Shown: in pieces, positions 1-64,000 of the stretch
Layout of the letters: the number at the start of each line of letters is the position of its first letter
How positions within the stretch are numbered: position 1 is the stretch's first letter
Notes under the pieces: generated by a model
Told to the model about the DNA's origin: nothing
Databases searched by the model: none
Seen by the model: only the letters and a program-made list of their open reading frames with translations
Translations under genes and position numbers: made by a program
Assembly: GCF_900111255.1 (NCBI RefSeq)
Contig: NZ_FOGP01000004.1
Coordinates: 1-64,000, forward strand
Reading direction: 5' to 3'
Length of the DNA: 64,000 nt
Origin: Parafannyhessea umbonata
GTDB lineage: Bacteria > Actinomycetota > Coriobacteriia > Coriobacteriales > Atopobiaceae

Positions 1-281
1 GAGGCTATGCCGAACCTCTCCATGGCCTCGGGCTTCGTCATGCCCTCGTCGACGACGGCGCGCGCGGCGGCGACCTTGGTCTCATATGAGTAGACGGCGT
101 ATTTCTTTCCCATGTCTGTCAGCCCCTCGATGCCGACGGATCTGTACGTGTCGATCCATTTTCTCACGGCCTCGTAGGGAACACCGATCAGGCTGGAGAT
201 GGCTTTGACACCGTTCCCCGCGTCGTAGAGCTCGGCGGCTTTCGACCTCGTGGCGGCGTCGTACAAAGTTCTTCGGGTCAT
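1..281 (-). CDS. IS3-type transposase OrfA, N-terminal part (partial)
   Basis: The first 93 codons of a protein that runs off the left edge, starting at the ATG complementary to 279-281 with a good AGGGAGG ribosome site. Visible is a helix-turn-helix of the IS3/IS150 OrfA kind: KAAELYDAGNGVKAISSLIG, then VPYEAVRKWI, and a second repeat beginning TKVAAARAVVDEG. OrfA proteins of this family bind the element's terminal repeats and cooperate with a DDE-type OrfB, which would lie further left, outside the window. The family assignment is from the HTH pattern only. The ribosome site lies inside a perfect hairpin (289-322). Confidence 0.7.
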   Translation of the reverse strand, partial: MTRRTLYDAATRSKAAELYDAGNGVKAISSLIGVPYEAVRKWIDTYRSVGIEGLTDMGKKYAVYSYETKVAAARAVVDEGMTKPEAMERFGIA

Positions 282-288
282 GAAAGAA

Positions 289-322
289 GCCTCCCTTTTC
301 TCATGTCCAAGAAAAGGGAGGC
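289..322 (-). repeat. Inverted repeat sequestering the transposase ribosome-binding site
   Basis: A perfect 12-base inverted repeat (GCCTCCCTTTTC at 289-300 and GAAAAGGGAGGC at 311-322) with a 10-base loop. In a minus-strand RNA that starts outside the element, the Shine-Dalgarno sequence of the OrfA gene would be fully base-paired. This arrangement is known from IS10 and IS50, where it blocks translation from read-through transcripts. The geometry is seen directly; the function is inferred. Confidence 0.6.
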
Positions 323-404
323 GGTTCAGCGCTTCTCTCCGGGCCCTTTTTCATTCTTGTCCGACAGCTTTTTGGCCGCCTTTAGCCAACGTCCGGCCTG
401 TCGC

Positions 405-1139
405 CTACTCCTGCGGGCACCTGGAAAGGGCCGCCTCGTCGGCAATGACGACGCAGTTGGTGTGCAGCTGCAGGATAGACGCGGGACAGTCGGGGTCAAC
501 CGGACCGTAGCACATGCGATAGACGGCGTCGGCCTTAGCCTCGCCGCTTGCGATGACCAGGATCATGCGCGCGTACATGATCGTCTGCACGCCCATGGTG
601 TACGCCTGGCGGGGGACGTCCTCCTCACGCTCAAACAGGCGGGAGTTTGCCTTGATGGTGCTCTCGGTGAGGTTCACGCAGTGGGTGCCCTTCGAGAAGC
701 AGCTGTCAGGCTCGTTGAAGCCGATGTGACCGTTGTTGCCGATACCCAGCAGCTGCAGGTCAGGGTAGCCGGCCTCCCTCACCATGCGGTCGTACTCGGA
801 GCAAGCGGCCTCGGCGTCGGGGTTGGAGCCGTCGGGCACGTGCGTGCGAGCCAGGTCAATGTTGACCTTGTCGAAGAGGTTCTGGCGCATGAAGTAGTGA
901 TAGCTCTGCGGATCGTCGTTGGTGAGACCACGATACTCGTCCAAATTGTAGGTACTGACGTTGCTGAAGTCCACGTCGCCCTTGTCGCACCACTCGACGA
1001 GCTGGCTGTAGGCGCCCAGCGGCGTCGTGCCGGTCGCCAGACCCAGCACGCAGTCGGGCTTCATAATTACCTGTGCAGAGATGACGTTGGCCGCCTTGCG
1101 GCTCATATCCTTATAGTCAGTGGTACGAACGATGCGCAT
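405..1139 (-). CDS. nagB: Glucosamine-6-phosphate deaminase
   Basis: Cytosolic enzyme that converts glucosamine-6-phosphate to fructose-6-phosphate and ammonia, the last step of amino-sugar use. The 244-residue length is normal for the short, non-allosteric form. Family landmarks are present: the phosphate loop GLATGTTPLGAY (residues 33-44), the catalytic Asp67 in NLDEY, the GIGNNGHIGFNEP segment (132-144) with the ring-opening histidine, and the C-terminal SILQLHTN. The ATG at 1139 follows AGGAAG at good spacing. A palindrome 20 bases upstream (1156-1169) may be the operator. The gene has its own unit, because a terminator separates it from rdgB. Confidence 0.95.
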   Translation of the reverse strand: MRIVRTTDYKDMSRKAANVISAQVIMKPDCVLGLATGTTPLGAYSQLVEWCDKGDVDFSNVSTYNLDEYRGLTNDDPQSYHYFMRQNLFDKVNIDLARTHVPDGSNPDAEAACSEYDRMVREAGYPDLQLLGIGNNGHIGFNEPDSCFSKGTHCVNLTESTIKANSRLFEREEDVPRQAYTMGVQTIMYARMILVIASGEAKADAVYRMCYGPVDPDCPASILQLHTNCVVIADEAALSRCPQE

Positions 1140-1155
1140 GCTTCCTACCTTCCCC

Positions 1156-1169
1156 TAGACGTGCGTCTA
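1156..1169. promoter_or_regulatory. Palindrome upstream of nagB, candidate GntR/NagR-type operator
   Basis: TAGACG-TG-CGTCTA is a perfect 6+6 inverted repeat ending about 17 bases before the nagB start. Its half-site CGTCTA resembles the GTCTA half of known NagR/DasR boxes, though in the opposite arrangement. Placement suggests repression of nagB by an amino-sugar-responsive regulator that is not in this window. Confidence 0.4.
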
Positions 1170-1172
1170 CAG

Positions 1173-1208
1173 CAAAAAATGCCAAGGGCGTCCGCGTGCC
1201 CGACGCCC
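1173..1208 (-). terminator. Intrinsic terminator after rph-rdgB
   Basis: On the minus strand GGGCGTC pairs with GACGCCC around a 9-base loop (1186-1208) and is followed by a T6 run at about 1174-1179. It ends the rph-rdgB transcript before nagB. Confidence 0.65.
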
Positions 1209-1290
1209 GATTGCCCCACAAAACGCAGGCCGTGCATCCCTTCTCAAGGGATTGCGCAAGGCCCGCGCCCGCATCGCACGAGCGACGAAC

Positions 1291-1926
1291 CTAAAGCTTT
1301 GCCCTCAGGTCCTCAAGCGCGTGGAAGCGGTGAGAAATAGCGTTCTTCTCCTCCGGCTCAAGCTCTGCCATGGTCTTACCCGGCGTGTCTTGTGGAAGGA
1401 AGAGCGGGTCGTAACCAAACCCGTTGTCGCCGCGGCCCACGAAGCCGATCATGCCCTCACAGTCGCCGTCGCCGCGCAGAATGCCCTCGCCGTCCTCGTC
1501 GGACTCGACCAGCACCACGCTCGAGTGGAAGCGCGCGGTGCGCTTGGCCTCGGGAACGTCCGTCAGCTCGCGAAGAAGCTTCTGGTTGTTGGCTGCGTCG
1601 TCGCCATGGCCGCCGGCAAAGCGTGCCGAGAAGATCCCCGGCGCGCCGTCGAGGGCGTCAACGCACAGGCCGGAATCGTCCGCAATCGCAAAGCGCAGGC
1701 CCGTCTCGACCAAAGCCGCACGGGCCTTGATGAGGGCATTCTCGTAGAACGACTTGCCGTCCTCGATGGGATCGGGGAACGACCCGAGCTCGCCAAGGGC
1801 GACAAAGCGCGTGCCCGGCATGCCGGGAGACAGAATCGCCTCGATTTCGGTCACCTTGTGCGCATTGCCCGTCGCAACAACAACAGTATGGCGAGGATCA
1901 AGCGTGTTGATATCTACCTTTTGCAT
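1291..1926 (-). CDS. rdgB: XTP/dITP pyrophosphatase (Ham1/RdgB)
   Basis: House-cleaning enzyme that hydrolyses non-canonical purine nucleoside triphosphates (dITP, XTP) to the monophosphate and so keeps them out of DNA. The 211-residue protein has the N-terminal nucleotide-binding signature VVATGNAHKVTEIEAI (residues 16-31) and the metal-binding and catalytic block IADDSGLCVDALDGAPG (81-97). The start has AGGAG five bases upstream. It follows rph by about 70 bases on the same strand, a pairing seen in many Gram-positive genomes, so the two are probably co-transcribed. Confidence 0.95.
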   Translation of the reverse strand: MQKVDINTLDPRHTVVVATGNAHKVTEIEAILSPGMPGTRFVALGELGSFPDPIEDGKSFYENALIKARAALVETGLRFAIADDSGLCVDALDGAPGIFSARFAGGHGDDAANNQKLLRELTDVPEAKRTARFHSSVVLVESDEDGEGILRGDGDCEGMIGFVGRGDNGFGYDPLFLPQDTPGKTMAELEPEEKNAISHRFHALEDLRAKL

Positions 1927-1995
1927 TGGAACTCCTATCGTTGGGACTCGCTGCCCCGAAAGCGTCGCGTGTGGCGCGTGGCGTTTCGCGACAGG

Positions 1996-2736
1996 CTAGC
2001 TGCGAAAGCCCGTCACCTGGTTCTGAAGGTCGACAAGCTTCGCAATGGCATCCTGCCCCATGTCGAGCAGCTGGTTGAGCTGACCGCGGTCAATCGTCGA
2101 GCGCTCGCCCGTACCCTGGACCTCAACGATGCCGCCGGCGTCGGTGCCCACGAGGTTAAGGTCGACCTGAGCATGGCTGTCCTCGGGATAGTCAAGATCA
2201 AGCAGAAGCTCGTCATGAACCAGCCCCATGGATATTGCCGCAACCTGCCCCGTTAGGGGGAGCCGGTTGATCAGGCCCTTCTCGACCATGGACATGAGGG
2301 CATTGTGAAGCGCCACCCATGCACCTGTGATGGACGCCGTCCTGGTACCGCCGTCGGCCTGGATGACGTCGCAGTCGCAAGTGATGGTGTACTCGCCCAG
2401 GCGATTCATGTCGACCACGGCACGCAGGCTGCGACCGACCAGACGCTCGATCTCCATCGAGCGACCTTTGCGCTTGCCGTACTCACGCTTGGAGCGACGG
2501 TTGGTGGAGGCAGGAAGCATCGCGTATTCGGCCGTGACCCAGCCGGCACGCGAGCCCTTGCGCCAGGCAGGGACGCCCTCCTCGACGGTGGCGGTGCAGA
2601 GCACGCGCGTGTTTCCAAACTCGGCCATGCAGGACCCGTCAGCGTTCATCATCACGTCACGCGTGAGCTTGACGGGACGCATCTGGTCTGCGGCTCGCCC
2701 AAAGCTACGTTCTGACTGGCTGGATTCTGCGGACAT
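1996..2736 (-). CDS. rph: Ribonuclease PH
   Basis: Phosphorolytic 3'-to-5' exoribonuclease that trims tRNA 3' ends. The start chosen here gives 246 residues, the usual length, beginning MSAESSQSERSFGRA; it is preceded by AGGAGG. An in-frame extension to 2859 exists but has no ribosome site and no family similarity. The RNase PH fold is clear from MRPVKLTRDVMMNADGS, the RSKREYGKRKGRSMEI segment with conserved Arg and Lys residues, and the C-terminal block GIVEVQGTGERSTID. Confidence 0.95.
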   Translation of the reverse strand: MSAESSQSERSFGRAADQMRPVKLTRDVMMNADGSCMAEFGNTRVLCTATVEEGVPAWRKGSRAGWVTAEYAMLPASTNRRSKREYGKRKGRSMEIERLVGRSLRAVVDMNRLGEYTITCDCDVIQADGGTRTASITGAWVALHNALMSMVEKGLINRLPLTGQVAAISMGLVHDELLLDLDYPEDSHAQVDLNLVGTDAGGIVEVQGTGERSTIDRGQLNQLLDMGQDAIAKLVDLQNQVTGFRS

Positions 2737-2918
2737 GAAACCTCCTGTCCCACGGCACTCTCTATTCAATAGGGACAGACTATCACGGACCCCCTGACAC
2801 ACGCAGGTCAAAGCGCGCACCACGCACCGCGCGAACACAATGCCGGACAGAAACAACACGCTCGAAAAGAGTCCAGAACAAGGTCAAAAAAAGCCGGAAA
2901 AGCAGGGCCCGAGCAAAG

Positions 2919-2950
2919 AGAAGGTCACGGGGACGTTCCCCGTGACCTTC
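2919..2950 (-). terminator. Terminator of the tRNA-Val transcript
   Basis: Perfect 13-base inverted repeat (GAAGGTCACGGGG with its complement, 6-base loop) immediately downstream of tRNA-Val on the minus strand, followed by a T-containing stretch (TCTCTTTG) and further T runs near 2885-2898. Confidence 0.7.
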
Positions 2951-2960
2951 TTGAGATCAA

Positions 2961-3036
2961 TGGTGGGCGATGAGGGATTCGAACCCCCGATCTTGTGCTT
3001 GTAAGGCACCTGCGCTAGCCGCTGCGCCAATCGCCC
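2961..3036 (-). tRNA. tRNA-Val (anticodon TAC)
   Basis: Full cloverleaf on the minus strand: acceptor GGGCGAT pairs with ATCGCCC, the T arm is GGGGG-TTCGAAT-CCCTC, the anticodon loop CTTACAA gives TAC, and CCA is encoded (2961-2963). The last pair of the anticodon stem is imperfect (G-A) as I read it. Confidence 0.93.
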
Positions 3037-3094
3037 ATTGCGGAGTGATTCTATCACAGCACCTGCGTGGACACGCAACCTGCTCCGCTGGTTT

Positions 3095-3100
3095 TATACT
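3095..3100 (+). promoter_or_regulatory. -10 box of a probable leaderless murE promoter
   Basis: TATACT lies 7 bases before the murE ATG at 3108, so transcription would start at or next to the A of the start codon. No Shine-Dalgarno sequence is visible before this ATG, unlike most genes here. No clear -35 box is seen. Confidence 0.5.
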
Positions 3101-3107
3101 AGGCACC

Positions 3108-4694
3108 ATGAATATGACACTAGAACAGATTGCCCGGCTGCTCGAGGAGGAGGGCCTGCTCGCGCAGGACGCTCCGAGCCTAGCCGCCGCAGGCACCACC
3201 GCCATCACGGGCGTCGACTGCGACTCTCGCTTTGCTGCGCCCAACCACCTCTTCGTCTGCAAGGGGGCCGCGTTCAAGCCGGCCTACCTGACAGGCGCGC
3301 TCGCCGCAGGCTGTGTCGCGTACCTATGCGACGAGTCGCACGGCGCCGAGCTTGCCGCGACAGCCCCCGGCGCGCCCGCGCTGGTCGTGCGCGACGACGG
3401 GCTTCGCCGCGCGATGGCAGTCACCAGCGCCGAGGCATGGGGGCATCCCGACAGGCAGCTTGACGTCATCGGCATCACGGGCACCAAGGGCAAGTCGACC
3501 GTCGCCTACATGATGCGCGCCATTCTGGACGCAGGCGAGCCCAAGTCCCACTGCGCAATCATGGGTTCCATCGACACGTTCGACGGCGTCGAGGACGCGG
3601 AGAGCGTCAACACCACGCCCGAGCCGCCCGATCTGTGGCGCCACATCGACAACGCCGCGCGCTCCGGCCTGGGCCACATGGTCATGGAGGTCTCGAGCCA
3701 GGCACTCAAGTACGACCGCGTGGTCGGCCTGACGTTGGACGTCTCGTGCTTCCTCAACATCGGGCGCGACCACATCTCGCCGCGCGAGCACCCCAGCTTC
3801 GAGGACTACTTCGAGAGCAAGCTGCGCATCTTCGACCAGGCATCCTCTGCCGTCGTCAACCTCGAGTCCGAACAGGCAGGCGTCGTCCTGGAGCACGCCC
3901 GTCGCACCGGCAGGGTCATGACCTTCTCGTCCGCTTCTGACGCAGCCGAGAAGGGCGCAGACGTCTGGTGCGAAGAGGTCACCTCCCACGGCGGCATTCA
4001 GGCCTTCACGGCACACACCCCGTCGTGGGAGGGCGAGGTCACGCTCTCGATGGCCGGCCTCTTCAATGTTGACAACGCCCTGGCGGCCATTGCGATGTGC
4101 GAGCTTCTGGACGTCCCCCAGCTGCAGGTGCGTCAGGGCCTGGCACACGTTCGCGTGCCCGGGCGCATGGAGCTCCTCCCCACGGCCGACCCCAAGGTCA
4201 CCGGTATCGTCGACTACGCGCACAACAAGCTCTCGTACCAGAAGTTCTTCCACTCCGTCGCCCACGAGTTCGCGGATCGCAAGATCATCGCCGTGCTGGG
4301 CGCGCCAGGTGGCAAGGCGTACGAGCGCAGGCAGGAGCTTCCTCAGGAGGCCGCCAAATGGGCCGACCATCTGATCTTTACCGAGGAGGACCCCGCGCAC
4401 GACTCCGTTGCAGAGATCTGCCGGCAGATGGCCGAAGCCACTCCGGCAGGCTGCGCGCACGAGTCTATCGTCGAGCGCCCCCTGGCCATCCGCCGCGCAG
4501 TTCAGCTTGGCTTCGCCGCACCCAATGGCGCAGTCATCTGCCTGCTAGCCAAGGGCGACGAGACCGTGCAGCACGTCGGAGACCGCTTCGTGCCCATGGA
4601 GACCGACGGCTCCGTGTTCGAGCGCGAGGTGGCGGCCGCCCTTCTGGCGGGCGCCGACGGAAACGCCCCAGACGACGCTCGTTCCAGCAGATAG
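3108..4694 (+). CDS. murE: UDP-N-acetylmuramyl-tripeptide synthetase (MurE)
   Basis: ATP-dependent cytosolic ligase that adds the third amino acid to the peptidoglycan precursor UDP-MurNAc-L-Ala-D-Glu. The protein is 528 residues from the chosen ATG. The Mur ligase P-loop is TGTKGKST (residues 124-131), and the central and C-terminal ligase domains follow (NIGRDHISPREHPSF; GIVDYAHNK). At about residue 425, where diaminopimelate-adding enzymes carry DNPR, this protein reads EEDPAHDS. That is closer to lysine or other diamino-acid adders, so the third residue may not be diaminopimelate. The start lies 7 bases after a TATACT box and has no ribosome site, which suggests a leaderless mRNA. Confidence 0.93.
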   Translation: MNMTLEQIARLLEEEGLLAQDAPSLAAAGTTAITGVDCDSRFAAPNHLFVCKGAAFKPAYLTGALAAGCVAYLCDESHGAELAATAPGAPALVVRDDGLRRAMAVTSAEAWGHPDRQLDVIGITGTKGKSTVAYMMRAILDAGEPKSHCAIMGSIDTFDGVEDAESVNTTPEPPDLWRHIDNAARSGLGHMVMEVSSQALKYDRVVGLTLDVSCFLNIGRDHISPREHPSFEDYFESKLRIFDQASSAVVNLESEQAGVVLEHARRTGRVMTFSSASDAAEKGADVWCEEVTSHGGIQAFTAHTPSWEGEVTLSMAGLFNVDNALAAIAMCELLDVPQLQVRQGLAHVRVPGRMELLPTADPKVTGIVDYAHNKLSYQKFFHSVAHEFADRKIIAVLGAPGGKAYERRQELPQEAAKWADHLIFTEEDPAHDSVAEICRQMAEATPAGCAHESIVERPLAIRRAVQLGFAAPNGAVICLLAKGDETVQHVGDRFVPMETDGSVFEREVAAALLAGADGNAPDDARSSR

Positions 4695-4706
4695 TTCGCT
4701 TGTCCA

Positions 4707-4737
4707 AGCACCCGGTCGCCTCGTGGTGCCGGGTGCT
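4707..4737 (+). terminator. Hairpin between murE and the HAD gene
   Basis: AGCACCCGG (4707-4715) pairs perfectly with CCGGGTGCT (4729-4737) across a 13-base loop. There is no T run, so it may be a weak or rho-type terminator or an mRNA processing hairpin. Confidence 0.4.
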
Positions 4738-4757
4738 CTCACGAAGAAAGGCATCAC

Positions 4758-5690
4758 ATGCCCTCGCTCTCGCTTCCGACATTCCCCTCCGACGCCTCGA
4801 CCCTCCCCGGCGACCTCGCCGACCGACTCTCGCGCATCAAGTACGTGATCACCGACACCGACAACACCATGGTCAGCCACGGCCAGGCGCTCGCCTCGGC
4901 CGACGGCACGCCCTCCATCGAGCTGGCCCAGACCCTGGTGGACATGAGGCGTGCGGGCATGAGCGTCGTCCCCTGCACCGGACGCAACCGCGCCATGATC
5001 CGCGAGGACGTTCGCATGCTCGGCCTCCCGGGCTGGATCGGCGAGATGGGTGGCATCCTCTGTCTGCACGAGGGCACGGAGGCAGACTGGCGCTACTTCA
5101 CCGCGGACATGCCATACGACCCCAGCTGCGGCCTGACCCCGCACGACGTGATCTACAAGACGGGCGTGATCGACCGCATGCTCAGGCGCTGGTACGACTG
5201 CCTCGAGGCATATAACGACAACAACATTGGCTACCAGTACCGCGAGGTCACCTTCGCGCTACGCGGAGCCGTCATCGAGGACGAGGCGCAGGCGATGCTG
5301 GACGAGACGGGCCTGCCCCTGTACCTGGCGGACAACGGCTTCGTGAGTCGCATCACCGGAAACACCATCCTCCCGCACTTCCCCGACGGCAAGGTGCGTG
5401 ACGTCCACACCTACCACGTGACGCCACGCGGCCTCGACAAGGGATCTGCCACCAAGCGCTACATCGAGCTGATGGGCTGGGACCCCAGGGAGGTCATCGC
5501 CTGCGGAGACTCGCCCGCGGACTGCGACATGGCCCCGCACGTCGGAACGTTCCTGCTCATGCGCAACGGCATCAACAACCCGAAGACCCAGGCCGCCCTG
5601 GCCGATGCGGGCAACGCCTTCGTCTCGGCGGCAAACAGCACCGACGGCTTCTGCATGGCCATGCGCACGCTGCTGGCGCTCAAATCCTAG
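4758..5690 (+). CDS. HAD-superfamily hydrolase (Cof/IIB-like phosphatase)
   Basis: A 310-residue haloacid-dehalogenase-type phosphatase. Motif I is DTDNTM (Asp33, Asp35) instead of the common DxDGT; motif II is the CTGRNR stretch; motif III/IV is CGDSPADCDM near residue 250. The cap inserted between motifs II and III is large, as in type IIB enzymes. These act on sugar phosphates or related metabolites; the substrate cannot be read from sequence. It lies 63 bases downstream of murE on the same strand, behind a hairpin, so co-expression is possible. Confidence 0.8.
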   Translation: MPSLSLPTFPSDASTLPGDLADRLSRIKYVITDTDNTMVSHGQALASADGTPSIELAQTLVDMRRAGMSVVPCTGRNRAMIREDVRMLGLPGWIGEMGGILCLHEGTEADWRYFTADMPYDPSCGLTPHDVIYKTGVIDRMLRRWYDCLEAYNDNNIGYQYREVTFALRGAVIEDEAQAMLDETGLPLYLADNGFVSRITGNTILPHFPDGKVRDVHTYHVTPRGLDKGSATKRYIELMGWDPREVIACGDSPADCDMAPHVGTFLLMRNGINNPKTQAALADAGNAFVSAANSTDGFCMAMRTLLALKS

Positions 5691-5728
5691 CAATCCCGCC
5701 GCCGCGAGGGGCGCCACGCGGCGGCGGC

Positions 5729-6067
5729 TCAATACCTGACGCGAAACGAGTCCTCGGCAACCACGGGGATGTCATTCTCGTCCACGAGCGTCGCCTTGAT
5801 CCACGTGTCGGCGCTCGCCGAGGCCGCCGCAACCTCCTTTTTGAATTCATCAACCTGCCCGGGCAAGCCCTGGACCTCGACGAGTACGTCACCGTCGTCG
5901 AGGTTCTCGACCCAACCGGCGACCTCGACGCGCCGCGCGATCTGCTGGGCGGTAAAGCGAAAGCCAACCGCCTGGACCTCTCCCGCATAACGCAGACGGC
6001 GGCGCACCGCACCCTCGGAAACCGGGCGAGAAGTTCTCTGCCTCTTCCATGGCCAGGTAAAGCCCAT
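5729..6067 (-). CDS. acyP: Acylphosphatase
   Basis: Small cytosolic enzyme that hydrolyses carboxyl-phosphate bonds such as in acetyl phosphate. From the ATG at 6067 (preceded by GAGGGGGA) it is 112 residues. About 25 basic N-terminal residues precede a canonical acylphosphatase domain. The active-site loop is GEVQAVGFRF (usual GxVQGVGFR, with the catalytic Arg), and the catalytic Asn lies in GWVENLDDGDV. The track of the same frame runs further upstream but without a ribosome site. It sits directly downstream of the fructose PTS operon, past its terminator, and reads from its own start. Confidence 0.88.
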   Translation of the reverse strand: MGFTWPWKRQRTSRPVSEGAVRRRLRYAGEVQAVGFRFTAQQIARRVEVAGWVENLDDGDVLVEVQGLPGQVDEFKKEVAAASASADTWIKATLVDENDIPVVAEDSFRVRY

Positions 6068-6107
6068 CGCGTCTTCCCCCTCATGACGGCGAGCCACGTA
6101 ACGAGAA

Positions 6108-6136
6108 AGGGTGCGGCCACGACGTGACCGCACCCT
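6108..6136 (-). terminator. Terminator of the fruRKA operon
   Basis: AGGGTGCGGTCAC pairs with GTGGCCGCACCCT on the minus strand (13 pairs including one G-T) with a 3-base loop, then TTTCTCGTT. It lies about 70 bases past the fruA stop. Confidence 0.75.
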
Positions 6137-6204
6137 CATGATACGTGCCTGCGAGTCAGAAGCACCCGAGGCTTGTCTGGTACTTCCGGCAACGGGTGAC
6201 GTGC

Positions 6205-8175
6205 CTACTCCTCGACGTAGGGCTTCTTCCAGAAGGAAAGAATCAGCGCGCCGACGACAGAGCCGATGAGACCCGCGAGCAGCCACATGGCGGGGTTGCC
6301 GATGACCGCAACGACCCAGGCGCCACCGTGGGGCGCGGGACTGGTGCAGCCAAAGAAGGCCGAGAGAGCACCCGCGACGGCAGAGCCGATGATGCAGGAG
6401 GGAAGCACGTGGCCGGGGTCAGCCGCGGCGAACGGAATGGCGCCCTCGGAGATGAAGGAGAGGCCCATGATGTAGTTCACCAGGCCCGCGGAGCGGTCGG
6501 CCTTGGACCACTTGTTCTTGAAGAACGTGGTGGAGAGGGCAATGACCAGGGGCGGAACCATGCCGCCAATCATAACGGACGCCATGACGACCTGACCGGA
6601 CGCGGTGCCGGCGGCAAGGGCGCCGGTGCCGAAGACGTAGGCAGCCTTGTTGAAGGGGCCGCCCATGTCGATGGACATCATGCCGCCGACGACAGCACCG
6701 AGCAGGACGATGTTCGTGGTGCCCATGCCGTTAAGCCAGTTGTTGAGGGCCGTGTTGATGGACCCGAAGATCGGGTTGAGGACGAACATGGCAGCACCAA
6801 TGGCAAGGGTGCCCAGCAGCGGGTAGATGAGCATCGGCTTGATGCCCTCAAGGGAGTCAGGCAGCTTCTCGCAGGCCTTCTCGAGCCAGAGGACCATGTA
6901 GCCCGCGGCGAAGCCAGCAAACAGCGCTGCAATAAAGCCGCCGGAGACGCAGGCCGCTGCAGCCGCATCGGGGTCGCTCATCATGAGGTTGACGTAAGCC
7001 AGGCTGTAGCCCGCCTTGGCGAACAGGCCGCCGACGAAGCCAGGCGCGAGGCCGGGACGGTCAGCAATGGACATGGCGATGAAGCCCGCGAGGACCGGGA
7101 GCATCAGGCCGAAGGCCTCGCCACCAATGGTCTTAAAGAACGCGGCGGCGGGAATGGAGGAGCCATATGCCGCGGTACCCAGACCAGGCTGGTCGACCAG
7201 GAAGGCGATTGCGGTCAGGATTCCACCGCCGATAACGAACGGAAGCATGTGACTGACGCCGTTCATCAGGTGCTTGTAGATGATGCTCCAGCCAGACTCC
7301 CCCTTAGTCTCGGCAGCAGCCGCGGGGGCGGAACCCTCCTGGACCGGGGCCTCGTTGTTGAGAATGGTATCGATAAGCCTCTCGGGCTCCTTGATGCCAG
7401 CGGAGACGTTAGTGGAGAGAACCTGCTTGCCCGCGAAGCGAGAGCGCTCGACGTTCTTGTCGGCCGCGATGATGACGCCCTTGGCGGCAGCAATCTCCTC
7501 GGCGGTCAGGACGTTCTTGGCGCCGGCAGAGCCCTGGGTCTCGACCTTGATGGTGACGCCCATCTCCGCGGCCTTCTTCTCGAGGTTCTCGGCGGCCATG
7601 TAGGTGTGGGCGATGCCCGTGGGGCACGCGGTGATGGCGACGATGTCGGGAAGGGCGCACTTACTCTCGGCGGAGTCGGAGGCCTCGGTCGCGGCCTCAG
7701 CACGCTCCTCCGCGGCCTTCTCGGCCTGGGCATCATCGATAACCTTGAGGAACTCCTCGGGGGTCTTGGCCGCACGCAGGGCGTCGGCGAAGTCCTGGTG
7801 CATCAGGAGCCTGGAGAGCTGCGCCAGAATAGCGAGGTGGGTGTTGGCCTCTCCCTCAGGTGCGGCGATCATGAAGGCCAGGTCGCTCGCGCCGCCGTCC
7901 GGTGCGCCCCAGTCGACGCCGTCGGCGATGGTCATGGCCGCAAGTCCCGGCTGCTTGACCGCGCTGGTCTTGGCGTGTGGGATGGCGATTCCGTCGCCAA
8001 CGGCCGTGCTGAACTCGGCTTCGCGCGCCATGATCGCCTCTTTGTAGGCGGTCTCGTCCGCGATGTTGCCAGATGCCACCTGGAGGGCGACAAGCTGGTC
8101 GATGGCGTCGTCACGACTCGAGGCGGTGACCCCGATCCTGACGCCCTCGGGCTTCAGCAAATCCGTAATCTTCAC
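6205..8175 (-). CDS. fruA: PTS fructose transporter, EIIABC
   Basis: Membrane protein that imports fructose and phosphorylates it to fructose-1-phosphate. All three PTS domains are fused in the order A-B-C. EIIA covers residues 1-150, with His67 in GIAIPHAK. EIIB covers about 175-275, with Cys184 in ITACPTGIAHTY. EIIC covers about 300-650, with several membrane segments. The start is taken as GTG at 8175, because GGGAG lies just upstream; an in-frame ATG 30 bases earlier lacks one. The 656-residue length is normal. It is the last gene of a fruR-fruK-fruA operon, where FruK takes the product on to fructose-1,6-bisphosphate. Confidence 0.95.
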   Translation of the reverse strand: MKITDLLKPEGVRIGVTASSRDDAIDQLVALQVASGNIADETAYKEAIMAREAEFSTAVGDGIAIPHAKTSAVKQPGLAAMTIADGVDWGAPDGGASDLAFMIAAPEGEANTHLAILAQLSRLLMHQDFADALRAAKTPEEFLKVIDDAQAEKAAEERAEAATEASDSAESKCALPDIVAITACPTGIAHTYMAAENLEKKAAEMGVTIKVETQGSAGAKNVLTAEEIAAAKGVIIAADKNVERSRFAGKQVLSTNVSAGIKEPERLIDTILNNEAPVQEGSAPAAAAETKGESGWSIIYKHLMNGVSHMLPFVIGGGILTAIAFLVDQPGLGTAAYGSSIPAAAFFKTIGGEAFGLMLPVLAGFIAMSIADRPGLAPGFVGGLFAKAGYSLAYVNLMMSDPDAAAAACVSGGFIAALFAGFAAGYMVLWLEKACEKLPDSLEGIKPMLIYPLLGTLAIGAAMFVLNPIFGSINTALNNWLNGMGTTNIVLLGAVVGGMMSIDMGGPFNKAAYVFGTGALAAGTASGQVVMASVMIGGMVPPLVIALSTTFFKNKWSKADRSAGLVNYIMGLSFISEGAIPFAAADPGHVLPSCIIGSAVAGALSAFFGCTSPAPHGGAWVVAVIGNPAMWLLAGLIGSVVGALILSFWKKPYVEE

Positions 8176-8221
8176 GTGTGCTCCCTTCGCGTATACACGT
8201 TCCACAATGCAGCCCGCTCCC

Positions 8222-9127
8222 CTACAGGGATGCGAGCAGATTCTCTACCTCGGGACGGGTGGCCAGGTCAGGCGAGAAGGCGCTCGCCGAGCCCGTGCAG
8301 ACACCCATCTTGAATGCGGTAGCGTAGTTGCCGTCGCTCTCCAGGTACCCCGCGATGAAGCCGGCAACCATGGAGTCGCCCGCGCCGACGGAGTTGACAA
8401 CGGTTCCCTTGGGAGCCTCGCTCATGACGACCTCGCCGGTCTCCGAGACGAAGACCGCACCCTCGCCGGCCATCGAGACGAGCACGTTGCGCGCGCCCTT
8501 CTCCTGCAGCTTCTTGGCGTAGGGGACGACCTCCTCACGCTTGTTGAGCTCCACTCCGAATATGGCGCCCAGCTCATGGTTGTTGGGCTTGATGACAAAC
8601 GGGTGATACTGCAGGACGTTGACAAGCAGGTCGCGCTCGGCATCCACGGCAATGTCGACGCCGCGGCCCTCGAGCCTGCCCATGATGCGCTGGTACATGT
8701 CACCCGGAAGCATCGAGGGGACACTGCCCGCGATGACCAGGATGTCGCCCTTTCCGAGCTTGTCGAGCTTCTGGTAGAGGGCGTCGATGTCGTCCGGGGT
8801 AATCTTGGGACCCATGCCGTTGATCTCGGTCTCGTCCTCGGCCTTGAGCTTCATGTTGATGCGGCTCATTCCCTCCGCGACCGTGACGAAGTCGCAGTCG
8901 ACGCCATAACCGACAGTGCGCTCGACGATCTCGCGGCCCGTGAAGTCGGCGACGAAGCCCAGAGCGGTCGACTTGTGACCCAGGTTGTTGAGAACGATCG
9001 AGACGTTGATGCCCTTGCCACCAGGAAGGACGTTCTCGTAGTTGACGCGGTTGACCGCGCCCAGCTTCAGCGAGTCGAGCCTCACGATGTAATCGAGAGA
9101 CGGGTTAAACGTGACCGTATAGATCAT
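8222..9127 (-). CDS. fruK: 1-phosphofructokinase
   Basis: PfkB/ribokinase-family kinase that converts fructose-1-phosphate, made by the FruA transporter, to fructose-1,6-bisphosphate. The 301-residue protein starts IYTVTFNPSLDYIVRL, has the family motif PGGKGINVS near residue 35, and the C-terminal catalytic motif NSVGAGDSMVAGF with the base Asp. It begins 2 bases after the fruR stop and ends about 45 bases before fruA, so the three form one transcript. Confidence 0.95.
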   Translation of the reverse strand: MIYTVTFNPSLDYIVRLDSLKLGAVNRVNYENVLPGGKGINVSIVLNNLGHKSTALGFVADFTGREIVERTVGYGVDCDFVTVAEGMSRINMKLKAEDETEINGMGPKITPDDIDALYQKLDKLGKGDILVIAGSVPSMLPGDMYQRIMGRLEGRGVDIAVDAERDLLVNVLQYHPFVIKPNNHELGAIFGVELNKREEVVPYAKKLQEKGARNVLVSMAGEGAVFVSETGEVVMSEAPKGTVVNSVGAGDSMVAGFIAGYLESDGNYATAFKMGVCTGSASAFSPDLATRPEVENLLASL

Positions 9128-9129
9128 GG

Positions 9130-9882
9130 CTATCCTTTCACCTCGACGAAGTTGTCATACTGCCGGTATTCGGGATCACACGGCATTGCATCCGTGATGA
9201 TCGTCGCGTCCTCAAAGGCGCCGAAGCCCACAGGCGAGACGCGATCGAACTTGCTCGAGTCACACAGGACGTACGCGTGCTGCGTCTGACGCAGGGCCGC
9301 CTCCTTGACGGTGGCCTCCTCAAGCTCGGGAGTGGTAAACCCCGCCTCGGGAGTGACCCCATTCGCCCCGAAGAAGCCAACCGTAAAGTGCATGCGGCTG
9401 ATTGCCTCGACCGTGGCTGCGCCCACGACGACCTCCGTTAGCGGCTTCAGGGTTCCGCCAAGGAGAATAACGTGGCATCCGCGGCCGAGGAGCCTCTGCG
9501 CAACGGGAAGCGAATCGGTCACGAAGGTTGCACTGGTCTGGCCCATCATCTCGGCCATGGTGATGGTCGTGGTGCCACCGTCGATGTAGACGAAGTCGTC
9601 GGGCTCGACCAGCCCCACGGCAACGCGCGCGATGGCCTCCTTCGCAGAAGCGTTCAGGCGCGACCTGCTTGCCGACGCCTCGTCGTGAAGCTGCGAGTTG
9701 GCGCGAATCTTAGTTGCGCCGCCATGGACGCGAGCGACCAGACGCCGGCGGCTCAAGACCGAGAGGTCACGTCGGATGGTGGACTCCGAGGCATCGAAGG
9801 CGCTCATGAGCTCCATGGTAGAGACCGAGCCCTTGCGCTGGACATACTCGGCGATCCGCGCCTGTCTCTCCTCAGCAAGCAT
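9130..9882 (-). CDS. fruR: DeoR-family regulator of the fructose operon
   Basis: A 250-residue repressor-type protein. The N-terminal DeoR winged helix covers residues 1-57 (ERQARIAEYVQRKGSVST, DASESTIRRDLSVLSRR). The C-terminal sugar-phosphate sensor domain has DGGTTTITMAEMM and the late LCDSSKFDR motif. Members placed first in fruRKA operons respond to fructose-1-phosphate, and this one is 2 bases from fruK. Probable operator repeats lie upstream at about 9921-9973, so it should control its own operon. Confidence 0.93.
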   Translation of the reverse strand: MLAEERQARIAEYVQRKGSVSTMELMSAFDASESTIRRDLSVLSRRRLVARVHGGATKIRANSQLHDEASASRSRLNASAKEAIARVAVGLVEPDDFVYIDGGTTTITMAEMMGQTSATFVTDSLPVAQRLLGRGCHVILLGGTLKPLTEVVVGAATVEAISRMHFTVGFFGANGVTPEAGFTTPELEEATVKEAALRQTQHAYVLCDSSKFDRVSPVGFGAFEDATIITDAMPCDPEYRQYDNFVEVKG

Positions 9883-9920
9883 GCTCGTCCTCCTCGGGCG
9901 ACCGATCCCCTACCGGAAAA

Positions 9921-9973
9921 ATGATAAATCCGTCACTTTCGTTCATTATCGATCATTTCCAATCACAGTATAC
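9921..9973 (-). promoter_or_regulatory. fruRKA promoter/operator region
   Basis: This AT-rich patch just upstream of fruR holds TGAACGAAAGTGA (minus strand), which resembles the CGAAA-type half-sites of DeoR-family operators, and the near-repeats AATGATCGAT and ATAATGAACG. The exact -10 and -35 boxes are not certain. Autoregulation by FruR is inferred. Confidence 0.45.
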
Positions 9974-10077
9974 CTAACGGGCGAGTGGTATGCATCGAGC
10001 ATTAGGCGGCGTTTTGGCCAAGAAGTACACGTCGTCTAAGTCGATGAATTGACACTTCCGCATTTCCGTTACCGCTA

Positions 10078-10171
10078 CGTGACTGGTTTTGAACGGCTCT
10101 TCGGCCCCAGTCACGCGCCCCTGCCCCCCAGACGCACGAAGGGAGCCCGTCGGCCTGGCCGGCGGGCTCCC
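10078..10171 (-). terminator. Two hairpins downstream of the alcohol dehydrogenase gene
   Basis: The 322-base gap between fruR and the dehydrogenase gene holds two strong inverted repeats. At 10141-10171, GGGAGCCCGTCGGCC pairs with GGCCGGCGGGCTCCC, a likely terminator for the minus-strand gene ending at 10205. At 10078-10115, CGTGACTGG pairs with CCAGTCACG across a 20-base loop. Neither has a long T run. No gene is visible in the gap. Confidence 0.55.
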
Positions 10172-10204
10172 TCCCCTATTGTTCGCATTTATGTGGCGAC
10201 GCCC

Positions 10205-11419
10205 TTAGAAGTTGACGGGAGTGTCGTTGTAGACGCACTCGAGCAGCTTCTCCATCTCCTCCTGCGTGGGCTGGCGCGGGTTGGAGCCGGTGCAGGCGTC
10301 GAGCAGCGCGTTGGCCGCGACGTCGTGCTTCTTCGCCTCAAACTCCTCGTAGTCGATGACGGAGGCGTCGGCCTTCACGCCGCCGGCACCATAGTTCTTG
10401 ATGCCCTGCGGAATATCGATCTGGTCGTTGATGTCGCGAATCTTCTGGACCAGCGCCTCGACGAGCCCGTCCTCGGTAGTGCCCTCAAGATGCAGGATCT
10501 CCTTGGCAATGTAGGCATAGCGGCTCTTGGCGCGGGCATCCTTGGCGTTGAACTGGATGACCTTGCCCAGGTACATGGCGTTTGCGCAGCCGTGGATGAT
10601 GTGGTCGCCGGTAAACGCGGCGCCAGTCTTGTGGGCCATGGAGTGGACGATGCCCAGCAGACCCGAGGAGAACGCGATGCCGGCGATGCACTGTGCGTCA
10701 TGCATGTGCTTGCGGGCCTCGTGGTCGCCCGTGTAGGACTTGGGCAGCCACTCGACGATCTCGCGGATGGCGTGGAGCGCGTTAGCGTCGGTGTACATGG
10801 AGGCCGCAGTGGAGACGTAGGCCTCGATGGCGTGGGTAAGTGCGTCCATGCCGGTGTGCGCGCAGAGCTTTGCGGGCATGGTGTACGTCAGCTCGGGGTC
10901 GACGATGGCGACGTCCGGGGTGATCTCGAAATCTGCGATGGGGAACTTGATGCCCTTGGAGTAGTCGGTGATGATCGAGAATGCGGTGACCTCGGTCGCG
11001 GTGCCCGAGGTAGAGGAAATCGCACAGAAGTGCGCCTTGGTGCGGAGCTTCGGCAGGCCAAAGACCTTACACATGTCCTCAAACGTGGTCTCGGGGTACT
11101 CGTACTTGATCCACATGGCCTTGGCGGCGTCGATGGGAGAGCCGCCACCGATGGCGACGATCCAGTCGGGCTGGAACTCCTGCATGACGGCGGCACCGCT
11201 CATGACCGTCTCGACGGAGGGGTCGGACTCGACGCCCTCGATCAGCTTGACCTCCATGCCAGCGGACTCGAGGTCAGCCTGAACATCCTGGAGGAAGCCA
11301 CCGCGCTTCATGGAGCCGCCGCCGCAGACGATGACAGCCTTCGAGCCCTGGAAGTTCTTGACCTCATGACGAGCGCCCTCGCCGAAGTACAGGTCACGCG
11401 GATTGGTAAAACGTCCCAT
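10205..11419 (-). CDS. Iron-containing alcohol dehydrogenase
   Basis: A 404-residue NAD-dependent group III dehydrogenase, probably reducing aldehydes to alcohols in fermentation. The start at 11419 has AGGAGAG upstream; the longer frame to 11626 has none. The nucleotide-binding GGGSPIDAAKAMW is near residue 100. The metal ligands are the Asp and His of GMDALTHAIEAY, the His of VHSMAHKTG, and the His of IIHGCANA. It looks like the butanol/1,3-propanediol dehydrogenase branch; the exact substrate is open. It is monocistronic, and a GAAA-tetraloop hairpin lies in its leader. Confidence 0.9.
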   Translation of the reverse strand: MGRFTNPRDLYFGEGARHEVKNFQGSKAVIVCGGGSMKRGGFLQDVQADLESAGMEVKLIEGVESDPSVETVMSGAAVMQEFQPDWIVAIGGGSPIDAAKAMWIKYEYPETTFEDMCKVFGLPKLRTKAHFCAISSTSGTATEVTAFSIITDYSKGIKFPIADFEITPDVAIVDPELTYTMPAKLCAHTGMDALTHAIEAYVSTAASMYTDANALHAIREIVEWLPKSYTGDHEARKHMHDAQCIAGIAFSSGLLGIVHSMAHKTGAAFTGDHIIHGCANAMYLGKVIQFNAKDARAKSRYAYIAKEILHLEGTTEDGLVEALVQKIRDINDQIDIPQGIKNYGAGGVKADASVIDYEEFEAKKHDVAANALLDACTGSNPRQPTQEEMEKLLECVYNDTPVNF

Positions 11420-11779
11420 AACACTCTCCTTTTTGTGGGGCCGCCAGCATTGAACGGCCAATGCACGAAGAGAAGGACTTTCGTCCTTCAGACCTACCAA
11501 ATCGAGCCAGTCAGGGTCCTTCCTCACCCAACCAAGGCACAGCATACCCGTGCCAACTTTTGGCTTTCTTCTAAATCCGCATACCTTTTTATCAGGCCAT
11601 TTACTGATTCGAAACAGTGTTTGCATTGACGTTTTCTAATGTCCACAAGAGTATGTACATTTGCTTTGTGTCGACCGCCGTCGCCCCAAATCCCCAAGGC
11701 GGCGCATGGCCTATATTTGGGTATGTATATGCCACGCCCCGCACGCCGGGGCCGCAACCGCCTACCACCAGGAGCCTGC
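11420..11779. other. Gene-free divergent promoter region
   Basis: This 360-base gap separates the minus-strand dehydrogenase from the plus-strand TPR pair and is clearly AT-richer than its flanks around 11560-11720. On the minus strand GAAGGAC-GAAA-GTCCTTC (11472-11489) forms a perfect GNRA-tetraloop hairpin about 53 bases before the dehydrogenase ATG, possibly stabilising its mRNA. On the plus strand a TTGACG -35-like box lies at 11626-11631, but no convincing -10 box follows. No small gene is convincing here. Confidence 0.5.
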
Positions 11780-12844
11780 GTGTCGTTCGATCCAAACAAA
11801 GAAGACTACCAGCGGCTAGGCCTCCGCTTTGCCGCATCGCTCGACGGACAGGACCCCCAGAACGTTGCGCGGAGCTTTGCGAGCTTTGGGCGGACCTTCG
11901 CCCGCGACCGCGACAGCCTGCCCCAAACGGACCAGGACCGAGCCTTTCACCTTGTTGCCGTCGCCGCGACGACCATCGACTACGAACTGCCCTTCGCCGA
12001 CGACGTGCGCGCGAAGCAGCTCATCCGGAAGGGTCACCAGCTCTTGGACGAGGCCCTTCAGCTGGACCCCACAAACGTAGACGCGCAGCGCATGAAGGCC
12101 GCGGCGGACATCCCCTCGTTCGAGGGATACTACGACTTCCTGCTCGACGGGGTCGACTCCGCGCGCGAAAAGTCGTTCAAGGCCGCAGGCCAGGCCGCCG
12201 AGGCCGAGCCCCACGGAGAACGCGCGAGGCTCGCCCGAGAGCTCGCCCTTCGCCCCTACCTACGCTGGCTTTCGACCCTGGCAAGCAAGGCCATCATCTG
12301 CGGTCACAACCGCCAGGCGCTCGCCACCTGTCAGAAGGTCTTCGAGCTCGACCCTCAGGACCAGGCCGACGCGCGCTTCACCGCCGCCATCGCCTACGCC
12401 AAGCTCGAGGACGAACAGGGGCTCGAGGGGCTTCGCCGCTTCGGGCGGAAGCAGACCGGGCTTCGCTCGCATGACGGCGACGACGCCTGGCTGCAGATTG
12501 CCCGCATCTCCATCGCTTACAAGAGACACGACCTGAGCACCGCAGAGTCGCAGCTGCGCGCGCTCCTGGGCAGCTACCCCTTTGCAGCCGAGGCGATCGT
12601 TTCTCAGCGAGAGCTCCCCGACGGCGTGTTTGCCCGGCTGGCCGTACCCGCCTTCAGCGAAGACGAGCTCATTCTTGCCATCTCGGAGTGCACCGTCCTA
12701 ATACAGGAGGGCCGCGACAGGGCCGGCCGCGGCGCGCTGGGCTCCTGGCTCATCCAGGCCGCCCACCGCATCGACCCCGCCGGAGCCAGCCGTGGCCTCG
12801 AGCAGGATTCCGCCGACAACCCCAAGGGAGGCCTGAGCCGATGA
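11780..12844 (+). CDS. TPR-like protein of unknown function (paralog 1)
   Basis: A 354-residue soluble, helix-rich protein; I do not recognise a named family. The start is taken as GTG at 11780 (VSFDPNKEDY), with GGAG just upstream; the frame extends to 11639 without support. Helical hairpins typical of tetratricopeptide repeats are visible: GHQLLDEALQLDPTNVDAQR (residues about 84-103) and RQALATCQKVFELDPQDQAD (about 180-200). The second half matches the next gene: ARFTAAIAYAKLEDEQGL here and ARHTCALALARLEDEEAF there. There is no signal peptide or membrane segment. The stop overlaps the next start (ATGA), so the pair is translationally coupled and probably acts together. A scaffold or ST7-like role is only a guess. 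Confidence 0.8.
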   Translation: MSFDPNKEDYQRLGLRFAASLDGQDPQNVARSFASFGRTFARDRDSLPQTDQDRAFHLVAVAATTIDYELPFADDVRAKQLIRKGHQLLDEALQLDPTNVDAQRMKAAADIPSFEGYYDFLLDGVDSAREKSFKAAGQAAEAEPHGERARLARELALRPYLRWLSTLASKAIICGHNRQALATCQKVFELDPQDQADARFTAAIAYAKLEDEQGLEGLRRFGRKQTGLRSHDGDDAWLQIARISIAYKRHDLSTAESQLRALLGSYPFAAEAIVSQRELPDGVFARLAVPAFSEDELILAISECTVLIQEGRDRAGRGALGSWLIQAAHRIDPAGASRGLEQDSADNPKGGLSR

Positions 12845-13812
12845 ACGCACGAGACGAGTTCGTACTCAGGCTTGCGACAAAGCGCGGCGCCAAGCTGAGA
12901 CTTTCGGACAGCGGCTACGCAGAGTTGCTCCTAGCCGTGCAAGAGGACCCCACGAAGTTCATGGAGGACGCCTCGGACGAGGCCTTCCTCTGCATTGCGC
13001 AAGCACTTCGCCGCTACAACGAATCCCGGAGCAAGGACGAGTTCCTCGACGACGCCGACTTCATGCGCGAGCGCAAGCGCCGTCTCGAGCGCATGCGCCA
13101 GGATTGCGCGCAGGCCCTCGAGCTTGACCCCGGCTGCACGGACGCCCTCCTCCTGGAGGCAATAGCCCAGGACAGCGACCTCGACGCACTTCTCGACCGC
13201 CTCTTGGAGGTTGAGCGTGAGGCGAGCGAGAAGGACGGGCCCCTTCAGGCTGCGGGGTCGGGCGACGCCTGGGATGACGTCATGGTCCGCCCGCGCCTAC
13301 GCGTTCAGGCGACCATCTCGCGCACCTGCCTCGACACGGGACGCTTTCGCATGGCGGACGCCGTCGGCCAGTCGCTCATCGCTCTTTCCCACAGCGACCA
13401 CCTGGGCGCCCGGCACACCTGCGCGCTGGCGCTCGCCCGACTAGAGGATGAGGAGGCCTTCGACGCACTTGACGCGAAGTTCTCGAGACGAGGGGACTGC
13501 TGGCTCCAGCTCTCACGCGTGATCCTTCTGTTTAAACTCGGGCGCATGGCAGCCGCCCGTCGCGCGCTGCGCGGCTTCAGGGGCCTGTGCGAGGGCGGCA
13601 TCTACGCGCTCCTGAGACCCGTTATGGTCGACACTTACATGCCTGACCGGCCACAGTGCGATCCCTACAGCTTTGAGGAGGCTACGGTCGCCATCCACGA
13701 GGCCGACCCCATCATCGTTGACGTTCCCGACCTTCCGCAATGGGTCGAGAATCAGCCTGACATGCGCGAGGCGGCGATGTCGTTTGCGCAGAGGATGGGT
13801 TTTGACTGGTAG
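12841..13812 (+). CDS. TPR-like protein of unknown function (paralog 2)
   Basis: A 323-residue soluble protein, coupled to its paralog by an ATGA overlap. The N-terminal half has DCAQALELDPGCTDALLLEA, a TPR-like helix pair. The second half has TGRFRMADAVGQSLIAL, then the shared block with LARLEDEEAF and GDCWLQLSRVILLFKLGRM, which matches DDAWLQIARISIAYKRHDL in paralog 1. The pattern of a final TPR array followed by a conserved helical tail recalls bacterial ST7-like proteins, but this is weak. The gene ends 31 bases before tRNA-Glu. Function unknown; it most likely binds protein partners. Confidence 0.8.
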   Translation: MNARDEFVLRLATKRGAKLRLSDSGYAELLLAVQEDPTKFMEDASDEAFLCIAQALRRYNESRSKDEFLDDADFMRERKRRLERMRQDCAQALELDPGCTDALLLEAIAQDSDLDALLDRLLEVEREASEKDGPLQAAGSGDAWDDVMVRPRLRVQATISRTCLDTGRFRMADAVGQSLIALSHSDHLGARHTCALALARLEDEEAFDALDAKFSRRGDCWLQLSRVILLFKLGRMAAARRALRGFRGLCEGGIYALLRPVMVDTYMPDRPQCDPYSFEEATVAIHEADPIIVDVPDLPQWVENQPDMREAAMSFAQRMGFDW

Positions 13813-13828
13813 CAAGGGTCCCGTCTGG

Positions 13829-13834
13829 TATACT
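13829..13834 (+). promoter_or_regulatory. -10 box of the tRNA-Glu promoter
   Basis: TATACT ends 10 bases before the first base of tRNA-Glu, the usual spacing for a short tRNA leader. The matching -35 region would lie inside the end of the preceding gene and is not clear. Confidence 0.5.
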
Positions 13835-13843
13835 GCAGCGTGC

Positions 13844-13918
13844 GTCCCCATCGTCTAGTGGTTAGGACATCGCCCTTTCAAGGCGGCGACACGGGTTCGA
13901 ATCCCGTTGGGGGCACCA
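13844..13918 (+). tRNA. tRNA-Glu (anticodon TTC)
   Basis: Complete cloverleaf: acceptor GTCCCCA pairs with TGGGGGC (one T-G pair), the anticodon loop CTTTCAA gives TTC, the T arm is ACGGG-TTCGAAT-CCCGT, and CCA is encoded. Its 3' end is followed by a terminator, and both are partly duplicated downstream. Confidence 0.95.
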
Positions 13919-13927
13919 CGTTACTTC

Positions 13928-13954
13928 AGCTCTCTATCTCCAGAGAGCTTTTTT
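13928..13954 (+). terminator. Terminator of tRNA-Glu
   Basis: AGCTCTCT pairs with AGAGAGCT around the loop ATCTCC and is followed by a T run. A second version with a different stem but nearly the same loop (ATCTCT) occurs at 14098-14117. Confidence 0.85.
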
Positions 13955-13971
13955 GTTAGGACAACGTCCCA

Positions 13972-14073
13972 GGGAGTCGAACCGCAAGGTCGCAAGGCGC
14001 CAGTGGCGCCTTGCGGGGTGAGCGCGAAGCGCGAACCCTCAGAGCCTTGCCCGAAGGGCAACGCGGGACTCCC
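13972..14073 (+). repeat. Cloverleaf-like nested inverted repeat
   Basis: An outer 7-base stem (GGGAGTC at 13972-13978, GACTCCC at 14067-14073) encloses three hairpins in a row. The first is a perfect 10-base stem, GCAAGGCGCC with GGCGCCTTGC and loop AGT (13992-14014). The second is GGGT-GA-GCGC-GAA-GCGC-GA-ACCC with opposed GA mismatches. The third is TTGCCC-GAA-GGGCAA. A GCGGG-ACT-CCCGC hairpin can form instead of the outer stem, and the 3' edge then reads like a tRNA T arm and acceptor end (CTGGGGGCACCA). No open reading frame explains this. RNA or mobile repeat is undecided. Confidence 0.55.
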
Positions 14074-14074
14074 G

Positions 14075-14152
14075 CTGGGGGCACCACGTGAGATTAGCCC
14101 TCCTATCTCTAGGAGGGTTTATTGTTAGGTCAACGCCGCAGGGAGTCGAACC
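14075..14152 (+). repeat. Second copy of the tRNA-Glu 3' end, terminator and spacer
   Basis: This copies the order found after the true tRNA-Glu. TGGGGGCACCACGT (14076-14089) repeats 13908-13921. A terminator-like stem CCCTCCT/AGGAGGG with loop ATCTCT (14098-14117) replaces AGCTCTCT/AGAGAGCT. The spacer TTGTTAGGTCAACG and the sequence AGGGAGTCGAACC then recur. The two terminator stems differ on both arms but still pair, so structure is conserved over sequence. From 14153 the two copies diverge. Confidence 0.7.
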
Positions 14153-14287
14153 CGTGAGCGCGTGCGTTGGCACGATATATCTGCCGAGTGCGCAATGCAT
14201 TTTTTACAGTGATGGCATAAGTAACTGTCGGTATATAGATTCAAGAAGCAATGGGCTTAGCTGCCCACAGGGAGAAGGAGCACGTCA

Positions 14288-14656
14288 ATGGAAAAGGTAG
14301 AGCGTTTGCTGGCGGAGCTGAAGGAGCATGCCTAAGCACAGGAACTCTTGAAGGAGCGCGACACGATCGAGACCATGTCGGACTTTGCCGAGGTAATCCT
14401 GTCCTCCGCGCAGAGGCTGGGGGTCGAAACGGATGTTGATGCCCCCGAGCTTGCTGGGTACCTGGAATCCATGGAGGCCTTCCAGAGAGACTCTACGGAG
14501 CAGGCGGCCGATGCGTTACTCGAGCTCGAAGATAGTGATCTGGAGAATGTTGCAGGCGGCAAAGGCCATTCGTGCGGTCAGTCTATGGGTGAGGCATTCG
14601 ACCATGCGTTTGAATGCTGGAGCAACGACAAGTGCGCCACGTTCCTCTGGAACTAA
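14288..14656 (+). pseudogene. Double-glycine leader peptide precursor (RiPP/bacteriocin-like), interrupted by TAA
   Basis: From ATG 14288, behind a strong AGGGAGAAGGAG site, the frame reads MEKVERLLAELKEHA, hits TAA at 14333-14335, then continues in the same frame to 14656 (122 codons in all). The second part has an acidic leader of the Nif11/nitrile-hydratase kind ending DSDLENVAGG, a classic double-glycine cleavage motif. A 31-residue core with three Cys, two Trp and two His follows. A TTG at 14348 with AGGA upstream could restart translation. No modification enzyme is nearby; a broken ABC exporter lies convergent. The nonsense codon is seen directly; a former secreted modified peptide is inferred. 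Confidence 0.6.
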
Positions 14657-14674
14657 TCGGAGATGAAGTACATC

Positions 14675-15050
14675 CTAAACCGACAGATACATCTCGTTCT
14701 TCATGTCGTAGATGATGCGCTCGCTGATCCACGAGTTGATGTAGTTCTCCAGCACGCCCACCAGCTGGCTCGCGAGCATGGCGCCAAGGGCGGTAAACAG
14801 TAGCCTGACCAGCAGAGTCAGGTCATCGCCTACCAAGGCCTGGTCGACGATGCGTCCCGTGATGATGGGGGGGCAGCAGGCCCACAACGCTCGAAACAAG
14901 GATGGCCACGAAGACGGCAATGAACTGAAGCCAGTAGGGCGCAAGATAGCTGAGGATTCTCTTGAGCAGCTGTGGCGTCACCTTGGGCGCATTGGCCTTC
15001 TCTTCCTCGGTCAGAAACTGCTGTCGTCTATATCCACCCGGTGCTGGCAT
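14675..15050 (-). pseudogene. ABC exporter fragment, frameshifted and truncated
   Basis: Starting at 15050 behind AGGAG, the first frame gives the N-terminal part of an ABC exporter membrane domain (PQLLKRILSYLAPYWLQFIA, then SVVGLLPP). The reading frame is lost at a run of seven G/C bases (about 14867-14873). The next frame continues the same protein: IITGRIVDQALVGDDL, then ENYINSWISERIIYDMKNEM. It stops at 14675 after about 125 residues. The rest of the membrane domain and the whole ATPase are missing, so the gene is dead. It ends 18 bases from the end of the peptide precursor, so the two may be remnants of one export locus. Confidence 0.75.
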
Positions 15051-15141
15051 GGCTACTCCTCAGGTGGTGGGTTTTGCCCATAGTACCAGCGGATTGTTAC
15101 CACTTTGCAGCGCGTGTTCGTCCCCGACGGGCGAGCCGGCG

Positions 15142-15975
15142 TTAGATTTCGCGAATCTCGCGGATGCGCCATTCGCGCGGCGTGAGGCCCGTGGCGTGCT
15201 TGAAGGCCGTCTGCAGGTGGCTCTGTGATGAGAAGCCGGTCTGGTAGGCAATCTGTGCAATGTCGTAGTCAGTGGTGTCAAGCAGGCGTCGCGCACGCTC
15301 GACGCGCACGCGCCTCACGTAGGCCGCAAAGGTCTCGCCCGTCTCGTTCTTAAAGCGTGTGCAAAGCGTCTTGCGGCTCACGCCCAGGGCGTTTGCCACC
15401 GAGTCTCCGTCGAGGCGCTGCGAGAGGTGGCTGCGTACGTAGTTCATTGCCTGATGCGAAAGCGGGTGCGTACGCGCTTTGCCCTCTTTGCGAACAGCCT
15501 TGGTCAGCTCCAACATCATGGGAAGCACCAAGTAATGGGCCACTTCCTCGTTGCTCGTCTCGTTGGCGAGGTTCATATAGTGCTGTGTGATGGCAAACGA
15601 GCGGATGGCGGGCAATCCGCCCTTGCGGGCGGCCTCAATACAGGTGCTGGAAAGGAAGGCCACGGCAGAGCGTCCCTGTAACAGCGGATCGTCTGAGGTC
15701 TTGGGCTCCATAAGCGGCATGTCGGTGCGGATGAAGCGCAGCAGACCATCGGTGTCGCCCAAGGCTATATAAGAAGCAAAGCCTTCGTACTGCTCGGCGA
15801 TCTCGCGAGCAGACACGTCGGTGCTCACTGCTATGAACTGCATGTTCTTTGAGTAGGTCACGATCTCGGACATCTCGTCCTCGACGCTGGCCTTGTTGAC
15901 AAAACTGACGGCGTCAATGATTTCCTGCTCGGTAAGAAGGGTGGGCATGACCAGCTCAAGATCTACGGCACTCAT
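15142..15975 (-). CDS. AraC-family transcriptional regulator
   Basis: A 277-residue regulator. The C-terminal AraC DNA-binding domain (residues about 175-275) has both helix-turn-helices: GDSVANALGVSRKTLCTRFK, and DIAQIAYQTGFSSQSHLQTA followed by FKHATGLTPREWR. The N-terminal 170 residues form a helical sensor region of a kind common in Gram-positive AraC proteins and have no named motif I can see. It is divergent from the mannose-type PTS at 16210. Two direct repeats 31 bases apart in the shared promoter region fit an AraC operator, so it probably activates that PTS. Confidence 0.9.
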   Translation of the reverse strand: MSAVDLELVMPTLLTEQEIIDAVSFVNKASVEDEMSEIVTYSKNMQFIAVSTDVSAREIAEQYEGFASYIALGDTDGLLRFIRTDMPLMEPKTSDDPLLQGRSAVAFLSSTCIEAARKGGLPAIRSFAITQHYMNLANETSNEEVAHYLVLPMMLELTKAVRKEGKARTHPLSHQAMNYVRSHLSQRLDGDSVANALGVSRKTLCTRFKNETGETFAAYVRRVRVERARRLLDTTDYDIAQIAYQTGFSSQSHLQTAFKHATGLTPREWRIREIREI

Positions 15976-16123
15976 GAACCCTCCAATTGTGTGTGCACTA
16001 CCACAAATCTAAAAAAAGGCGTAACACAGCTTGTATCTCAAACGATTTGCCATCTTCATACTTTACACACACAGTTACAGTTTGGCGCGACAAATTCAGA
16101 GGGTCGTACGAAAGCCCTCGGTT

Positions 16124-16173
16124 GTCATGCAAAACAGAAAGGCCGCGCTCTTTGGTCATAAAACTGAAAGGCC
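16124..16173 (+). promoter_or_regulatory. Direct repeats upstream of the mannose-type PTS, candidate AraC site
   Basis: GTCAT followed by AAAACAGAAAGGCC (16124-16144, with a GC insert) and GTCAT-AAAACTGAAAGGCC (16155-16173) are direct repeats offset by 31 bases, about three helical turns. They end 36 bases before the first PTS gene. Direct repeats on one DNA face suit an AraC dimer. No confident -10 or -35 box could be set. Confidence 0.5.
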
Positions 16174-16209
16174 AAAAGGCGGTCGCGGAGAAGAGGGGAA
16201 AATCACCAC

Positions 16210-16641
16210 ATGCGTTACCTGCTTCTGGTCAGTCACGGCACAATGGCACCCGGCGTGCATAGCGTCATCCGCATGCTCCTGGGCGATCGTGAGAACGTGC
16301 TCAGCTGCTCGATGGAGGATGGCGTGTCGGCTGACACGTTTGTCGAGAAGCTTCGTGAGGTCATCGCTCCCATTACCGCTGACGACTCTGTCGTAGTCCT
16401 CGGCGACATCGTGGGCGGCTCGCCTCTCACCAATACCCTGAACACCCTCACCGAGGCTGGGCTGCTCGCCAAGACGATCGCGTTCGGCGGCCTTTCCCTG
16501 CCCATGGCTATCAGCGCCCTCATGGCCATCGAGGACGACCTCGATGACTCTGCCCTTGTTGAGAACGTCGTTTCCGAGGCAAGGGAGGGGGCTCGTCAGG
16601 TCGAGCTCGCCTTCGAGGACGAAGACGAAGACGACCTGTAA
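16210..16641 (+). CDS. PTS mannose/fructose/sorbose family EIIA
   Basis: A 143-residue cytosolic phosphocarrier that takes phosphate from HPr and passes it to EIIB. The fold begins RYLLLVSHGTMAPGVHS, with the phosphorylated His9, and has the DIVGGSPLTNTL motif near residue 75. It is the first gene of a PTS operon with separate A and B proteins; the other system in this window has them fused. The tail is very acidic (EDEDEDD). The sugar is not determined. Confidence 0.92.
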   Translation: MRYLLLVSHGTMAPGVHSVIRMLLGDRENVLSCSMEDGVSADTFVEKLREVIAPITADDSVVVLGDIVGGSPLTNTLNTLTEAGLLAKTIAFGGLSLPMAISALMAIEDDLDDSALVENVVSEAREGARQVELAFEDEDEDDL

Positions 16642-16679
16642 GGAACGACCCGCTTAGAAGGAAAGAAGGGAAGGCAACT

Positions 16680-17177
16680 ATGATTTCGTTCGTCCGTATT
16701 GATGACCGTATGATTCACGGCCAGACCGTCACCCGCTGGAGCATTGAGTATCCCTGCGACGGCATCATCGCAGTCAATGACGTTGCGGCAAGCAACCCGG
16801 TCCTGAAGGCTGCCTACAAGGGTGCCGCTCCCGACAAGAAGATCTTTGTCTGGACCATGGACCACTTTAAGGAGAGCGCCGAGAAGGTGCTGGCCAGCAA
16901 GACCAAGTACTTCCTCATCACCAAGAACCCGCTTGACATGAAGGAGATCCTTGTTGACTTCGGCTTCAAGCCGTCCGACGTCAAGCGCGTCATCGTCGGC
17001 CCCTGCAACGACCGCCCCGGCACCGTCAAGCTCGGCAACAACCAGTCGATCACCGCTGAAGAGGCTCAGGCCTTTGAGGACATGACCAAGGCTGGCTACA
17101 CCGTCGAGTTCGCACTGGTCAAGGAGACCTCGATTGGCGAGTGGCCCAAGTTCCGCGACCAGTTTGACGTTAAGTAG
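16680..17177 (+). CDS. PTS mannose/fructose/sorbose family EIIB
   Basis: A 165-residue cytosolic domain that carries the phosphate to the incoming sugar. The active site is the His of FVRIDDRMIHGQTV (His14). RIDDRxIHGQ near the N-terminus is the family signature. It follows EIIA by 38 bases with GGAAAG before the start, and precedes EIIC across a hairpin at 17193-17229. Confidence 0.92.
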   Translation: MISFVRIDDRMIHGQTVTRWSIEYPCDGIIAVNDVAASNPVLKAAYKGAAPDKKIFVWTMDHFKESAEKVLASKTKYFLITKNPLDMKEILVDFGFKPSDVKRVIVGPCNDRPGTVKLGNNQSITAEEAQAFEDMTKAGYTVEFALVKETSIGEWPKFRDQFDVK

Positions 17178-17192
17178 TTCCCTAGGCACCAA

Positions 17193-17229
17193 CACCCATG
17201 GGCCCAGCTGGCAGGCGTACCCATGGGTG
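17193..17229 (+). other. Hairpin between EIIB and EIIC
   Basis: CACCCATGGG (17193-17202) pairs perfectly with CCCATGGGTG (17220-17229) over a 17-base loop, inside the PTS operon. With no T run it is more likely an mRNA processing or stability element that sets the ratio of soluble to membrane subunits than a terminator. Confidence 0.5.
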
Positions 17230-17286
17230 AGGCAAAAATGCCCATAAGGGCAATCTGTAAGTAGTGTAAACGGTTAGGAGGAGTTC

Positions 17287-18150
17287 ATGGGAATCTCCAT
17301 GTTCCAGGCCATCTTGCTTGGCCTGTTCGCCTGCTTGGCATCACTGCCGGGCATGGGCGGCACCACGGTCGGTAACTACACGCTCGGACGCCCGCTGGTG
17401 GGCGGCCTGATTGTCGGCCTCATCATGGGCGACATTCAGACCGGCATCATCGTCGGCGCAGCCATCCAGCTCGTCTACATCGCACTGGTCACCCCCGGTG
17501 GCACCGTCTCCGCAGACGTTCGTGCCGTCACCTACATCGGCATCCCTCTGGCCATCCTGGCCATCCATGCCCAGGGCCTGGATCCCAGCTCTGAGGCCGC
17601 CTCTGGTCTTGCCGCTTCCCTCGGCGCCGCCGTTGGTACCCTTGGTACCGTTCTGTTCTATGGCACCGCTACCCTCAACCTCGTGTGGCAGGGCATCGGC
17701 TGGAAGGCCATGGACGGTGGCAACTGGAAAACCATCAAGAAGACCATCCCCATGGTCGACTTTGTGTTCCCGTGGATCAGCCACATCGCATTCTCCTTCA
17801 TCCCCACCGTGGTCATCTGCCTCGCCGGTGAGTCGATGGTCGGCCTGATGAAGGACTACCTGCCCATGGACGGCGTCGCCATGAAGACCCTCTTCACGGT
17901 CGGCTCGCTGCTTCCCGCCGTCGGTATCGCAATTCTGTGCAAGCAGGTCATCCAGAAGCCGCTCGACTGGGTCACCTTTGCCTTTGGCTTCATTCTGGCC
18001 GCAGTCATGGGCTGCAACCTCATCTGCTCGGCTGTCATCGCCGTCTTCTTCGCTCTGATCAACTTCAAGGTCGAACAGATCAAGCTTGCCCGTCCCGCCG
18101 TCGCTGCCGCTGGCGCAGCCTTCGACGATGAGGAAGAGGAGGACATCTAA
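17287..18150 (+). CDS. PTS mannose/fructose/sorbose family EIIC
   Basis: A 287-residue polytopic membrane protein, the sugar channel component together with EIID. The N-terminus has the family pattern PGMGGTTVGNYTLGRPLVGG and the following GLIMGDIQTGIIVGAAIQL. Several hydrophobic segments follow, and the C-terminus is acidic (DDEEEEDI). GGAGG precedes the start. It is separated by 2 bases from EIID. Confidence 0.92.
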   Translation: MGISMFQAILLGLFACLASLPGMGGTTVGNYTLGRPLVGGLIVGLIMGDIQTGIIVGAAIQLVYIALVTPGGTVSADVRAVTYIGIPLAILAIHAQGLDPSSEAASGLAASLGAAVGTLGTVLFYGTATLNLVWQGIGWKAMDGGNWKTIKKTIPMVDFVFPWISHIAFSFIPTVVICLAGESMVGLMKDYLPMDGVAMKTLFTVGSLLPAVGIAILCKQVIQKPLDWVTFAFGFILAAVMGCNLICSAVIAVFFALINFKVEQIKLARPAVAAAGAAFDDEEEEDI

Positions 18151-18152
18151 TC

Positions 18153-18986
18153 ATGGCTGACCTCAAGAAAGTTTCCGCTGGCGCGCGCAAGAGCGCGTTC
18201 CTCCGCTGGATTTATGGCAACCTCACCTGCTTCTCGCAGGAGCACATGCAGACCTTTGGTTACCTTGCCGCCATGCTGCCCGTCGTGGACGAGCTGTATG
18301 ACAACGACGAGGACAAGGTCAAGTACCTCAGCACCTATCGCACGTTCTTCAACACCGAGCCTCAAATCGGCACCATGGTTGTCGGCCTGACCGTCGGTCT
18401 TGAAGAGGCCCGCGCCAACGGTGAGCCCCTTGACGACGACACCATCAACGGCATCCGCGCCGGTCTGATGGGCCCGCTCGCCGGCCTCGGCGACTCCATC
18501 ATCGTCGGCACCTTCATCCCCATCCTGCTCGGCATCGCCCTTGGTCTCTCCACTGGCGGCAGCGTGCTTGGCCCGCTGTTCTACATCATCGTGTGGAACC
18601 TCGCCATGTACTTTGGCATGAAGTTCGCCTTCGATCAGGGCTATGAGCTCGGTGGCTCCGCCGTTGAGGCTCTTGTCGGTCCGCAGTCCGCAGCTCTCCG
18701 TGACTCCATCGTCATGGTCGGCACCATGGTCATCGGCGCCGTTGCCGCAACCTGGATCAACATCACCACTGCCCTGAGCTTCCAGTTCTCCGCCGACAGC
18801 GGCCTGGTCCTTCAGGACACCCTCGACTCGATCTTCCCCAAGTTCCTCAACATCTTCTTCGTATGGCTGTGCTGGTACCTCATGACCAAGCGCAAGATGT
18901 CCCCGACCGTCGTCATGGGCCTGCTTGTGGTCGTCGCTCTCGTGGGCGTTCTGCTCGGCTTCTTCGACCCGGGTCTGTCCTACTAG
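18153..18986 (+). CDS. PTS mannose/fructose/sorbose family EIID
   Basis: A 277-residue membrane partner of EIIC. The long cytosolic N-terminus includes RWIYGNLTCFSQEHMQTFG, the EEARANG segment, and the family core INGIRAGLMGPLAGLGDS, followed by membrane segments. It lies directly after EIIC and is followed by a small membrane protein gene in the same direction. Confidence 0.92.
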   Translation: MADLKKVSAGARKSAFLRWIYGNLTCFSQEHMQTFGYLAAMLPVVDELYDNDEDKVKYLSTYRTFFNTEPQIGTMVVGLTVGLEEARANGEPLDDDTINGIRAGLMGPLAGLGDSIIVGTFIPILLGIALGLSTGGSVLGPLFYIIVWNLAMYFGMKFAFDQGYELGGSAVEALVGPQSAALRDSIVMVGTMVIGAVAATWINITTALSFQFSADSGLVLQDTLDSIFPKFLNIFFVWLCWYLMTKRKMSPTVVMGLLVVVALVGVLLGFFDPGLSY

Positions 18987-19011
18987 TCATCAACGGAACG
19001 GAGTGGGCAAG

Positions 19012-19377
19012 ATGGGACTTCGTGTGGCGTTTCGCGGAAAGGATGGAGAGCCCTCCCTCTATCGCCGTGCCTGGAAAGAGACCGACAACCCGCTGGTTGC
19101 CGAAGCTCGCGCCCAGACCCTCGCGATCCAGAAGCTTCAGCTTTGGTTGCGTCTTGCCTACTCCGCTCTAGCCCTGGCTGTGCTCTTGGGCTATTGGGGC
19201 TTTCAAGAAGGTGGAGGGCTCGTAGCAGGGATTGCGGGTGTCGTTATAGGTGTCCTCGCGCTCGTGTGCGTATTGGTGCTCAGAACGGGCATTAACAACG
19301 GGCGTAAGAACGTCAACGCCATGCTCGAATCGCTGCAACCAAATAAGGAGCCGCACGCTTCTGTCTCAGGTGAATAG
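19012..19377 (+). CDS. Small membrane protein associated with the PTS operon
   Basis: A 121-residue protein of unknown function. The ATG at 19012 has GGAG upstream; the longer frame from 18925 overlaps EIID and is unlikely. A cytosolic N-terminus of about 45 residues is followed by two membrane helices (about 47-65 and 70-92, LAYSALALAVLLGYWGF and GVVIGVLALVCVLVL) and a polar tail. Its place 25 bases behind EIID suggests co-expression and a role at the transporter. Confidence 0.75.
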   Translation: MGLRVAFRGKDGEPSLYRRAWKETDNPLVAEARAQTLAIQKLQLWLRLAYSALALAVLLGYWGFQEGGGLVAGIAGVVIGVLALVCVLVLRTGINNGRKNVNAMLESLQPNKEPHASVSGE

Positions 19378-19408
19378 AAACGTGACTACCTCCCTTCCTT
19401 TTTCCTTT

Positions 19409-19438
19409 GCCCCGCATGGACCCTCCTCCATGCGGGGC
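19409..19438 (+). terminator. Terminator of the mannose-type PTS operon
   Basis: GCCCCGCATGGA pairs perfectly with TCCATGCGGGGC around a 6-base loop, 31 bases past the small membrane gene. The T content after it is low. Confidence 0.6.
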
Positions 19439-19496
19439 GCCCTTGTAACGGCCTGAGCTGCGTGCGATTTGCCGCAGCGCACTGAGAGGAGCTGAC

Positions 19497-20324
19497 GTGA
19501 CCGATCAGCCGCAAGTGGGAATCGTCTTTACCGACGTGGACGGTACCCTTGTCGACAACGAGCATCATCCCATGGCCGCAAGTGCCCCCACCATCAGCGT
19601 CGTTGCGAAGCTGATGCCGTTCTGCCTGGTGTCGGCCCGCTCTCCCGAGGGGCTCTACCCCATTCAGGAGCAGCTGGGCTTTACGGGGCCGCTTGCCTGT
19701 TTCTCGGGTGCGTATGTGCTCGACCACGAGGGCAACGAGCTCTTTAGCACCGTCATTCCCACCGAGCATGCCCTGCGCATCAAGCGCTACCTCGAAGAGG
19801 AGCTGCCCGATGTGGTTGCCGGTACCTATGGTTTTCACGATTGGATCGTGGACGACCGCTCGGACCCGCGCGTAGTAAAGGAAGAGTACTTCGTGCAGGC
19901 CGAAAGCCGTGAGAGTCGCGATCTTGCCGGAACCTTTGGTGACCGAGGCGTGCACAAGTTTCTTCTGATGGGCGAGCCCGAATCGATCTTGGCCGCCCAG
20001 AGCAGGGTGGCGCAGGAGTTTCCCGAGCTGACGGTAGTGCGCTCCAACGCCACGCTCTGCGAGATCATGAGCGGAGGGGCAAGCAAGAGCCACGCTATCG
20101 AGGTGCTCTGCAACCACTACGGGGTTAGCCCTGCCGAGGCTGTGGCCTTTGGCGATGGCCCCAATGACATTGACATGCTTGCCGCAGTGACGCAATCGTA
20201 CGCTATGGCCAACGCCGAGGAAGAGGTCAAACGCGCGGCGGCACACACGATTTCCTGGAGCAACGTGGAGAGCGGCGTGGCACGCGCGTTGGCCCAGCTT
20301 GTGCTTGACACCGATTCCCTCTGA
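19497..20324 (+). CDS. HAD-superfamily phosphatase (Cof type)
   Basis: A 275-residue sugar-phosphatase-like enzyme. The start is GTG at 19497 after GAGGAG. Motif I is FTDVDGTLVD (Asp14, Asp16 as counted); motif II is the SARSPEG stretch; motif IV is AFGDGPNDIDML. A large type IIB cap lies in between. Enzymes of this kind next to PTS operons often dephosphorylate imported sugar phosphates, but the substrate is not shown by sequence. Confidence 0.85.
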   Translation: MTDQPQVGIVFTDVDGTLVDNEHHPMAASAPTISVVAKLMPFCLVSARSPEGLYPIQEQLGFTGPLACFSGAYVLDHEGNELFSTVIPTEHALRIKRYLEEELPDVVAGTYGFHDWIVDDRSDPRVVKEEYFVQAESRESRDLAGTFGDRGVHKFLLMGEPESILAAQSRVAQEFPELTVVRSNATLCEIMSGGASKSHAIEVLCNHYGVSPAEAVAFGDGPNDIDMLAAVTQSYAMANAEEEVKRAAAHTISWSNVESGVARALAQLVLDTDSL

Positions 20325-20423
20325 TCTGAGGCGGGCATATCTGAGCCTGGTTCGTTTCTGCTGACAACATGAGCCATGCCTGCAGACAAGAACAGGGGGG
20401 CTGTATCAAAAAGCCTCTGAATA

Positions 20424-20457
20424 GAACGGGTGGGTTCCGCGAGGGGCCCACCCGTTC
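20424..20457 (+). terminator. Terminator-like hairpin after the HAD gene
   Basis: GAACGGGTGGG pairs perfectly with CCCACCCGTTC across a 12-base loop, about 100 bases past the HAD stop. No T run follows. It marks the boundary between the PTS region and the recombinase remnants. Confidence 0.5.
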
Positions 20458-20537
20458 TCGTGCTCCGGGATGCCGCCTCACTGCCTCGCACATTGCCCGA
20501 CTACCTAAACTACCTGCGGTTTTGCCGTCAATCCAGG

Positions 20538-20543
20538 TATAAT
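20538..20543 (+). promoter_or_regulatory. Consensus -10 box before the recombinase remnant
   Basis: TATAAT matches the consensus exactly and is followed by an AAGGAG and an AGGAG ribosome-type sequence before the first recombinase fragment. The -35 region is not recognisable. Confidence 0.5.
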
Positions 20544-20568
20544 GGAAGGAGAGCGAGAGGAGATGGGG

Positions 20569-20986
20569 ATGTCGGAGCCCAGGTTCAAGCCCTGCATGCA
20601 GGACCTACTACCGCAGCTCTGCAGCGGCCTGTGCCGCTGCATCAATCGAGCAGCAACGGAGGCAAGCCCACGAATACGCAGAGAAACATGGCTATGAGAT
20701 CGTGAGGGAGTACCAAGACTCCCCATGCCTGTCTGGGCGCGATAGCTTTCACGGTCTGCAACAGATGCTTGCCGAAGTCTCGGAGATACACCCCACCATC
20801 CTCATCGAATGGAGCGCGGATCGCATCTCACGTGACCCCTCGACGGTGGAGGTCACCAAGAAGTCCCTCCGTGACGCAGGATGCGGAGTCGAGTACATCG
20901 CTGGGGGCAGTCGAGAGGACACGCCCGAGGGCCGACTCATCGAGAGCTTTTTCGACGGCCTTGAGGGTGCTGCCTCGGCCCAATAG
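20569..20986 (+). pseudogene. Serine recombinase N-terminal fragment, frameshifted
   Basis: The ATG at 20569 (MSEPRFKPCMQD) begins like the next copy (MSKKKFIRND), but a one-base frame change is needed before TYYRSSAAACAAASIEQQ, which is clearly the resolvase catalytic N-terminus. The frame then runs through REYQDSPCLSGRDSFHGLQQ, EWSADRISRD and EDTPEGRLIESFF to a TAG at 20984. This covers only the catalytic domain; the zinc ribbon and C-terminal parts are missing. It is a tandem partial copy of the recombinase at 21005, separated from it by 18 bases. Confidence 0.75.
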
Positions 20987-21004
20987 GGGCATGGAGGCCA
21001 GACT

Positions 21005-22606
21005 ATGTCCAAGAAGAAGTTCATCCGTAACGACAACGATCTGGCAATCGCCTAATACCGCTACAGCAGCTCAGCGCAGAACGAGGCGAGCATCGAGCAG
21101 CAACGCGAGCAGGCGCACGCATACGCCGAGGCACACGGCTACACGATCATCAAGGAGTACGTGGATCCGGCGCGATCAGGACGAGACGAGAACCGTCCCG
21201 GGTTTCAGCTGATGCTCGCCGAGGTGCCGAAGATCAAGCCAACCGTCCTCATTCTCTGGAAGACGGACCGCCTCGCCCGTGACCAAGCGATGGCAGCGAT
21301 TGCCAAGCGCGCCATCCGCAACGCCGGCTGCGCGATCGAGTTCGTTGCGGAGACCACCCCTGACGACACCCCGGAAGGTAAGCTCATCGAGAGCTTTTTC
21401 GACTCACTTGCCGAATTCTATTCTGCACAGCTGAGCGTCAACACGACCCGTGGCATGCGCTACAACGCAGAGGCGGCGAAGTTCAACGGCCACCGCGTCT
21501 TCGGTTATCGCAAGAGCGAGGACGGTCGTTACGAAATCGATCCCGACACAGCTCCCATAGTGAGACGGATCTTCAACATGTATGCCGACGGAAAGTCGAT
21601 GTCCGAGATCATCGAGTACCTGGATGCCCAAGGCATCCGAAGCGTCAACGGAAACAGGATGACCATCAACAGCCTGCGTCACATACTGCACAATGACCGT
21701 TACCTCGGCATATATCGTTATGCCGACATAGAGATCCCCGGAGGAATGCCCCCGATTGTCGACCAGGTGCTGTTCGACATAGTTCAGCAGCGATTCAAGG
21801 AGAACCAGCGAAAGGGACCCCATTTCGCGAACGAGGCTGACGAATCGGACGTGCCGCGTTACTGGCTGACCGGCAAGTTGTATTGTGGGAAGTGTCGCGA
21901 GAGCATGCACGGTTTGTGCGGCACCGGCAAACATGGGGAGCGACATTACTATTACGCCTGCAAGAATCATCGTAAGCGCCGGTGCTCGAAGCGCAACGTG
22001 CGCAAGAGTCTCATCGAGGCGAGGGTCATCGAGATCCTGCGGAACATCCTTGCAGACACCGAGAACAGGGCAACCCTGGCAGTTGACATATCCAGCTACT
22101 ATCGAGAGCATTACTTGGACACGCGCTACCTCGACGGCCTCAAAGGCGAGCTCTCCTCAGTGAACAAGGCGCTCAACAACCTCGTCAAGGCGATAGAGAA
22201 GGGGCTACCCTTTACCGATTCGATTGCGGACAGGCTTGCCGAACACGAGGAGCGTAAGCGCGCCCTCTCTGAAGCCATCGAGGCCGAGGAGGCGCGAGCC
22301 AGAGTCGCCCAAGACGAGGCGAGCATCAGGGCGTACTTCGAGAAGTACTCGAGCGCTGACTTCGATGACGAAGAGACTCGAGATTCCATCCTCAACTACT
22401 TCGTCGACAAGATATATCTCTATGATGACGGCCGCCTCGTCATCACGGGATGGTACTCGGACCTACACCACGAGTTGATGTTTGAGGATTTGTGCGGCGA
22501 TGATGATGACTACGGTTTCGTCTACGACCAAAGCCTTGGCACAGGGTTCGCCTACCCCGCGGACGGGGGCACCAGCTTTTCAAGGAGCCGGGCTTGCGCT
22601 AGCTAA
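21005..22606 (+). pseudogene. Large serine recombinase with an in-frame TAA at codon 17
   Basis: From ATG 21005 (GGAGG upstream) the frame reads MSKKKFIRNDNDLAIA, then TAA at 21053, then YRYSSSAQNEASIEQQ in the same frame for a further 500 codons or so. The parts are those of a large serine recombinase: the catalytic domain with the Ser of YRYSS, the DRLARD motif, the recombinase domain (GYRKSEDGRYEIDPD), a zinc ribbon (CGKCRESMHGLCG then CSKRN), and a coiled coil near 22200-22330. The stop replaces what is Tyr in relatives and lies just before the catalytic Ser. The next start would be GTG 21161, after it. So the enzyme is probably dead. Confidence 0.8.
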
Positions 22607-22628
22607 CGCGCAGTCGCCCGGAGAACGG

Positions 22629-22663
22629 GCGGAGCAGGGTCTACGGACCCTGCTCCGCTTTTT
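22629..22663 (+). terminator. Strong terminator after the recombinase
   Basis: GCGGAGCAGGGTC pairs perfectly with GACCCTGCTCCGC around a TACG tetraloop and is followed by a T5 run. It is one of the best intrinsic terminators in the window. Confidence 0.88.
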
Positions 22664-22803
22664 ACAGACGCTCGCGTGCAGAGCCGCTGGAACCGTCGGC
22701 AGCATAGGCGCGGCGCAGGTCGCACGCAGGGGCAGCTCAGGTGCTATGATGGGCCCATGTGAGCCCAAGACCCACCGTCCACACGACAAGAAGGCGGTCG
22801 ACC

Positions 22804-23937
22804 ATGACGAAGGGCACCGAGGACGGTCAGGCGAAAAGGCGCGATCGCGCAATCGTCAGGACCAGCGTCGTCGGGATATTGGCGAACGTGTTTCTCGCCA
22901 CCTTCAAGGCGGCCGTGGGACTCACCGCCAACTCAGTCGCCATCGTGATGGACGCAGTCAACAACCTGTCAGACGCAGCGAGCTCCGTCATCACCATCGT
23001 CGGCACGAAGCTCGCCGGAAGGGAGCCGGACCAGAAGCACCCCTTTGGGTACGGGCGAGTCGAGTACCTGAGTGCCATGGTAATCTCGCTTCTGGTTCTG
23101 TATGCGGGCGTGACCGCGCTTGCCGAGTCCGTCAAGCGCATCCTCGTGCCCGAAGAGCCCGACTACGGCGCAACGTCACTGGCCATCATAGCCGTGGCCG
23201 TCGTGGTGAAGATTGTGCTTGGCCGATACGTCAAGGGCGTCGGGGAGCGGGTCGGTTCCGGCTCGCTCGTCAACTCCGGCGAGGACGCCATGCTCGACTC
23301 CGCGATCTCTGCCTCGACCCTGGTGGCGGCAAGCGTGTTCCTGTTCTTCCACGTCTCGCTGGAGCCCTGGCTCGGCGCAATCATCGCGCTCGTAATCATA
23401 AAGTCAGGCCTCGAGATGCTGCAGGAGACGCTTTCCAGCATCCTTGGGCAGCGCGCGGACGCGGGGCTGGCACGCGAGATCAAGGCGACCGTCACCAGCT
23501 ACCCCGAGGTCACCGGCGCCTACGATCTGGTGCTGCACGACTACGGCCCCAACGCCCACAACGGGTCCGTCCACATCGAGGTCCCTGACACACTTTCGGC
23601 AGACGAGCTGGACAAGCTGATTCGCACGATCACGGTCGACGTCGCCCAGAGGCACAACGTCATTCTGACCGCCATCGGCGTCTACTCGGTCAACACGAAG
23701 GACCCGGAGGCGGTGGTGGCCAGAAAGAAAGTCGCCGAGATCGTACGCGACCACCCCGACGTCATCCAGATGCATGGCTTCTACCTAGACAAAGACGAGA
23801 AGACCCTGCGCTTCGACATCGTGGTCGGCTTTGCCGCCAAGGACCGCAACCAGGTCTACAGGGACATTCACGAGAAGGCGCAACGGGAGTTTCCGGGATA
23901 CTCGCTCCAGATCACGCTGGACACGGACTTCAGCTGA
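22804..23937 (+). CDS. Cation diffusion facilitator transporter
   Basis: A 377-residue inner-membrane metal/proton antiporter, most likely exporting zinc, manganese or iron. Six membrane segments lie between residues 20 and 210. Metal-site patterns are AIVMDAVNNLSDA in the second segment and GEDAMLDS in the fifth, with HPFGYGRVEYL between them. The cytosolic C-terminal domain has extra length after about residue 290 compared with minimal members. The ATG at 22804 is used; a TATGAT box lies at 22745-22750. It follows the recombinase remnants and is monocistronic. Confidence 0.9.
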   Translation: MTKGTEDGQAKRRDRAIVRTSVVGILANVFLATFKAAVGLTANSVAIVMDAVNNLSDAASSVITIVGTKLAGREPDQKHPFGYGRVEYLSAMVISLLVLYAGVTALAESVKRILVPEEPDYGATSLAIIAVAVVVKIVLGRYVKGVGERVGSGSLVNSGEDAMLDSAISASTLVAASVFLFFHVSLEPWLGAIIALVIIKSGLEMLQETLSSILGQRADAGLAREIKATVTSYPEVTGAYDLVLHDYGPNAHNGSVHIEVPDTLSADELDKLIRTITVDVAQRHNVILTAIGVYSVNTKDPEAVVARKKVAEIVRDHPDVIQMHGFYLDKDEKTLRFDIVVGFAAKDRNQVYRDIHEKAQREFPGYSLQITLDTDFS

Positions 23938-23964
23938 TAGGACCCTACCGCAGAGCCGAGCAGA

Positions 23965-24049
23965 TGGTAGGGGCAGTGGGGCTCGAACCCACAAGGCCGA
24001 AGCCGGCGGATTTTAAGTCCGCTGCGTTTGCCAATTTCGCCATACCCCC
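23965..24049 (-). tRNA. tRNA-Leu (anticodon TAA)
   Basis: An 85-base minus-strand tRNA with the long variable arm typical of leucine. The anticodon stem-loop GCGGA-CTTAAAA-TCCGC gives TAA, the T arm is GTGGG-TTCGAGC-CCCAC, and CCA is encoded at 23965-23967. Confidence 0.93.
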
Positions 24050-24084
24050 AAGGGCCCAAGCGCGACTTGCGTCGCAGGGTTGTT

Positions 24085-25086
24085 CTACCTTAGCACGACG
24101 AGCCCCGGCTTCCAGCCGAAGGGCGCCGGAACGCCCTCCACGGCGGCGGCCGCGCAGATGGCGAGGCCAAACAGAAGGTCGCTTTCGCTCACGGTCATGG
24201 CAGTCGCCCCCGTTGCCTCGAGCAGCGCAGATATGACCGCGATGCCGCCAAGTATGACGGGCGCGCGCTTGGATTGAATCCCCTTCAGCTTCGCGCGCTC
24301 CGGCACGCTCAGGGGCGCGAGGCGCTCCAGCAGGGCGTCGACGCTCCGGGTGGGAAGGCTCTTGAGGTGCACGAAGCGAGAGTCGTACGGGTCAAGCCCG
24401 GCATCAAGGGCGACGAGCGTGGTCGCCGTTCCGCCTGTCACCACCAGGGTGTCGGGAACACCCACGTCGCCGCGCTCGGCCAGCGCGCGGGAGAACTCCT
24501 CACGTGCCCATTCGCGCGCGGCCGCGACAGTATCGGCCGGCGTCGGAGCCTTTGCCAGGTAGCGCTCGGTCGCGCGGCGCGCACCGACGTCAACCGAGCG
24601 GACCCAGGCGAGGCTGAGGCCGTAAGAGCCAGGAGCCTTCTCGTCTGCGGTCAGACGGCCGATGGCCAGCTCCGTCGACCCGCCTCCGCTGTCTGCCACG
24701 AGCAGGCTCTTCTGCCCAAAGTCCTGCGCGACGCCCAGGAACGTGAGCGAGCCCTCGATGGAGCCCGCGATAACCTCGGGCCTCAGGCCGCGCTTGGCAA
24801 GGTCGGTCAGCAGCTCGTCAGAATTGTGCGCGTCGCGGGCGGCAGAGGTCAGTGTGCAGCAGGCGACAGGCGCGCCCGCCTGGAAGGCCATGCTCAGGTA
24901 GCTGTCCACGCACTGCACGACGCGGCTGCGCGCGGCGTCGCTGATGCGACCCGATGCGTCGAGCCCCTCTCCCAGATTGCAGATGGTTGACTGCTTGAGC
25001 ATGCGTTGCACGCGACCGCCCTCGACGTCGGCCACGGCAAGGCGAGCGGTCACCGTCCCAATGTCGATGCAGGCGACGCGCGTCAT
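24085..25086 (-). CDS. Ppx/GppA-family phosphatase
   Basis: A 333-residue member of the exopolyphosphatase / guanosine pentaphosphatase family (actin-like ATPase fold). The N-terminal phosphate loop is ACIDIGTVTARLAV, and the second loop is LLVADSGGGSTELAIG near residue 130. It is about the short length seen in actinobacteria, with no C-terminal HD domain. It overlaps the FtsB-like gene upstream by 4 bases (ATGA), the common order in actinobacteria (ftsB-like then ppx), so the two are coupled. Whether it acts on polyphosphate or pppGpp is not shown. Confidence 0.88.
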   Translation of the reverse strand: MTRVACIDIGTVTARLAVADVEGGRVQRMLKQSTICNLGEGLDASGRISDAARSRVVQCVDSYLSMAFQAGAPVACCTLTSAARDAHNSDELLTDLAKRGLRPEVIAGSIEGSLTFLGVAQDFGQKSLLVADSGGGSTELAIGRLTADEKAPGSYGLSLAWVRSVDVGARRATERYLAKAPTPADTVAAAREWAREEFSRALAERGDVGVPDTLVVTGGTATTLVALDAGLDPYDSRFVHLKSLPTRSVDALLERLAPLSVPERAKLKGIQSKRAPVILGGIAVISALLEATGATAMTVSESDLLFGLAICAAAAVEGVPAPFGWKPGLVVLR

Positions 25087-25688
25087 TCGTATACCTCCGT
25101 GGGGTCGTAGCCAAAGACGAAGTCGAGGACCTTGGTCTTCTGGTCGCGGTTGTCCTGATAGCTGACCTTCTGGGTCGGATCAAGCTCGTCGTCCTCGAGG
25201 CCCTCGGCCGTGGCGCTTGTCTCGCCCTCGTACACCCACCCGCGCTCGCGGGCAGCGTCCTCCACGCCCTCGCGCGACTGGAGGCGCGAGACGTCGTCCT
25301 GCAGCGCATCGTTGCGCTGGCCCTCTAGGGTTAGGAGCGTTTGCAGGTCCTCGTTCTTGCGCGTGCTGACGTAGGCGTCGCGAGCGGGACCGTACAGTGA
25401 CGCGGCGACGAGCAGCACGACGCCCATCACGATAAAGGGAATGCGATGTCCGCGCACGAAGGAGGCGGCGGAAGTCACCACCTCGCGCGGGCTGCGGCGA
25501 GGCTTCGATGCCTCATGGCCGTGCGCTTCTCCCCTTCCGCGCGAGGTGGCGTCGGCCTCGCGCGAGACGCGGTCAACGCGGCGGGAGCGAACCGAGTCAT
25601 GCGACACGTGGGTGTCTGGACGTGCCGCACGGCGATGGCCATGGGCACGCTCGCGCGAATCGCCGCGCGGAGTCGGTGACTGTCTCAT
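25083..25688 (-). CDS. FtsB/DivIC-like septum-formation protein
   Basis: A 201-residue single-pass membrane protein. The start at 25688 is chosen because CGGAGGG lies 7 bases upstream; the frame extends to 25772 without a ribosome site. Residues 1-80 are basic and disordered, one membrane helix spans about 83-101 (IPFIVMGVVLLVAASLYG), and a short coiled coil covers 108-140 (LLTLEGQRNDALQDDVSRL). The layout matches DivIC/FtsB proteins, which hold the FtsQLB divisome complex together. A tail of about 50 acidic residues follows. It is coupled to the Ppx/GppA gene. Confidence 0.78.
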   Translation of the reverse strand: MRQSPTPRGDSRERAHGHRRAARPDTHVSHDSVRSRRVDRVSREADATSRGRGEAHGHEASKPRRSPREVVTSAASFVRGHRIPFIVMGVVLLVAASLYGPARDAYVSTRKNEDLQTLLTLEGQRNDALQDDVSRLQSREGVEDAARERGWVYEGETSATAEGLEDDELDPTQKVSYQDNRDQKTKVLDFVFGYDPTEVYE

Positions 25689-25842
25689 GGGGCGTCCCTC
25701 CGTACGAAGCATCATGCCTTGACGGGACGCAGGCACAAGCGCGCCCGCGTTTCTATCGTAATGGTTAGTCATGTCGCCGTTTCTTCGTTTGAGCCGTGTT
25801 TCTGGCGAGCGTGAGACGCTCTCTAGTCCTAGTTATAGCAGA

Positions 25843-25873
25843 GCCCCGCGACGACCTTGGGTCGTCGCGGGGC
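25843..25873 (-). terminator. Terminator after mazG
   Basis: GCCCCGCGACGACC pairs perfectly with GGTCGTCGCGGGGC (14 pairs, 3-base loop). It separates mazG from the FtsB-like gene. On the minus strand only a weak T-containing stretch follows. Confidence 0.7.
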
Positions 25874-25930
25874 AATAAGCGTCAAACCTCCCCCAGGGAG
25901 TGCCATCTTGATGGACCGTCGCAAGACCGG

Positions 25931-26806
25931 CTAGGCCCGCCTCTCGCGGAGCTTCGCCTCACGCCACAGGCCGTTGAGCCCCTCGGTCGAAAGGTCGCGA
26001 AGCTCGACACCGCGCTCCGCCGCCATGTCCTCCATAGCCGACCAGCGGCGGCGAAACTTGCGGTTGCTCGCCTCAAGAGCGGCCTCCGCGTCGATACCCT
26101 CGCGCCGCGCCACGTTCACGAGCGAGAAGAGCATGTCGCCAAACTCCTCTGCCGCCTCCGGGCTGCCCGAGGCCTCCGCCTCGAACTCGCGGCACTCGCT
26201 CTGGAACTGATCCCACACGTCGGCAACCGTATCCCACTCGAACCCGACCTTTGCGGCACGCTTCGAGATCTTCTGGCACTGCATGAGCGCGGGGAGCGAC
26301 GCGGGAACGGAGTCCAACAATCCGGCGGGACGGCCGGCGTCCCTGGCATCCTGTCGCTCGGCCTTCTTCACGTCATCCCAGATGTCGACCACTGCCGCAG
26401 CATCGGCCGCCTTGCCGCCCGTTCCGAAGACGTGGGGGTGGCGCCGAACCAGTTTCCGGTTGAGCTCGCGGCATACGTCGTCGACGTCGAAGTCGCCCTC
26501 GTCGTCGGCTATCTGAGAGTGAAGGAGCACCTGCTCGAGCACGTCCCCAAGCTCTTCTCGAAGGTGGGTCACGTCTCCTTGGGCGATGGCGTCAACCGCC
26601 TCGTAGGCCTCGCCAATGAGGTCGCGTTGGATGGACTCGTGCGTCTGGACCTTGTCCCACGGGCACCCGTCGCTCTGGCGCAGGCGCCAGATGGTCCTCA
26701 CCAGGCGGTCGAACTCGGGGTGCGTCTGGGGAGACCCATCTCGCTCCAGGCTCTCGGCGTCGACCCGCTCGACCGCCTCGATCAAGGCGTCGTCCCTCTC
26801 GTCCAT
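25931..26806 (-). CDS. mazG: Nucleoside triphosphate pyrophosphohydrolase MazG
   Basis: A 291-residue all-helical enzyme that hydrolyses (d)NTPs to monophosphates and limits damaged nucleotides. Two MazG domains are visible. The N-terminal one has the metal-binding EELGDVLEQVLLH block (residues about 85-97) after CPWDKVQTHESI; the second has EEFGDMLFSLVNVAR (about 215-229). AGGAGGAG precedes the start. It begins 10 bases after the gntR stop and so may be read with that gene, although it has no obvious link to Amadori-sugar use. Confidence 0.93.
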   Translation of the reverse strand: MDERDDALIEAVERVDAESLERDGSPQTHPEFDRLVRTIWRLRQSDGCPWDKVQTHESIQRDLIGEAYEAVDAIAQGDVTHLREELGDVLEQVLLHSQIADDEGDFDVDDVCRELNRKLVRRHPHVFGTGGKAADAAAVVDIWDDVKKAERQDARDAGRPAGLLDSVPASLPALMQCQKISKRAAKVGFEWDTVADVWDQFQSECREFEAEASGSPEAAEEFGDMLFSLVNVARREGIDAEAALEASNRKFRRRWSAMEDMAAERGVELRDLSTEGLNGLWREAKLRERRA

Positions 26807-26816
26807 ATGGCTCCTC

Positions 26817-27542
26817 CTATGACAGGCTCAACTGGTAGCGTCCGCCCACGAAGGCATCGCGGCTGATGGCGATGGGAGCGCCCTGCCCGTCAAGATAATA
26901 GGTCTCGCTGTAGAGCATAGGGTCGCCGGCGGAGATTCCCAGCAGCGCCGCCTGCTCGGTCGTCGCGCGCACGGCGTTCACGTTCCATCGGCTGGTCGCC
27001 TTGGGGCGACGGCCGCAGAGCCCCTCGATCGCATCGAAGATCGACCCGTCCTCGAGGTCTGCGTTCAGAAGGGGCGCGCCCCACTCGTAGGGAACGACAA
27101 CGCTCTCGTCCGCGACGGGCAAACCGTCTGCGCTGCGCGTGCGCCTGACCAGCACCATGAGTGCATCGTCGGCCAAGTCGAAGAAGTCGAGCTCATCATG
27201 GCGCGCGGGGACAATCTGGCGCTCGACTATATGCGCGCCGGGCACCGCGTTTATCTGTGCGCAGAGTTGCGAGAAGCTGCTTGTGTCGCTCGTGCGCAAA
27301 AGCTTGCTGTTCAGGCAGCGCGACTCCACGAAGGTTCCCCTTCCCTGCATCTTCGTAAGGTAGCCGTCGGAGCAGAGATCCTCGATGGCTCGACGCACGG
27401 TGATGCGGCTGACCTCATACCGATCGCTCAGCTCGGACTCCGAGGGAATCTTGTCGCCCTGGACATAGGTGCCATCTTTGATGGCCGCCCGGAGGTCATC
27501 GTAGATCTTCTGATATAGAGGGATGGTCGATGCCATGCTCAT
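26817..27542 (-). CDS. GntR-family regulator (HutC/UTRA type)
   Basis: A 241-residue regulator from the ATG at 27542, which has GAGGAGGGGG directly upstream; the ATG at 27536 is less well spaced. The winged helix covers residues 1-70 (KIPSESELSDRYEVSRITVR, then GTFVES). A UTRA ligand domain follows (about 85-235) and would bind a sugar phosphate. It closes the Amadori PTS locus, and AT-rich sites at 27601, 32126 and 33325 are candidate operators. Gfr systems with a GntR regulator are one precedent; others use a sigma-54 activator. The effector is probably fructoselysine- or glucoselysine-6-phosphate. Confidence 0.88.
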   Translation of the reverse strand: MSMASTIPLYQKIYDDLRAAIKDGTYVQGDKIPSESELSDRYEVSRITVRRAIEDLCSDGYLTKMQGRGTFVESRCLNSKLLRTSDTSSFSQLCAQINAVPGAHIVERQIVPARHDELDFFDLADDALMVLVRRTRSADGLPVADESVVVPYEWGAPLLNADLEDGSIFDAIEGLCGRRPKATSRWNVNAVRATTEQAALLGISAGDPMLYSETYYLDGQGAPIAISRDAFVGGRYQLSLS

Positions 27543-27600
27543 TACCCCCTCCTCGGCGAGAAGGACCAACGTCCGACGCCGTTACCGTCACTGACAATAG

Positions 27601-27619
27601 GTCATATACATACTACATG
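27601..27619 (-). promoter_or_regulatory. Candidate gntR promoter/operator
   Basis: A short AT-rich stretch with GTCATATACATAC just upstream of gntR. GTCATATA also occurs on the minus strand at the palindrome 32126-32135 ahead of the EIIAB gene. Shared binding by the GntR protein is an inference from two sites. Confidence 0.3.
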
Positions 27620-28270
27620 TTACTGCCGTGCCGTCGGCAAGCTCTTTGCGAGGTCCACGACATCGATGAGCTCGTCGACAACCACGTCGGCGCGAGACTG
27701 GTCCAACGCCACCCCCGCAGGCGGGCGCAAGGCGCACACCAGCGCGCCAGAGGCCTTGCCCGCCTCGATCCCGATGGGCGAGTCCTCGACCACGAGCGAC
27801 TCGGAGGGAACGACCCCCAAATGCTCCATCGCGCGCAGGTAGATCTCGGGCGAGGGCTTGAAAGCCGAACAGTCGTGGCCGCTGATCGCAAGGTCGACCG
27901 CATCTGCCAGGTCAAGCTGCTCCAGGAAGTCGTCAATCAGGTCTCGGCTCGACGACGAGCAGATCGCAATCCTGATGCCGTTGCGGCGCAGCCGCCACAT
28001 GGTGCACCTGACGAACGGGTTCGCCACCTTGCGCCAGGGAGTCGGGTGCTCCGCCGAATACTCCAGATAGCCCCGGTGGAGAAGCTCGCGCCGTCGCGGG
28101 TCGTCAGGAACCAGCTCTTTCCAGATGGCCTCGTCGTTGGACCCGGAGAAGTCGGGAGGAGCGTCTAGGTCAAAGCCGTGCCGTATGAGGTAGTTTGCAC
28201 GCCTCTGGTTGTAGAACTGCTCGGTAAACGCCAGCACGCCGTCCATATCGAATAAGACCGCCCTTGCCAT
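27620..28270 (-). CDS. HAD-superfamily phosphatase in the Amadori PTS locus
   Basis: A 216-residue beta-phosphoglucomutase-like HAD enzyme, starting at 28270 after GGAGGTGG. Motif I is FDMDGVLAFTE (nucleophile Asp8, acid/base Asp10), motif II is the CSSSSRDLI stretch, motif III is the Lys of AFKPSPEIYL, and motif IV is VVEDSPIGIEAG. The cap is the small helical type. A strong intrinsic terminator lies between it and the deglycase upstream, so it may be expressed at a lower level. A role in removing toxic sugar phosphates fits the context but is not proven. Confidence 0.85.
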   Translation of the reverse strand: MARAVLFDMDGVLAFTEQFYNQRRANYLIRHGFDLDAPPDFSGSNDEAIWKELVPDDPRRRELLHRGYLEYSAEHPTPWRKVANPFVRCTMWRLRRNGIRIAICSSSSRDLIDDFLEQLDLADAVDLAISGHDCSAFKPSPEIYLRAMEHLGVVPSESLVVEDSPIGIEAGKASGALVCALRPPAGVALDQSRADVVVDELIDVVDLAKSLPTARQ

Positions 28271-28280
28271 TTCCACCTCC

Positions 28281-28316
28281 AAAGAAAGAGCGGGCCGCAG
28301 CTTGACTGCGACCCGC
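28281..28316 (-). terminator. Intra-operon terminator between the second deglycase and the HAD gene
   Basis: GCGGGTCGCAG pairs with CTGCGGCCCGC (11 pairs, one G-T, loop TCAAG) and is followed by TCTTTCTTT on the minus strand. It starts about 25 bases after the deglycase stop. It should reduce or stop transcription into the HAD, gntR and mazG genes. Confidence 0.75.
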
Positions 28317-28341
28317 CAGCCACGGACTCTTTGCAGCCGCG

Positions 28342-29325
28342 CTAGTACTCGAGCTTCCACATGTAGCGACGGACAGTCAGGGGGTGTTGACGCGCCTCCG
28401 CAATCTGCTCGGCAAAGACGCGCATGACGGCCGTGTGGACGAACGGGTTGAAGTAAGTGGCGACCTTGGAGCCCACGACACCGGACAGCCCATAGTCCTT
28501 GGCGTCGATGAGGGCAACCTTGGCGCCGAACCTCTGCATGAACGTGAGGGCGCGGGCGTCCATGGCACGCGTGGCCCCGTCCGCCATGAACAGCAGGTAG
28601 GGCTTGTCCTTCTCCGTCAGCTCAAAGGGACCGTGGAAGTACTCGCCAGTGTGGTAGGAACCGGAATCGAGCCACTGCATCTCGGAGAAGAGGAACATCG
28701 AGGTTGAGTAGGCGACCTTGGCGCTGGCGCCAGAGCCCAGCACGTAGATGCCAGTGTCGTCCTTGAAGCTCTGGGCAAACTCGTAGGCGGCCTTTGCGGA
28801 TTGGCGCGCAGCGCTCTCGCAAAGCTCATAGATCTTGCCGAGGCCGTCAATCATGGGCTCGTAGAGGTCAGTGCCCTCGACCTGCCGCAGGATCTCGACG
28901 GCGAGTGCGACGGCATAGCCCATCTTCTCGACCTTTGCGGCGTAGTTCGCCTCGAATCCGTGAACGATGACGTGGTCGGCGCCCTCGGTCAGAGCCGAGC
29001 CCGCGACGTGCGTGATGGCGGTGACGGGCGCACCGAGCGCCTTGGCCGTCTTGTTCGCAGCAACGGTCTCGGGGGTGGAGCCGCCAAGCGAGCAGGTGAT
29101 CACGAAGGTGCTCGGTCCAACCCAGGCAGGCGTGTCATAGTTGAACTCGTTGGCCGTGAAGAGCTGGACGTTGAGAGTCTTGGTGTTGTTGGCCAGGAAG
29201 TACTTCGCGGGGTAGAGCTCGGACATCGATGCGCCGCAGCCGACGAAGGCCACCGAGTCGATGCCGTGATTGGACAAAACGTCCGCGACAATCTGCTTGG
29301 GCTGGTTGAGGTCGATTTCGTACAT
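28342..29325 (-). CDS. SIS-domain fructoselysine/glucoselysine-6-phosphate deglycase (copy 2)
   Basis: A 327-residue double-SIS enzyme. Its relatives FrlB, GfrE and GfrF hydrolyse the phosphorylated Amadori product to glucose-6-phosphate and a free amino acid. Visible are the sugar-binding FVGCGASMSELYPAKYF (residues 27-43), SLGGSTPET near 90, and the conserved GEYFHGPFEL block with a Glu and His of the kind used for catalysis. The C-terminus VRRYMWKLEY is shared with the paralog at 32283 (TRRYMWKVEY). Having two deglycases in one PTS operon is the hallmark of gfr systems. Which substrate goes with which copy is not decidable here. Confidence 0.85.
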   Translation of the reverse strand: MYEIDLNQPKQIVADVLSNHGIDSVAFVGCGASMSELYPAKYFLANNTKTLNVQLFTANEFNYDTPAWVGPSTFVITCSLGGSTPETVAANKTAKALGAPVTAITHVAGSALTEGADHVIVHGFEANYAAKVEKMGYAVALAVEILRQVEGTDLYEPMIDGLGKIYELCESAARQSAKAAYEFAQSFKDDTGIYVLGSGASAKVAYSTSMFLFSEMQWLDSGSYHTGEYFHGPFELTEKDKPYLLFMADGATRAMDARALTFMQRFGAKVALIDAKDYGLSGVVGSKVATYFNPFVHTAVMRVFAEQIAEARQHPLTVRRYMWKLEY

Positions 29326-29399
29326 GATGCACTTCTCCTTTTGGAACTATTCTTCGAGTCCGCCCTTCGGACCCGATGACGACAAGGCGGCCGAGCGCG

Positions 29400-30251
29400 C
29401 TACGCGAGGACTCCCAACGCGGAGAGCGCGACGCCTCCGATGATTGCGATCAGCAGAAGGGGGCCGCTCTTGACGTTCTTCTTGATGAGGTAGTAGAAGG
29501 CCATCGTCAGCGCGAGGGAAATCATCTGTGGCATGATGCTGTCGAGGACGTCCTGCAGGACGAGGGCCCCGTCGGCGAAGGTCGCGGGCGTCGTCGCGCC
29601 GATGAGCGTCGCGATCATGCTGCCCACTGCCATGAGGCCGACGATGCCACAGGCGTACATGACCTTCTCCATGGCTCCGCCCTGGAGCCTATCGAGGTAC
29701 TTCGCGCCGCCCTCGTAGCCAAGCTTTGCGGCGAACCAGGTGACGAGCACCGACGGGACGATGGAGAGGACCATCGCAAGCACCGGGCCGAGGAACGAGC
29801 CTTGCTGTGCAAGCGACACGCCCAAGCCGAACGCGATGACGCGGATGGTGCCCTGGAAGAACGAGTCACCGATTCCGGAAAGGGGGCCCATGAGCGCCGT
29901 CTTCATCGCGTTGATGCCGTCAGGGTCAATGGCGCTGGGGTCCCTTGCGTACTCCTCCTCCATCGAGGCGGAGAGGCCCAGCACGAAGGCGCTCGTCTGC
30001 GGCGTGCAGTTATAGAAGGCCATGTGGCGTTTGTAGGCCTCCTTCTTGCGCGCCATCTGCTCCGAGTCGCTGTCGGCATCCGGGTAGCAGCGGTCGATCG
30101 TCGGCGCGATGCCGTAGAGGAAGCCCATGTTCATCTGTCGCTCGTAGTTCCAGGAGTCCTGAATCGCCCAGGAGCGCCAGAAGAACTGGCCGAGCTTCTT
30201 GCCCTCGGAAACCTCGGTGATCGCATCCTGAGAAGTCTTGATGTCAGTCAT
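29400..30251 (-). CDS. PTS mannose family EIID (Amadori-product system)
   Basis: A 283-residue membrane subunit. The cytosolic N-terminus has FFWRSWAIQDSWNYERQMN and the core NAMKTALMGPLSGIGDSFFQ, and membrane segments follow. It starts 12 bases after EIIC and is followed by a deglycase gene 74 bases on. With EIIAB and EIIC it forms one transporter. Confidence 0.9.
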   Translation of the reverse strand: MTDIKTSQDAITEVSEGKKLGQFFWRSWAIQDSWNYERQMNMGFLYGIAPTIDRCYPDADSDSEQMARKKEAYKRHMAFYNCTPQTSAFVLGLSASMEEEYARDPSAIDPDGINAMKTALMGPLSGIGDSFFQGTIRVIAFGLGVSLAQQGSFLGPVLAMVLSIVPSVLVTWFAAKLGYEGGAKYLDRLQGGAMEKVMYACGIVGLMAVGSMIATLIGATTPATFADGALVLQDVLDSIMPQMISLALTMAFYYLIKKNVKSGPLLLIAIIGGVALSALGVLA

Positions 30252-30263
30252 GTCTAGTCCTTC

Positions 30264-31064
30264 CTACTCGTCGTCTTCGAGCGGATCGTAGTCAGGGTCA
30301 GCTGGCGCCGTCGCCACACGGGCGTCGCCGTCGTGATACTTAACGCCCAGCAAAACGACAGCCAGGCACACCGCAATGAGGGAAACCGCGGTGACGGAGA
30401 GCTCGAGGTACGAGGAAAGCAGGAAGCCCAGGAACAGAAAGGCGGCCATCTTTTTGTTGAGCATGAGACTGAGGAGAAGGGCAAGGCCATATGCCGTGAG
30501 AAGCATTGCAGAGACGTTCAGCCCCGTGGACAGCCACTCGGGAATGAGGTTGACGACGGCCTGCACGGCGTCGGTCCCCAGGAGGACGGCAAAGAAGACA
30601 GGCAGGAAGTACATGAGCGAGTAGAGGATGGTTCCCACGACGATGTGCATGTTGGTCGCGGTCTTGAACTTACCCTGCGCGATGGCCGCATCGGCACGAT
30701 GCGTGAGCACGGCGATGACGGACCTGAAAACGATGCCGAGCAACTGCCCCAACACCGCAATGGGAATGGCGATGGTCATGGCGGTCTCGACGCTTGCGTC
30801 GGTAAGGCAGGCGAAGGCAGCAGCCACAATGCCACCCAGGACCATGTCGGGTGGGACGGCAGCTCCGACGGAGACGAGGCCCATGCTGACGAGCTCCGTC
30901 GCTGCGCCGACGGCGAGGCCCGTGCCAGGATCGCCTAGGGCGAAGCCCACGAGGGTGGCGCCGACGAGCGGCTGCTCGAAGTTCATGCGGCCGAGCAGGC
31001 GCGAGTCGAGCATGCAGAACACTGCAACAAGTCCAACAAGAATCGCGCTGACAAGCGAGTTCAT
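30264..31064 (-). CDS. PTS mannose family EIIC (Amadori-product system)
   Basis: A 266-residue polytopic membrane protein forming the substrate channel with EIID. The N-terminus carries the family pattern GRMNFEQPLVGATLVGFALG, then DPGTGLAVGAATELVSMG. AGGAGAG precedes the start. It is about 90 bases downstream of the fused EIIAB gene. Confidence 0.9.
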   Translation of the reverse strand: MNSLVSAILVGLVAVFCMLDSRLLGRMNFEQPLVGATLVGFALGDPGTGLAVGAATELVSMGLVSVGAAVPPDMVLGGIVAAAFACLTDASVETAMTIAIPIAVLGQLLGIVFRSVIAVLTHRADAAIAQGKFKTATNMHIVVGTILYSLMYFLPVFFAVLLGTDAVQAVVNLIPEWLSTGLNVSAMLLTAYGLALLLSLMLNKKMAAFLFLGFLLSSYLELSVTAVSLIAVCLAVVLLGVKYHDGDARVATAPADPDYDPLEDDE

Positions 31065-31153
31065 ATAGCTCTCCTTTCACTGTTTCCAACAATCAAGCCC
31101 CCGCCGAATCGAAAGACGGCACCACATCGATGCGGTGCAGGGGTCTGTACCGC

Positions 31154-32080
31154 TTACAGGCTTTCGAGTTCGACGCGCTTGTAGGTGGGCGTCTGCTGGA
31201 CGAAGATCTTGGTTCCCAGGCCCAGAAGCTCCTTGGTGTCCGCCTGCTCGGAGGCGTCGAGGAATACCGAGCCGTCCTTTCCGCCGTACTGGACGGCGCC
31301 ATCCTTGTTGGCCGTCGCGCCATAGTTGACCTCGGGAAAGGCATGGCGCTCGGAGAACTCCAGCAGCTCATGGGTGTTCCCGAAGATGAACATGACCTTC
31401 TCGCCCAGCATCTCGAGCTTCTTCATCTTGGAGAGGGCGCATTCGACGTCGAACACGTTGAGTCGGACGTTAGCCGGCTTCGCGAGCTTGAGGGCACGCT
31501 TCTTCACCTCGTCGTGCGCCGAGGCCCCGTCGACGACGATGATGCGGTTGGCCCCGGTCTTGCCCACCCACGAGAAGACGACCTGCCCGTGGAGGAGGCG
31601 ATAGTCAAGTCGAACGAGCGCAATCTGGGAGCGCTTGCCCGTGGTCGGGACGGGAGCGGCAGGGGTCGTCGTTGGGACGGGCTCGCAAGCGTCGCCGGGG
31701 CTCGTGCAGTCGACAATCGCCGAGCGGGCGTCAGCCAGCGTCGCCCTCAGCTTCCCGGCAGAAAGCGGCTTGGAGCTCAAGACGAGCGCGAGAACGAGCG
31801 GCATGTTCATTCCCGCGATGACCGTCAGCCCGGAACGCGTCGCCGCATACTCCACCATCGCGTTGTTGACGCTCGAGCCCAGCATGTCCGTAAGGACGTA
31901 GACCGTATCGCCCTGGTCAAAGGTGGCTATGAGTCGCTTGACCTTTGCGGTGATCGGCTCCCTATCGTCACGCTCGAGCGTGACGGCATGGGCATTGGAG
32001 ACCTCGCCCACGACCATGCGCACGGTGTCGAGCGCACCCTCTGCCAAGCCACCGTGCGACGCAAGGATGATCTGGTTCAT
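31154..32080 (-). CDS. PTS mannose family EIIA-EIIB fusion (Amadori-product system)
   Basis: A 308-residue phosphotransfer protein. EIIA (residues 1-125) carries its His in IILASHGGLAEG. A Pro/Thr-rich linker follows (about 130-148, VPTTTPAAPVPTT). EIIB (150-308) carries its His in RLDYRLLHGQVVFSW. The fusion passes phosphate from HPr through both His residues to the substrate. The other mannose-type PTS in this window keeps A and B apart, so the two systems are not recent duplicates. An AT-rich stretch with palindromes lies just upstream, so transcription may also start here. Confidence 0.9.
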   Translation of the reverse strand: MNQIILASHGGLAEGALDTVRMVVGEVSNAHAVTLERDDREPITAKVKRLIATFDQGDTVYVLTDMLGSSVNNAMVEYAATRSGLTVIAGMNMPLVLALVLSSKPLSAGKLRATLADARSAIVDCTSPGDACEPVPTTTPAAPVPTTGKRSQIALVRLDYRLLHGQVVFSWVGKTGANRIIVVDGASAHDEVKKRALKLAKPANVRLNVFDVECALSKMKKLEMLGEKVMFIFGNTHELLEFSERHAFPEVNYGATANKDGAVQYGGKDGSVFLDASEQADTKELLGLGTKIFVQQTPTYKRVELESL

Positions 32081-32125
32081 GTATTACAACCTCCATATTC
32101 TTAGACAGTCCTAACGCCTCGGTCA

Positions 32126-32167
32126 TCATATATGACTTATATATATCGTAATACACGTATATAACGT
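32126..32167 (-). promoter_or_regulatory. AT-rich palindromes upstream of EIIAB, candidate GntR operator
   Basis: TCATATATGA (32126-32135) is a perfect 10-base palindrome, and ACGTATATAACGT (32155-32167) is a near-palindrome. The 60-base stretch is much AT-richer than its surroundings. It sits in the 202-base gap between the first deglycase and EIIAB, so a second promoter is plausible. Binding by the local GntR protein is inferred. Confidence 0.4.
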
Positions 32168-32282
32168 TTTATAACAAGCGGTAACCATCTGAAGACGAGC
32201 GGTTAATAGTCGCCCGGGGGCGGGCACGCCGCAATAGTCGGATGGGGACGGCCCGAACGCGACGTGCCCTGGAGGGGCGTAC

Positions 32283-33269
32283 CTAGTATTCGACCTTCCA
32301 CATGTAGCGGCGGGTCATGTAGTCCTTCGAGGTCGCTTTGGAAAGCGCCCTCATGTACACGTTGTTCAGGATGGGCGAGAAGAGAATGTGGTTGAAGTAC
32401 TCCGAGACGGAGTCGGGAAGGTCGTTCAGACCAATCTCCTTGCCGTCCAGAACGTAGACGTTGCATCCGCCATAGCGCTCAAGGAACGCCAGTGCACGCT
32501 CGTCGGCCTTGCGGCAGCGGCCCACGCTCATGAGCAGGAACACCGGCTTCGACTTGTCGAGCACCTCGAAGGGACCGTGGAAGAACTCGCAGCAGTTGAT
32601 AGTGGGCGAGTCTATCTGCAGCATCTCCTCGATATTGCAGATCGAGAAAATATAGGCCGAACCGTAGGCGGGGCCAGAACCCATGACATAGATGGTCTTC
32701 TCGCCCGCCATCTGTTCGGCCCAACAATGCGCCAGGGGACGCGCGTATGCGACGGCCTTGCGATACACCGCATCGACGACGTCGAAGGCCGCCATCGCCG
32801 TCTCGTACTCCGCATAACCCTCGAGCTGATTGACCAGCGCCATCGCGATTTGGAGCGCAATGCTGGAGTTCACGCGCTCAACGCGGGACTCGTCCAGCGC
32901 AATGGACTCGTAGGCGATCTTTTGGTCGCAGACTGCCGTCAGGTCGGACTGCTCGACATACAGTGCGATGGTCGCCGCGCCAAGCTCCTTTGCGGTCCTG
33001 GCCGCCTCGCAGGTCTCCTTGGTGCCTCTCATCGAGCAGATGACCGCAAGAGTGTGCTCGTCAACGTAGGCCGGAGGGGCCAGGACGAACTCGTTGCTCG
33101 TAAATGTCGACGAGAAGATCGCCTTCGACTCGCGCTCCATGAAGTAGTTGGCCGCATGGAAGCCGCCAAACGAGCCACCTGCAGCAACCCAGACAACATG
33201 TGTGATGTCACGAGACTCGAGTACGCGCCCGACAATTGCTGAGACCTCTTGCTGAATAGACACTCCCAT
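32283..33269 (-). CDS. SIS-domain fructoselysine/glucoselysine-6-phosphate deglycase (copy 1)
   Basis: A 328-residue double-SIS enzyme, first gene of the Amadori-type PTS operon. The start at 33269 follows GGGGAG; an ATG 24 bases upstream is in frame but less well placed. Motifs parallel the second copy: VAAGGSFGGFHAANYF, CSMRGTKET, the conserved CEFFHGPFEV block, and the C-terminus TRRYMWKVEY. The two copies share the fold but differ over much of their length, as expected for enzymes with different substrates (fructoselysine-6-P and glucoselysine-6-P in gfr systems). A deglycase of another glycated amino acid is possible. Confidence 0.85.
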   Translation of the reverse strand: MGVSIQQEVSAIVGRVLESRDITHVVWVAAGGSFGGFHAANYFMERESKAIFSSTFTSNEFVLAPPAYVDEHTLAVICSMRGTKETCEAARTAKELGAATIALYVEQSDLTAVCDQKIAYESIALDESRVERVNSSIALQIAMALVNQLEGYAEYETAMAAFDVVDAVYRKAVAYARPLAHCWAEQMAGEKTIYVMGSGPAYGSAYIFSICNIEEMLQIDSPTINCCEFFHGPFEVLDKSKPVFLLMSVGRCRKADERALAFLERYGGCNVYVLDGKEIGLNDLPDSVSEYFNHILFSPILNNVYMRALSKATSKDYMTRRYMWKVEY

Positions 33270-33324
33270 CACTCCCCTTTCGGATTCAGTCATTAGCCGA
33301 CTGTGGTTCTAAGCATCATATTAT

Positions 33325-33338
33325 CATAGTCGTTATAG
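33325..33338 (-). promoter_or_regulatory. Promoter/operator region of the Amadori operon
   Basis: CATAGTCGTTATAG closely resembles the palindrome TATAG-TCG-CTATA found upstream of metY (11 of 13 positions). On the minus strand it runs into TATGATAAT, a likely -10 region. Its position about 60 bases before the deglycase start fits an operator. Confidence 0.35.
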
Positions 33339-33404
33339 ATGTTTCATACTAATTTTAATCGTCCTTTTTCGCCTGGAGTCAGAAGCTCCTGTCAAACAGG
33401 GGAC

Positions 33405-33434
33405 GGGGGCAAGGGCACCTTTGCCCTCGCCCCC
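33405..33434 (-). terminator. Terminator after mfd
   Basis: GGGGGCAAGGGCA pairs with TGCCCTCGCCCCC (12 of 13 pairs, 4-base loop) about 60 bases past the mfd stop. No T run. Confidence 0.55.
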
Positions 33435-33490
33435 GCCTACGCGAAAGTCAATCTATATAGCCAAAGGGTCGTACGCCCAGTCAGACGCCC

Positions 33491-36400
33491 CTACTCCTCG
33501 CCCTCGTCGTCGCCGCCGACCTCCTCGAGGACGCCCAGCGCTGCGGGAAGGAGCTCCTCCTTGCCCGTGCGGAACGGATAGTTCATCTTCTTGGTCTTGG
33601 GATAGATGATCGCCCTGCGCTCCTTGAGCTTGAGTGCGGTGTCACGCGGGACCTCGATGTTGGCATACGTCAGGCGACCGTTTGCGAGCGACACCGACGT
33701 CACGCCCATGCGCTGGGCGCGGATGCGTATGCGCGCGCGGTCGAAGAGGTTCTTGCCCGCAAGCGGCAGTGCTCCGTACTTCTCTTCCAGCTCGACCTGG
33801 AGCGCGTCGACGTCCGACAGCTCCGTCGCGGCGGCCAGTTTGCGATACGCCAAGACGCGCTTGTCTACGTCGGGCAGGTACTCGTCGGCCAGATAGAAGT
33901 CGGCCGGCAGGTTAATCGTAACCTCGGGCAGCTCGACCTCGCCGGTCTCACCGCGGGCCTCGCTCACGGCCTGGCCCAGCATCTGCGTGAAGAGGTCAAA
34001 GCCGACGCTCGAGAGATTGCCGTGCTGCTCTGCGCCGACCAGCGAGCCGGCGCCGCGAATCTCGAGGTCGCGCATGGCGATGCGCATGCCGCTGCCCAGG
34101 TCCTGGTTCTCGTTGATCGCGATCAGGCGGTCGGTCGCCTCTTCGGTCAGGGGAATCTCGCCCGGGAACATGAAGTAGGCGTATGCCTGGGTGCGCCCAC
34201 GGCCGACGCGGCCTTTGAGCTGATACAGCTGGGCCAGGCCCAGGCGCTGGGCGTCCTCGATGATGAGCGTGTTGGTGTGCGGGTTGTCGATGCCACTCTC
34301 GATGATGGTCGTCGCAACCAGGACGTCGATCTCGTGCTCCTGGAACTGGAGCATGACGTCCTCAACCTGCGCCGCGCTCATCTTTCCGTGGGCCACGCCG
34401 ACGCGCGCCTCTGGCGCGGCCTCCTGCACTCGGTCGACGGCGTCCTGGATGGTAGTCACGCGGTTGCTCACGTAATACACCTGGCCCTCGCGCGACAGCT
34501 CGGTACGGATGGCGGTGGACACCACGTCGGGATCCCACTCGCCCACTGTCACCTTGACGGGCAAGCGCCCGGGCGGCGGAGTCAGGATGAGGCTCATGTC
34601 GCGCACACCGCTCATGGCCATCTGCATGGTGCGCGGGATGGGCGTGGCGGAGAGCGTCAGCACGTCAACCTGCTCGCGCATGTTCTTGAGCTGCTCCTTG
34701 TGCTGGACGCCGAAGCGCTGTTCCTCGTCGATGATGACGAGACCCAAATCATGCGGGTTTACGTCGGCAGACAGCAAGCGATGCGTGCCGATGAGCACGT
34801 CGACGTCACCCGAGGCAAAGCCTTCGAGCGCCTTGCGCTGCTGGGCCGGCGTGACGAAGCGTGAGAGCACCTTGACCGTCAGGTCAAAGGGCGTGAAGCG
34901 CGAGAAGAACGTCTCGTAATGCTGCTGGGCAAGAATGGTCGTGGGACAGAGCACCATGACCTGCTTGCAGTCCTGGCAGCACTTGAAGGCGGCACGCAGC
35001 GCAACCTCGGTCTTGCCAAAGCCGACGTCCCCGCACAGAAGGCGGTCCATGGGCTTGGAGGACTCCATGTCGGCCTTGATGTCTGCGATGGCCCCCTCCT
35101 GATCCGGGGTGACGGTGTACGGGAAGCTCGCCTCCATGTCCAGCTGGGCCGGGGTATCGAGGGCAAAGGCATGGCCGCTGACGGCGGAGCGCCTCGTGTA
35201 GAGGTCAACGAGGTCGAATGCGAGCTTCTTGGCAGACTTTCTGGCCTTGCCCGTAGCACGCGACCAGTCGGCGGTGTTCAGGCGAGTCAGGCGCGGGCTC
35301 GACCCGTCGGGGCCAACATAGCGCGTGATTCGGTCGACCTGCTCGAGCGGCACGAACAGCTTGTCGCCGCCCGCGTACTCAAGCAGGAAGTAGTCCCTCT
35401 GACGCCCGCCGACCTCCTGGCGTACGATCTGCGAGAACAGGGCGATGCCATGCGTCGCGTGCACGACGTAGTCACCCGGCTTGAAGGGGAAAGTCACGCT
35501 GGTGGGATCGATCTTGCGCACGCGGTGCTTGTGCTTCGCCATTCGCGCAGTCAGGTCCGAGACCGAAAACACCCCAAGGTGCGCCGAGGGAATCACGATG
35601 CCTGCGGGCACGGGAGCGTCGAAGAACGTCACCATGCCCCGGTCCAGGGGAACGGGCGTGCGGTTGGCCTCGGCGTCGGTCACGGGCTGTCGGTTCTCGA
35701 CCGCCGCGGCAAGCGACTCCTTGATGGGAATGTTCTCGTCGGTGAAGGTAAGCTCAAGCGCTTCGCGGGCACCGCGATCGGGAACGGCAAACACCACCGA
35801 ATCGTTCACGTTCACCAGTTGGCGCATTCTTCCCAGTAGCTTGCTGTCGGAGCCGGCAACGGCAGGCTGGCGAACCTCGATCTGCGCGGTCGTCGAGGAC
35901 CCCGTGCGCTGGAGTGACGAGAAGGACAGGCGCTGCTGCTTGCCAAAGTCGAGCTCCCGAGGACTGGTAAACAGCCCTTCGGGGCGCACGTGATTGTTGC
36001 GCGCCATGGCCTGGATCTCGTCCGTAGCACGCATGCAGTCGTCAAACAGCGAGCGCGGCTCCGAGAGGACCACCAGGGCGTCCTTCGAGATGTGGTCAAC
36101 GGGACTGGCGGAAGACCCGTAGAGCTCGACCAGGTACTTCTCGAGCGTGGGGTCGTCGGCCTGGGCCTCGATGAGCTCGAGGTCGGCAGCCACCTTCGAG
36201 TTATCCTGCGCGCGGTTGTAGAGCGCCTTGCGCGCGTTGGCCACCGTCTCAGAAGTCAGCGCGAGCTCGCGGCAGGGCAGAATGGTGACCGACTGTAGCT
36301 CACCGATGGTCTGCCCCGTCGAGGGCAGCATGCGACGAACACGGTCGACCTCGTCGCCAAAGAACTCGATGCGCACAGGCGCCGTCGCCTGGGCGGAAAA

Positions 36401-36958
36401 CACGTCCACGGCGTCGCCGTGCGCGCAGAACGCGCCGGGTTCGTCGACCTCGCCGGCGCCGCCACGGTCGCTATAGCCCATGTTCACCAGGATGCGCGGG
36501 AGGTCGTCGGGTTCCATCTGGTCGCCCACGGCCACCGAGCAGGAGTCATAGTAGCCCGAGCCCACGGGTGGGACGCAACGGAGAAGGGCACGCGCACTCG
36601 AGACCACCAGGCACTTCTCGCCCGCGGCAAGACGCGACATGGCGTGGACGCGCGCGCCGACGACCGCGTCGTCGGCCTTGGTCGCGGACCAGGGCCAGTC
36701 GCGACGCTCGGGGTAGCGACATACGACGTCCATGCCTAGCCATGCCGCAAGGGCGCGGGCCGTGCGGTCAGCCGCCTCTTCTCCGGCGACGATGTAGAGA
36801 CAGGCCCTGGGATCTTCCGCCCAAAGGGAGGCGAGCATGAGGGGCCGCGCGCTCTGAGCAATGCCCAGGGTCGCATCAGCGCCCGCACTCAGCTCGGCAC
36901 GAAGCGGCTTGAGCTCCGGGGCGGACAGGAGCTGCTTGGAAACACGATTAATAAACAT
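33491..36958 (-). CDS. mfd: Transcription-repair coupling factor
   Basis: A 1155-residue DNA translocase that pushes stalled RNA polymerase off damage and recruits UvrA. In order: UvrB-like N-terminal domains; the RNA polymerase-interacting domain (FKPGDYVVHATHGIALFSQI, about residues 490-550); the helicase core with Walker A CGDVGFGKTE near 640 and the box IIDEEQRFGV; and the C-terminal regulatory domain. The ATG at 36958 is used; the frame extends 27 bases further. A TACAAT box 7 bases before the ATG and no ribosome site suggest a leaderless mRNA. Confidence 0.95.
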   Translation of the reverse strand: MFINRVSKQLLSAPELKPLRAELSAGADATLGIAQSARPLMLASLWAEDPRACLYIVAGEEAADRTARALAAWLGMDVVCRYPERRDWPWSATKADDAVVGARVHAMSRLAAGEKCLVVSSARALLRCVPPVGSGYYDSCSVAVGDQMEPDDLPRILVNMGYSDRGGAGEVDEPGAFCAHGDAVDVFSAQATAPVRIEFFGDEVDRVRRMLPSTGQTIGELQSVTILPCRELALTSETVANARKALYNRAQDNSKVAADLELIEAQADDPTLEKYLVELYGSSASPVDHISKDALVVLSEPRSLFDDCMRATDEIQAMARNNHVRPEGLFTSPRELDFGKQQRLSFSSLQRTGSSTTAQIEVRQPAVAGSDSKLLGRMRQLVNVNDSVVFAVPDRGAREALELTFTDENIPIKESLAAAVENRQPVTDAEANRTPVPLDRGMVTFFDAPVPAGIVIPSAHLGVFSVSDLTARMAKHKHRVRKIDPTSVTFPFKPGDYVVHATHGIALFSQIVRQEVGGRQRDYFLLEYAGGDKLFVPLEQVDRITRYVGPDGSSPRLTRLNTADWSRATGKARKSAKKLAFDLVDLYTRRSAVSGHAFALDTPAQLDMEASFPYTVTPDQEGAIADIKADMESSKPMDRLLCGDVGFGKTEVALRAAFKCCQDCKQVMVLCPTTILAQQHYETFFSRFTPFDLTVKVLSRFVTPAQQRKALEGFASGDVDVLIGTHRLLSADVNPHDLGLVIIDEEQRFGVQHKEQLKNMREQVDVLTLSATPIPRTMQMAMSGVRDMSLILTPPPGRLPVKVTVGEWDPDVVSTAIRTELSREGQVYYVSNRVTTIQDAVDRVQEAAPEARVGVAHGKMSAAQVEDVMLQFQEHEIDVLVATTIIESGIDNPHTNTLIIEDAQRLGLAQLYQLKGRVGRGRTQAYAYFMFPGEIPLTEEATDRLIAINENQDLGSGMRIAMRDLEIRGAGSLVGAEQHGNLSSVGFDLFTQMLGQAVSEARGETGEVELPEVTINLPADFYLADEYLPDVDKRVLAYRKLAAATELSDVDALQVELEEKYGALPLAGKNLFDRARIRIRAQRMGVTSVSLANGRLTYANIEVPRDTALKLKERRAIIYPKTKKMNYPFRTGKEELLPAALGVLEEVGGDDEGEE

Positions 36959-36964
36959 GGCCCC

Positions 36965-36970
36965 ATTGTA
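36965..36970 (-). promoter_or_regulatory. -10 box of a probable leaderless mfd promoter
   Basis: TACAAT (minus strand) ends 7 bases before the mfd ATG, putting the transcription start at the start codon. No -35 box or ribosome site is evident. The same arrangement occurs at murE. Confidence 0.45.
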
Positions 36971-36971
36971 C

Positions 36972-37012
36972 AGGCGTGGCCCCACCCCTCTGAGGCAGAC
37001 GAGGCCACGCCT
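36972..37012 (-). terminator. Inverted repeat between mfd and the glycogen operon end
   Basis: AGGCGTGGCC pairs perfectly with GGCCACGCCT across a 21-base loop, immediately upstream of the mfd -10 box. It may end transcription of the glycogen operon. Confidence 0.45.
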
Positions 37013-37044
37013 CTAATTGACCATGCTCGCGCGAGTGGCGGCCG

Positions 37045-37254
37045 CTATAGATCGCGATAGGTGATCAGCCTAAGATCGTCCTGCGACTCGAGCCACTCCC
37101 CAATCTCAGGGTCGATGAGTGCGTCAACGTCCTTGGTCCTGTTGGCGGCCAGCCTGACCCACGCCACGGGCAAGCGCGACCGCCTGCCGGCCCTTTCCGT
37201 CCTCGCGCAGCGCCGCGTTGTTGTTGGTCCCCCTAATCGCCCGCACTTCGCCAC
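37045..37254 (-). pseudogene. Possible gene remnant between the glycogen operon and mfd
   Basis: The frame ending at 37045 reads ANRTKDVDALIDPEIGEWLE and then SQDDLRLITYRDL, which looks like a real acidic protein C-terminus. A second frame just upstream reads AIRGTNNNAALREDGK. Neither has a start with a ribosome site, and the region overlaps the end of the GH13-GH77 gene. I do not recognise the family. It may be a frameshifted remnant or chance coding. Confidence 0.22.
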
Positions 37255-40200
37255 CTGCCGCTCTCCCGCGCCAGTTCGTCCAGCATGTTAGTCGAAGCCG
37301 CCACGTCGTCATAGTCGGCACGCCAGCTCCAGTTGCCCTCAGCGACGCCGGGCACGTTCATGCGCGCCTCGTCGCCCAGCATGAGAACGTCCTGCAGCGC
37401 GAGCATCACGACGTCCGCTTCAGAGGCAAGGCAGCTGCGCGCAATCTTGGTCGCAAGGTCACGGGCTAGAAGGGCGGTCTCTCCATCGTCGGAGAAGAGG
37501 CCGAAGCGCTCGCGCGCCCACCCCAGCAGGGTTTGGGTGTCATGCGTAGAGGTGTAGACCAGCTTGTCAGGCTTGGGCTCATAGCCCTCGCGGACGTCGC
37601 CGTCGAAGAACTGGACAACGTCCATGCCGGGGAAGCCCGTCGTCGAGACGAGGGCGCGGACCGCCGGCGTAATGGTGCCCAAGTCCTCCGCGATGACCGG
37701 AAGAGGGCCGAACTTCTTGTACGCGCGCTGGAACAGATCGAGGCCGGGACCGAAGAACCAGGCCCCCTCCTTTGCGCTCGCGCCACCCGGAATCCTGTAG
37801 TACGATGAGAAGCCCAGGAAGTGGTCAAGGCGCACGTAGTCGTACAGCGAGAACGCACGCTCGAGGCGGCGCATCCACCACTGGTAGCCCGTCTCCTTCA
37901 TGTGGCGCCAGTTGTAGGTGGGATTGCCCCACAGCTGCCCCTCCTGCGCGAAGGAGTCGGGCGGGCATCCCGCCACCTCGGCGGGATAGCCGTTCTGGTC
38001 AAGATAGAACAGCTCTGGATGCGCCCAGACGTCCGCCGAATCGGCCGAGACGTACATGGGCATGTCGCCGATGATCTTGACGCCGCGCTCGCGCGCGTAC
38101 CCGCGCATCTCGTTCCACTGCTGCATGAACATGTACTGGAGCTCGACCTCGCGATTCACGGCATGAGAAAGCTCGGGGTCCCGCGCCAGCGCCGAGTCGT
38201 AGGTTCGGTACTCCTCTGGCCATTCCTGCCAGGGCTTTTCACCCAGCTTGCTCTTAATGGAGCGAAACACGGCGTAGGGAATGAGCCAGTCCTCGTTGTC
38301 CTCGACGAAGCGTCGGAGCTCTGGCGTTCCCTCGAACTTGGTGGAGAGGGTCGCATTGCCTTGCTCTAGACCCCACATGAGGTCCGTGTTGCCCGCAAAG
38401 GCGGAAAGGCCGGCATAGGGCGACCCGTACTCGTCCGTTGGGTTGACGGGCAGCATCTGCCAGTACGTCTGCCCGCCGCGATACAGGTAGTCAATGAACT
38501 TTCGCGCCGGCTCGCCCAGGGTACCGGGCTTTCCAGGGTTGTCCAGGTTGGGAATCGAGGTGATGTGCGCCAGCACGCCCATGCCACGCTGCATGGGGGC
38601 CTGCAGACGCTCCGGCTCGTGAAAGTAGAGCACCGAGGTGCCGAGCGGCCACAGGAATACTTCGACCTCGCCGTCCGCCACGCGGGGCGGCCTGCCGGAA
38701 ACGATGTCGTCCACCCGCGTGGTAACCTGGGGTACGCGCACGTTGTACTGGTTCGCGAGGCTTGCGTTCGCGAGCACGCACACCTTGACGTCGCCCTTGC
38801 GGCGCCAGAAGCCAAACACATCGTCGTTGATGCTGAAGGGCTCGAAGTCACCGTCAACGAACACGGGTAGTGACTTCCTGACCGCGATGGCGTTACGGTA
38901 GGTCGCCAGACAGTCACGGTTCTCGTGGCCCCAGGGGAAGCTCGCGCGGCAATACGGATCGGCATAGCCCTCGAGCCCGGCCTCATCGCCATAGTAGACG
39001 CAGGGCACGCCCGGCATGGTCATCTGGATCAGGGCAGCAACCCATAGCCTGCTGATAGCGAGCCCACGGTGGCTGTCGTCCAGACGGTAATGGTAGCACT
39101 GCTCGTCGGTCATGTCCCCGGGCAGGGGCGCTCCACCCAGAACCGTGAACAGGCGCATCCGGTCGTGGCTGCCCAAAAGGTTAAGCTCGCTGTAGAAGGC
39201 CTCAGGCGGATAGTTCTCGTACAGAGACTCAAGCTCCTCGGCAAGGTCGGCGGCGGTACTCCGGTTGGTCAGGAAGAACTCCAAGGCATGGCGCAGGGGG
39301 TAGTTCATCGTGCCGTCAAGCTCACGCCCCAGGAAGTATTCCCTAAGCTTGCCATACGCTCGCTTGTTGCTCGCGTCCTCCCAGACCTCTCCGATTACGA
39401 CCGCATCGCTTTTCTCGGCCAGTGCCGACGCCTTGATGTCGACGATGAACTCGTCGGTGAGCTCGTCAGCCACATCTAGACGCCAGCCGCGCGCGCCCAA
39501 GCGCAGCCACTTGCGCACAACGCCATCGCGCGCACATATGAGGTCTTGGAACCCGGGGCTGTCCTCGTTGGTCTCAGGCAGATCGTCCACGCCCCACCAG
39601 CTGGCATAGCTCCCGTCATCGCGGAAGTGGAACCAACTGCGATAGGGCGAGTGCTCGTTGCCCATGGCGCCGATGCCGCCGTAGTTGCCATACTTGTCGA
39701 AGTAGAGCGAGTCCGAGCCCACGTGGTTGAAGACGCCGTCGAGGATAATCGATATGCCGTGCCTGGCCGCCTCGTCGCACAGGCGGCTGAAGGCCTTTTC
39801 GTCGCCAAGCATAGGGTCGATCCGAAGGTAGTCGGCCGTGTCGTAGCGGTGGTTGGACGCCGCCTCGAAGATGGGGTTCAGGTAGACGGCAGTCACGCCC
39901 AGGCTCTCAAGGTATGGGAGCTTCTGGCGCACGCCGTCCAGCGAGCCTCCGTAGAAGTCCCATGCGGCGATGCGGCCCTCGGCCGTGCGCTCGTAGTGTG
40001 GATAGGTCGCCCAGTCGTCCACAAGGCGGCGCGCAGGACCCTTGCGCGGCTTCTCGAGCGCAGTCCGTGCACGGCCTTCCCAGTTGTCATCGCGAGCAAA
40101 CCTGTCGGGAAATACCTGGTAGACAATGCCGTTCTTGTACCACTCCGGAAGGACCTCTCGCGTGCGCTCGTAAACGGTCAGCTGGAACGAAGGCGGCTCC

Positions 40201-40547
40201 CCAAAGGCAAACTCGCCCTCGCCGCACGAATGGTCCGCAGCGGCACCATAGCGCCAGACCGAACCGTCCGACGCGATGATCTGGAAGCTGTACCACACGA
40301 TCTCGGGCTTCGAGGGAGAGAAGCTCGCCTCAAAGCGCATGGGCGTATCGGGACCTGCATCTTCCCCCTGCCCGACGAACGCCATGTCGAGCAGTTCCTC
40401 GCCCCTATCATCAACCCAAAGACGCAGCTTGACCTGCACGTTCGGGTCATCCCAGACGTCGATGCGAATCAAAACGGCGCCGCCCACCTGGACGGCGCCA
40501 AAAGGATCCCTGTACTGACGGTCTGAGGTAACGTGCTTTGCTCTCAC
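37233..40547 (-). CDS. Fused GH13 amylase/neopullulanase and GH77 4-alpha-glucanotransferase
   Basis: A 1104-residue bifunctional glucan enzyme. The start is GTG 40547 after AGAGG, 16 bases past glgA. An N-terminal carbohydrate-binding-like domain (to about 140) leads to a GH13 domain (about 150-620), with the nucleophile Asp in GWRLDVADE (near 356), the acid Glu in VIGEVWEDA, and the third Asp in LGSHDRMR. A GH77/MalQ domain follows (about 640-1100), with VRLDHFLGF, VIAEDLGTIT and STHDTQT. It would debranch or hydrolyse maltodextrins and shuffle glucan chains, completing glycogen turnover with GlgP. It is the last gene of the glycogen operon. Confidence 0.9.
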   Translation of the reverse strand: MRAKHVTSDRQYRDPFGAVQVGGAVLIRIDVWDDPNVQVKLRLWVDDRGEELLDMAFVGQGEDAGPDTPMRFEASFSPSKPEIVWYSFQIIASDGSVWRYGAAADHSCGEGEFAFGEPPSFQLTVYERTREVLPEWYKNGIVYQVFPDRFARDDNWEGRARTALEKPRKGPARRLVDDWATYPHYERTAEGRIAAWDFYGGSLDGVRQKLPYLESLGVTAVYLNPIFEAASNHRYDTADYLRIDPMLGDEKAFSRLCDEAARHGISIILDGVFNHVGSDSLYFDKYGNYGGIGAMGNEHSPYRSWFHFRDDGSYASWWGVDDLPETNEDSPGFQDLICARDGVVRKWLRLGARGWRLDVADELTDEFIVDIKASALAEKSDAVVIGEVWEDASNKRAYGKLREYFLGRELDGTMNYPLRHALEFFLTNRSTAADLAEELESLYENYPPEAFYSELNLLGSHDRMRLFTVLGGAPLPGDMTDEQCYHYRLDDSHRGLAISRLWVAALIQMTMPGVPCVYYGDEAGLEGYADPYCRASFPWGHENRDCLATYRNAIAVRKSLPVFVDGDFEPFSINDDVFGFWRRKGDVKVCVLANASLANQYNVRVPQVTTRVDDIVSGRPPRVADGEVEVFLWPLGTSVLYFHEPERLQAPMQRGMGVLAHITSIPNLDNPGKPGTLGEPARKFIDYLYRGGQTYWQMLPVNPTDEYGSPYAGLSAFAGNTDLMWGLEQGNATLSTKFEGTPELRRFVEDNEDWLIPYAVFRSIKSKLGEKPWQEWPEEYRTYDSALARDPELSHAVNREVELQYMFMQQWNEMRGYARERGVKIIGDMPMYVSADSADVWAHPELFYLDQNGYPAEVAGCPPDSFAQEGQLWGNPTYNWRHMKETGYQWWMRRLERAFSLYDYVRLDHFLGFSSYYRIPGGASAKEGAWFFGPGLDLFQRAYKKFGPLPVIAEDLGTITPAVRALVSTTGFPGMDVVQFFDGDVREGYEPKPDKLVYTSTHDTQTLLGWARERFGLFSDDGETALLARDLATKIARSCLASEADVVMLALQDVLMLGDEARMNVPGVAEGNWSWRADYDDVAASTNMLDELARESGRWRSAGD

Positions 40548-40563
40548 GTCGCACCTCTTTGTC

Positions 40564-42036
40564 CTATCGAGCGAGCTCCGGGTGAAGCCCGTAGTACATG
40601 TCCAGGTAGTCGTCGGCCGCACGACTCCAGCTGAAGTCGGTCTCCATGGCCTGCTTCTGAATCCTCTTCCAGGCTTTCTTGTCAGTCCAGAAGACCTCGC
40701 AGGCATCCAGGAGGACGTTGGCCATCTCGTCGGCATTCATGTTCGCGAAGCGGAAGCCCGTGCCCTCGCCGGTGTACTGGTTGTACGGGATGACGCTGTC
40801 CTGCAGGCCACCCGTCTCACGAACGACCGGAAGGGTGCCGTAGCGCATTGCAATCATCTGCGACAGGCCGCACGGTTCGAACTCGGACGGCATCAGCAGG
40901 ATGTCGCCGCCCGCATACATGCGATGCGAAAGTGCGTTGTCGAAGGCGATCTTCGCGCACATCTGGTCGCCGTATGCCCAGTCGAAGTACTTGAAGGCGT
41001 CCTCCTGGTCCTTGTCGCCCGTGCCCAGAACGGCAATCTGGACGCCACGCTCCATCAGGCGGTTCATTGCGTAGCGAACCAGGCCAAGTCCCTTCTGGTT
41101 GGTCAGGCGGCCAATCATGACGACCAGGGGCTTCTCGGCATCAACAGCCAGGCCGAGCTCCCTCTGGAGGGCCTCCTTGCACTTGGCCTTGTTCTTCATC
41201 TTCCCCGGCTCGTAGTTAGCTTCGATCATCGAATCGGTCGCAGGATTCCACGCGTCGACATCGATGCCGTTGAGAATGCCGCGCAGGCTCGAGCTCCTAC
41301 GACGGAAGATACCGTCCATTCCCTCGCCGTAGAAGGGCATCTGCAACTCGCTGGCATAGCTCGGGCTGACGGTCGAGATGGCGTCCGAATAGAGAAGGGC
41401 ACCCTGCATGTAGTTGACGGACGTCGCGTCACAGTACAGCTGCCCGGCAGCCGTCGGGTTGTCCGCAAGGCCCAAGATGTCGTTGAGGACCTTATCGCCG
41501 AACTGTCCCTGGAATTTCACGTTGTGCACGGTAAAGATGGTCTTCACGTTGCGGCATGCCGCGGAGCCCTGGTAGAACTCGCGCAGGAACACCGGAGCCA
41601 TGGCGCACTGCCAGTCGTTGCATTCCAGCACGTCCACCTGAAGCTCAGGCAGATACTGGATTGCCTCGCAGATTGCCTTCGAAAAGAACGCGTAGCGTTC
41701 ACCGTCATCGAAGTAGCCGTATACGCCGTCGCGCTTGAAGTATCCCTCGTTGTCGACAAAGTAGAAGTTGACGCCTTGGTAGGTGAGCTTCTCGATTCCA
41801 CAGTAGACGCTCCTCCAGGCGAGGGGAACGTAGAACTCTGCAACGTGCTTCATCTGCTCCTGGTACTCCTGAGGGATGATGGAGTACTTGGGCATGATCA
41901 CCGAGACGTCCGCCCCCTCATGGTTGAGCGCACGGGGGAGCGAGCCCGCAACGTCGCCCAAGCCACCCGTCTTCACGAACGGGACGGCCTCGGCCGAAGC
42001 GAAAAGTACTTTGATCTTTCTGCCTTGGACTGCCAT
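40564..42036 (-). CDS. glgA: Glycogen synthase (ADP-glucose)
   Basis: A 490-residue GT5 glycosyltransferase that extends alpha-1,4-glucan from ADP-glucose. The N-terminal KVLFASAEAVPFVKTGGLGDV has the KxGGL ADP-glucose motif, and the C-terminal half has PSEFEPCGLSQMIAMRYGTLP, the family signature. The ATG at 42036 follows glgD by 10 bases; the longer frame is unsupported. Order is glgC-glgD-glgA. Confidence 0.95.
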   Translation of the reverse strand: MAVQGRKIKVLFASAEAVPFVKTGGLGDVAGSLPRALNHEGADVSVIMPKYSIIPQEYQEQMKHVAEFYVPLAWRSVYCGIEKLTYQGVNFYFVDNEGYFKRDGVYGYFDDGERYAFFSKAICEAIQYLPELQVDVLECNDWQCAMAPVFLREFYQGSAACRNVKTIFTVHNVKFQGQFGDKVLNDILGLADNPTAAGQLYCDATSVNYMQGALLYSDAISTVSPSYASELQMPFYGEGMDGIFRRRSSSLRGILNGIDVDAWNPATDSMIEANYEPGKMKNKAKCKEALQRELGLAVDAEKPLVVMIGRLTNQKGLGLVRYAMNRLMERGVQIAVLGTGDKDQEDAFKYFDWAYGDQMCAKIAFDNALSHRMYAGGDILLMPSEFEPCGLSQMIAMRYGTLPVVRETGGLQDSVIPYNQYTGEGTGFRFANMNADEMANVLLDACEVFWTDKKAWKRIQKQAMETDFSWSRAADDYLDMYYGLHPELAR

Positions 42037-42046
42037 AGTTCTATCC

Positions 42047-43141
42047 CTACTCCGTAGGCTTCTCCTTGACGTACGGGGCCTCAGACGTGCCCTTGATCTC
42101 GGTGCCGGCAGGCACCTCGTTGTTGCGGTCAACGATGGCGTTCTCGACACGGGCGCCGCTCCTCACGATGCAGGATTGCATCACAATGGAGTTGTTCACG
42201 ACGGCACCCGGCTCGATCACGACGCCACGACCAAGGATGGAGTTGGTGACGGTGCCGTAGATGCGGCAGCTACCGGAGATGCGGGAGTTGGCGACGTGCG
42301 AGCCAAGCTCGAACTTCGCGGGGGCGTTGTCGTGATTCTTGGTCCTGATCGCGCGACCCTCGGGAAAAACCTTGGAAGCGACCGCCGGATCGAGCAGGTC
42401 CATGTTGGACTTGAAATAGGTGTCCTTGTTGAAGATGCCCTCGGCGTAGCCGTCGAAGTCGCAGGTCCTGACATCGACGCGATCGTAGTCGGCGGCCATG
42501 GCCTCGAACAGGTCGAGGTAGTCGGTCTGCTGGTACCAATCGAGCAGCTGGAGCAGGAACTCGCGGCCCATGACGAAGCAGTCGAGGAAGCCCGTGTCGC
42601 CAGGCTCCACACCGTGTTTCACGCCCTTCACGCGGTCGCCCTCGCACGTAAAGCCCGTGATGTCGACGTCCTTGCGCGTAGCCTGCTGCGTGAGGACCGT
42701 AATGTCGGCACCGGTTGCACGATGAGCGGCGATCAGGTCGTCGTAGTCCATGTTGTAGACGAAGTTCGCAGACGAAAGCAGCACCAGGTCACAGGTACCG
42801 CGCTCAAGGAAGACCCTGTTGTGCTCAAGGTCGCGCAGGAGGAAGCGCGAACCCGTACGCGAGGTTCCGAATGCGGAGCCGGGCAGGATGAACAGGCCGC
42901 CCTGCTTGCGGCTCAGGTCCCAGTCACGACCAGAGCCAATGTGGTCGATGAGCGAGCGGTAGTTGTACGGCATGACCATCCCGATGGTATGAATGCCGCA
43001 GTTCACCATATTCGAGAGTGCAAGGTCGACAAGGCGATAGCGTCCCATGAACGGCACAGATGCCGCGGGACGTGACTCGGAGAGTGCGCTCGGATACTTA
43101 GTGGAATAGTTGGCAGTGATGATCCCCAGGAGCTTATCCAT
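42047..43141 (-). CDS. glgD: Glucose-1-phosphate adenylyltransferase subunit GlgD
   Basis: A 364-residue partner of GlgC. The nucleotidyl-transferase fold is visible (VPFMGRYRLVDLALSNMVN; PYNYRSLIDHIGSG) with a C-terminal left-handed beta helix, but the GGxGxR-type catalytic loop of GlgC is replaced by LGIITANYSTKYPS. As in Bacillus and Clostridium, GlgD is probably a non-catalytic regulator that raises GlgC activity. It starts 2 bases after the glgC stop. Confidence 0.93.
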   Translation of the reverse strand: MDKLLGIITANYSTKYPSALSESRPAASVPFMGRYRLVDLALSNMVNCGIHTIGMVMPYNYRSLIDHIGSGRDWDLSRKQGGLFILPGSAFGTSRTGSRFLLRDLEHNRVFLERGTCDLVLLSSANFVYNMDYDDLIAAHRATGADITVLTQQATRKDVDITGFTCEGDRVKGVKHGVEPGDTGFLDCFVMGREFLLQLLDWYQQTDYLDLFEAMAADYDRVDVRTCDFDGYAEGIFNKDTYFKSNMDLLDPAVASKVFPEGRAIRTKNHDNAPAKFELGSHVANSRISGSCRIYGTVTNSILGRGVVIEPGAVVNNSIVMQSCIVRSGARVENAIVDRNNEVPAGTEIKGTSEAPYVKEKPTE

Positions 43142-43143
43142 GG

Positions 43144-44289
43144 CTACTCCCCCTTCCCGACAACGACGTCATTGCCAATGACCGCCGTGTCCTTCGTCTG
43201 GTCGATGCTTCCGAGAACGACGTCGTCCTCGACCGTGGAGTTCTCACCCAGGATGGCGCGAACAACGTGCGCGCCCGCCTTGACGGTCGCTCCGGGGAGA
43301 AGGACGGAGTCCTCTACGACAGCACCCTCACCGACAAAGGCAGAGGTGGAGATGATGGAGTGAACGGCACGACCGTAGATGCTGCTTCCGTTTCCGACGA
43401 GGCAGTCCTCAACCGAACCGTTGGGACCGACGTACGCGGGAGGGTTAGTGTTCGCGTTGCTCATGATAGGAGCGCCAGTGTCGTACAGGTCAAAGTCGGG
43501 ATTGGCGCCAAGCAGGTCCATGCTGGTCTGGTGGTAGGAGGCAATGGTGCCCACGTCGCGCCAGAAGCCGTTGTACTCGTACGTGTACAGGCGTTTGCCG
43601 TCAGCAAGCAGCTTGGGAATGACGTCGTTGCCAAAGTCATGCTCGGAGGTCTGATCGATGGCGTCAGCCTTCAGGGTCTCAACCAGAAGCTTCGCATCAA
43701 AGATGTAGATGCCCATGGAGGCAAGGTTAGAGTCGGGCTTGTTGGGCTTCTCGGTGAACTTCACGATGCGTTCGTCGTCATCCTGCGTAATGATGCCGAA
43801 GCGCGAAGCCTCCTCCCAAGGCACCGGCATGACGGCGACGGTCAGGTCGGCCTTGTGACGCTTGTGGTTTGCAAGCATCTTCTGGTAGTCCATGTTGTAG
43901 AGCTGGTCGCCCGAAAGGATCAGCACGTACTCAGGGTCGAACTGCTCAATGTAGCCAATGTTCTGCGTAACCGCGTCCGCCGTGCCCTCATACCAGACGC
44001 CGCCGGTCTGCGTCGCATACGGCGGAAGGATCGAGACGCCTCCGTCGCTCTGGTCCATGTTCCACGCGGCGCCCGTTCCGATGTACGAGTGAAGAAGGTA
44101 CGGACGATACTGCGTCAGGACGCCAACGGTGTCGATTCCCGAGTTGGCGCAGTTGGACAATGCAAAGTCAACGATGCGGTACTTGCCGCCGAAGGATACG
44201 GCAGGCTTCGCGACCTCCTTGGTAAGGACGCCAAGTCTGCTGCCCTGGCCACCGGCAAGAAGCATCGCGATGCACTCCTTCTTGCTCAT
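43144..44289 (-). CDS. glgC: Glucose-1-phosphate adenylyltransferase (ADP-glucose pyrophosphorylase)
   Basis: A 381-residue enzyme that makes ADP-glucose from ATP and glucose-1-phosphate, the committed step of glycogen synthesis. The nucleotide loop is [37 protein letters not shown] and [10 protein letters not shown] are family blocks; a C-terminal beta helix follows. It starts 29 bases after glgP. Confidence 0.95.
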
Positions 44290-44318
44290 GTATAACTCCC
44301 CCTTATCTCTTCTATCCC

Positions 44319-46766
44319 CTAGGCATCAATGTGCCAAATATCACGAGCGTATTCGCGGATCGTCCTGTCGCTCGAGAAGTAACCCGAGCGAGCCGTGTTG
44401 TGAATCGCGGCCTTGTTCCAAGCACGACGATCGCCATATGCCTGAGCCAGCTCGTCCCAGGCATCGACGTACGAGTAAAAGTCCTTCAGAACGAGGTCGT
44501 GGTCGTTGCTGATGGACAGCTCGTCGCGAATGCTCTCGAAATTACCCGAAAGGTGCGCCAACGTTCCGTCGGTCAGTTCATCGATGATGCGACCCAGACG
44601 GATGCGGTCGTTGTTGTAAAGGTCCCACGCCCAGTAGTTGCCGGCAGCCCTCAGGGCGTCGACCTCCTCTGTGCGTAGGCCGAAGATTTTAATGTTGTCC
44701 TGACCCACGAGATCGCAGATTTCCACGTTAGCACCATCGTAGGTGCCAAGCGTTATCGCGCCGTTCATCATGAGCTTCATGTTGGACGTGCCAGAGGCCT
44801 CAGACCCCGCCCAGGAAATCTGCTCCGAAATGTCCGTGGCGGGGTAAATCAGCTGCGCACTCGAGACGGCGAAGTTGGGAACGAAGGCAACGCGAATCTT
44901 GTCGTTCACGCGAGGGTCGCCGTTGACGACCTCGGCAACGGAATTGATGAGGCGGATGACCTCCTTGGCAAAGGTATAGCTCTGGGCCGCCTTGCCCGAG
45001 AAGATGAAGGCCGTCGGACGGGGGCTGAAGCTCGAGTCGCTCAGAATGCGATTGTACAGGTCCAGAATCTTGAAGACGTTCAGCAACTGGCGCTTGTATG
45101 CGTGGAAGCGCTTCACCTGAACGTCGAAGACCATGCTCGTGTCGAGCTGCGTGCCGGTGGCCTCGAAGATGTACTTGGCCAGGCGCTCCTTGCTCCAGCG
45201 CCGCGCCTTCTCGAACTCCTCTTGGAACGAGGGGTCGTCCTCGTACTTCTCGAGCTGGCTAAGCTGGTTTGCGTCTGCAAGCCACCCCTCACCGATGGCG
45301 TCGCAGATGAGCTTCGCGTACTTGGGGTTCGCGTTGCCCAGGAAGCGACGGTGAGAAATGCCGTTTGTCTTATTGTTGAACAGATCGGGACGAAGCTCGT
45401 AGAACTCGTGAAGCGTGCTTGCCTTCAGAATGCCCGTGTGGAGCTCCGACACTCCGTTGACGGAGTGGGCGAAGATGACCGAGAGGTTTGCCATGCGCAC
45501 CTGGCCGTCCCAGAGGATGGCCGTCTTCGAGAGCACGTTTGCCCAACCCTCGACGTCGTGGGGGAGCGTGTCGCGATAGCGACGGTCAATCTCCTCGATG
45601 AACATGTACAGGCGCGGCAGCAGGTGGCGGAAGACCTCGATAGGCCACTTCTCCAGAGCCTCGGGCATTACGGTGTGATTGGTGTACGAAATCGTCTTGC
45701 GTGCGACGTTGAACGCGGTGTCGAAGTCGACGCGCTTCTCGTCCACGAGGATGCGCATGAGCTCGGGGCCACACATGGCAGGGTGAGTGTCATTGGTGTG
45801 AACGCTCACGTGATCGCCCAGGTGCTCCCAGAGCTTCTCGCCGTAGCGCTTGCCGAACTTCTTCTCGTACGTGCGAAGGATTGTCTGGAGGCCCGCAGAG
45901 ACAAACAGGTACTCCTGCTTGAGACGCAGAACACGACCGTGCTCGCCCGCGTCGTTGGGATACAGGATCTGCGAGATTGCCTCGACGTCGGAGCGGAACT
46001 TCATGGCCTTGGCGTAGTCGCCGGAGTTGAACGCATCGAGGTCGAAGTCCTCCGTCGCAGGCTCGGCACTCCACAGGCGAAGCGTGTTCACTTTCTTGGC
46101 ACCGTAACCCAAGATGGGCACGTCGTAGGGAACGGCCTTTACCTTCTCGCCGCCCTCCTGGGTGAACCAGAAGCGCTCGCCGTCCTGGTGTCTAACGACC
46201 TGGCCGCCAAACTGAACGACTACGGCGCTCTCGTTCTTGCGCGTCTCCCAGGGGAAGCCGTGCTCGAGCCAATTGTCCACCATCTCGACCTGGCGTCCGC
46301 CCTCGATCTCCTGCCTGAACAGGCCGTAGCGATAGCGCATGCCGTTGCCGTTGCCGTTGATGCCCAAAGCTGCCATGGAATCCATGAAGCAGGCGGCGAG
46401 GCGACCGAGGCCTCCGTTGCCCAGACCGGGGTCGGCCTCGCAGGCGACGAGCTCCTCAAGCGGCGTCCCAAGCTGCTCGCAGCCCGCCTTGACGATGTCC
46501 CTGACGCCAAAGTTCAGAAGGTAGTTGTCCAGCAGCGGGCCGATGAGGAACTCAAGCGAGAAGTAGTAGACCTGCTTCTCGTCATTCTCGCCGTCGACCT
46601 TGGCGTTTCTTGCTTTTCCCGCAATTAGGCTCGCAAGAGCGTAGTATCGCTCGAAGTCGTTCAGCTCGTCATACGTCTTTGAGAAGATGCTTTCGCACTC
46701 CTCGCAAAACTGTGTCTTGAAATCCGTTGCATCCTTGAAGACCTGGGGCTTGTTGTCCGTGTTCAT
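44319..46766 (-). CDS. glgP: Glycogen phosphorylase
   Basis: An 815-residue GT35 enzyme that releases glucose-1-phosphate from glycogen chain ends. PLP is bound at the Lys of [17 protein letters not shown]. Other landmarks are [19 protein letters not shown] near 125 and the late [12 protein letters not shown]. The start at 46766 has AGGA upstream; 46778 is an alternative in the same frame. It lies 56 bases after glgB. Confidence 0.95.
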
Positions 46767-46822
46767 TTCAATCCTCATTCATTCCCCGCGCCTTGCAGCG
46801 TGCGGCGTCTGTTCGCCGTGTC

Positions 46823-49060
46823 CTAGCCCTTCTTGTCCGCCTTTACCGAGGAGCCCTTTCTTCCGGTCGTCTTAGCCTTGGGCGCCGTCTTTCGCGCGTC
46901 CTTCTTCGCGGCCTGCTTGGCGACGGTCGGCTTCTTGTTCGTCGTCTTCTTTGCGTCCGGCTTCTCGGGCACCGTCTTTTTGACTGGAGCCTTCTGCGTC
47001 GAGGCCTTCTTGGCCGTCGTCTTCTTGGTCGCAGTCGCCTTCGCGGCCGTCGCCTTGGTCGGAGCCTTATTCGCGGGCGCCTTTGCCGCGGCGTGCTTTG
47101 CGGGCTTCTTCGGCGGAAGCGAGCCGGCGTACTTCAGGACAACGCCGCCTAGGGGCGGAATGCGTAGTTTGATCGACTGGCTTCGCATGTTCCAAGGCTC
47201 GTCTTCGGTCGCGAACTTGACGCCCTTGTTGGTGACGCCGGAGCCGCCGAACATCGTGCTGTCAGAGTTGAACTCCTCGACCCAATATCCCTCGCGCGGC
47301 ATGCCAACCCTGAAGTCCTCGTGCGGGTTGACCTCGAAGTTGATGATGACCACAAGGTCGTCGTCGGGATTGTCCCCGTGCCGGGCAAAGGAGATGAGGC
47401 ACTGGTCGCTGTTGTCTGCGTCAATCCACTCGAAGCCCTCGGGGACGTAGCCGCGCTGCCACAGGGCAGGATGCGCCTTGTAGAAACGGTTCAGCGCGCC
47501 GACGTAGGCCTGCTGGTGCGCATGGCTCTCGTACTCGTCCGAAAGGAAGTACTGGATACCCTCGTAGTAGCGCCACTCGATAAACTGGGCAATCTCGTTG
47601 CCCATGAAGTTCAGCTTGCCGCCCGCATGGGTCATCTGGTACAGCGCAAGCGAGCGCATGCCCGCGAACTGCCTCCAGTAGTCACCCGGCTGGCGTGTGA
47701 TGAGTGAGCACTTTCCGTGGACGACCTCGTCGTGCGAGAGCGGGAGCACGAAGTTCTCGTTGAACTGGTACATGGTCGAGAAGGTCAGCAGCTTGTGGTT
47801 GCCGGGACGATACGGGAAGTCAGTCTGCATGTAGTGCAGGGTGTCGTTCATCCAACCCATGTCCCACTTGAAGTGGAAGCCAAGGCCGCCGTCGGAGATG
47901 GGATAGGTAACGAGGGGCCACGCGGTAGACTCCTCGGCAATCATCATGACGTCGGGGTCGTACTTGCCGACGGTCTCGTTGCACCTCTGGATGAACTTGA
48001 TGGAGACGAAGTCCTCCTCGCCGCCCTTCTCGTTGAACTTCTTGAGGCGCGGGTCGTCGATGCCGAAGTTCAGGTACAGCATCGAGGTGACGCCGTCGAC
48101 GCGAATGCCGTCGGCGTGGTACTCCTCGATCCAGTACAGGAGGTTCGAAATCAGGAAGGTCTGAACTTCTCCCCTGCCAAGGTCGAACTTGAACGTGCCC
48201 CAGTTCGGGTGCTCCTCTTTCTCGTACAGCTTGTCACCGTTGAAGTGAACCAGGCCGTGCTCGTCGCGGCAGAATCCACCGGGAACCCAGTCGAGGATGA
48301 TTCCGATTCCCGCCTGGTGGCAGGAGTCGACAAAGTGCTTGAACTGCCTGGGGTTGCCATAGCGAGAGGTGGGCGCATAGTAGCCCGTCACCTGGTAGCC
48401 CCAAGAGCCGTCGAAGGGATGCTCCATGACCGGCATGAGCTCGATGTGCGAGTAGCCCATCTTCTTGACGTAGTCGACAAGCTCGTCGGAAAGCTCGTCG
48501 TAGCTGAGGTACGAACCGCTGTGCTCGTCGGTGTCGGAGCTGCCGTCACCGGCAAGGCCGTCGTCGTGGCGCTTCCAGCTGCCCAGGTGAACCTCGAAGA
48601 TGTTGAGGGGGCTCTTCATGAAGTCGCTCTTGGCGCGGTTGGCCAGGTAGTCCTTGTCCTGCCACTCGTAGCTCGAGATGTCAACGGTGCGCGACGCAGT
48701 TCCCGGTGGGCACTCCGCGTAGAAGGCGTACGGGTCTGCCTTGTACAGCAGGTCGCCGTGCCTGGTCTCGATCAGGTACTTGTACAGCGCGCCCTCTTCG
48801 ACACCGGCGACGAAGCCGTGCCAGACGCCACCGTCCTTGGTGCACTCGAGGTAGTTCTCATCGGGGTTCCAGTCGTTGAAGTCGCCGAGGACGCGGACGC
48901 TCCTAGCATCCGGCACCCAGACTGCAAAGTTGTAGCCTGTGACGCCACCTTGACTGGCAGGGTGAGCTCCCATTTTCTCGTAGCTTCGGTACCAGTTTCC
49001 CCCCGCCATCATGTACAGGTCATCGCTGGTAAGAGTCAAATCCGAAATGGGAACGCTCAT
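46823..49060 (-). CDS. glgB: 1,4-alpha-glucan branching enzyme with a lysine-rich C-terminal tail
   Basis: A 745-residue GH13 enzyme that makes the alpha-1,6 branches. A CBM48-like N-terminal domain is followed by the catalytic barrel, with the nucleophile Asp in [13 protein letters not shown], the Glu in [11 protein letters not shown] and the Asp in [12 protein letters not shown]. From about residue 650 the protein changes into an H1-like tail of some 95 residues with about 29 Lys, many Ala, Pro and Thr (for example [17 protein letters not shown]). Such a tail is absent from typical GlgB. GGGGGAG precedes the start. It is the first gene of the glycogen operon. Confidence 0.93.
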
Positions 49061-49267
49061 AATCTCCCCCGACGTTATGGGCTAAGTGTCTGTTTACATT
49101 CAACGATAGATGTCAGTTGATGTACGGAACATTCTATTTCATTGTTTCGATATATTTGGAAAATCGGAGTTCCAAAATGGCAACTAATCTTTTATCGGTC
49201 TAAAAAATTCCTGCTACGGCACTACAAAATGCAGTCTGCGGGTACCCTTGCAATAGCGGGAAACGTG

Positions 49268-49279
49268 TTGATGCATCAA
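49268..49279. promoter_or_regulatory. Perfect palindrome upstream of nth
   Basis: TTGATGCATCAA is a perfect 12-base palindrome 18 bases before the nth start, close to the ribosome site. It is placed like an operator in the 237-base gap between divergent glgB and nth. No matching regulator is known in this window. On the minus side a weak promoter TTGAAT...CATAAC may serve glgB. Confidence 0.4.
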
Positions 49280-49297
49280 GCATTTGGAGGCATTCGG

Positions 49298-49975
49298 ATG
49301 GCTCGCGAGACCAAAGCGCTCAAGCGCGAGCGGGGGCGGGAGGTATGCCGCCGACTCGACGGCATCTACCATGCGGCAGAGAGCGCACTGGACTACAGCA
49401 ACCCGTTCACGCTCGTAATCTGCGTCCTTCTCTCCGCGCAAACGACCGACGCCGCGGTCAATCGCGTCACGCCCGAGCTGTTCCGGCGATGGCCCACACC
49501 GGCAGACATGGCCCAGGCAAATCCGCAGGAGCTCGGCGAGGTCATCCGCACCATCGGGTTCTGGCGCGCCAAGGCGGGACACTGCATCGCGACCGCCCAG
49601 ATGATTGTCGCCGACTACGGCGGAGAGGTTCCTCGCACCATGGAGGAGCTCACCCGCCTACCGGGCGTGGGTCGCAAGACCGCAAACATCGTGCTCAACA
49701 AGGCATACGGAGTCGTGGAAGGCATCGCGGTGGACACCCACGTCTTCCGCATCGCCAAACGTCTGAGACTCACCAGTGCCCAGACGCCAGCGGCCGCCGA
49801 GAAGGACCTTCTGTCGCTGCTGCCGCACGAGCTCTGGCGCGACGTCAACGAGCAGTGGATACACTTTGGCCGCGAGACCTGCAGCGCGCAGCGGCCCTCG
49901 TGCGATGCATGCCCACTTGCGGACATCTGCCCGTCTTTCGGCCAGCCGAACCGCTGGTTCAAGGGTAAGAAGTAG
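49298..49975 (+). CDS. nth: Endonuclease III
   Basis: A 225-residue DNA glycosylase/AP lyase that removes oxidised pyrimidines. The helix-hairpin-helix LPGVGRKTANIVLNKAYG carries the catalytic Lys, the VDTHVFRIAKRL segment carries the Asp, and the C-terminal 4Fe-4S site is CSAQRPSCDACPLADIC. The start at 49298 follows GGAGG; the frame extends to 49142 without support. Unlike the MutY-like protein at 52497, this relative keeps its cluster. Confidence 0.95.
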   Translation: MARETKALKRERGREVCRRLDGIYHAAESALDYSNPFTLVICVLLSAQTTDAAVNRVTPELFRRWPTPADMAQANPQELGEVIRTIGFWRAKAGHCIATAQMIVADYGGEVPRTMEELTRLPGVGRKTANIVLNKAYGVVEGIAVDTHVFRIAKRLRLTSAQTPAAAEKDLLSLLPHELWRDVNEQWIHFGRETCSAQRPSCDACPLADICPSFGQPNRWFKGKK

Positions 49976-50011
49976 GCCGGCCACATCCAACGACAGTCGA
50001 GGGGAGACGTC

Positions 50012-50308
50012 ATGACTGACCCTGGAAGGCACTTCTGCACCTGCAAGGACCTCGCATGCCCCTGTAACCCCAACAACCCAAAGAACCTCGCAAAGGGCGG
50101 GCTCGGCTGCGACGCCTGCATACGAAAGAACCTCGCTCGCGGCGAGGTTCCCTCGTGCATGTTCATCAGCCTCGGCGACACCAGCGAATGGGACGACTGG
50201 TCTGTCGAGGGCTTCGCGCGCTTCGTGTCGCTGCACCCACGCAGCGAAGAGGGGGGAAGGTCGTCTGCCGAGCACTCGGCCGCCTTCGAGGCCGCACGCA
50301 AGAATTAG
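50012..50308 (+). CDS. Small Cys-rich protein, DUF6485-like
   Basis: A 98-residue soluble protein of unknown function. Seven Cys (about positions 9, 11, 16, 18, 33, 36, 49) fall in FCTCKDLACPCNP and GCDACIRKNLARGEVPSC. The CxC...C...GxCxxC...G(E/D)xPxC pattern resembles the DUF6485 family, which probably binds a metal; this is from memory of the pattern. It starts 37 bases after nth on the same strand, so the two are likely co-transcribed. Confidence 0.65.
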   Translation: MTDPGRHFCTCKDLACPCNPNNPKNLAKGGLGCDACIRKNLARGEVPSCMFISLGDTSEWDDWSVEGFARFVSLHPRSEEGGRSSAEHSAAFEAARKN

Positions 50309-50317
50309 CGCCCTGGC

Positions 50318-51637
50318 TTACGCCCTGCTGATTGCCTGGTCCAGATCGGCGATGATGTCGTCGACGTTCTCGATGCCCACCGAGAGGCGAACCAGGTCCT
50401 CTGAAAGGTGCGCGGCCTCGAGCTGCTCGGCGGTCAGCTGCGAATGCGTGGTTGACGCGGGATGGATGATGAGGGACTTCGCGTCGCCCACGTTCGCCAG
50501 GTGGGTGAAGAGCTTGACACCGCTGACCACGTTCAGACCCGCGTCACGACCGCCTTTGAGGCCAAAGACGACCACACCGCCGAATCCGTTGTGTAGGATG
50601 CGCGAGGCGACCTCGTGGCTCGGGTCATCCTCGAGGCCGGAGTAGCGGACCCAGGCGACCTTGGGGTTCTCCTTGAGCCATCGGGCGACCGCTAGCGCAT
50701 TGTCGCTGTGGCGCTGAACGCGAAGGGAGAGCGTCTCGATGCCGATGCCGATGAGCTGGGCCGCGTAGGGAGAGAGCGTCGGGCCGAAGTCCCTCAGCTT
50801 GTTCGCAAGAACGCGCGTCGAGAAGGGTGCGGCGGGCGCGGCGTCGGCAAATACCGCCCCGTGGTAGGATGGGTCGGGCTTGGCGATGGTCGGGAACTTG
50901 TCGGCCTGGGCCTTCCAGTCGTACACGCCGGTGTCGACGACGGCACCGCCCAGCGTCGCGCCGTGGCCACCGATCCACTTGGTGAGCGACTCGATGACGA
51001 CGGCGGCACCGTCCTCGGCGGGACGATACAGGTACGGCGTGGCGAAGGTATTGTCCACGAACACGGGAACGGGAGACGGGAGCGAATTGGCCGCCTGGAC
51101 CAAGGCGGGGACGTCAGCCACGTCTACAAGCGGGTTGCCGATGGTCTCGACGTACCAGAGCTTTGTGTTCTCCTTGGTCGCCGCGACGAACGCGTCGATG
51201 TCGTTATTCTCGACAAACGTGGTCTCGACTCCTAGGTCGCCCAGCGTATGCAAAAGGATGTTCCACGTCCCGCCGTACAGAGAGTCCGAGGCGACGATGT
51301 GGTCGCCCGCACCAACCAGGTTGGTGATCGCGAGGACTTCGGCCGCGTGTCCAGAGGCGACGGCCACCGCGCCTGCCGCACCCTCGAGGGTCGCGATGCG
51401 TGTCGCGACGGAGTCGGTGGTCGTGTTGGTCAGGCGTCCGTACACGTTGCCAGGCTTGGCGAGCGCGAACTTCGCGGCGCCGTCTGCGGCGTCGTCGAAC
51501 TGAAAGGCGGCCGACGCGTAGATGGGGAGCGCCGCGGCGCCGGTCGTGGGGTCCGGCGCAAGGCCGGCATGAACCTGGAGCGTGTCGAAGTGGGCGCTGG
51601 GATCCTGGGCAAAGGTGGTGTCGAGTTCGAATGCCAT
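50318..51637 (-). CDS. metY: O-acetylhomoserine sulfhydrylase (MetY)
   Basis: A 439-residue PLP enzyme that makes homocysteine from O-acetylhomoserine and sulfide. The family block [10 protein letters not shown] opens the protein; [10 protein letters not shown] and [11 protein letters not shown] follow; the PLP Lys is Lys220 in [17 protein letters not shown] precedes the start. It is monocistronic, and a TATAG-CGA-CTATA palindrome lies in its promoter region. Confidence 0.93.
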
Positions 51638-51668
51638 GTTTTTCTCCTTCTGTATTATTAGCTTTCGT

Positions 51669-51681
51669 TATAGCGACTATA
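51669..51681. promoter_or_regulatory. Inverted repeat in the metY promoter region
   Basis: TATAG-CGA-CTATA is a perfect 5+5 inverted repeat about 35 bases before the metY start. A near copy (CATAGTCGTTATAG) stands before the Amadori operon at 33325. It overlaps the likely -10 region, so it may be a repressor site; the Rrf2 protein at 53423 is one candidate. Confidence 0.4.
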
Positions 51682-51777
51682 GGAGTATTGACTCATCTAT
51701 TGAATATCTACGCTGAACATCTCTATCAATTACAACGTATTCCCAGCTAGATAGCTATTACCTGCTTCCCATTACGT

Positions 51778-51798
51778 GTTATCGCAATTATCGATAAC
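51778..51798. repeat. Inverted repeat upstream of metY
   Basis: GTTATCG and CGATAAC around a 7-base AT-rich centre. It lies about 140 bases before metY in a stretch with no gene. It could be a second operator or a weak terminator. Confidence 0.3.
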
Positions 51799-51824
51799 CA
51801 TACAGGATACTATCGACGCAAAAA

Positions 51825-51848
51825 GGGACCCAGCCAAAGCTGGGTCCC
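51825..51848 (-). terminator. Terminator of the rubrerythrin gene
   Basis: GGGACCCAGC pairs perfectly with GCTGGGTCCC (4-base loop) and is followed by TTTTTGCG on the minus strand, 40 bases past the rubrerythrin stop. Confidence 0.88.
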
Positions 51849-51887
51849 AAGTCGCTGTCACAGGCTCGCGAGGTGCGCGAGGCAGAC

Positions 51888-52433
51888 CTAGTAGTTGATG
51901 ACCTGCTCCTCGAAGTAGGACTGCGGGTGGTTGCACACAGGGCAAACCTTGGGGGCCTTGGGGCCGACGTGCAGGTGGCCGCAGTTGATGCACTTCCAGA
52001 CCTTGACGCCCTCGCGCTCGAAGACCTCGCCCTTCTCGACACGCTCGACGAGCTTGAGATAGCGCTCCTCGTGGGCCTTCTCGATGTCGCCCACCATCTT
52101 GAACTTGGCCGCGATCTCGTCGAACCCCTCCTCCTTTGCCTTGGCGGCGAAGGTGGGGTACATGTCGGTCCACTCGCCGTTCTCGCCCGCCGCGGCATCC
52201 TTGAGGTTGGTCAGGGTGTCGGGGACGTCGCCGTCGTGAAGGTACTTGAACCACAGCTTCGCGTGCTCGCGCTCGTTGCCCGAGGTCTCCGCAAAGATGT
52301 TCGAGATCTGGACGTACCCCTCCTTCTTGGCCTTGCTCGCATAGTAGGCGTACTTGTTGGTCGCCTGGCTCTCACCCGCAAAGGCCGCCTCGAGGTTCTT
52401 CTTGGTCTCCGAATTCTCAAAATCCACTGCCAT
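51888..52433 (-). CDS. Rubrerythrin
   Basis: A 181-residue peroxide reductase of anaerobes. The di-iron four-helix domain carries the two Glu/ExxH sets ([13 protein letters not shown] with [10 protein letters not shown]; later [13 protein letters not shown]). The C-terminal rubredoxin domain has two Cys pairs in [12 protein letters not shown] and [10 protein letters not shown]. It starts at 52433 after GAGGAG. It detoxifies hydrogen peroxide using NADH through rubredoxin-type electron donors. Confidence 0.95.
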
Positions 52434-52496
52434 GTATGCTCCTCTCACCTTTTGCACTTGGGCGCTCTGAAACGAGCGGCAAGGCCCATGGTAGCG

Positions 52497-53393
52497 CTAC
52501 GCGCTCCAAATGTCACCAATGCAATGGCAAAAACCTTCGCCCTCAAGCTCGCCCAATAGTTCCCTGACGTAATCGGGGGACAAGGCATTTCTACCCGCCT
52601 TGCGCTCGAGTTCGCTCAACTCTTCGGCGGCCGTGTCGAAATTCACGCCACCGTCAATGCGATGGTCAAGCAGGATGCGCACGAGGGCCGCGCGCTTCTG
52701 GCGGTGCGACCCCTCGAAGCGCGACTGGCGTGTGTGCGACGAGGAGCGCCTGCTGGGGTTGGGCATCGTCCTCTTGAGGTAGTTGCCGTAGTCCAAAAGA
52801 GCGTAGTACCAGCTTCGCGGGTCATCGGCTGGGTTCGAGTCGTCTGGCGGGCAGCAAGCCTCGACCAGAGGCGTCAGGACCTTATCGCTCACGCTGTCCT
52901 CACCCGGAAAGAGCTCGTGGATGAAGACCGAGCGCACGTTGGTCTCAAGGTACACGCCCGGCTGGTTGTAGGCGAACGCTCGTATGCCCGCGGCCGTCGC
53001 CGGCCCGATGCCCGGCAGGGCGAGAAGGTCCTCGAACTCGGTCGGCATCTCTCCCCCGGCCTCGGAGACCATGGTCGCAGCCTTCAGGAGCGACAGCGCA
53101 CGGCGATTGTAGCCCATGCCCTGCCACTCCTCCAATACGTCCGCAGAAGACGCCGCAGCAAGGGCGTCCGGGGTCGGAAAGCGGTTGATCCACCTCTGCC
53201 AGCGACCGTCGACGCGAGAGACCTGCGTCTGCTGAAGCATGACCTCGGATATCCAGATGGCATACGGATCGCGCGTGCGGCGCCAGGGCAGGTCGCGATA
53301 GAGCTCCGCGCCCCTCGCCAAGACCGTGGAGCGGAGGCTGGCAAGAAGCACGGGGGCGATGGGCGTGGCCTTTTGCTCTGCGTTACTCGACAA
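52497..53393 (-). CDS. MutY-like A/G-specific adenine glycosylase without an Fe-S cluster
   Basis: A 298-residue HhH-GPD protein. The MutY adenine pocket is intact: PWRRTRDPYAIWISEVMLQQ, with the catalytic Glu50, then TQVSRVDGRW. The HhH is LPGIGPATAAG. Two departures are plain. First, where MutY has the second catalytic Asp (LDGNV in E. coli) this protein has Glu150 in YLETNVRSV. Second, the cluster-binding Cys after ALLDYGNYL are missing and replaced by basic, Ser-rich PSRRSSSHTRQSRFEGSH. It also lacks a long C-terminal NUDIX-like domain. It may still remove A opposite 8-oxoG. It sits just downstream of an Rrf2 gene. Confidence 0.82.
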   Translation of the reverse strand: MSSNAEQKATPIAPVLLASLRSTVLARGAELYRDLPWRRTRDPYAIWISEVMLQQTQVSRVDGRWQRWINRFPTPDALAAASSADVLEEWQGMGYNRRALSLLKAATMVSEAGGEMPTEFEDLLALPGIGPATAAGIRAFAYNQPGVYLETNVRSVFIHELFPGEDSVSDKVLTPLVEACCPPDDSNPADDPRSWYYALLDYGNYLKRTMPNPSRRSSSHTRQSRFEGSHRQKRAALVRILLDHRIDGGVNFDTAAEELSELERKAGRNALSPDYVRELLGELEGEGFCHCIGDIWSA

Positions 53394-53422
53394 TGGCTAT
53401 CCCTTTGTTGTTGCAGCGGGGA

Positions 53423-53914
53423 CTAACGGGCACTGGGGACGTCGGGCTTGGGGTGCTCGGGACCCACGAGAATGAACTGGTTTCCCTGCGAGAGGATGGG
53501 GTGCTTCTTGTCGACGACGACATCGTAGAGCGTCGCCATAGAGAAGTACGCGTCGAGCATGCGCTCGGCCTCGCACCAGACGGGATTGAAGTGGCACTCA
53601 GGCCTGAAGGGGCAGGGGCCTCCATCCTCGGCGCAGGTAGCGCACGTCGCAACGTAGATGGGCCCCTGGACGGCCTCGATGATCTCCTTGATGGTGGTCG
53701 TCTTGGGGTCGACGGCAAGCCTCATGCCGCCGTGGGAGCCGCGCGTGCTCTCGATGATGCCAGCACGAACCAAGTCATGTTGAATGGAGCGCGCAAAGGA
53801 GTACGGCACCTCGTTCTGCTCGGCGGCCGCGCGGACGGAGACAACCCCTCCGTCACTCCTGACGAGTTCCGCGAGCATGCGGAGCGAATAATCCGTCTTT
53901 CTTGAGATGTCCAC
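53423..53914 (-). CDS. Rrf2-family regulator with a Cys cluster
   Basis: A 163-residue regulator starting at GTG 53914 with AAAGGG upstream. The winged helix fills residues 1-70 (SRKTDYSLRMLAELV; EVPYSFARSIQHDLVRAGII; STRGSHGGMRLA). The C-terminal half has Cys at about 91, 94, 101, 107 and 114 (CATCAEDGGPC, PEC, VWC), fit for an Fe-S cluster as in IscR and NsrR. Its target is unknown; the metY palindrome and the MutY gene 29 bases downstream are candidates. Confidence 0.85.
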   Translation of the reverse strand: MDISRKTDYSLRMLAELVRSDGGVVSVRAAAEQNEVPYSFARSIQHDLVRAGIIESTRGSHGGMRLAVDPKTTTIKEIIEAVQGPIYVATCATCAEDGGPCPFRPECHFNPVWCEAERMLDAYFSMATLYDVVVDKKHPILSQGNQFILVGPEHPKPDVPSAR

Positions 53915-53994
53915 GCGACCACCCTTTCTATCCCAAGGCAAATGGCTTGCCGTAATCTCTCGCTTTCAAACTTGCCAAGGCGCCCTGACGCGCC

Positions 53995-54693
53995 TTACTT
54001 CCAATTAAGAATCGCCCAGTCCCTTCGCCGGGCAGTGCGCCTAAGAGTGCGGCCAGGCGTAACCGCAAAGGGCTGGACGGCAGCCCCCAGGAGGTCCCTG
54101 TCGCTGTAGTGGTCGCCGTAGGCGTAGGCGACGGTCCAGGCGCCAGCGCCAATGTGCTCGTCAGCCCACCGGACGACGGCGCTCTTCTTCTCGGGTCCGG
54201 CGACGACCTCGCCCTCGACCTCTCCGGTGTAGTTGCCCTGGGCGTCGCGCTCCATATCGGTTGCGATGAACCCATCGAATCCAAGGTCATGGGCGCAACG
54301 TTCGGCAATCTCCTGGAAGGTAGCCGAGACCAGAAGGGTAATGCAGCCCTCGTCGTGGCGGCGGCGGACCTCATCCACGGCATGCGATCTGTAGCGCGGG
54401 GCCAAGACCTTCTCGTAGAAGTCTCCCATGAGCCGAGCAATCTCGTCGGCACCACGTTCGTTCAGGGCCGCGAAGATAATCTCTCGAGACTCGGCCTGAC
54501 GCTTGGGCAAATGCAGGGCGTAGCGAATGCCCCACCACGAGAGCCTAAAGGTTTTTGCGGGCGAGAAGTAGCCGCGCGAGAAGAGATACCTCGCGAGAAG
54601 AGACCCCGACTGGCCAGAAATGATAGTGCCGTCGAAATCAAATACGGCAAGACGTGCAGGGTGCTTGTCGCTATAGCTCTGACTGAAGCTCAA
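53995..54693 (-). CDS. HAD-IB-family phosphatase
   Basis: A 232-residue SerB-like enzyme. Motif I is FDFDGTIISG (Asp nucleophile near 19), motif II is LVSATFQEIAERCA, motif IV is the GDHYSDRDLL stretch, and the cap is the short helical type IB. The product could be a phosphoserine or other small phosphatase. The unit is monocistronic, with a GTGCGC...GCGCAC inverted repeat in its promoter region. Confidence 0.83.
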   Translation of the reverse strand: MSFSQSYSDKHPARLAVFDFDGTIISGQSGSLLARYLFSRGYFSPAKTFRLSWWGIRYALHLPKRQAESREIIFAALNERGADEIARLMGDFYEKVLAPRYRSHAVDEVRRRHDEGCITLLVSATFQEIAERCAHDLGFDGFIATDMERDAQGNYTGEVEGEVVAGPEKKSAVVRWADEHIGAGAWTVAYAYGDHYSDRDLLGAAVQPFAVTPGRTLRRTARRRDWAILNWK

Positions 54694-54737
54694 GCCGATT
54701 CACCTTCTGGACAGAACAATGTGCCAAGTGCTCTCGA

Positions 54738-54753
54738 GTGCGCAAATGCGCAC
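54738..54753. promoter_or_regulatory. Inverted repeat before the HAD-IB gene
   Basis: GTGCGCA-AA-TGCGCAC is a perfect 7+7 inverted repeat 45 bases before the start. It is GC-rich in an AT-rich setting and placed like an operator. Confidence 0.4.
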
Positions 54754-54840
54754 CTCATAAATTGTACCTCAGTGGTGACAATTATAGGACCCACGACGCT
54801 CGATTAATAAAGCCGTTAACAAGGCGGTGTCTCGAGACAT

Positions 54841-54868
54841 AAAAAAGGGCTTGGATTTCTCCAAGCCC
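54841..54868 (-). terminator. Terminator of tRNA-Asp
   Basis: GGGCTTGG pairs with CCAAGCCC around a 6-base loop, followed by six T on the minus strand, 13 bases after the tRNA. Confidence 0.85.
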
Positions 54869-54880
54869 TAGAACCATCAA

Positions 54881-54957
<77 letters not shown>

Positions 54958-55093
54958 GTGCATCAGTGCGGGAGTTAATATACACGGAATCGGTGCCTCT
55001 TGTCTAGCGATTTTTAAAAAGTACTCTCGTTCACAAGTTGACCACAACCATGCTCGCAACAAAGCCATTCGCCAAGACGCCAGCAGGAGTCCG

Positions 55094-55981
55094 CTAGACA
55101 AGCGCGACGTTGGTCGTCTTGCCTGACGAGTCGGTAACCACAAGGTTGGGATCAGAAAGCTTCACGGAGTCGATCGAGCCCTCTCCGGTTACGGGACTGT
55201 CGTCGGGACCCATAACCTGGGTAGGCAGGGCGCCCGCGCCAATGGTGTAGCTCAGGACGTCCCAGCTGCCGTCAAGGTTCTCGGGAATGATAAGGGCCCC
55301 GTTGTAGAGTACCAGCTGCACCGGCGTGCCGTCGAACTCGAAGTAAGACGTGCCGTCGTCCGAGCCCTCGGGGTAGCCCATAAGAGCGTACTTCCCGTTG
55401 GACTGCTTCTCGACCTTGTACGTGACTCCCCTGTAGGCGATCGACTGGCTCGCTTCAGTCTGCGTCTGCTCCACGACGCCACCGCCGTCAGGCTGCTTGA
55501 GCGAGCTCAGGACGCCCCCCATGACGAAGAGCGTGATTGCGACGACCACGATGGCCGCGATGGCGATACCCGCGAACAGACGCGTGTTGGTCTTCACCTT
55601 CGGCTCGCGACTGCTCACCCTGGGGCGGTTGCGCCCCTGAAGGCGGCTGTCGGCGATGCGCGATGGCCTCATGCCCACCACTCCGGAGGACGCGAGCCTC
55701 GACACGTTATCGCGGGTCTCGACCCTGGCGCCCATGCTGGGATCGATGCGCTTGAAGGAACCCGTCGCCGAGGGGTCAAGGACAGGCCTCGGAGCCTCCT
55801 GCTCGCCCATGCCGTCCGAGTCAAACAGAGCAGAGCTCGACCGAGGCTTGTAGGAAGGAGAAGAGGGCGAGAAGTGCGTGCCTCCCGCGCCGCGAGCGCC
55901 TACAGGACGGCGAGACGGACGTGCTCCGCCCGCCGCATGCCGCGCGTGACGCGGTGCGTCGTTGTTGCTGTACTGACCCAT
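55094..55981 (-). CDS. Single-pass membrane protein of unknown function
   Basis: A 295-residue protein with AGGAGG before the start. Residues 1-130 are polar, rich in Arg, Ser, Pro and Gly, and probably disordered in the cytosol. One membrane helix follows (about 134-157, LFAGIAIAAIVVVAITLFVMG). An exported domain of about 135 residues has the YRGVTYKVEKQSNGKYALMG stretch and ends in beta-like sequence. I do not recognise the family. It sits 34 bases downstream of recR and is probably read with it. Confidence 0.8.
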   Translation of the reverse strand: MGQYSNNDAPRHARHAAGGARPSRRPVGARGAGGTHFSPSSPSYKPRSSSALFDSDGMGEQEAPRPVLDPSATGSFKRIDPSMGARVETRDNVSRLASSGVVGMRPSRIADSRLQGRNRPRVSSREPKVKTNTRLFAGIAIAAIVVVAITLFVMGGVLSSLKQPDGGGVVEQTQTEASQSIAYRGVTYKVEKQSNGKYALMGYPEGSDDGTSYFEFDGTPVQLVLYNGALIIPENLDGSWDVLSYTIGAGALPTQVMGPDDSPVTGEGSIDSVKLSDPNLVVTDSSGKTTNVALV

Positions 55982-56015
55982 GTCAGACCTCCTGTCTGGC
56001 GTTGGTGCGTTTATG

Positions 56016-56621
56016 CTACAGGGTCCTGCGGGCCTCGATCGCGCGACCGAGCGTTACCTCGTCAGCATACTCCAGGTCCCCTCCCACGGGCAGGCCGCTC
56101 GCCAGGCGCGAGACGTCGATGCCCAGGGGTCGGATGACCCTGGAAAGATACGTTGCCGTCGTCTCTCCCTCGACGTCAGGATTCGTGGCCAGAATGACCT
56201 CGCTGACATCGTTGTCGGCAAGACGGGACAACAGTTCCTTCACGTGAAGCTGCTCGGGACCGATCTTGTCCATGGGAGAGATGACGCCCCCGAGCACGTG
56301 GTAGAGGCCGTGGTACGAACCCGTGCGCTCGATGGCGCTCACGTCACGCGGCTCGGACACGACGCAGATGACGCTGCGGTCGCGTGACACGTCGTCGCAC
56401 ACGTCGCAGTGCTCGCGCGTGGCATAGTTGAAGCAGATGGGACAGAAGTGCACCTGCTGCTTGACCTCAATGATCGCGTTTGAGAGACGACGTGCGGTCT
56501 CGATGTCCGCCTCGAGGAGGAAGTATGCAATTCTCTGCGCGGACTTCGGGCCGATGCCCGGAAGGCGTCCCAGCTCATCGAGCAGGCGCTGCAGCGCGCG
56601 GTCGTCCCTATAGTCGCTCAC
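56016..56621 (-). CDS. recR: Recombination mediator RecR
   Basis: A 201-residue RecFOR-pathway protein that forms a DNA clamp and helps load RecA. It has the HhH near the N-terminus ([17 protein letters not shown]), a Cys4 zinc finger ([16 protein letters not shown], about residues 57-72) and the Toprim domain beginning [15 protein letters not shown]. Its start overlaps the end of ybaB by one base gap, in the conserved dnaX-ybaB-recR order. Confidence 0.95.
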
Positions 56622-56622
56622 C

Positions 56623-56931
56623 CTAGAACAGCCCCGGGATGTTCATGCCGCCGGTAATGGCGCCAAGCTGCTGATTCGCGGCATTCTGGGCGCTGGCGAG
56701 GCAGTCATTGACCGCGGCGAGGATGGTGTCCTGCAGGATGTCGACATCCTCGGGGTCAAGCGCCTCGGGGTCGATGGTGATGGACGTGATGCTCATGTCG
56801 GCGGTGCCGGTGACCTTCACCATGCCACCGCCCGCAGAGGCAGAGACCTCGATGTCTCCCAGCTTGTCCTGTGCATCGGCAAGCTGCTTCTGCATCTTCT
56901 GGGCCTGCTTCATCATCTGCTGCATGTTCAT
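56623..56931 (-). CDS. YbaB/EbfC nucleoid-associated protein
   Basis: A 102-residue DNA-binding protein. From ATG 56931 (AGGAG upstream) it starts [20 protein letters not shown], a helix rich in Met and Gln, and has the beta-sheet core [13 protein letters not shown] and [14 protein letters not shown]. It lies between dnaX and recR as in most bacteria. Confidence 0.95.
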
Positions 56932-57074
56932 GTGCGCTACTCCTATCGGGAGAATCTTATATTCGAGAAGGGCACGGGCGCGCGCTCGTGACACAACCTA
57001 GGAATGATACGGCTCTCTTACCGCACGGACGTCGGCGCAAGGCTTGAGCGCGGCGAAATCATAGGCCTTAAAAC

Positions 57075-59186
57075 CTACTTCTTCTCGACGCTCACGGTGA
57101 CCCCGTCGCCAAAGACATCGGTGAGCATTGCCATGATGTCCTTCGCCTCGGGAGGGACCTCGGCGGGCGCCGCCGGAGCCGCAGGCGCAGCCGGCGCAGC
57201 CGTCACGGGCGACGGCTTGGGGGCCGCGGGTATGGCCGGCTTGGACGATGGCGCAGGAGCCGGCTTCCGCGCGGGTGTCGGTTCCGACTCCGGCGCGGGT
57301 GCCGGCGCGGCAATGTCGGGAACGCCATTCACCTGTGCGTCCTCGTCGTAGGACATGGCTGCGGCGTCATCATAGGGAACGGGCTCGTAAGCCGGCACGT
57401 CGTCCCAGGGCATTGGCTGCGAAGGCGCGGCTGATACGGGCGCCGGGGCGGGCGCAGGAGCCGGTGCCGGCACGGGCCTAGGTGCCGGAGCCGGCGCGGC
57501 GGCGCGCTGGTTGCGGGCGATGTTCGCCCCCTGCAGGCTCGCCTCGGCGTAAACGATGGACCTGCGGCCGAAGATCGACTCGACCACGGGATCGACGATG
57601 GAGCGCACGTCGGAGCGGTCGAGCATCTTGACTGCGAAGCCCGAGCCCTTGGGAAGGTTGACCAGAAGGCGGTTTCCGTCATCGGAGAGGATGCTGGAGG
57701 TGAGCAGAAGCGACCCGCGCGAGGGGTTGGTCCTCACCAACGCGTCAACGGCCTGCTTCCACTTGCGCTGGAGCTCACCGGCGTCGGTGACGGCAGGGGT
57801 CACGGGCGCGGACGGCGCCGGGGCGGGCGACGGAGCCTGCTTGGCGGGTGCCGGCGCGGACTTGGGCGCAGGAACGGCCTGGGACACCCTCTGCGGCGCC
57901 GGAGCGACTTGCTGGACCGGAGGCTGCGACGCAGGTGCAGGAGAGGGCGCGGGGGCGGAAGCCGGTTTCGATGCAGGTGCGGGCGCGGCGACAGGCGCAG
58001 CCGAGTTCGCGGGCTGGACCACCGCATTTGCAGAGAGCTGCGCGACCTGGCGCTCAAGCTGGCTCACGCGGTCGGCAAGGGAGTCGAGCGTCATGTCGCT
58101 CTTGGGGCGAGCGAGGCGCGTCAGGGCAATCTCGAGCACCAGGCGCTGGTTGGTCGCGGTGCGCATCTCGTTGCCGGCATCGTTGATGACGGCAAGCGCG
58201 CGAGAAATGCGATCGACCGAGCCGAAGGCAAGGGCCTCGTCCTTAAGGTTCTGCAGCTCGTCCTCGGTCGCGTCCACGACTCCGGGCTTCGCGCCCACGG
58301 CGGACACGACGTACACGTCGCGCAGATGCCCCGCGAGCTCACGCGAGAACTGCAGGAGGTCGCGGCCAGACGTCACCAGTCCCGAGACGGCGTCAAACAG
58401 GGTGGGCACGTTCCTCTCGGCAATTGCGCAGGCGACACTCACCAGCATAGACCCCGAGACCTCACCCAGGAGGTCCTGCGCGGAGTCAATCGAGATGTTT
58501 CCGTCGCCAAATACCGAGAGCTTCTCGAGCGTGGAGAGCGCGTCGCGCATGCCACCACGGGCGTGGCGGACGATCAGGCTCAGGGCGCTCTTGTCAAAGG
58601 CAAAGCCCTCCTGCGCGCAGATGTCCTCAAGGTGGGCCTCGATGTCCTCGGAGCCAATCGCCCTGAAGTCGAAGCGCTGCACACGCGAGAGGATGGTGTC
58701 GGGGATCTTCTGGGGGTCGGTGGTGCACAGCACGAACACTACGTGCGACGGCGGCTCCTCAAGCGTCTTGAGCAGCGCGTTGAAGGCCGCCGTGGTGAGC
58801 ATGTGGACCTCGTCGATGATATAAATCTTATAGTTCGCACGAACCGGGGCGTAACCGACGCTGTTGATGATCTCCTCGCGCACGTTGTCCACGCCCGTGC
58901 GCGAGGCCGCGTCGAGCTCGTAGACGTCGGGATGCTCGCCGCGCGCGATGAGCTGGCACTGCTCGCAGGTGCCGTCAGGCAGGTTGCCCGGCCCCTTCTC
59001 GCACATGAGCGCCTTGGCCAGAAGGCGCGCCATGGTGGTCTTGCCCGTTCCGCGCGGTCCGCAGAAGAGGTAGGCGTGGCTGGTCTTGCCCTCAAGAACG
59101 GCGTGCTCGAGCGTCGAGACGACGTGCTGCTGGCCGACGACGTCGGCAAAGGTCTGCGGGCGGTACTTTCTGTAGAGCGATTCCAT
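57075..59186 (-). CDS. dnaX: DNA polymerase III subunit gamma/tau
   Basis: A 703-residue clamp-loader ATPase. It starts at 59186 after GGAGG (ESLYRKYRPQTFADVVG). Walker A is GPRGTGKTT near residue 45, a zinc module has Cys in MCEKGPGNLPDGTCEQC, Walker B is DEVHML, and the SRC-like motif is LSRVQRFDF. Residues about 400-620 are an Ala/Pro-rich linker, and the C-terminus ends AKDIMAMLTDVFGDGVTVS. No slippery site for a programmed frameshift was seen, so the short gamma form may not be made. Confidence 0.95.
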   Translation of the reverse strand: MESLYRKYRPQTFADVVGQQHVVSTLEHAVLEGKTSHAYLFCGPRGTGKTTMARLLAKALMCEKGPGNLPDGTCEQCQLIARGEHPDVYELDAASRTGVDNVREEIINSVGYAPVRANYKIYIIDEVHMLTTAAFNALLKTLEEPPSHVVFVLCTTDPQKIPDTILSRVQRFDFRAIGSEDIEAHLEDICAQEGFAFDKSALSLIVRHARGGMRDALSTLEKLSVFGDGNISIDSAQDLLGEVSGSMLVSVACAIAERNVPTLFDAVSGLVTSGRDLLQFSRELAGHLRDVYVVSAVGAKPGVVDATEDELQNLKDEALAFGSVDRISRALAVINDAGNEMRTATNQRLVLEIALTRLARPKSDMTLDSLADRVSQLERQVAQLSANAVVQPANSAAPVAAPAPASKPASAPAPSPAPASQPPVQQVAPAPQRVSQAVPAPKSAPAPAKQAPSPAPAPSAPVTPAVTDAGELQRKWKQAVDALVRTNPSRGSLLLTSSILSDDGNRLLVNLPKGSGFAVKMLDRSDVRSIVDPVVESIFGRRSIVYAEASLQGANIARNQRAAAPAPAPRPVPAPAPAPAPAPVSAAPSQPMPWDDVPAYEPVPYDDAAAMSYDEDAQVNGVPDIAAPAPAPESEPTPARKPAPAPSSKPAIPAAPKPSPVTAAPAAPAAPAAPAEVPPEAKDIMAMLTDVFGDGVTVSVEKK

Positions 59187-59312
59187 GGCGCCTCCGATAG
59201 GTCCCCGCAAGGGACGGTGTTTGCTAGGTTCCAAGTATACCCGCGGGCACGGCAGGGACAGCTGCAGGCAGGGCAGGCGCTTCTCGGCGAGAAGGGCCTG
59301 ACGCCTTGGCCG

Positions 59313-59972
59313 TTACGCCTCCTGGTCCGGATTCCCCTTGGCGAACTTCGCCTTGAGGGCCCCGGCGAGCGCCGGAATGACCGACACCAGGATGATGCCC
59401 ACGATCACGAGCTCGAAATGAGCCTGAACCGCAGGGATGCCGCCGAAGAAGAAGCCCAGGAGCGTGAAGAGGGTCGACCAGGTGATGCCGCCCAGAACGT
59501 TGAAGGCGACGAAGTTGCGCCAGTGCATGCCACCCATGCCCGCGAGGAAGGGGACGAAGGTGCGGATGAAGGGAAAGAACCTGCCCAGGAAGATGGCCAG
59601 GTGACCCCACTTGTCCAGAAACGCCTCGGTCTTCTGGACGCGCTCGGGAGTCATGGCCTTGACCCTGCCGGACTCGATGATCTTCCTGCCAAAGAAGTGG
59701 CCGATCATGAAGTTGCACTGGTCGCCCAAGATGGCTGCGCACCAGGCAACCCCCAGCAGCATGAAGATGTTGAAGCCGCCACCCTGGGCGAAGAAGCCCG
59801 AGGCGAAGAGCAGGGAGTCTCCCGGTAGGAACGGGAAGAAGACGACGCCCGTCTCGACGAAGATGATGACGAAGATGAAGCCGTATGCGGCAATGGGACC
59901 GGCTGCGATCATGCTGGCGATGGCCGCGCGGGGGTCCTTAAGAAGCTCGGCAATAAACTGTACGAATCCCAT
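59313..59972 (-). CDS. DedA-family membrane protein
   Basis: A 219-residue SNARE-associated/VTT-domain protein. From ATG 59972 (GAGG upstream) it has membrane segments near 28-55, 62-80, 150-170 and 180-205, with the conserved VFFPFLPGDSLLFASG and GRFFPFIRTFVPFLAG motifs. DedA proteins flip lipid carriers such as undecaprenyl phosphate or phosphatidylethanolamine in related families. It is monocistronic; no signal peptide. Confidence 0.9.
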   Translation of the reverse strand: MGFVQFIAELLKDPRAAIASMIAAGPIAAYGFIFVIIFVETGVVFFPFLPGDSLLFASGFFAQGGGFNIFMLLGVAWCAAILGDQCNFMIGHFFGRKIIESGRVKAMTPERVQKTEAFLDKWGHLAIFLGRFFPFIRTFVPFLAGMGGMHWRNFVAFNVLGGITWSTLFTLLGFFFGGIPAVQAHFELVIVGIILVSVIPALAGALKAKFAKGNPDQEA

Positions 59973-60088
59973 GGATAACCTCGTGAATCGCGGGGGTGCC
60001 TCGGCCTCGCGAAGACTGGGTGGGCCACCCCCAAGCTTACAAAAACGCCCCTCGGCCGCGGGTCTCGCAGTCTGGGGGCGCATACAAA

Positions 60089-60193
60089 GTGAGCTCGATG
60101 GGAACGGGCGCCCGTCAGAGGCTCCTTATGGCTGCTGCCTCCCGGCCCTGACCAGGTTCGGAACATGACGTCGCCCGAACCCATCGAGCTCAC
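60089..60193 (-). ncRNA. ffs: Signal recognition particle RNA (4.5S type)
   Basis: On the minus strand the ends pair (GTGAGCTCGATGGG with CCCATCGAGCTCAC) to form a long hairpin, and the tip carries the SRP core GGTCAGGGCCGG then GGAGGCAGCAGCC. That is the Ffh-binding helix of small bacterial SRP RNA. Length about 105. A TATAGT -10 box lies upstream. Confidence 0.93.
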
Positions 60194-60205
60194 TCACAAC
60201 AGTAG

Positions 60206-60211
60206 ACTATA
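60206..60211 (-). promoter_or_regulatory. -10 box of the SRP RNA promoter
   Basis: TATAGT (minus strand) ends 12 bases before the 5' end of the SRP RNA. The -35 region is weak. Confidence 0.5.
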
Positions 60212-60404
60212 CCAGAGAACCCACAGGTAGGTGGTGAACCACAATAAAGTCACCCCGAGGCGCAAGGGGTGTCATGGCGGAAGTTCGCTCCGTCACCCGA
60301 GACTCTGTTCCGCAGGACAAATCGGCATCGCCAAGCGCATCCGTTCCACGGCCTTTTGCGCTACGCTAGCGTGAAAATGAACATGCAACCGACGGAGGCG
60401 TCCG

Positions 60405-62294
60405 ATGCTCAACAAGTTCTGCAAGAAGCCGCTCTGGGAATGCAACGAAGACCTCGTCCGCGTCGCCCGAGGTGATGAGTTCGCAGACCTCGTGATCAGG
60501 CACGCCGATGTCGTCAGCGTGGCAACGCAAGAGATTCTGCCCGACAGCGACATCGCCATCAAGGATGGTCGCATCGCCTACCTCGGCATGGACAGCCACA
60601 CCGCCGAGCACTGCATCGGACCCGACACGCGAGTCATAGACGCCACGGGCCTCGTGGCCACGCCCGGTCTCATGGACAGCCACATCCACGTCGAGAGCTC
60701 GATGACCAGCGTGTCAGAATACGCCCGCGCCGTAGTCCCCCATGGCACGACGGCCATCCTCACCGACCCCCACGAGGTCGGCAACGTCCGCGGCCTCGAG
60801 GGTGTCAAGAGCATGTTCGAAGATGCCAAGAACGCGCCGCTCAAGTCCATGATGACGCCACCCTCCTGCGTCCCCGCGGTGCTTGGCGTCGAGGACACCG
60901 GCGCCAGTATCACCGACAAGGACATCGCCGAGACCATGACCTGGGACAACGTCGTCGCACTGGGTGAGATGATGAACTTCCCCGGCATTCTTTCTGGCGA
61001 GAAGAACGCGCTCGGCGAGGTCCGGGCAACGCTTCGCACTGATCGCGTCGTCACCGGGCACTTCCCCTCGCCCGACGTCGACCGCGACCTCAACGCCTAC
61101 ATTGCCTCCGGTGTCAGCTCCGACCACGAATGCGGCAGCTGGGAGTCGGTTCTCGCCAAGCTGCGCCTAGGCCAGTACGTCCAGCTTCGCTACGGGTCGG
61201 CCTGGCTCAACCTTCCCGGCTACCTTCCCCAGCTTATCGAGAGCGGCGTATGCACCGCCCACTGTCTGCTGTGCACCGACGACTGCCACCCCAACACGCT
61301 CGTGAGTGACGGTCACATGGACCGCGTGCTGCGCGAGGCGGTGCGCCTGGGGCTCGACCCCATCGTGGGCATCCAAATGTGCACGGTTAACGCAGCACAC
61401 TACCTCGGCCTGACGGACATGGGCGTCATTGCGCCCGGCAAGTGCGCTGACATCGTCCTCTTTAAGGACCTCAGCGACTTCGATGCCAAGATGGTCTTCA
61501 TCGACGGCGAACTTGTCGCACAGGACGGCGTCGCAAAGTTCCCCCGCGCCGACCACCAGTGGCCCGACTGGATGACACACACGATGAGCCTGGGCTTCGA
61601 GGTGACGCCGCAGACCTTCGAAATCCCCGCGCTGCGAACCAGCAAGCTCGGCGTCGCCGTTCCCAACGGAGCGACTGTCGCCGAGGGCCTCGGCGACGAT
61701 GCATGCGCGCCCGTGCCCGATGGCACCGTGACGGTGCGTGCCATCGGCATCACGCCCGGAGACACGATCACGCGCGACGAGTTCGTCGAGGTTCCCGTCA
61801 AGAACGGCCTGCTGGTAGCAGACCATGGTCATGACGTACTCAAGGCCTGCGTGTTCGATCGTCACCACGGCGCCGATGGCGTCCACAGCTTCGGATTCGT
61901 CACGGGTTTCGGCATCCACGGCGCACTCGCTCAGACCGTCAGCCACGATGCTCACAACCTCCTCGTCATGGGCGACAACGACGAGGACATGGCACTTGCG
62001 GCGCAGACGCTTGTCGAGTGCGGGGGAGGCGAGACAGCGGTCGTAGACGGCAAGATTCTCGCACTTGTCGAACTCCCCGTCTGCGGCCTGATGAGCGCGG
62101 GCAGCGTCGATGACGTGGCCGCGCAGGTAGCCAAGGCCGAGGAGGCGTGGAAACAGATGGGCTGCACCATGCCCTCCCCCTTCATGACCATGGGCGTCAT
62201 GTCGCTCGCCTGCGTCCCCGTGCTGCGTCTCACCAACCGCGGGTACGTCAACTGCGTCACCTTCCAGATGGAGCCCCTGATGGAAGAGAAGTAG
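60405..62294 (+). CDS. ade: Adenine deaminase
   Basis: A 629-residue amidohydrolase that turns adenine into hypoxanthine and ammonia. The metal-binding motif is GLMDSHIHVESSM (near 88-100). Other landmarks are TDPHEVGNVRG, the LLCTDDCHPNTLVSDGH block, and the GKCADIVLFKDL segment. GGAGG precedes the start. No purine riboswitch was visible in the leader (60212-60404). Confidence 0.93.
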   Translation: MLNKFCKKPLWECNEDLVRVARGDEFADLVIRHADVVSVATQEILPDSDIAIKDGRIAYLGMDSHTAEHCIGPDTRVIDATGLVATPGLMDSHIHVESSMTSVSEYARAVVPHGTTAILTDPHEVGNVRGLEGVKSMFEDAKNAPLKSMMTPPSCVPAVLGVEDTGASITDKDIAETMTWDNVVALGEMMNFPGILSGEKNALGEVRATLRTDRVVTGHFPSPDVDRDLNAYIASGVSSDHECGSWESVLAKLRLGQYVQLRYGSAWLNLPGYLPQLIESGVCTAHCLLCTDDCHPNTLVSDGHMDRVLREAVRLGLDPIVGIQMCTVNAAHYLGLTDMGVIAPGKCADIVLFKDLSDFDAKMVFIDGELVAQDGVAKFPRADHQWPDWMTHTMSLGFEVTPQTFEIPALRTSKLGVAVPNGATVAEGLGDDACAPVPDGTVTVRAIGITPGDTITRDEFVEVPVKNGLLVADHGHDVLKACVFDRHHGADGVHSFGFVTGFGIHGALAQTVSHDAHNLLVMGDNDEDMALAAQTLVECGGGETAVVDGKILALVELPVCGLMSAGSVDDVAAQVAKAEEAWKQMGCTMPSPFMTMGVMSLACVPVLRLTNRGYVNCVTFQMEPLMEEK

Positions 62295-62341
62295 CCCAGT
62301 ACCGCCCGAATCGCAAGCACTTCAACCATTAGGGGAGCAGG

Positions 62342-62953
62342 ATGTCCAAGAAAACGAAGGGTTCTCGCAGGGCCGGCGCAAGGAAGAGAAGTCAGCCGTC
62401 GGACGAGGCCGCGGAGCAGAACGAGACGCACGCAAAGCGCGATGCCGAGAGGTACGGAGACGTGCTCTTCTCGGCGACGTACGACATCACCGAGAAGCTT
62501 GCCAAGCAGGCAGCCGTCCTCTACGGGGCGCCCCGCCTTTCCGACGCCGCGATCGTCATGCTCGTCGTCGGCCTGGTTGGCCTCGTGGTCACGCTCGCGA
62601 CGCCCTATCACGACGTGTTTGTCATGCTCGTCTCGCTGATCTTCGCAGTTACTGGGTCCACGGCCACGCGCAACTGGCCGAACATCCAGGCCTGGGCTCT
62701 CATGGGGACCAACATCGGCGAGTCTCAGACCGACGTGCACCGCCATGTCGTGGTCACTTCCGATGAGGTGGTAGTTGAGGGACCGGGTGCTGAGGTCGCC
62801 CGGTACCCCCTCTTGCAGCTCAAGCGGGCGCGGCACGACGAGAACGGCTGCCTTGCAAGCTTCGGCAGGGGGCGCGTCGCTTATTTTCCCGCGCGCGTGA
62901 TGAGCGCCTCTAAGCTGCGCGAACTCGTTCAGATGTTTGAGGGGACATGCTAG
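62342..62953 (+). CDS. Membrane protein of unknown function
   Basis: A 203-residue protein with GGGGAGCAGG before the start. A basic N-terminus (KKTKGSRRAGARKR) is followed by two membrane helices (about 68-88 and 90-107) and a soluble C-terminal domain with HRHVVVTSDEVVVEGPGAEV. It resembles small PH-domain-like membrane proteins, but I cannot name the family. It is 47 bases behind ade on the same strand. Confidence 0.75.
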   Translation: MSKKTKGSRRAGARKRSQPSDEAAEQNETHAKRDAERYGDVLFSATYDITEKLAKQAAVLYGAPRLSDAAIVMLVVGLVGLVVTLATPYHDVFVMLVSLIFAVTGSTATRNWPNIQAWALMGTNIGESQTDVHRHVVVTSDEVVVEGPGAEVARYPLLQLKRARHDENGCLASFGRGRVAYFPARVMSASKLRELVQMFEGTC

Positions 62954-62994
62954 CCGCCGGCCATTCCGCAGCAAACGCACGCCATATAACAGAA

Positions 62995-63022
62995 AAGGTC
63001 AGCGCCCTCAGGCGCTGACCTT
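62995..63022 (-). terminator. Terminator of tRNA-Arg, possibly shared
   Basis: AAGGTCAGCGCC pairs perfectly with GGCGCTGACCTT around CTCA. On the minus strand it follows tRNA-Arg; TTCTG lies beyond. It can also end the plus-strand gene at 62342. Confidence 0.75.
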
Positions 63023-63030
63023 GAACTTTC

Positions 63031-63106
63031 TGGTGACCCCGATTGGATTCGAACCAACGACACCAGGTTTAGGAAACCTGTGCTCTATCCCCTGAGCTAC
63101 GGGGCC
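63031..63106 (-). tRNA. tRNA-Arg (anticodon CCT)
   Basis: Minus-strand cloverleaf: acceptor GGCCCCG pairs with CGGGGTC (one G-T pair), the anticodon loop TTCCTAA inside CAGGT/ACCTG gives CCT, the T arm is TTGG-TTCGAAT-CCAA, and CCA is encoded at 63031-63033. Confidence 0.93.
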
Positions 63107-63183
63107 GTGCTCATGTATTCTAGCATCACTTTCGTCTTGCGCGAAGCAGATTGTGCAGGCGAGCGACAGAAGCCCTCAGCCGA

Positions 63184-63876
63184 CTACTTGTGCTGCTCGT
63201 GCCTGCCGCTCTCAACGGAACGCCTGGCAGCCTTGGCCCTGTCCTTCTGGGACTGCTCCTTGGCCGCCTCGCGTGCGTCTTCCTTGAGCACCTGGCTCAT
63301 TTTCTTGACCGACATCGACTGGGCGGCAACCTCGGCGGCCTTGCGCATGGGGCGCACGATACGCCAGTCGTAGATGAACGCCGCGATGATCACGGCATAC
63401 GCAAGCACCATAAGGACAATCATCAGGATCCCCATGGGAGAGCTGGTGCCCTCCATGACGCCGGGCACGAACTGTCCGATTGCCCAGCTGGCAACCGTCG
63501 AGGCCAGGCCGATGCCAAGAAGGGTCCACCACACGCGCTGGGAGCGCCTGTAACCCTTGGTATTGGTCAGGAGGACATGAGTCGCGGACATGCGGAGGTC
63601 GTCCTTCTCGCGCTGAGCGGCACGCGCGGCCTTCTTCTCTTCCTTGGACATCTCGCTCATGGCCTTGCCAGAGGAGACAACCTTGCCGCCACTCGTCTTT
63701 ACGACGCGCACGCCGTCAGCGGCCTCGCGAGCAGGCTTGGCCTTGGCAACAGACTTCTTGGAGAAGCCCTGCTTGGCCTCCTTGTTCTCCGTCGCGTTCT
63801 TCTCGGAGTCGGCACTCAGGGGGCTGTTTCCCTCGGCCTCCTTCTTGGCAGCGTTGATCGTATCGATGAGCGACAT
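63184..63876 (-). CDS. Membrane protein of unknown function, highly charged
   Basis: A 230-residue protein. Residues 1-112 are rich in Lys, Glu and Ala (KKAARAAQREKDDL). Two membrane helices follow (about 116-137 and 148-169), and the C-terminus is strongly charged (KEQSQKDRAKAARR). This layout is common in actinobacterial proteins of no known role. It starts 4 bases before the purC stop region and may be co-transcribed with purC. Confidence 0.75.
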   Translation of the reverse strand: MSLIDTINAAKKEAEGNSPLSADSEKNATENKEAKQGFSKKSVAKAKPAREAADGVRVVKTSGGKVVSSGKAMSEMSKEEKKAARAAQREKDDLRMSATHVLLTNTKGYRRSQRVWWTLLGIGLASTVASWAIGQFVPGVMEGTSSPMGILMIVLMVLAYAVIIAAFIYDWRIVRPMRKAAEVAAQSMSVKKMSQVLKEDAREAAKEQSQKDRAKAARRSVESGRHEQHK

Positions 63877-63880
63877 AAGA

Positions 63881-64000
63881 CTAGTTCTCCTTCATGGGCG
63901 TGAACTTGGTACCAGTAATGATCTCGAAGGCCTCCTGGTAACGCTTGGAAGTGCCCTCGATGACCTCCTGGGGCAGGTGCGGCGCGTCGCCGGTCATGTC
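63881..64000 (-). CDS. purC: SAICAR synthase, C-terminal part (partial)
   Basis: The last 39 residues of a protein that enters from the right edge: APHLPQEVIEGTSKRYQEAF, then EIITGTKFTPMKEN and stop. This matches the usual C-terminus of phosphoribosylaminoimidazole-succinocarboxamide synthase (LPxEVVxxTxxxYxEAYxxLTG). The catalytic part lies outside the window, so the call rests on this short tail. Confidence 0.65.
   Translation of the reverse strand, partial: DMTGDAPHLPQEVIEGTSKRYQEAFEIITGTKFTPMKEN

Follow-up and report, generated by a model that had tools for sequence, protein, structure and literature searches.

Introduction

Nif11-derived precursor peptides (N11P, TIGR03798) were described in 2010, with Eggerthella lenta among the organisms (PMC2887384). 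A survey from 2014 reported clusters of the NHLP/Nif11-like kind in anaerobes including E. lenta, together with radical SAM proteins and a transporter that contains a peptidase (PMC4289311). In the cyanobacterial prochlorosin-type precursors (LanM/ProcM), one enzyme serves precursors that possibly lie away from it (PMC10783134). Among the ranthipeptides, PapB of the freyrasin system (PapA/PapB) links Cys to Asp or Glu in Cys-X3-Asp/Glu motifs (PMC9413430, PMC11002830).

Here we describe a precursor locus in 64,000 nucleotides of Parafannyhessea umbonata DNA, the whole of which is called the window below. Like the precursors of the Nif11/NHLP clusters (E. lenta Elen_2949/2953/2954; PMC2887384, PMC4289311), it specifies a long acidic leader ending in ELxDxxLExVAGG and a Cys-rich variable core, and its relatives occur with radical SAM proteins and the TIGR03796/TIGR03797 exporter; the organism is of the same bacterial class as E. 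lenta. Unlike them, the window gene is orphaned, bears a stop codon, has a CWxNDxC core and alone stays below the TIGR03798 threshold. With the prochlorosin type it shares a Nif11 leader and a double-glycine site; its relatives, however, pair with radical SAM/SPASM proteins, and targeted searches of the window's genome found no such enzyme acting in trans. As in the ranthipeptides, the cores of its family have Cys-X3-Asp, here within a shared C-x3-D-x-C (CWSND in the window core), and the family maturases are of the radical SAM/SPASM type, whereas the leader is Nif11-like, the window core has one such motif against six in PapA, and the chemistry here is predicted.

The window locus is a degraded member of a kind of RiPP described since 2010–2014. 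We consider it very probably the recently inactivated, orphaned structural gene of a Nif11-type/radical-SAM RiPP, from which no product is expected in this genome.

Results

A precursor frame interrupted in its leader

Positions 14288–14656 translate as MEKVERLLAELKEHA, a stop, AQELLKERD...ELEDSDLENVAGG-KGHSCGQSMGEAFDHAFECWSNDKCATFLWN and a second stop (Table 1). A previous sequence-only reading had described a ribosome site, a 15-codon start, a TAA and a continuation in the same frame, followed by a VAGG motif and a 31-residue core with three Cys, two His and two Trp, and we recovered all of these features. The whole leader is about 90 aa long and ends in ELEDSDLENVAGG; from start to core it is broken once, by the TAA at codon 16. 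After the stop, the GC content of the frame at the three codon positions is 0.62/0.41/0.71, much as in the genes around it. As an open run of 106 codons is expected at about 2% from base composition, its length alone is weak evidence, and the case for a precursor gene therefore rests on homology.

Table 1. Features of the precursor locus and its surroundings, and pieces of the maturase profile in other genomes (contig:positions)
Feature	Position	Strand	Basis or remark
tRNA-Glu	13844..13918	+	
Shine-Dalgarno AAGGAG, 7 nt 5' of ATG 14288	14275..14280	+	sequence
Nif11-like leader, first 15 codons, upstream of stop	14288..14332	+	translation; about 7 bits gained in frame with family profile
In-frame TAA, leader codon 16	14333..14335	+	translation, family profile; sense codon in relatives at that column
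Remaining precursor frame, 106 open codons, then second TAA	14336..14656	+	profile match alone E = 1.1e-13; coding-like codon-position GC
TTG, candidate restart codon, AGGA 4 nt upstream, spacing close	14348..14350	+	sequence only
VAGG double-glycine leader cleavage motif	14549..14560	+	translation; V and GG invariant across the 8-sequence alignment
Core, 31 residues, KGHSCGQSMGEAFDHAFECWSNDKCATFLWN	14561..14653	+	translation
CWSNDKC, family core motif C-x3-D-x-C	14615..14635	+	motif count in relatives' cores; identical heptapeptide in L111
ABC exporter remnant, residues 58-143 of 786, shifted frame	14688..14881	-	comparison with G010; outside the peptide system
ABC exporter remnant, residues 1-62 of 786	14868..15050	-	80% identical to intact G010 gene
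C-terminal SPASM pieces of maturase profile	L171:6604-7032, L172:5445-5945, L173:6620-7165, L174:3153-3482, L175:5559-5741		

Homology of both parts of the frame to a precursor family

We built a profile on eight precursors found in other Coriobacteriia, the window itself excluded, and searched it against all six-frame pieces of the window and 2000 shuffles. The joined window frame matched at E = 8.6e-16, as compared with 0.019 for the best shuffle; on these scores, its resemblance to the precursors is beyond chance. The part after the stop matched by itself with 49.1 bits, and the score rose to 55.9 bits when the 15 residues before the stop were added in the same frame, which indicates one gene split by a stop.

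The sequence-only reading had taken the locus, with its Nif11-like leader, either for a RiPP or bacteriocin gene that was recently killed or for one now started at the internal TTG, and had named as evidence against it close relatives that all lack the core or the VAGG motif, or a lack of both transcription and conservation of the frame after the stop. The homologues in other Coriobacteriia have an uninterrupted frame and keep both the VAGG site and a core of the CWxNDxC type, and these stop-free homologues, together with the profile match, bear out the first proposal, with a nonsense codon as the lesion in a Nif11-like RiPP precursor. Two open homologues came from G062, which belongs to a different family within the order, in a search of 100 related genomes; an order-wide search added further homologues and found the precursor missing in two congeners. 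In neutral simulations, a frame of this length broke again after a median of about 1–6% divergence, so either the stop is young or a restart product is being kept. We conclude that the inactivating stop is probably recent.

The HMM search of the joined translation that had been proposed gave a divided outcome, with nothing above cut-off in Pfam and NCBIfam and the strong match to the relatives' profile given above. The leader model TIGR03798 did not match the window precursor at E < 1, and the plantaricin C lantibiotic leader model gave a weak match below cut-off (E = 0.025). A sister precursor, L003, passes TIGR03798 (leader_Nif11) with 39.8 bits against a cut-off of 32.3, and another relative, L002, reaches 26.1, below that cut-off. 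The window precursor is linked to accepted TIGR03798 members through such intermediate relatives (E = 8.6e-16), and its putative membership of the Nif11 family rests on them; it also has the double-glycine motif at the leader end followed by a Cys-rich core (3 Cys in 31 residues). No match was found by tblastn of the post-stop part against plasmids and phages, or in a scan of viral contigs with query A1. A scan of genome contigs with the window peptide gave no relative, though it may omit the records closest to the window.

Radical SAM/SPASM maturases beside the intact relatives

Proteins that are 38–63% related adjoin the precursors of G062 (twice), G168, G129, G363 and G172; in G120, such a protein is at most a few kb away from the precursors. 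Both of the two proteins that we tested against Pfam have Radical_SAM and SPASM domains. None of the NCBIfam maturase models reaches its cut-off on the family maturase, and the maturases show distant sequence similarity to solved peptide maturases, SkfB, PqqE and others. One complete G062 cluster also encodes TIGR03796 (937.7 against a cut-off of 853.3) and TIGR03797 (734.4 against 709.4), the NHLP-type exporter pair, the first member of which has the C39 peptidase.

When named genomes were scanned with the maturase alignment, we obtained 326 relatives. The best 80 of these were mostly from gut MAGs, many of them ruminant, and included Clostridia, Lachnospiraceae, Solobacterium, Synergistaceae and Coriobacteriales; a precursor match was present at 59 of the 80 loci. 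Core motifs were counted in 91 precursor matches at E < 1e-8. C-x3-D-x-C occurred in 50 of the 91 cores (2.6 expected from shuffles) and CWxNDxC in 16 (0.01 expected). The window core, which at 31 aa is short, keeps only part of the family core pattern, and its heptapeptide CWSNDKC is found unchanged in L111.

Several genomes depart from the simple pairing. On a single contig of G120 (L036) there are three maturase relatives together with at least three precursors, of which two have WCWSNDEC or WCWSDDAC in the core, and we read these copies as a local expansion of the system. Precursor-like matches in G307 (L041) and G176 (L038; genome 81% complete) were accompanied by no full-length family maturase in the genome; further orphan precursors may thus exist, for example in these two. 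The Atopobiaceae-type genomes G010, G001, G176 and G057 have C-terminal SPASM pieces only, covering positions ~340–459 of the 463 of the maturase profile. These are likely to be maturase remnants, as if the system had been lost repeatedly.

The partners are missing from the window's own genome

Targeted searches were made in the genome of the window, a draft of one strain in 13 contigs that is 99.8% complete. No C39 peptidase, no TIGR03796/TIGR03797 exporter, no SPASM domain and no TIGR03798 leader match was found in it. The maturase profile detected only two generic radical SAM proteins (E ~1e-11, the best 9e-12). These are MoaA and a radical SAM protein without SPASM, and a maturase acting in trans from elsewhere in the genome was rejected. 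The remark that no modifying enzyme lies near the gene thus extends to what the targeted searches covered in this assembly: neither a radical SAM/SPASM modifying enzyme nor a processing exporter for the precursor turned up, near or far.

These absences bear on whether the gene could still be used. Restart at TTG 14348, or read-through of the TAA, would give a peptide with a shortened leader, unmodified or modified by an unrelated enzyme, and the 106 open post-stop codons with coding-like GC, the AGGA directly before the TTG and the intact VAGG and CWSNDKC would suit such use. We regard this as unlikely, because the first 15 codons are part of the family leader, the weak Shine-Dalgarno sequence has a short spacing to the TTG, which is itself poorly placed, a simple scan found no sigma-70-like promoter upstream, and C39 peptidase, SPASM protein and family maturase are all missing from the genome. 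Still less probable is that the TAA stems from an error in sequencing or assembly, or is a change confined to this strain, and that the species carries an intact precursor. A lesion of one codon in a frame that is intact elsewhere, seen in one strain and in a draft of 13 contigs, would be compatible with that, but the lack of both maturase and C39 exporter in a 99.8% complete genome is an independent sign of disuse. Inactivation of an orphaned precursor gene agrees better with these observations.

The neighbouring ABC gene belongs to another block

DNA shared with the congener G002 spans the tRNA-Glu gene up to ~14086, and the precursor segment beyond it is unique. From 14688 to 19443, the window is 78–84% identical to G010, which belongs to another genus. 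The precursor sits in ~600 bp between G002-like and G010-like DNA. Within 13902–14152, some of the 3' end of the tRNA-Glu gene and the sequence following it recurs downstream, over 20 bp at 95% and 31 bp at 90%, and both copies have a terminator-like hairpin; the repeat may be a duplication of the tRNA end or an old integration scar.

The tRNA-Glu gene and a broken ABC exporter had been cited as neighbours supporting an accessory peptide locus. The tRNA gene is indeed present. The ABC gene, which consists of two frame-shifted pieces covering residues 1–143 of a 786-aa protein, does not serve this argument, since its intact G010 copy lies near the same AraC/PTS block, is of the MsbA type and has no C39 domain. 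By this comparison, it is an ordinary exporter of the neighbouring PTS/AraC block. The AraC protein is 88% identical in G010 as compared with 68–69% in congeners, and horizontal transfer of the AraC/PTS block with the ABC remnant is possible.

The same comparison weighs on the suggestion that the core is a disulfide-type, unmodified class II bacteriocin with the broken ABC gene as its transporter. Three Cys behind a double-glycine leader, and the sub-threshold plantaricin C match, could be read in this way. Yet leaders of class II are short, with 23 aa for TIGR01847 (PMC2887384) against ~90 aa here, the family to which the leader and core belong is paired with radical SAM/SPASM maturases, and the ABC remnant lacks C39 and has its G010 counterpart near the AraC/PTS block. 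We therefore set the bacteriocin suggestion aside as extremely improbable, in favour of a relic of a Nif11-type/radical-SAM system.

Discussion

By analogy with the relatives, an intact system of this kind would work as follows. The ribosome would yield a precursor with a ~90-residue leader, to which the dedicated neighbouring radical SAM/SPASM maturase would bind in order to modify the Cys-rich core, most likely by forming thioether bridges from Cys to Asp at C-x3-D-x-C. Cutting after VAGG and export of the product would then fall to an ABC exporter of the NHLP type that carries a C39 peptidase. The conserved C-x3-D-x-C fits such a linkage, since PapB joins Cys and Asp in Cys-X3-Asp motifs. 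In P. umbonata, with the maturase and the C39 exporter absent and translation predicted to end at codon 16, no product would be expected. The partners may have been lost, or may never have arrived with the fragment. The system seems to have been gained and lost repeatedly in the Atopobiaceae, several genomes of which keep only C-terminal SPASM pieces.

As a single locus, a dead precursor is of little importance. It shows the absence of maturase, SPASM protein and C39 peptidase as a tested criterion for calling an orphan precursor a relic. A non-exhaustive check of the literature found no description of a CxxxDxC Nif11 group, and this larger family, which appears to be biochemically uncharacterised, is a more interesting lead than the window locus itself. 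Tentatively, and with somewhat less than even confidence, we suggest that there is a large RiPP group in anaerobes of the gut and rumen, apparently uncharacterised in its biochemistry, of which the window gene would be a fossil. Such a group would combine a leader of the Nif11-like type, a core with C-x3-D-x-C and its own radical SAM/SPASM maturase, and its products would probably bear Cys-Asp thioether (ranthipeptide-like) rings. The locus thereby leads to a Nif11/radical SAM/SPASM precursor family that is widespread in rumen and gut anaerobes and has a conserved CxxxDxC core; its intact clusters, for example those on the L084/L087 or L111 contigs, lend themselves to a direct test for thioether chemistry.
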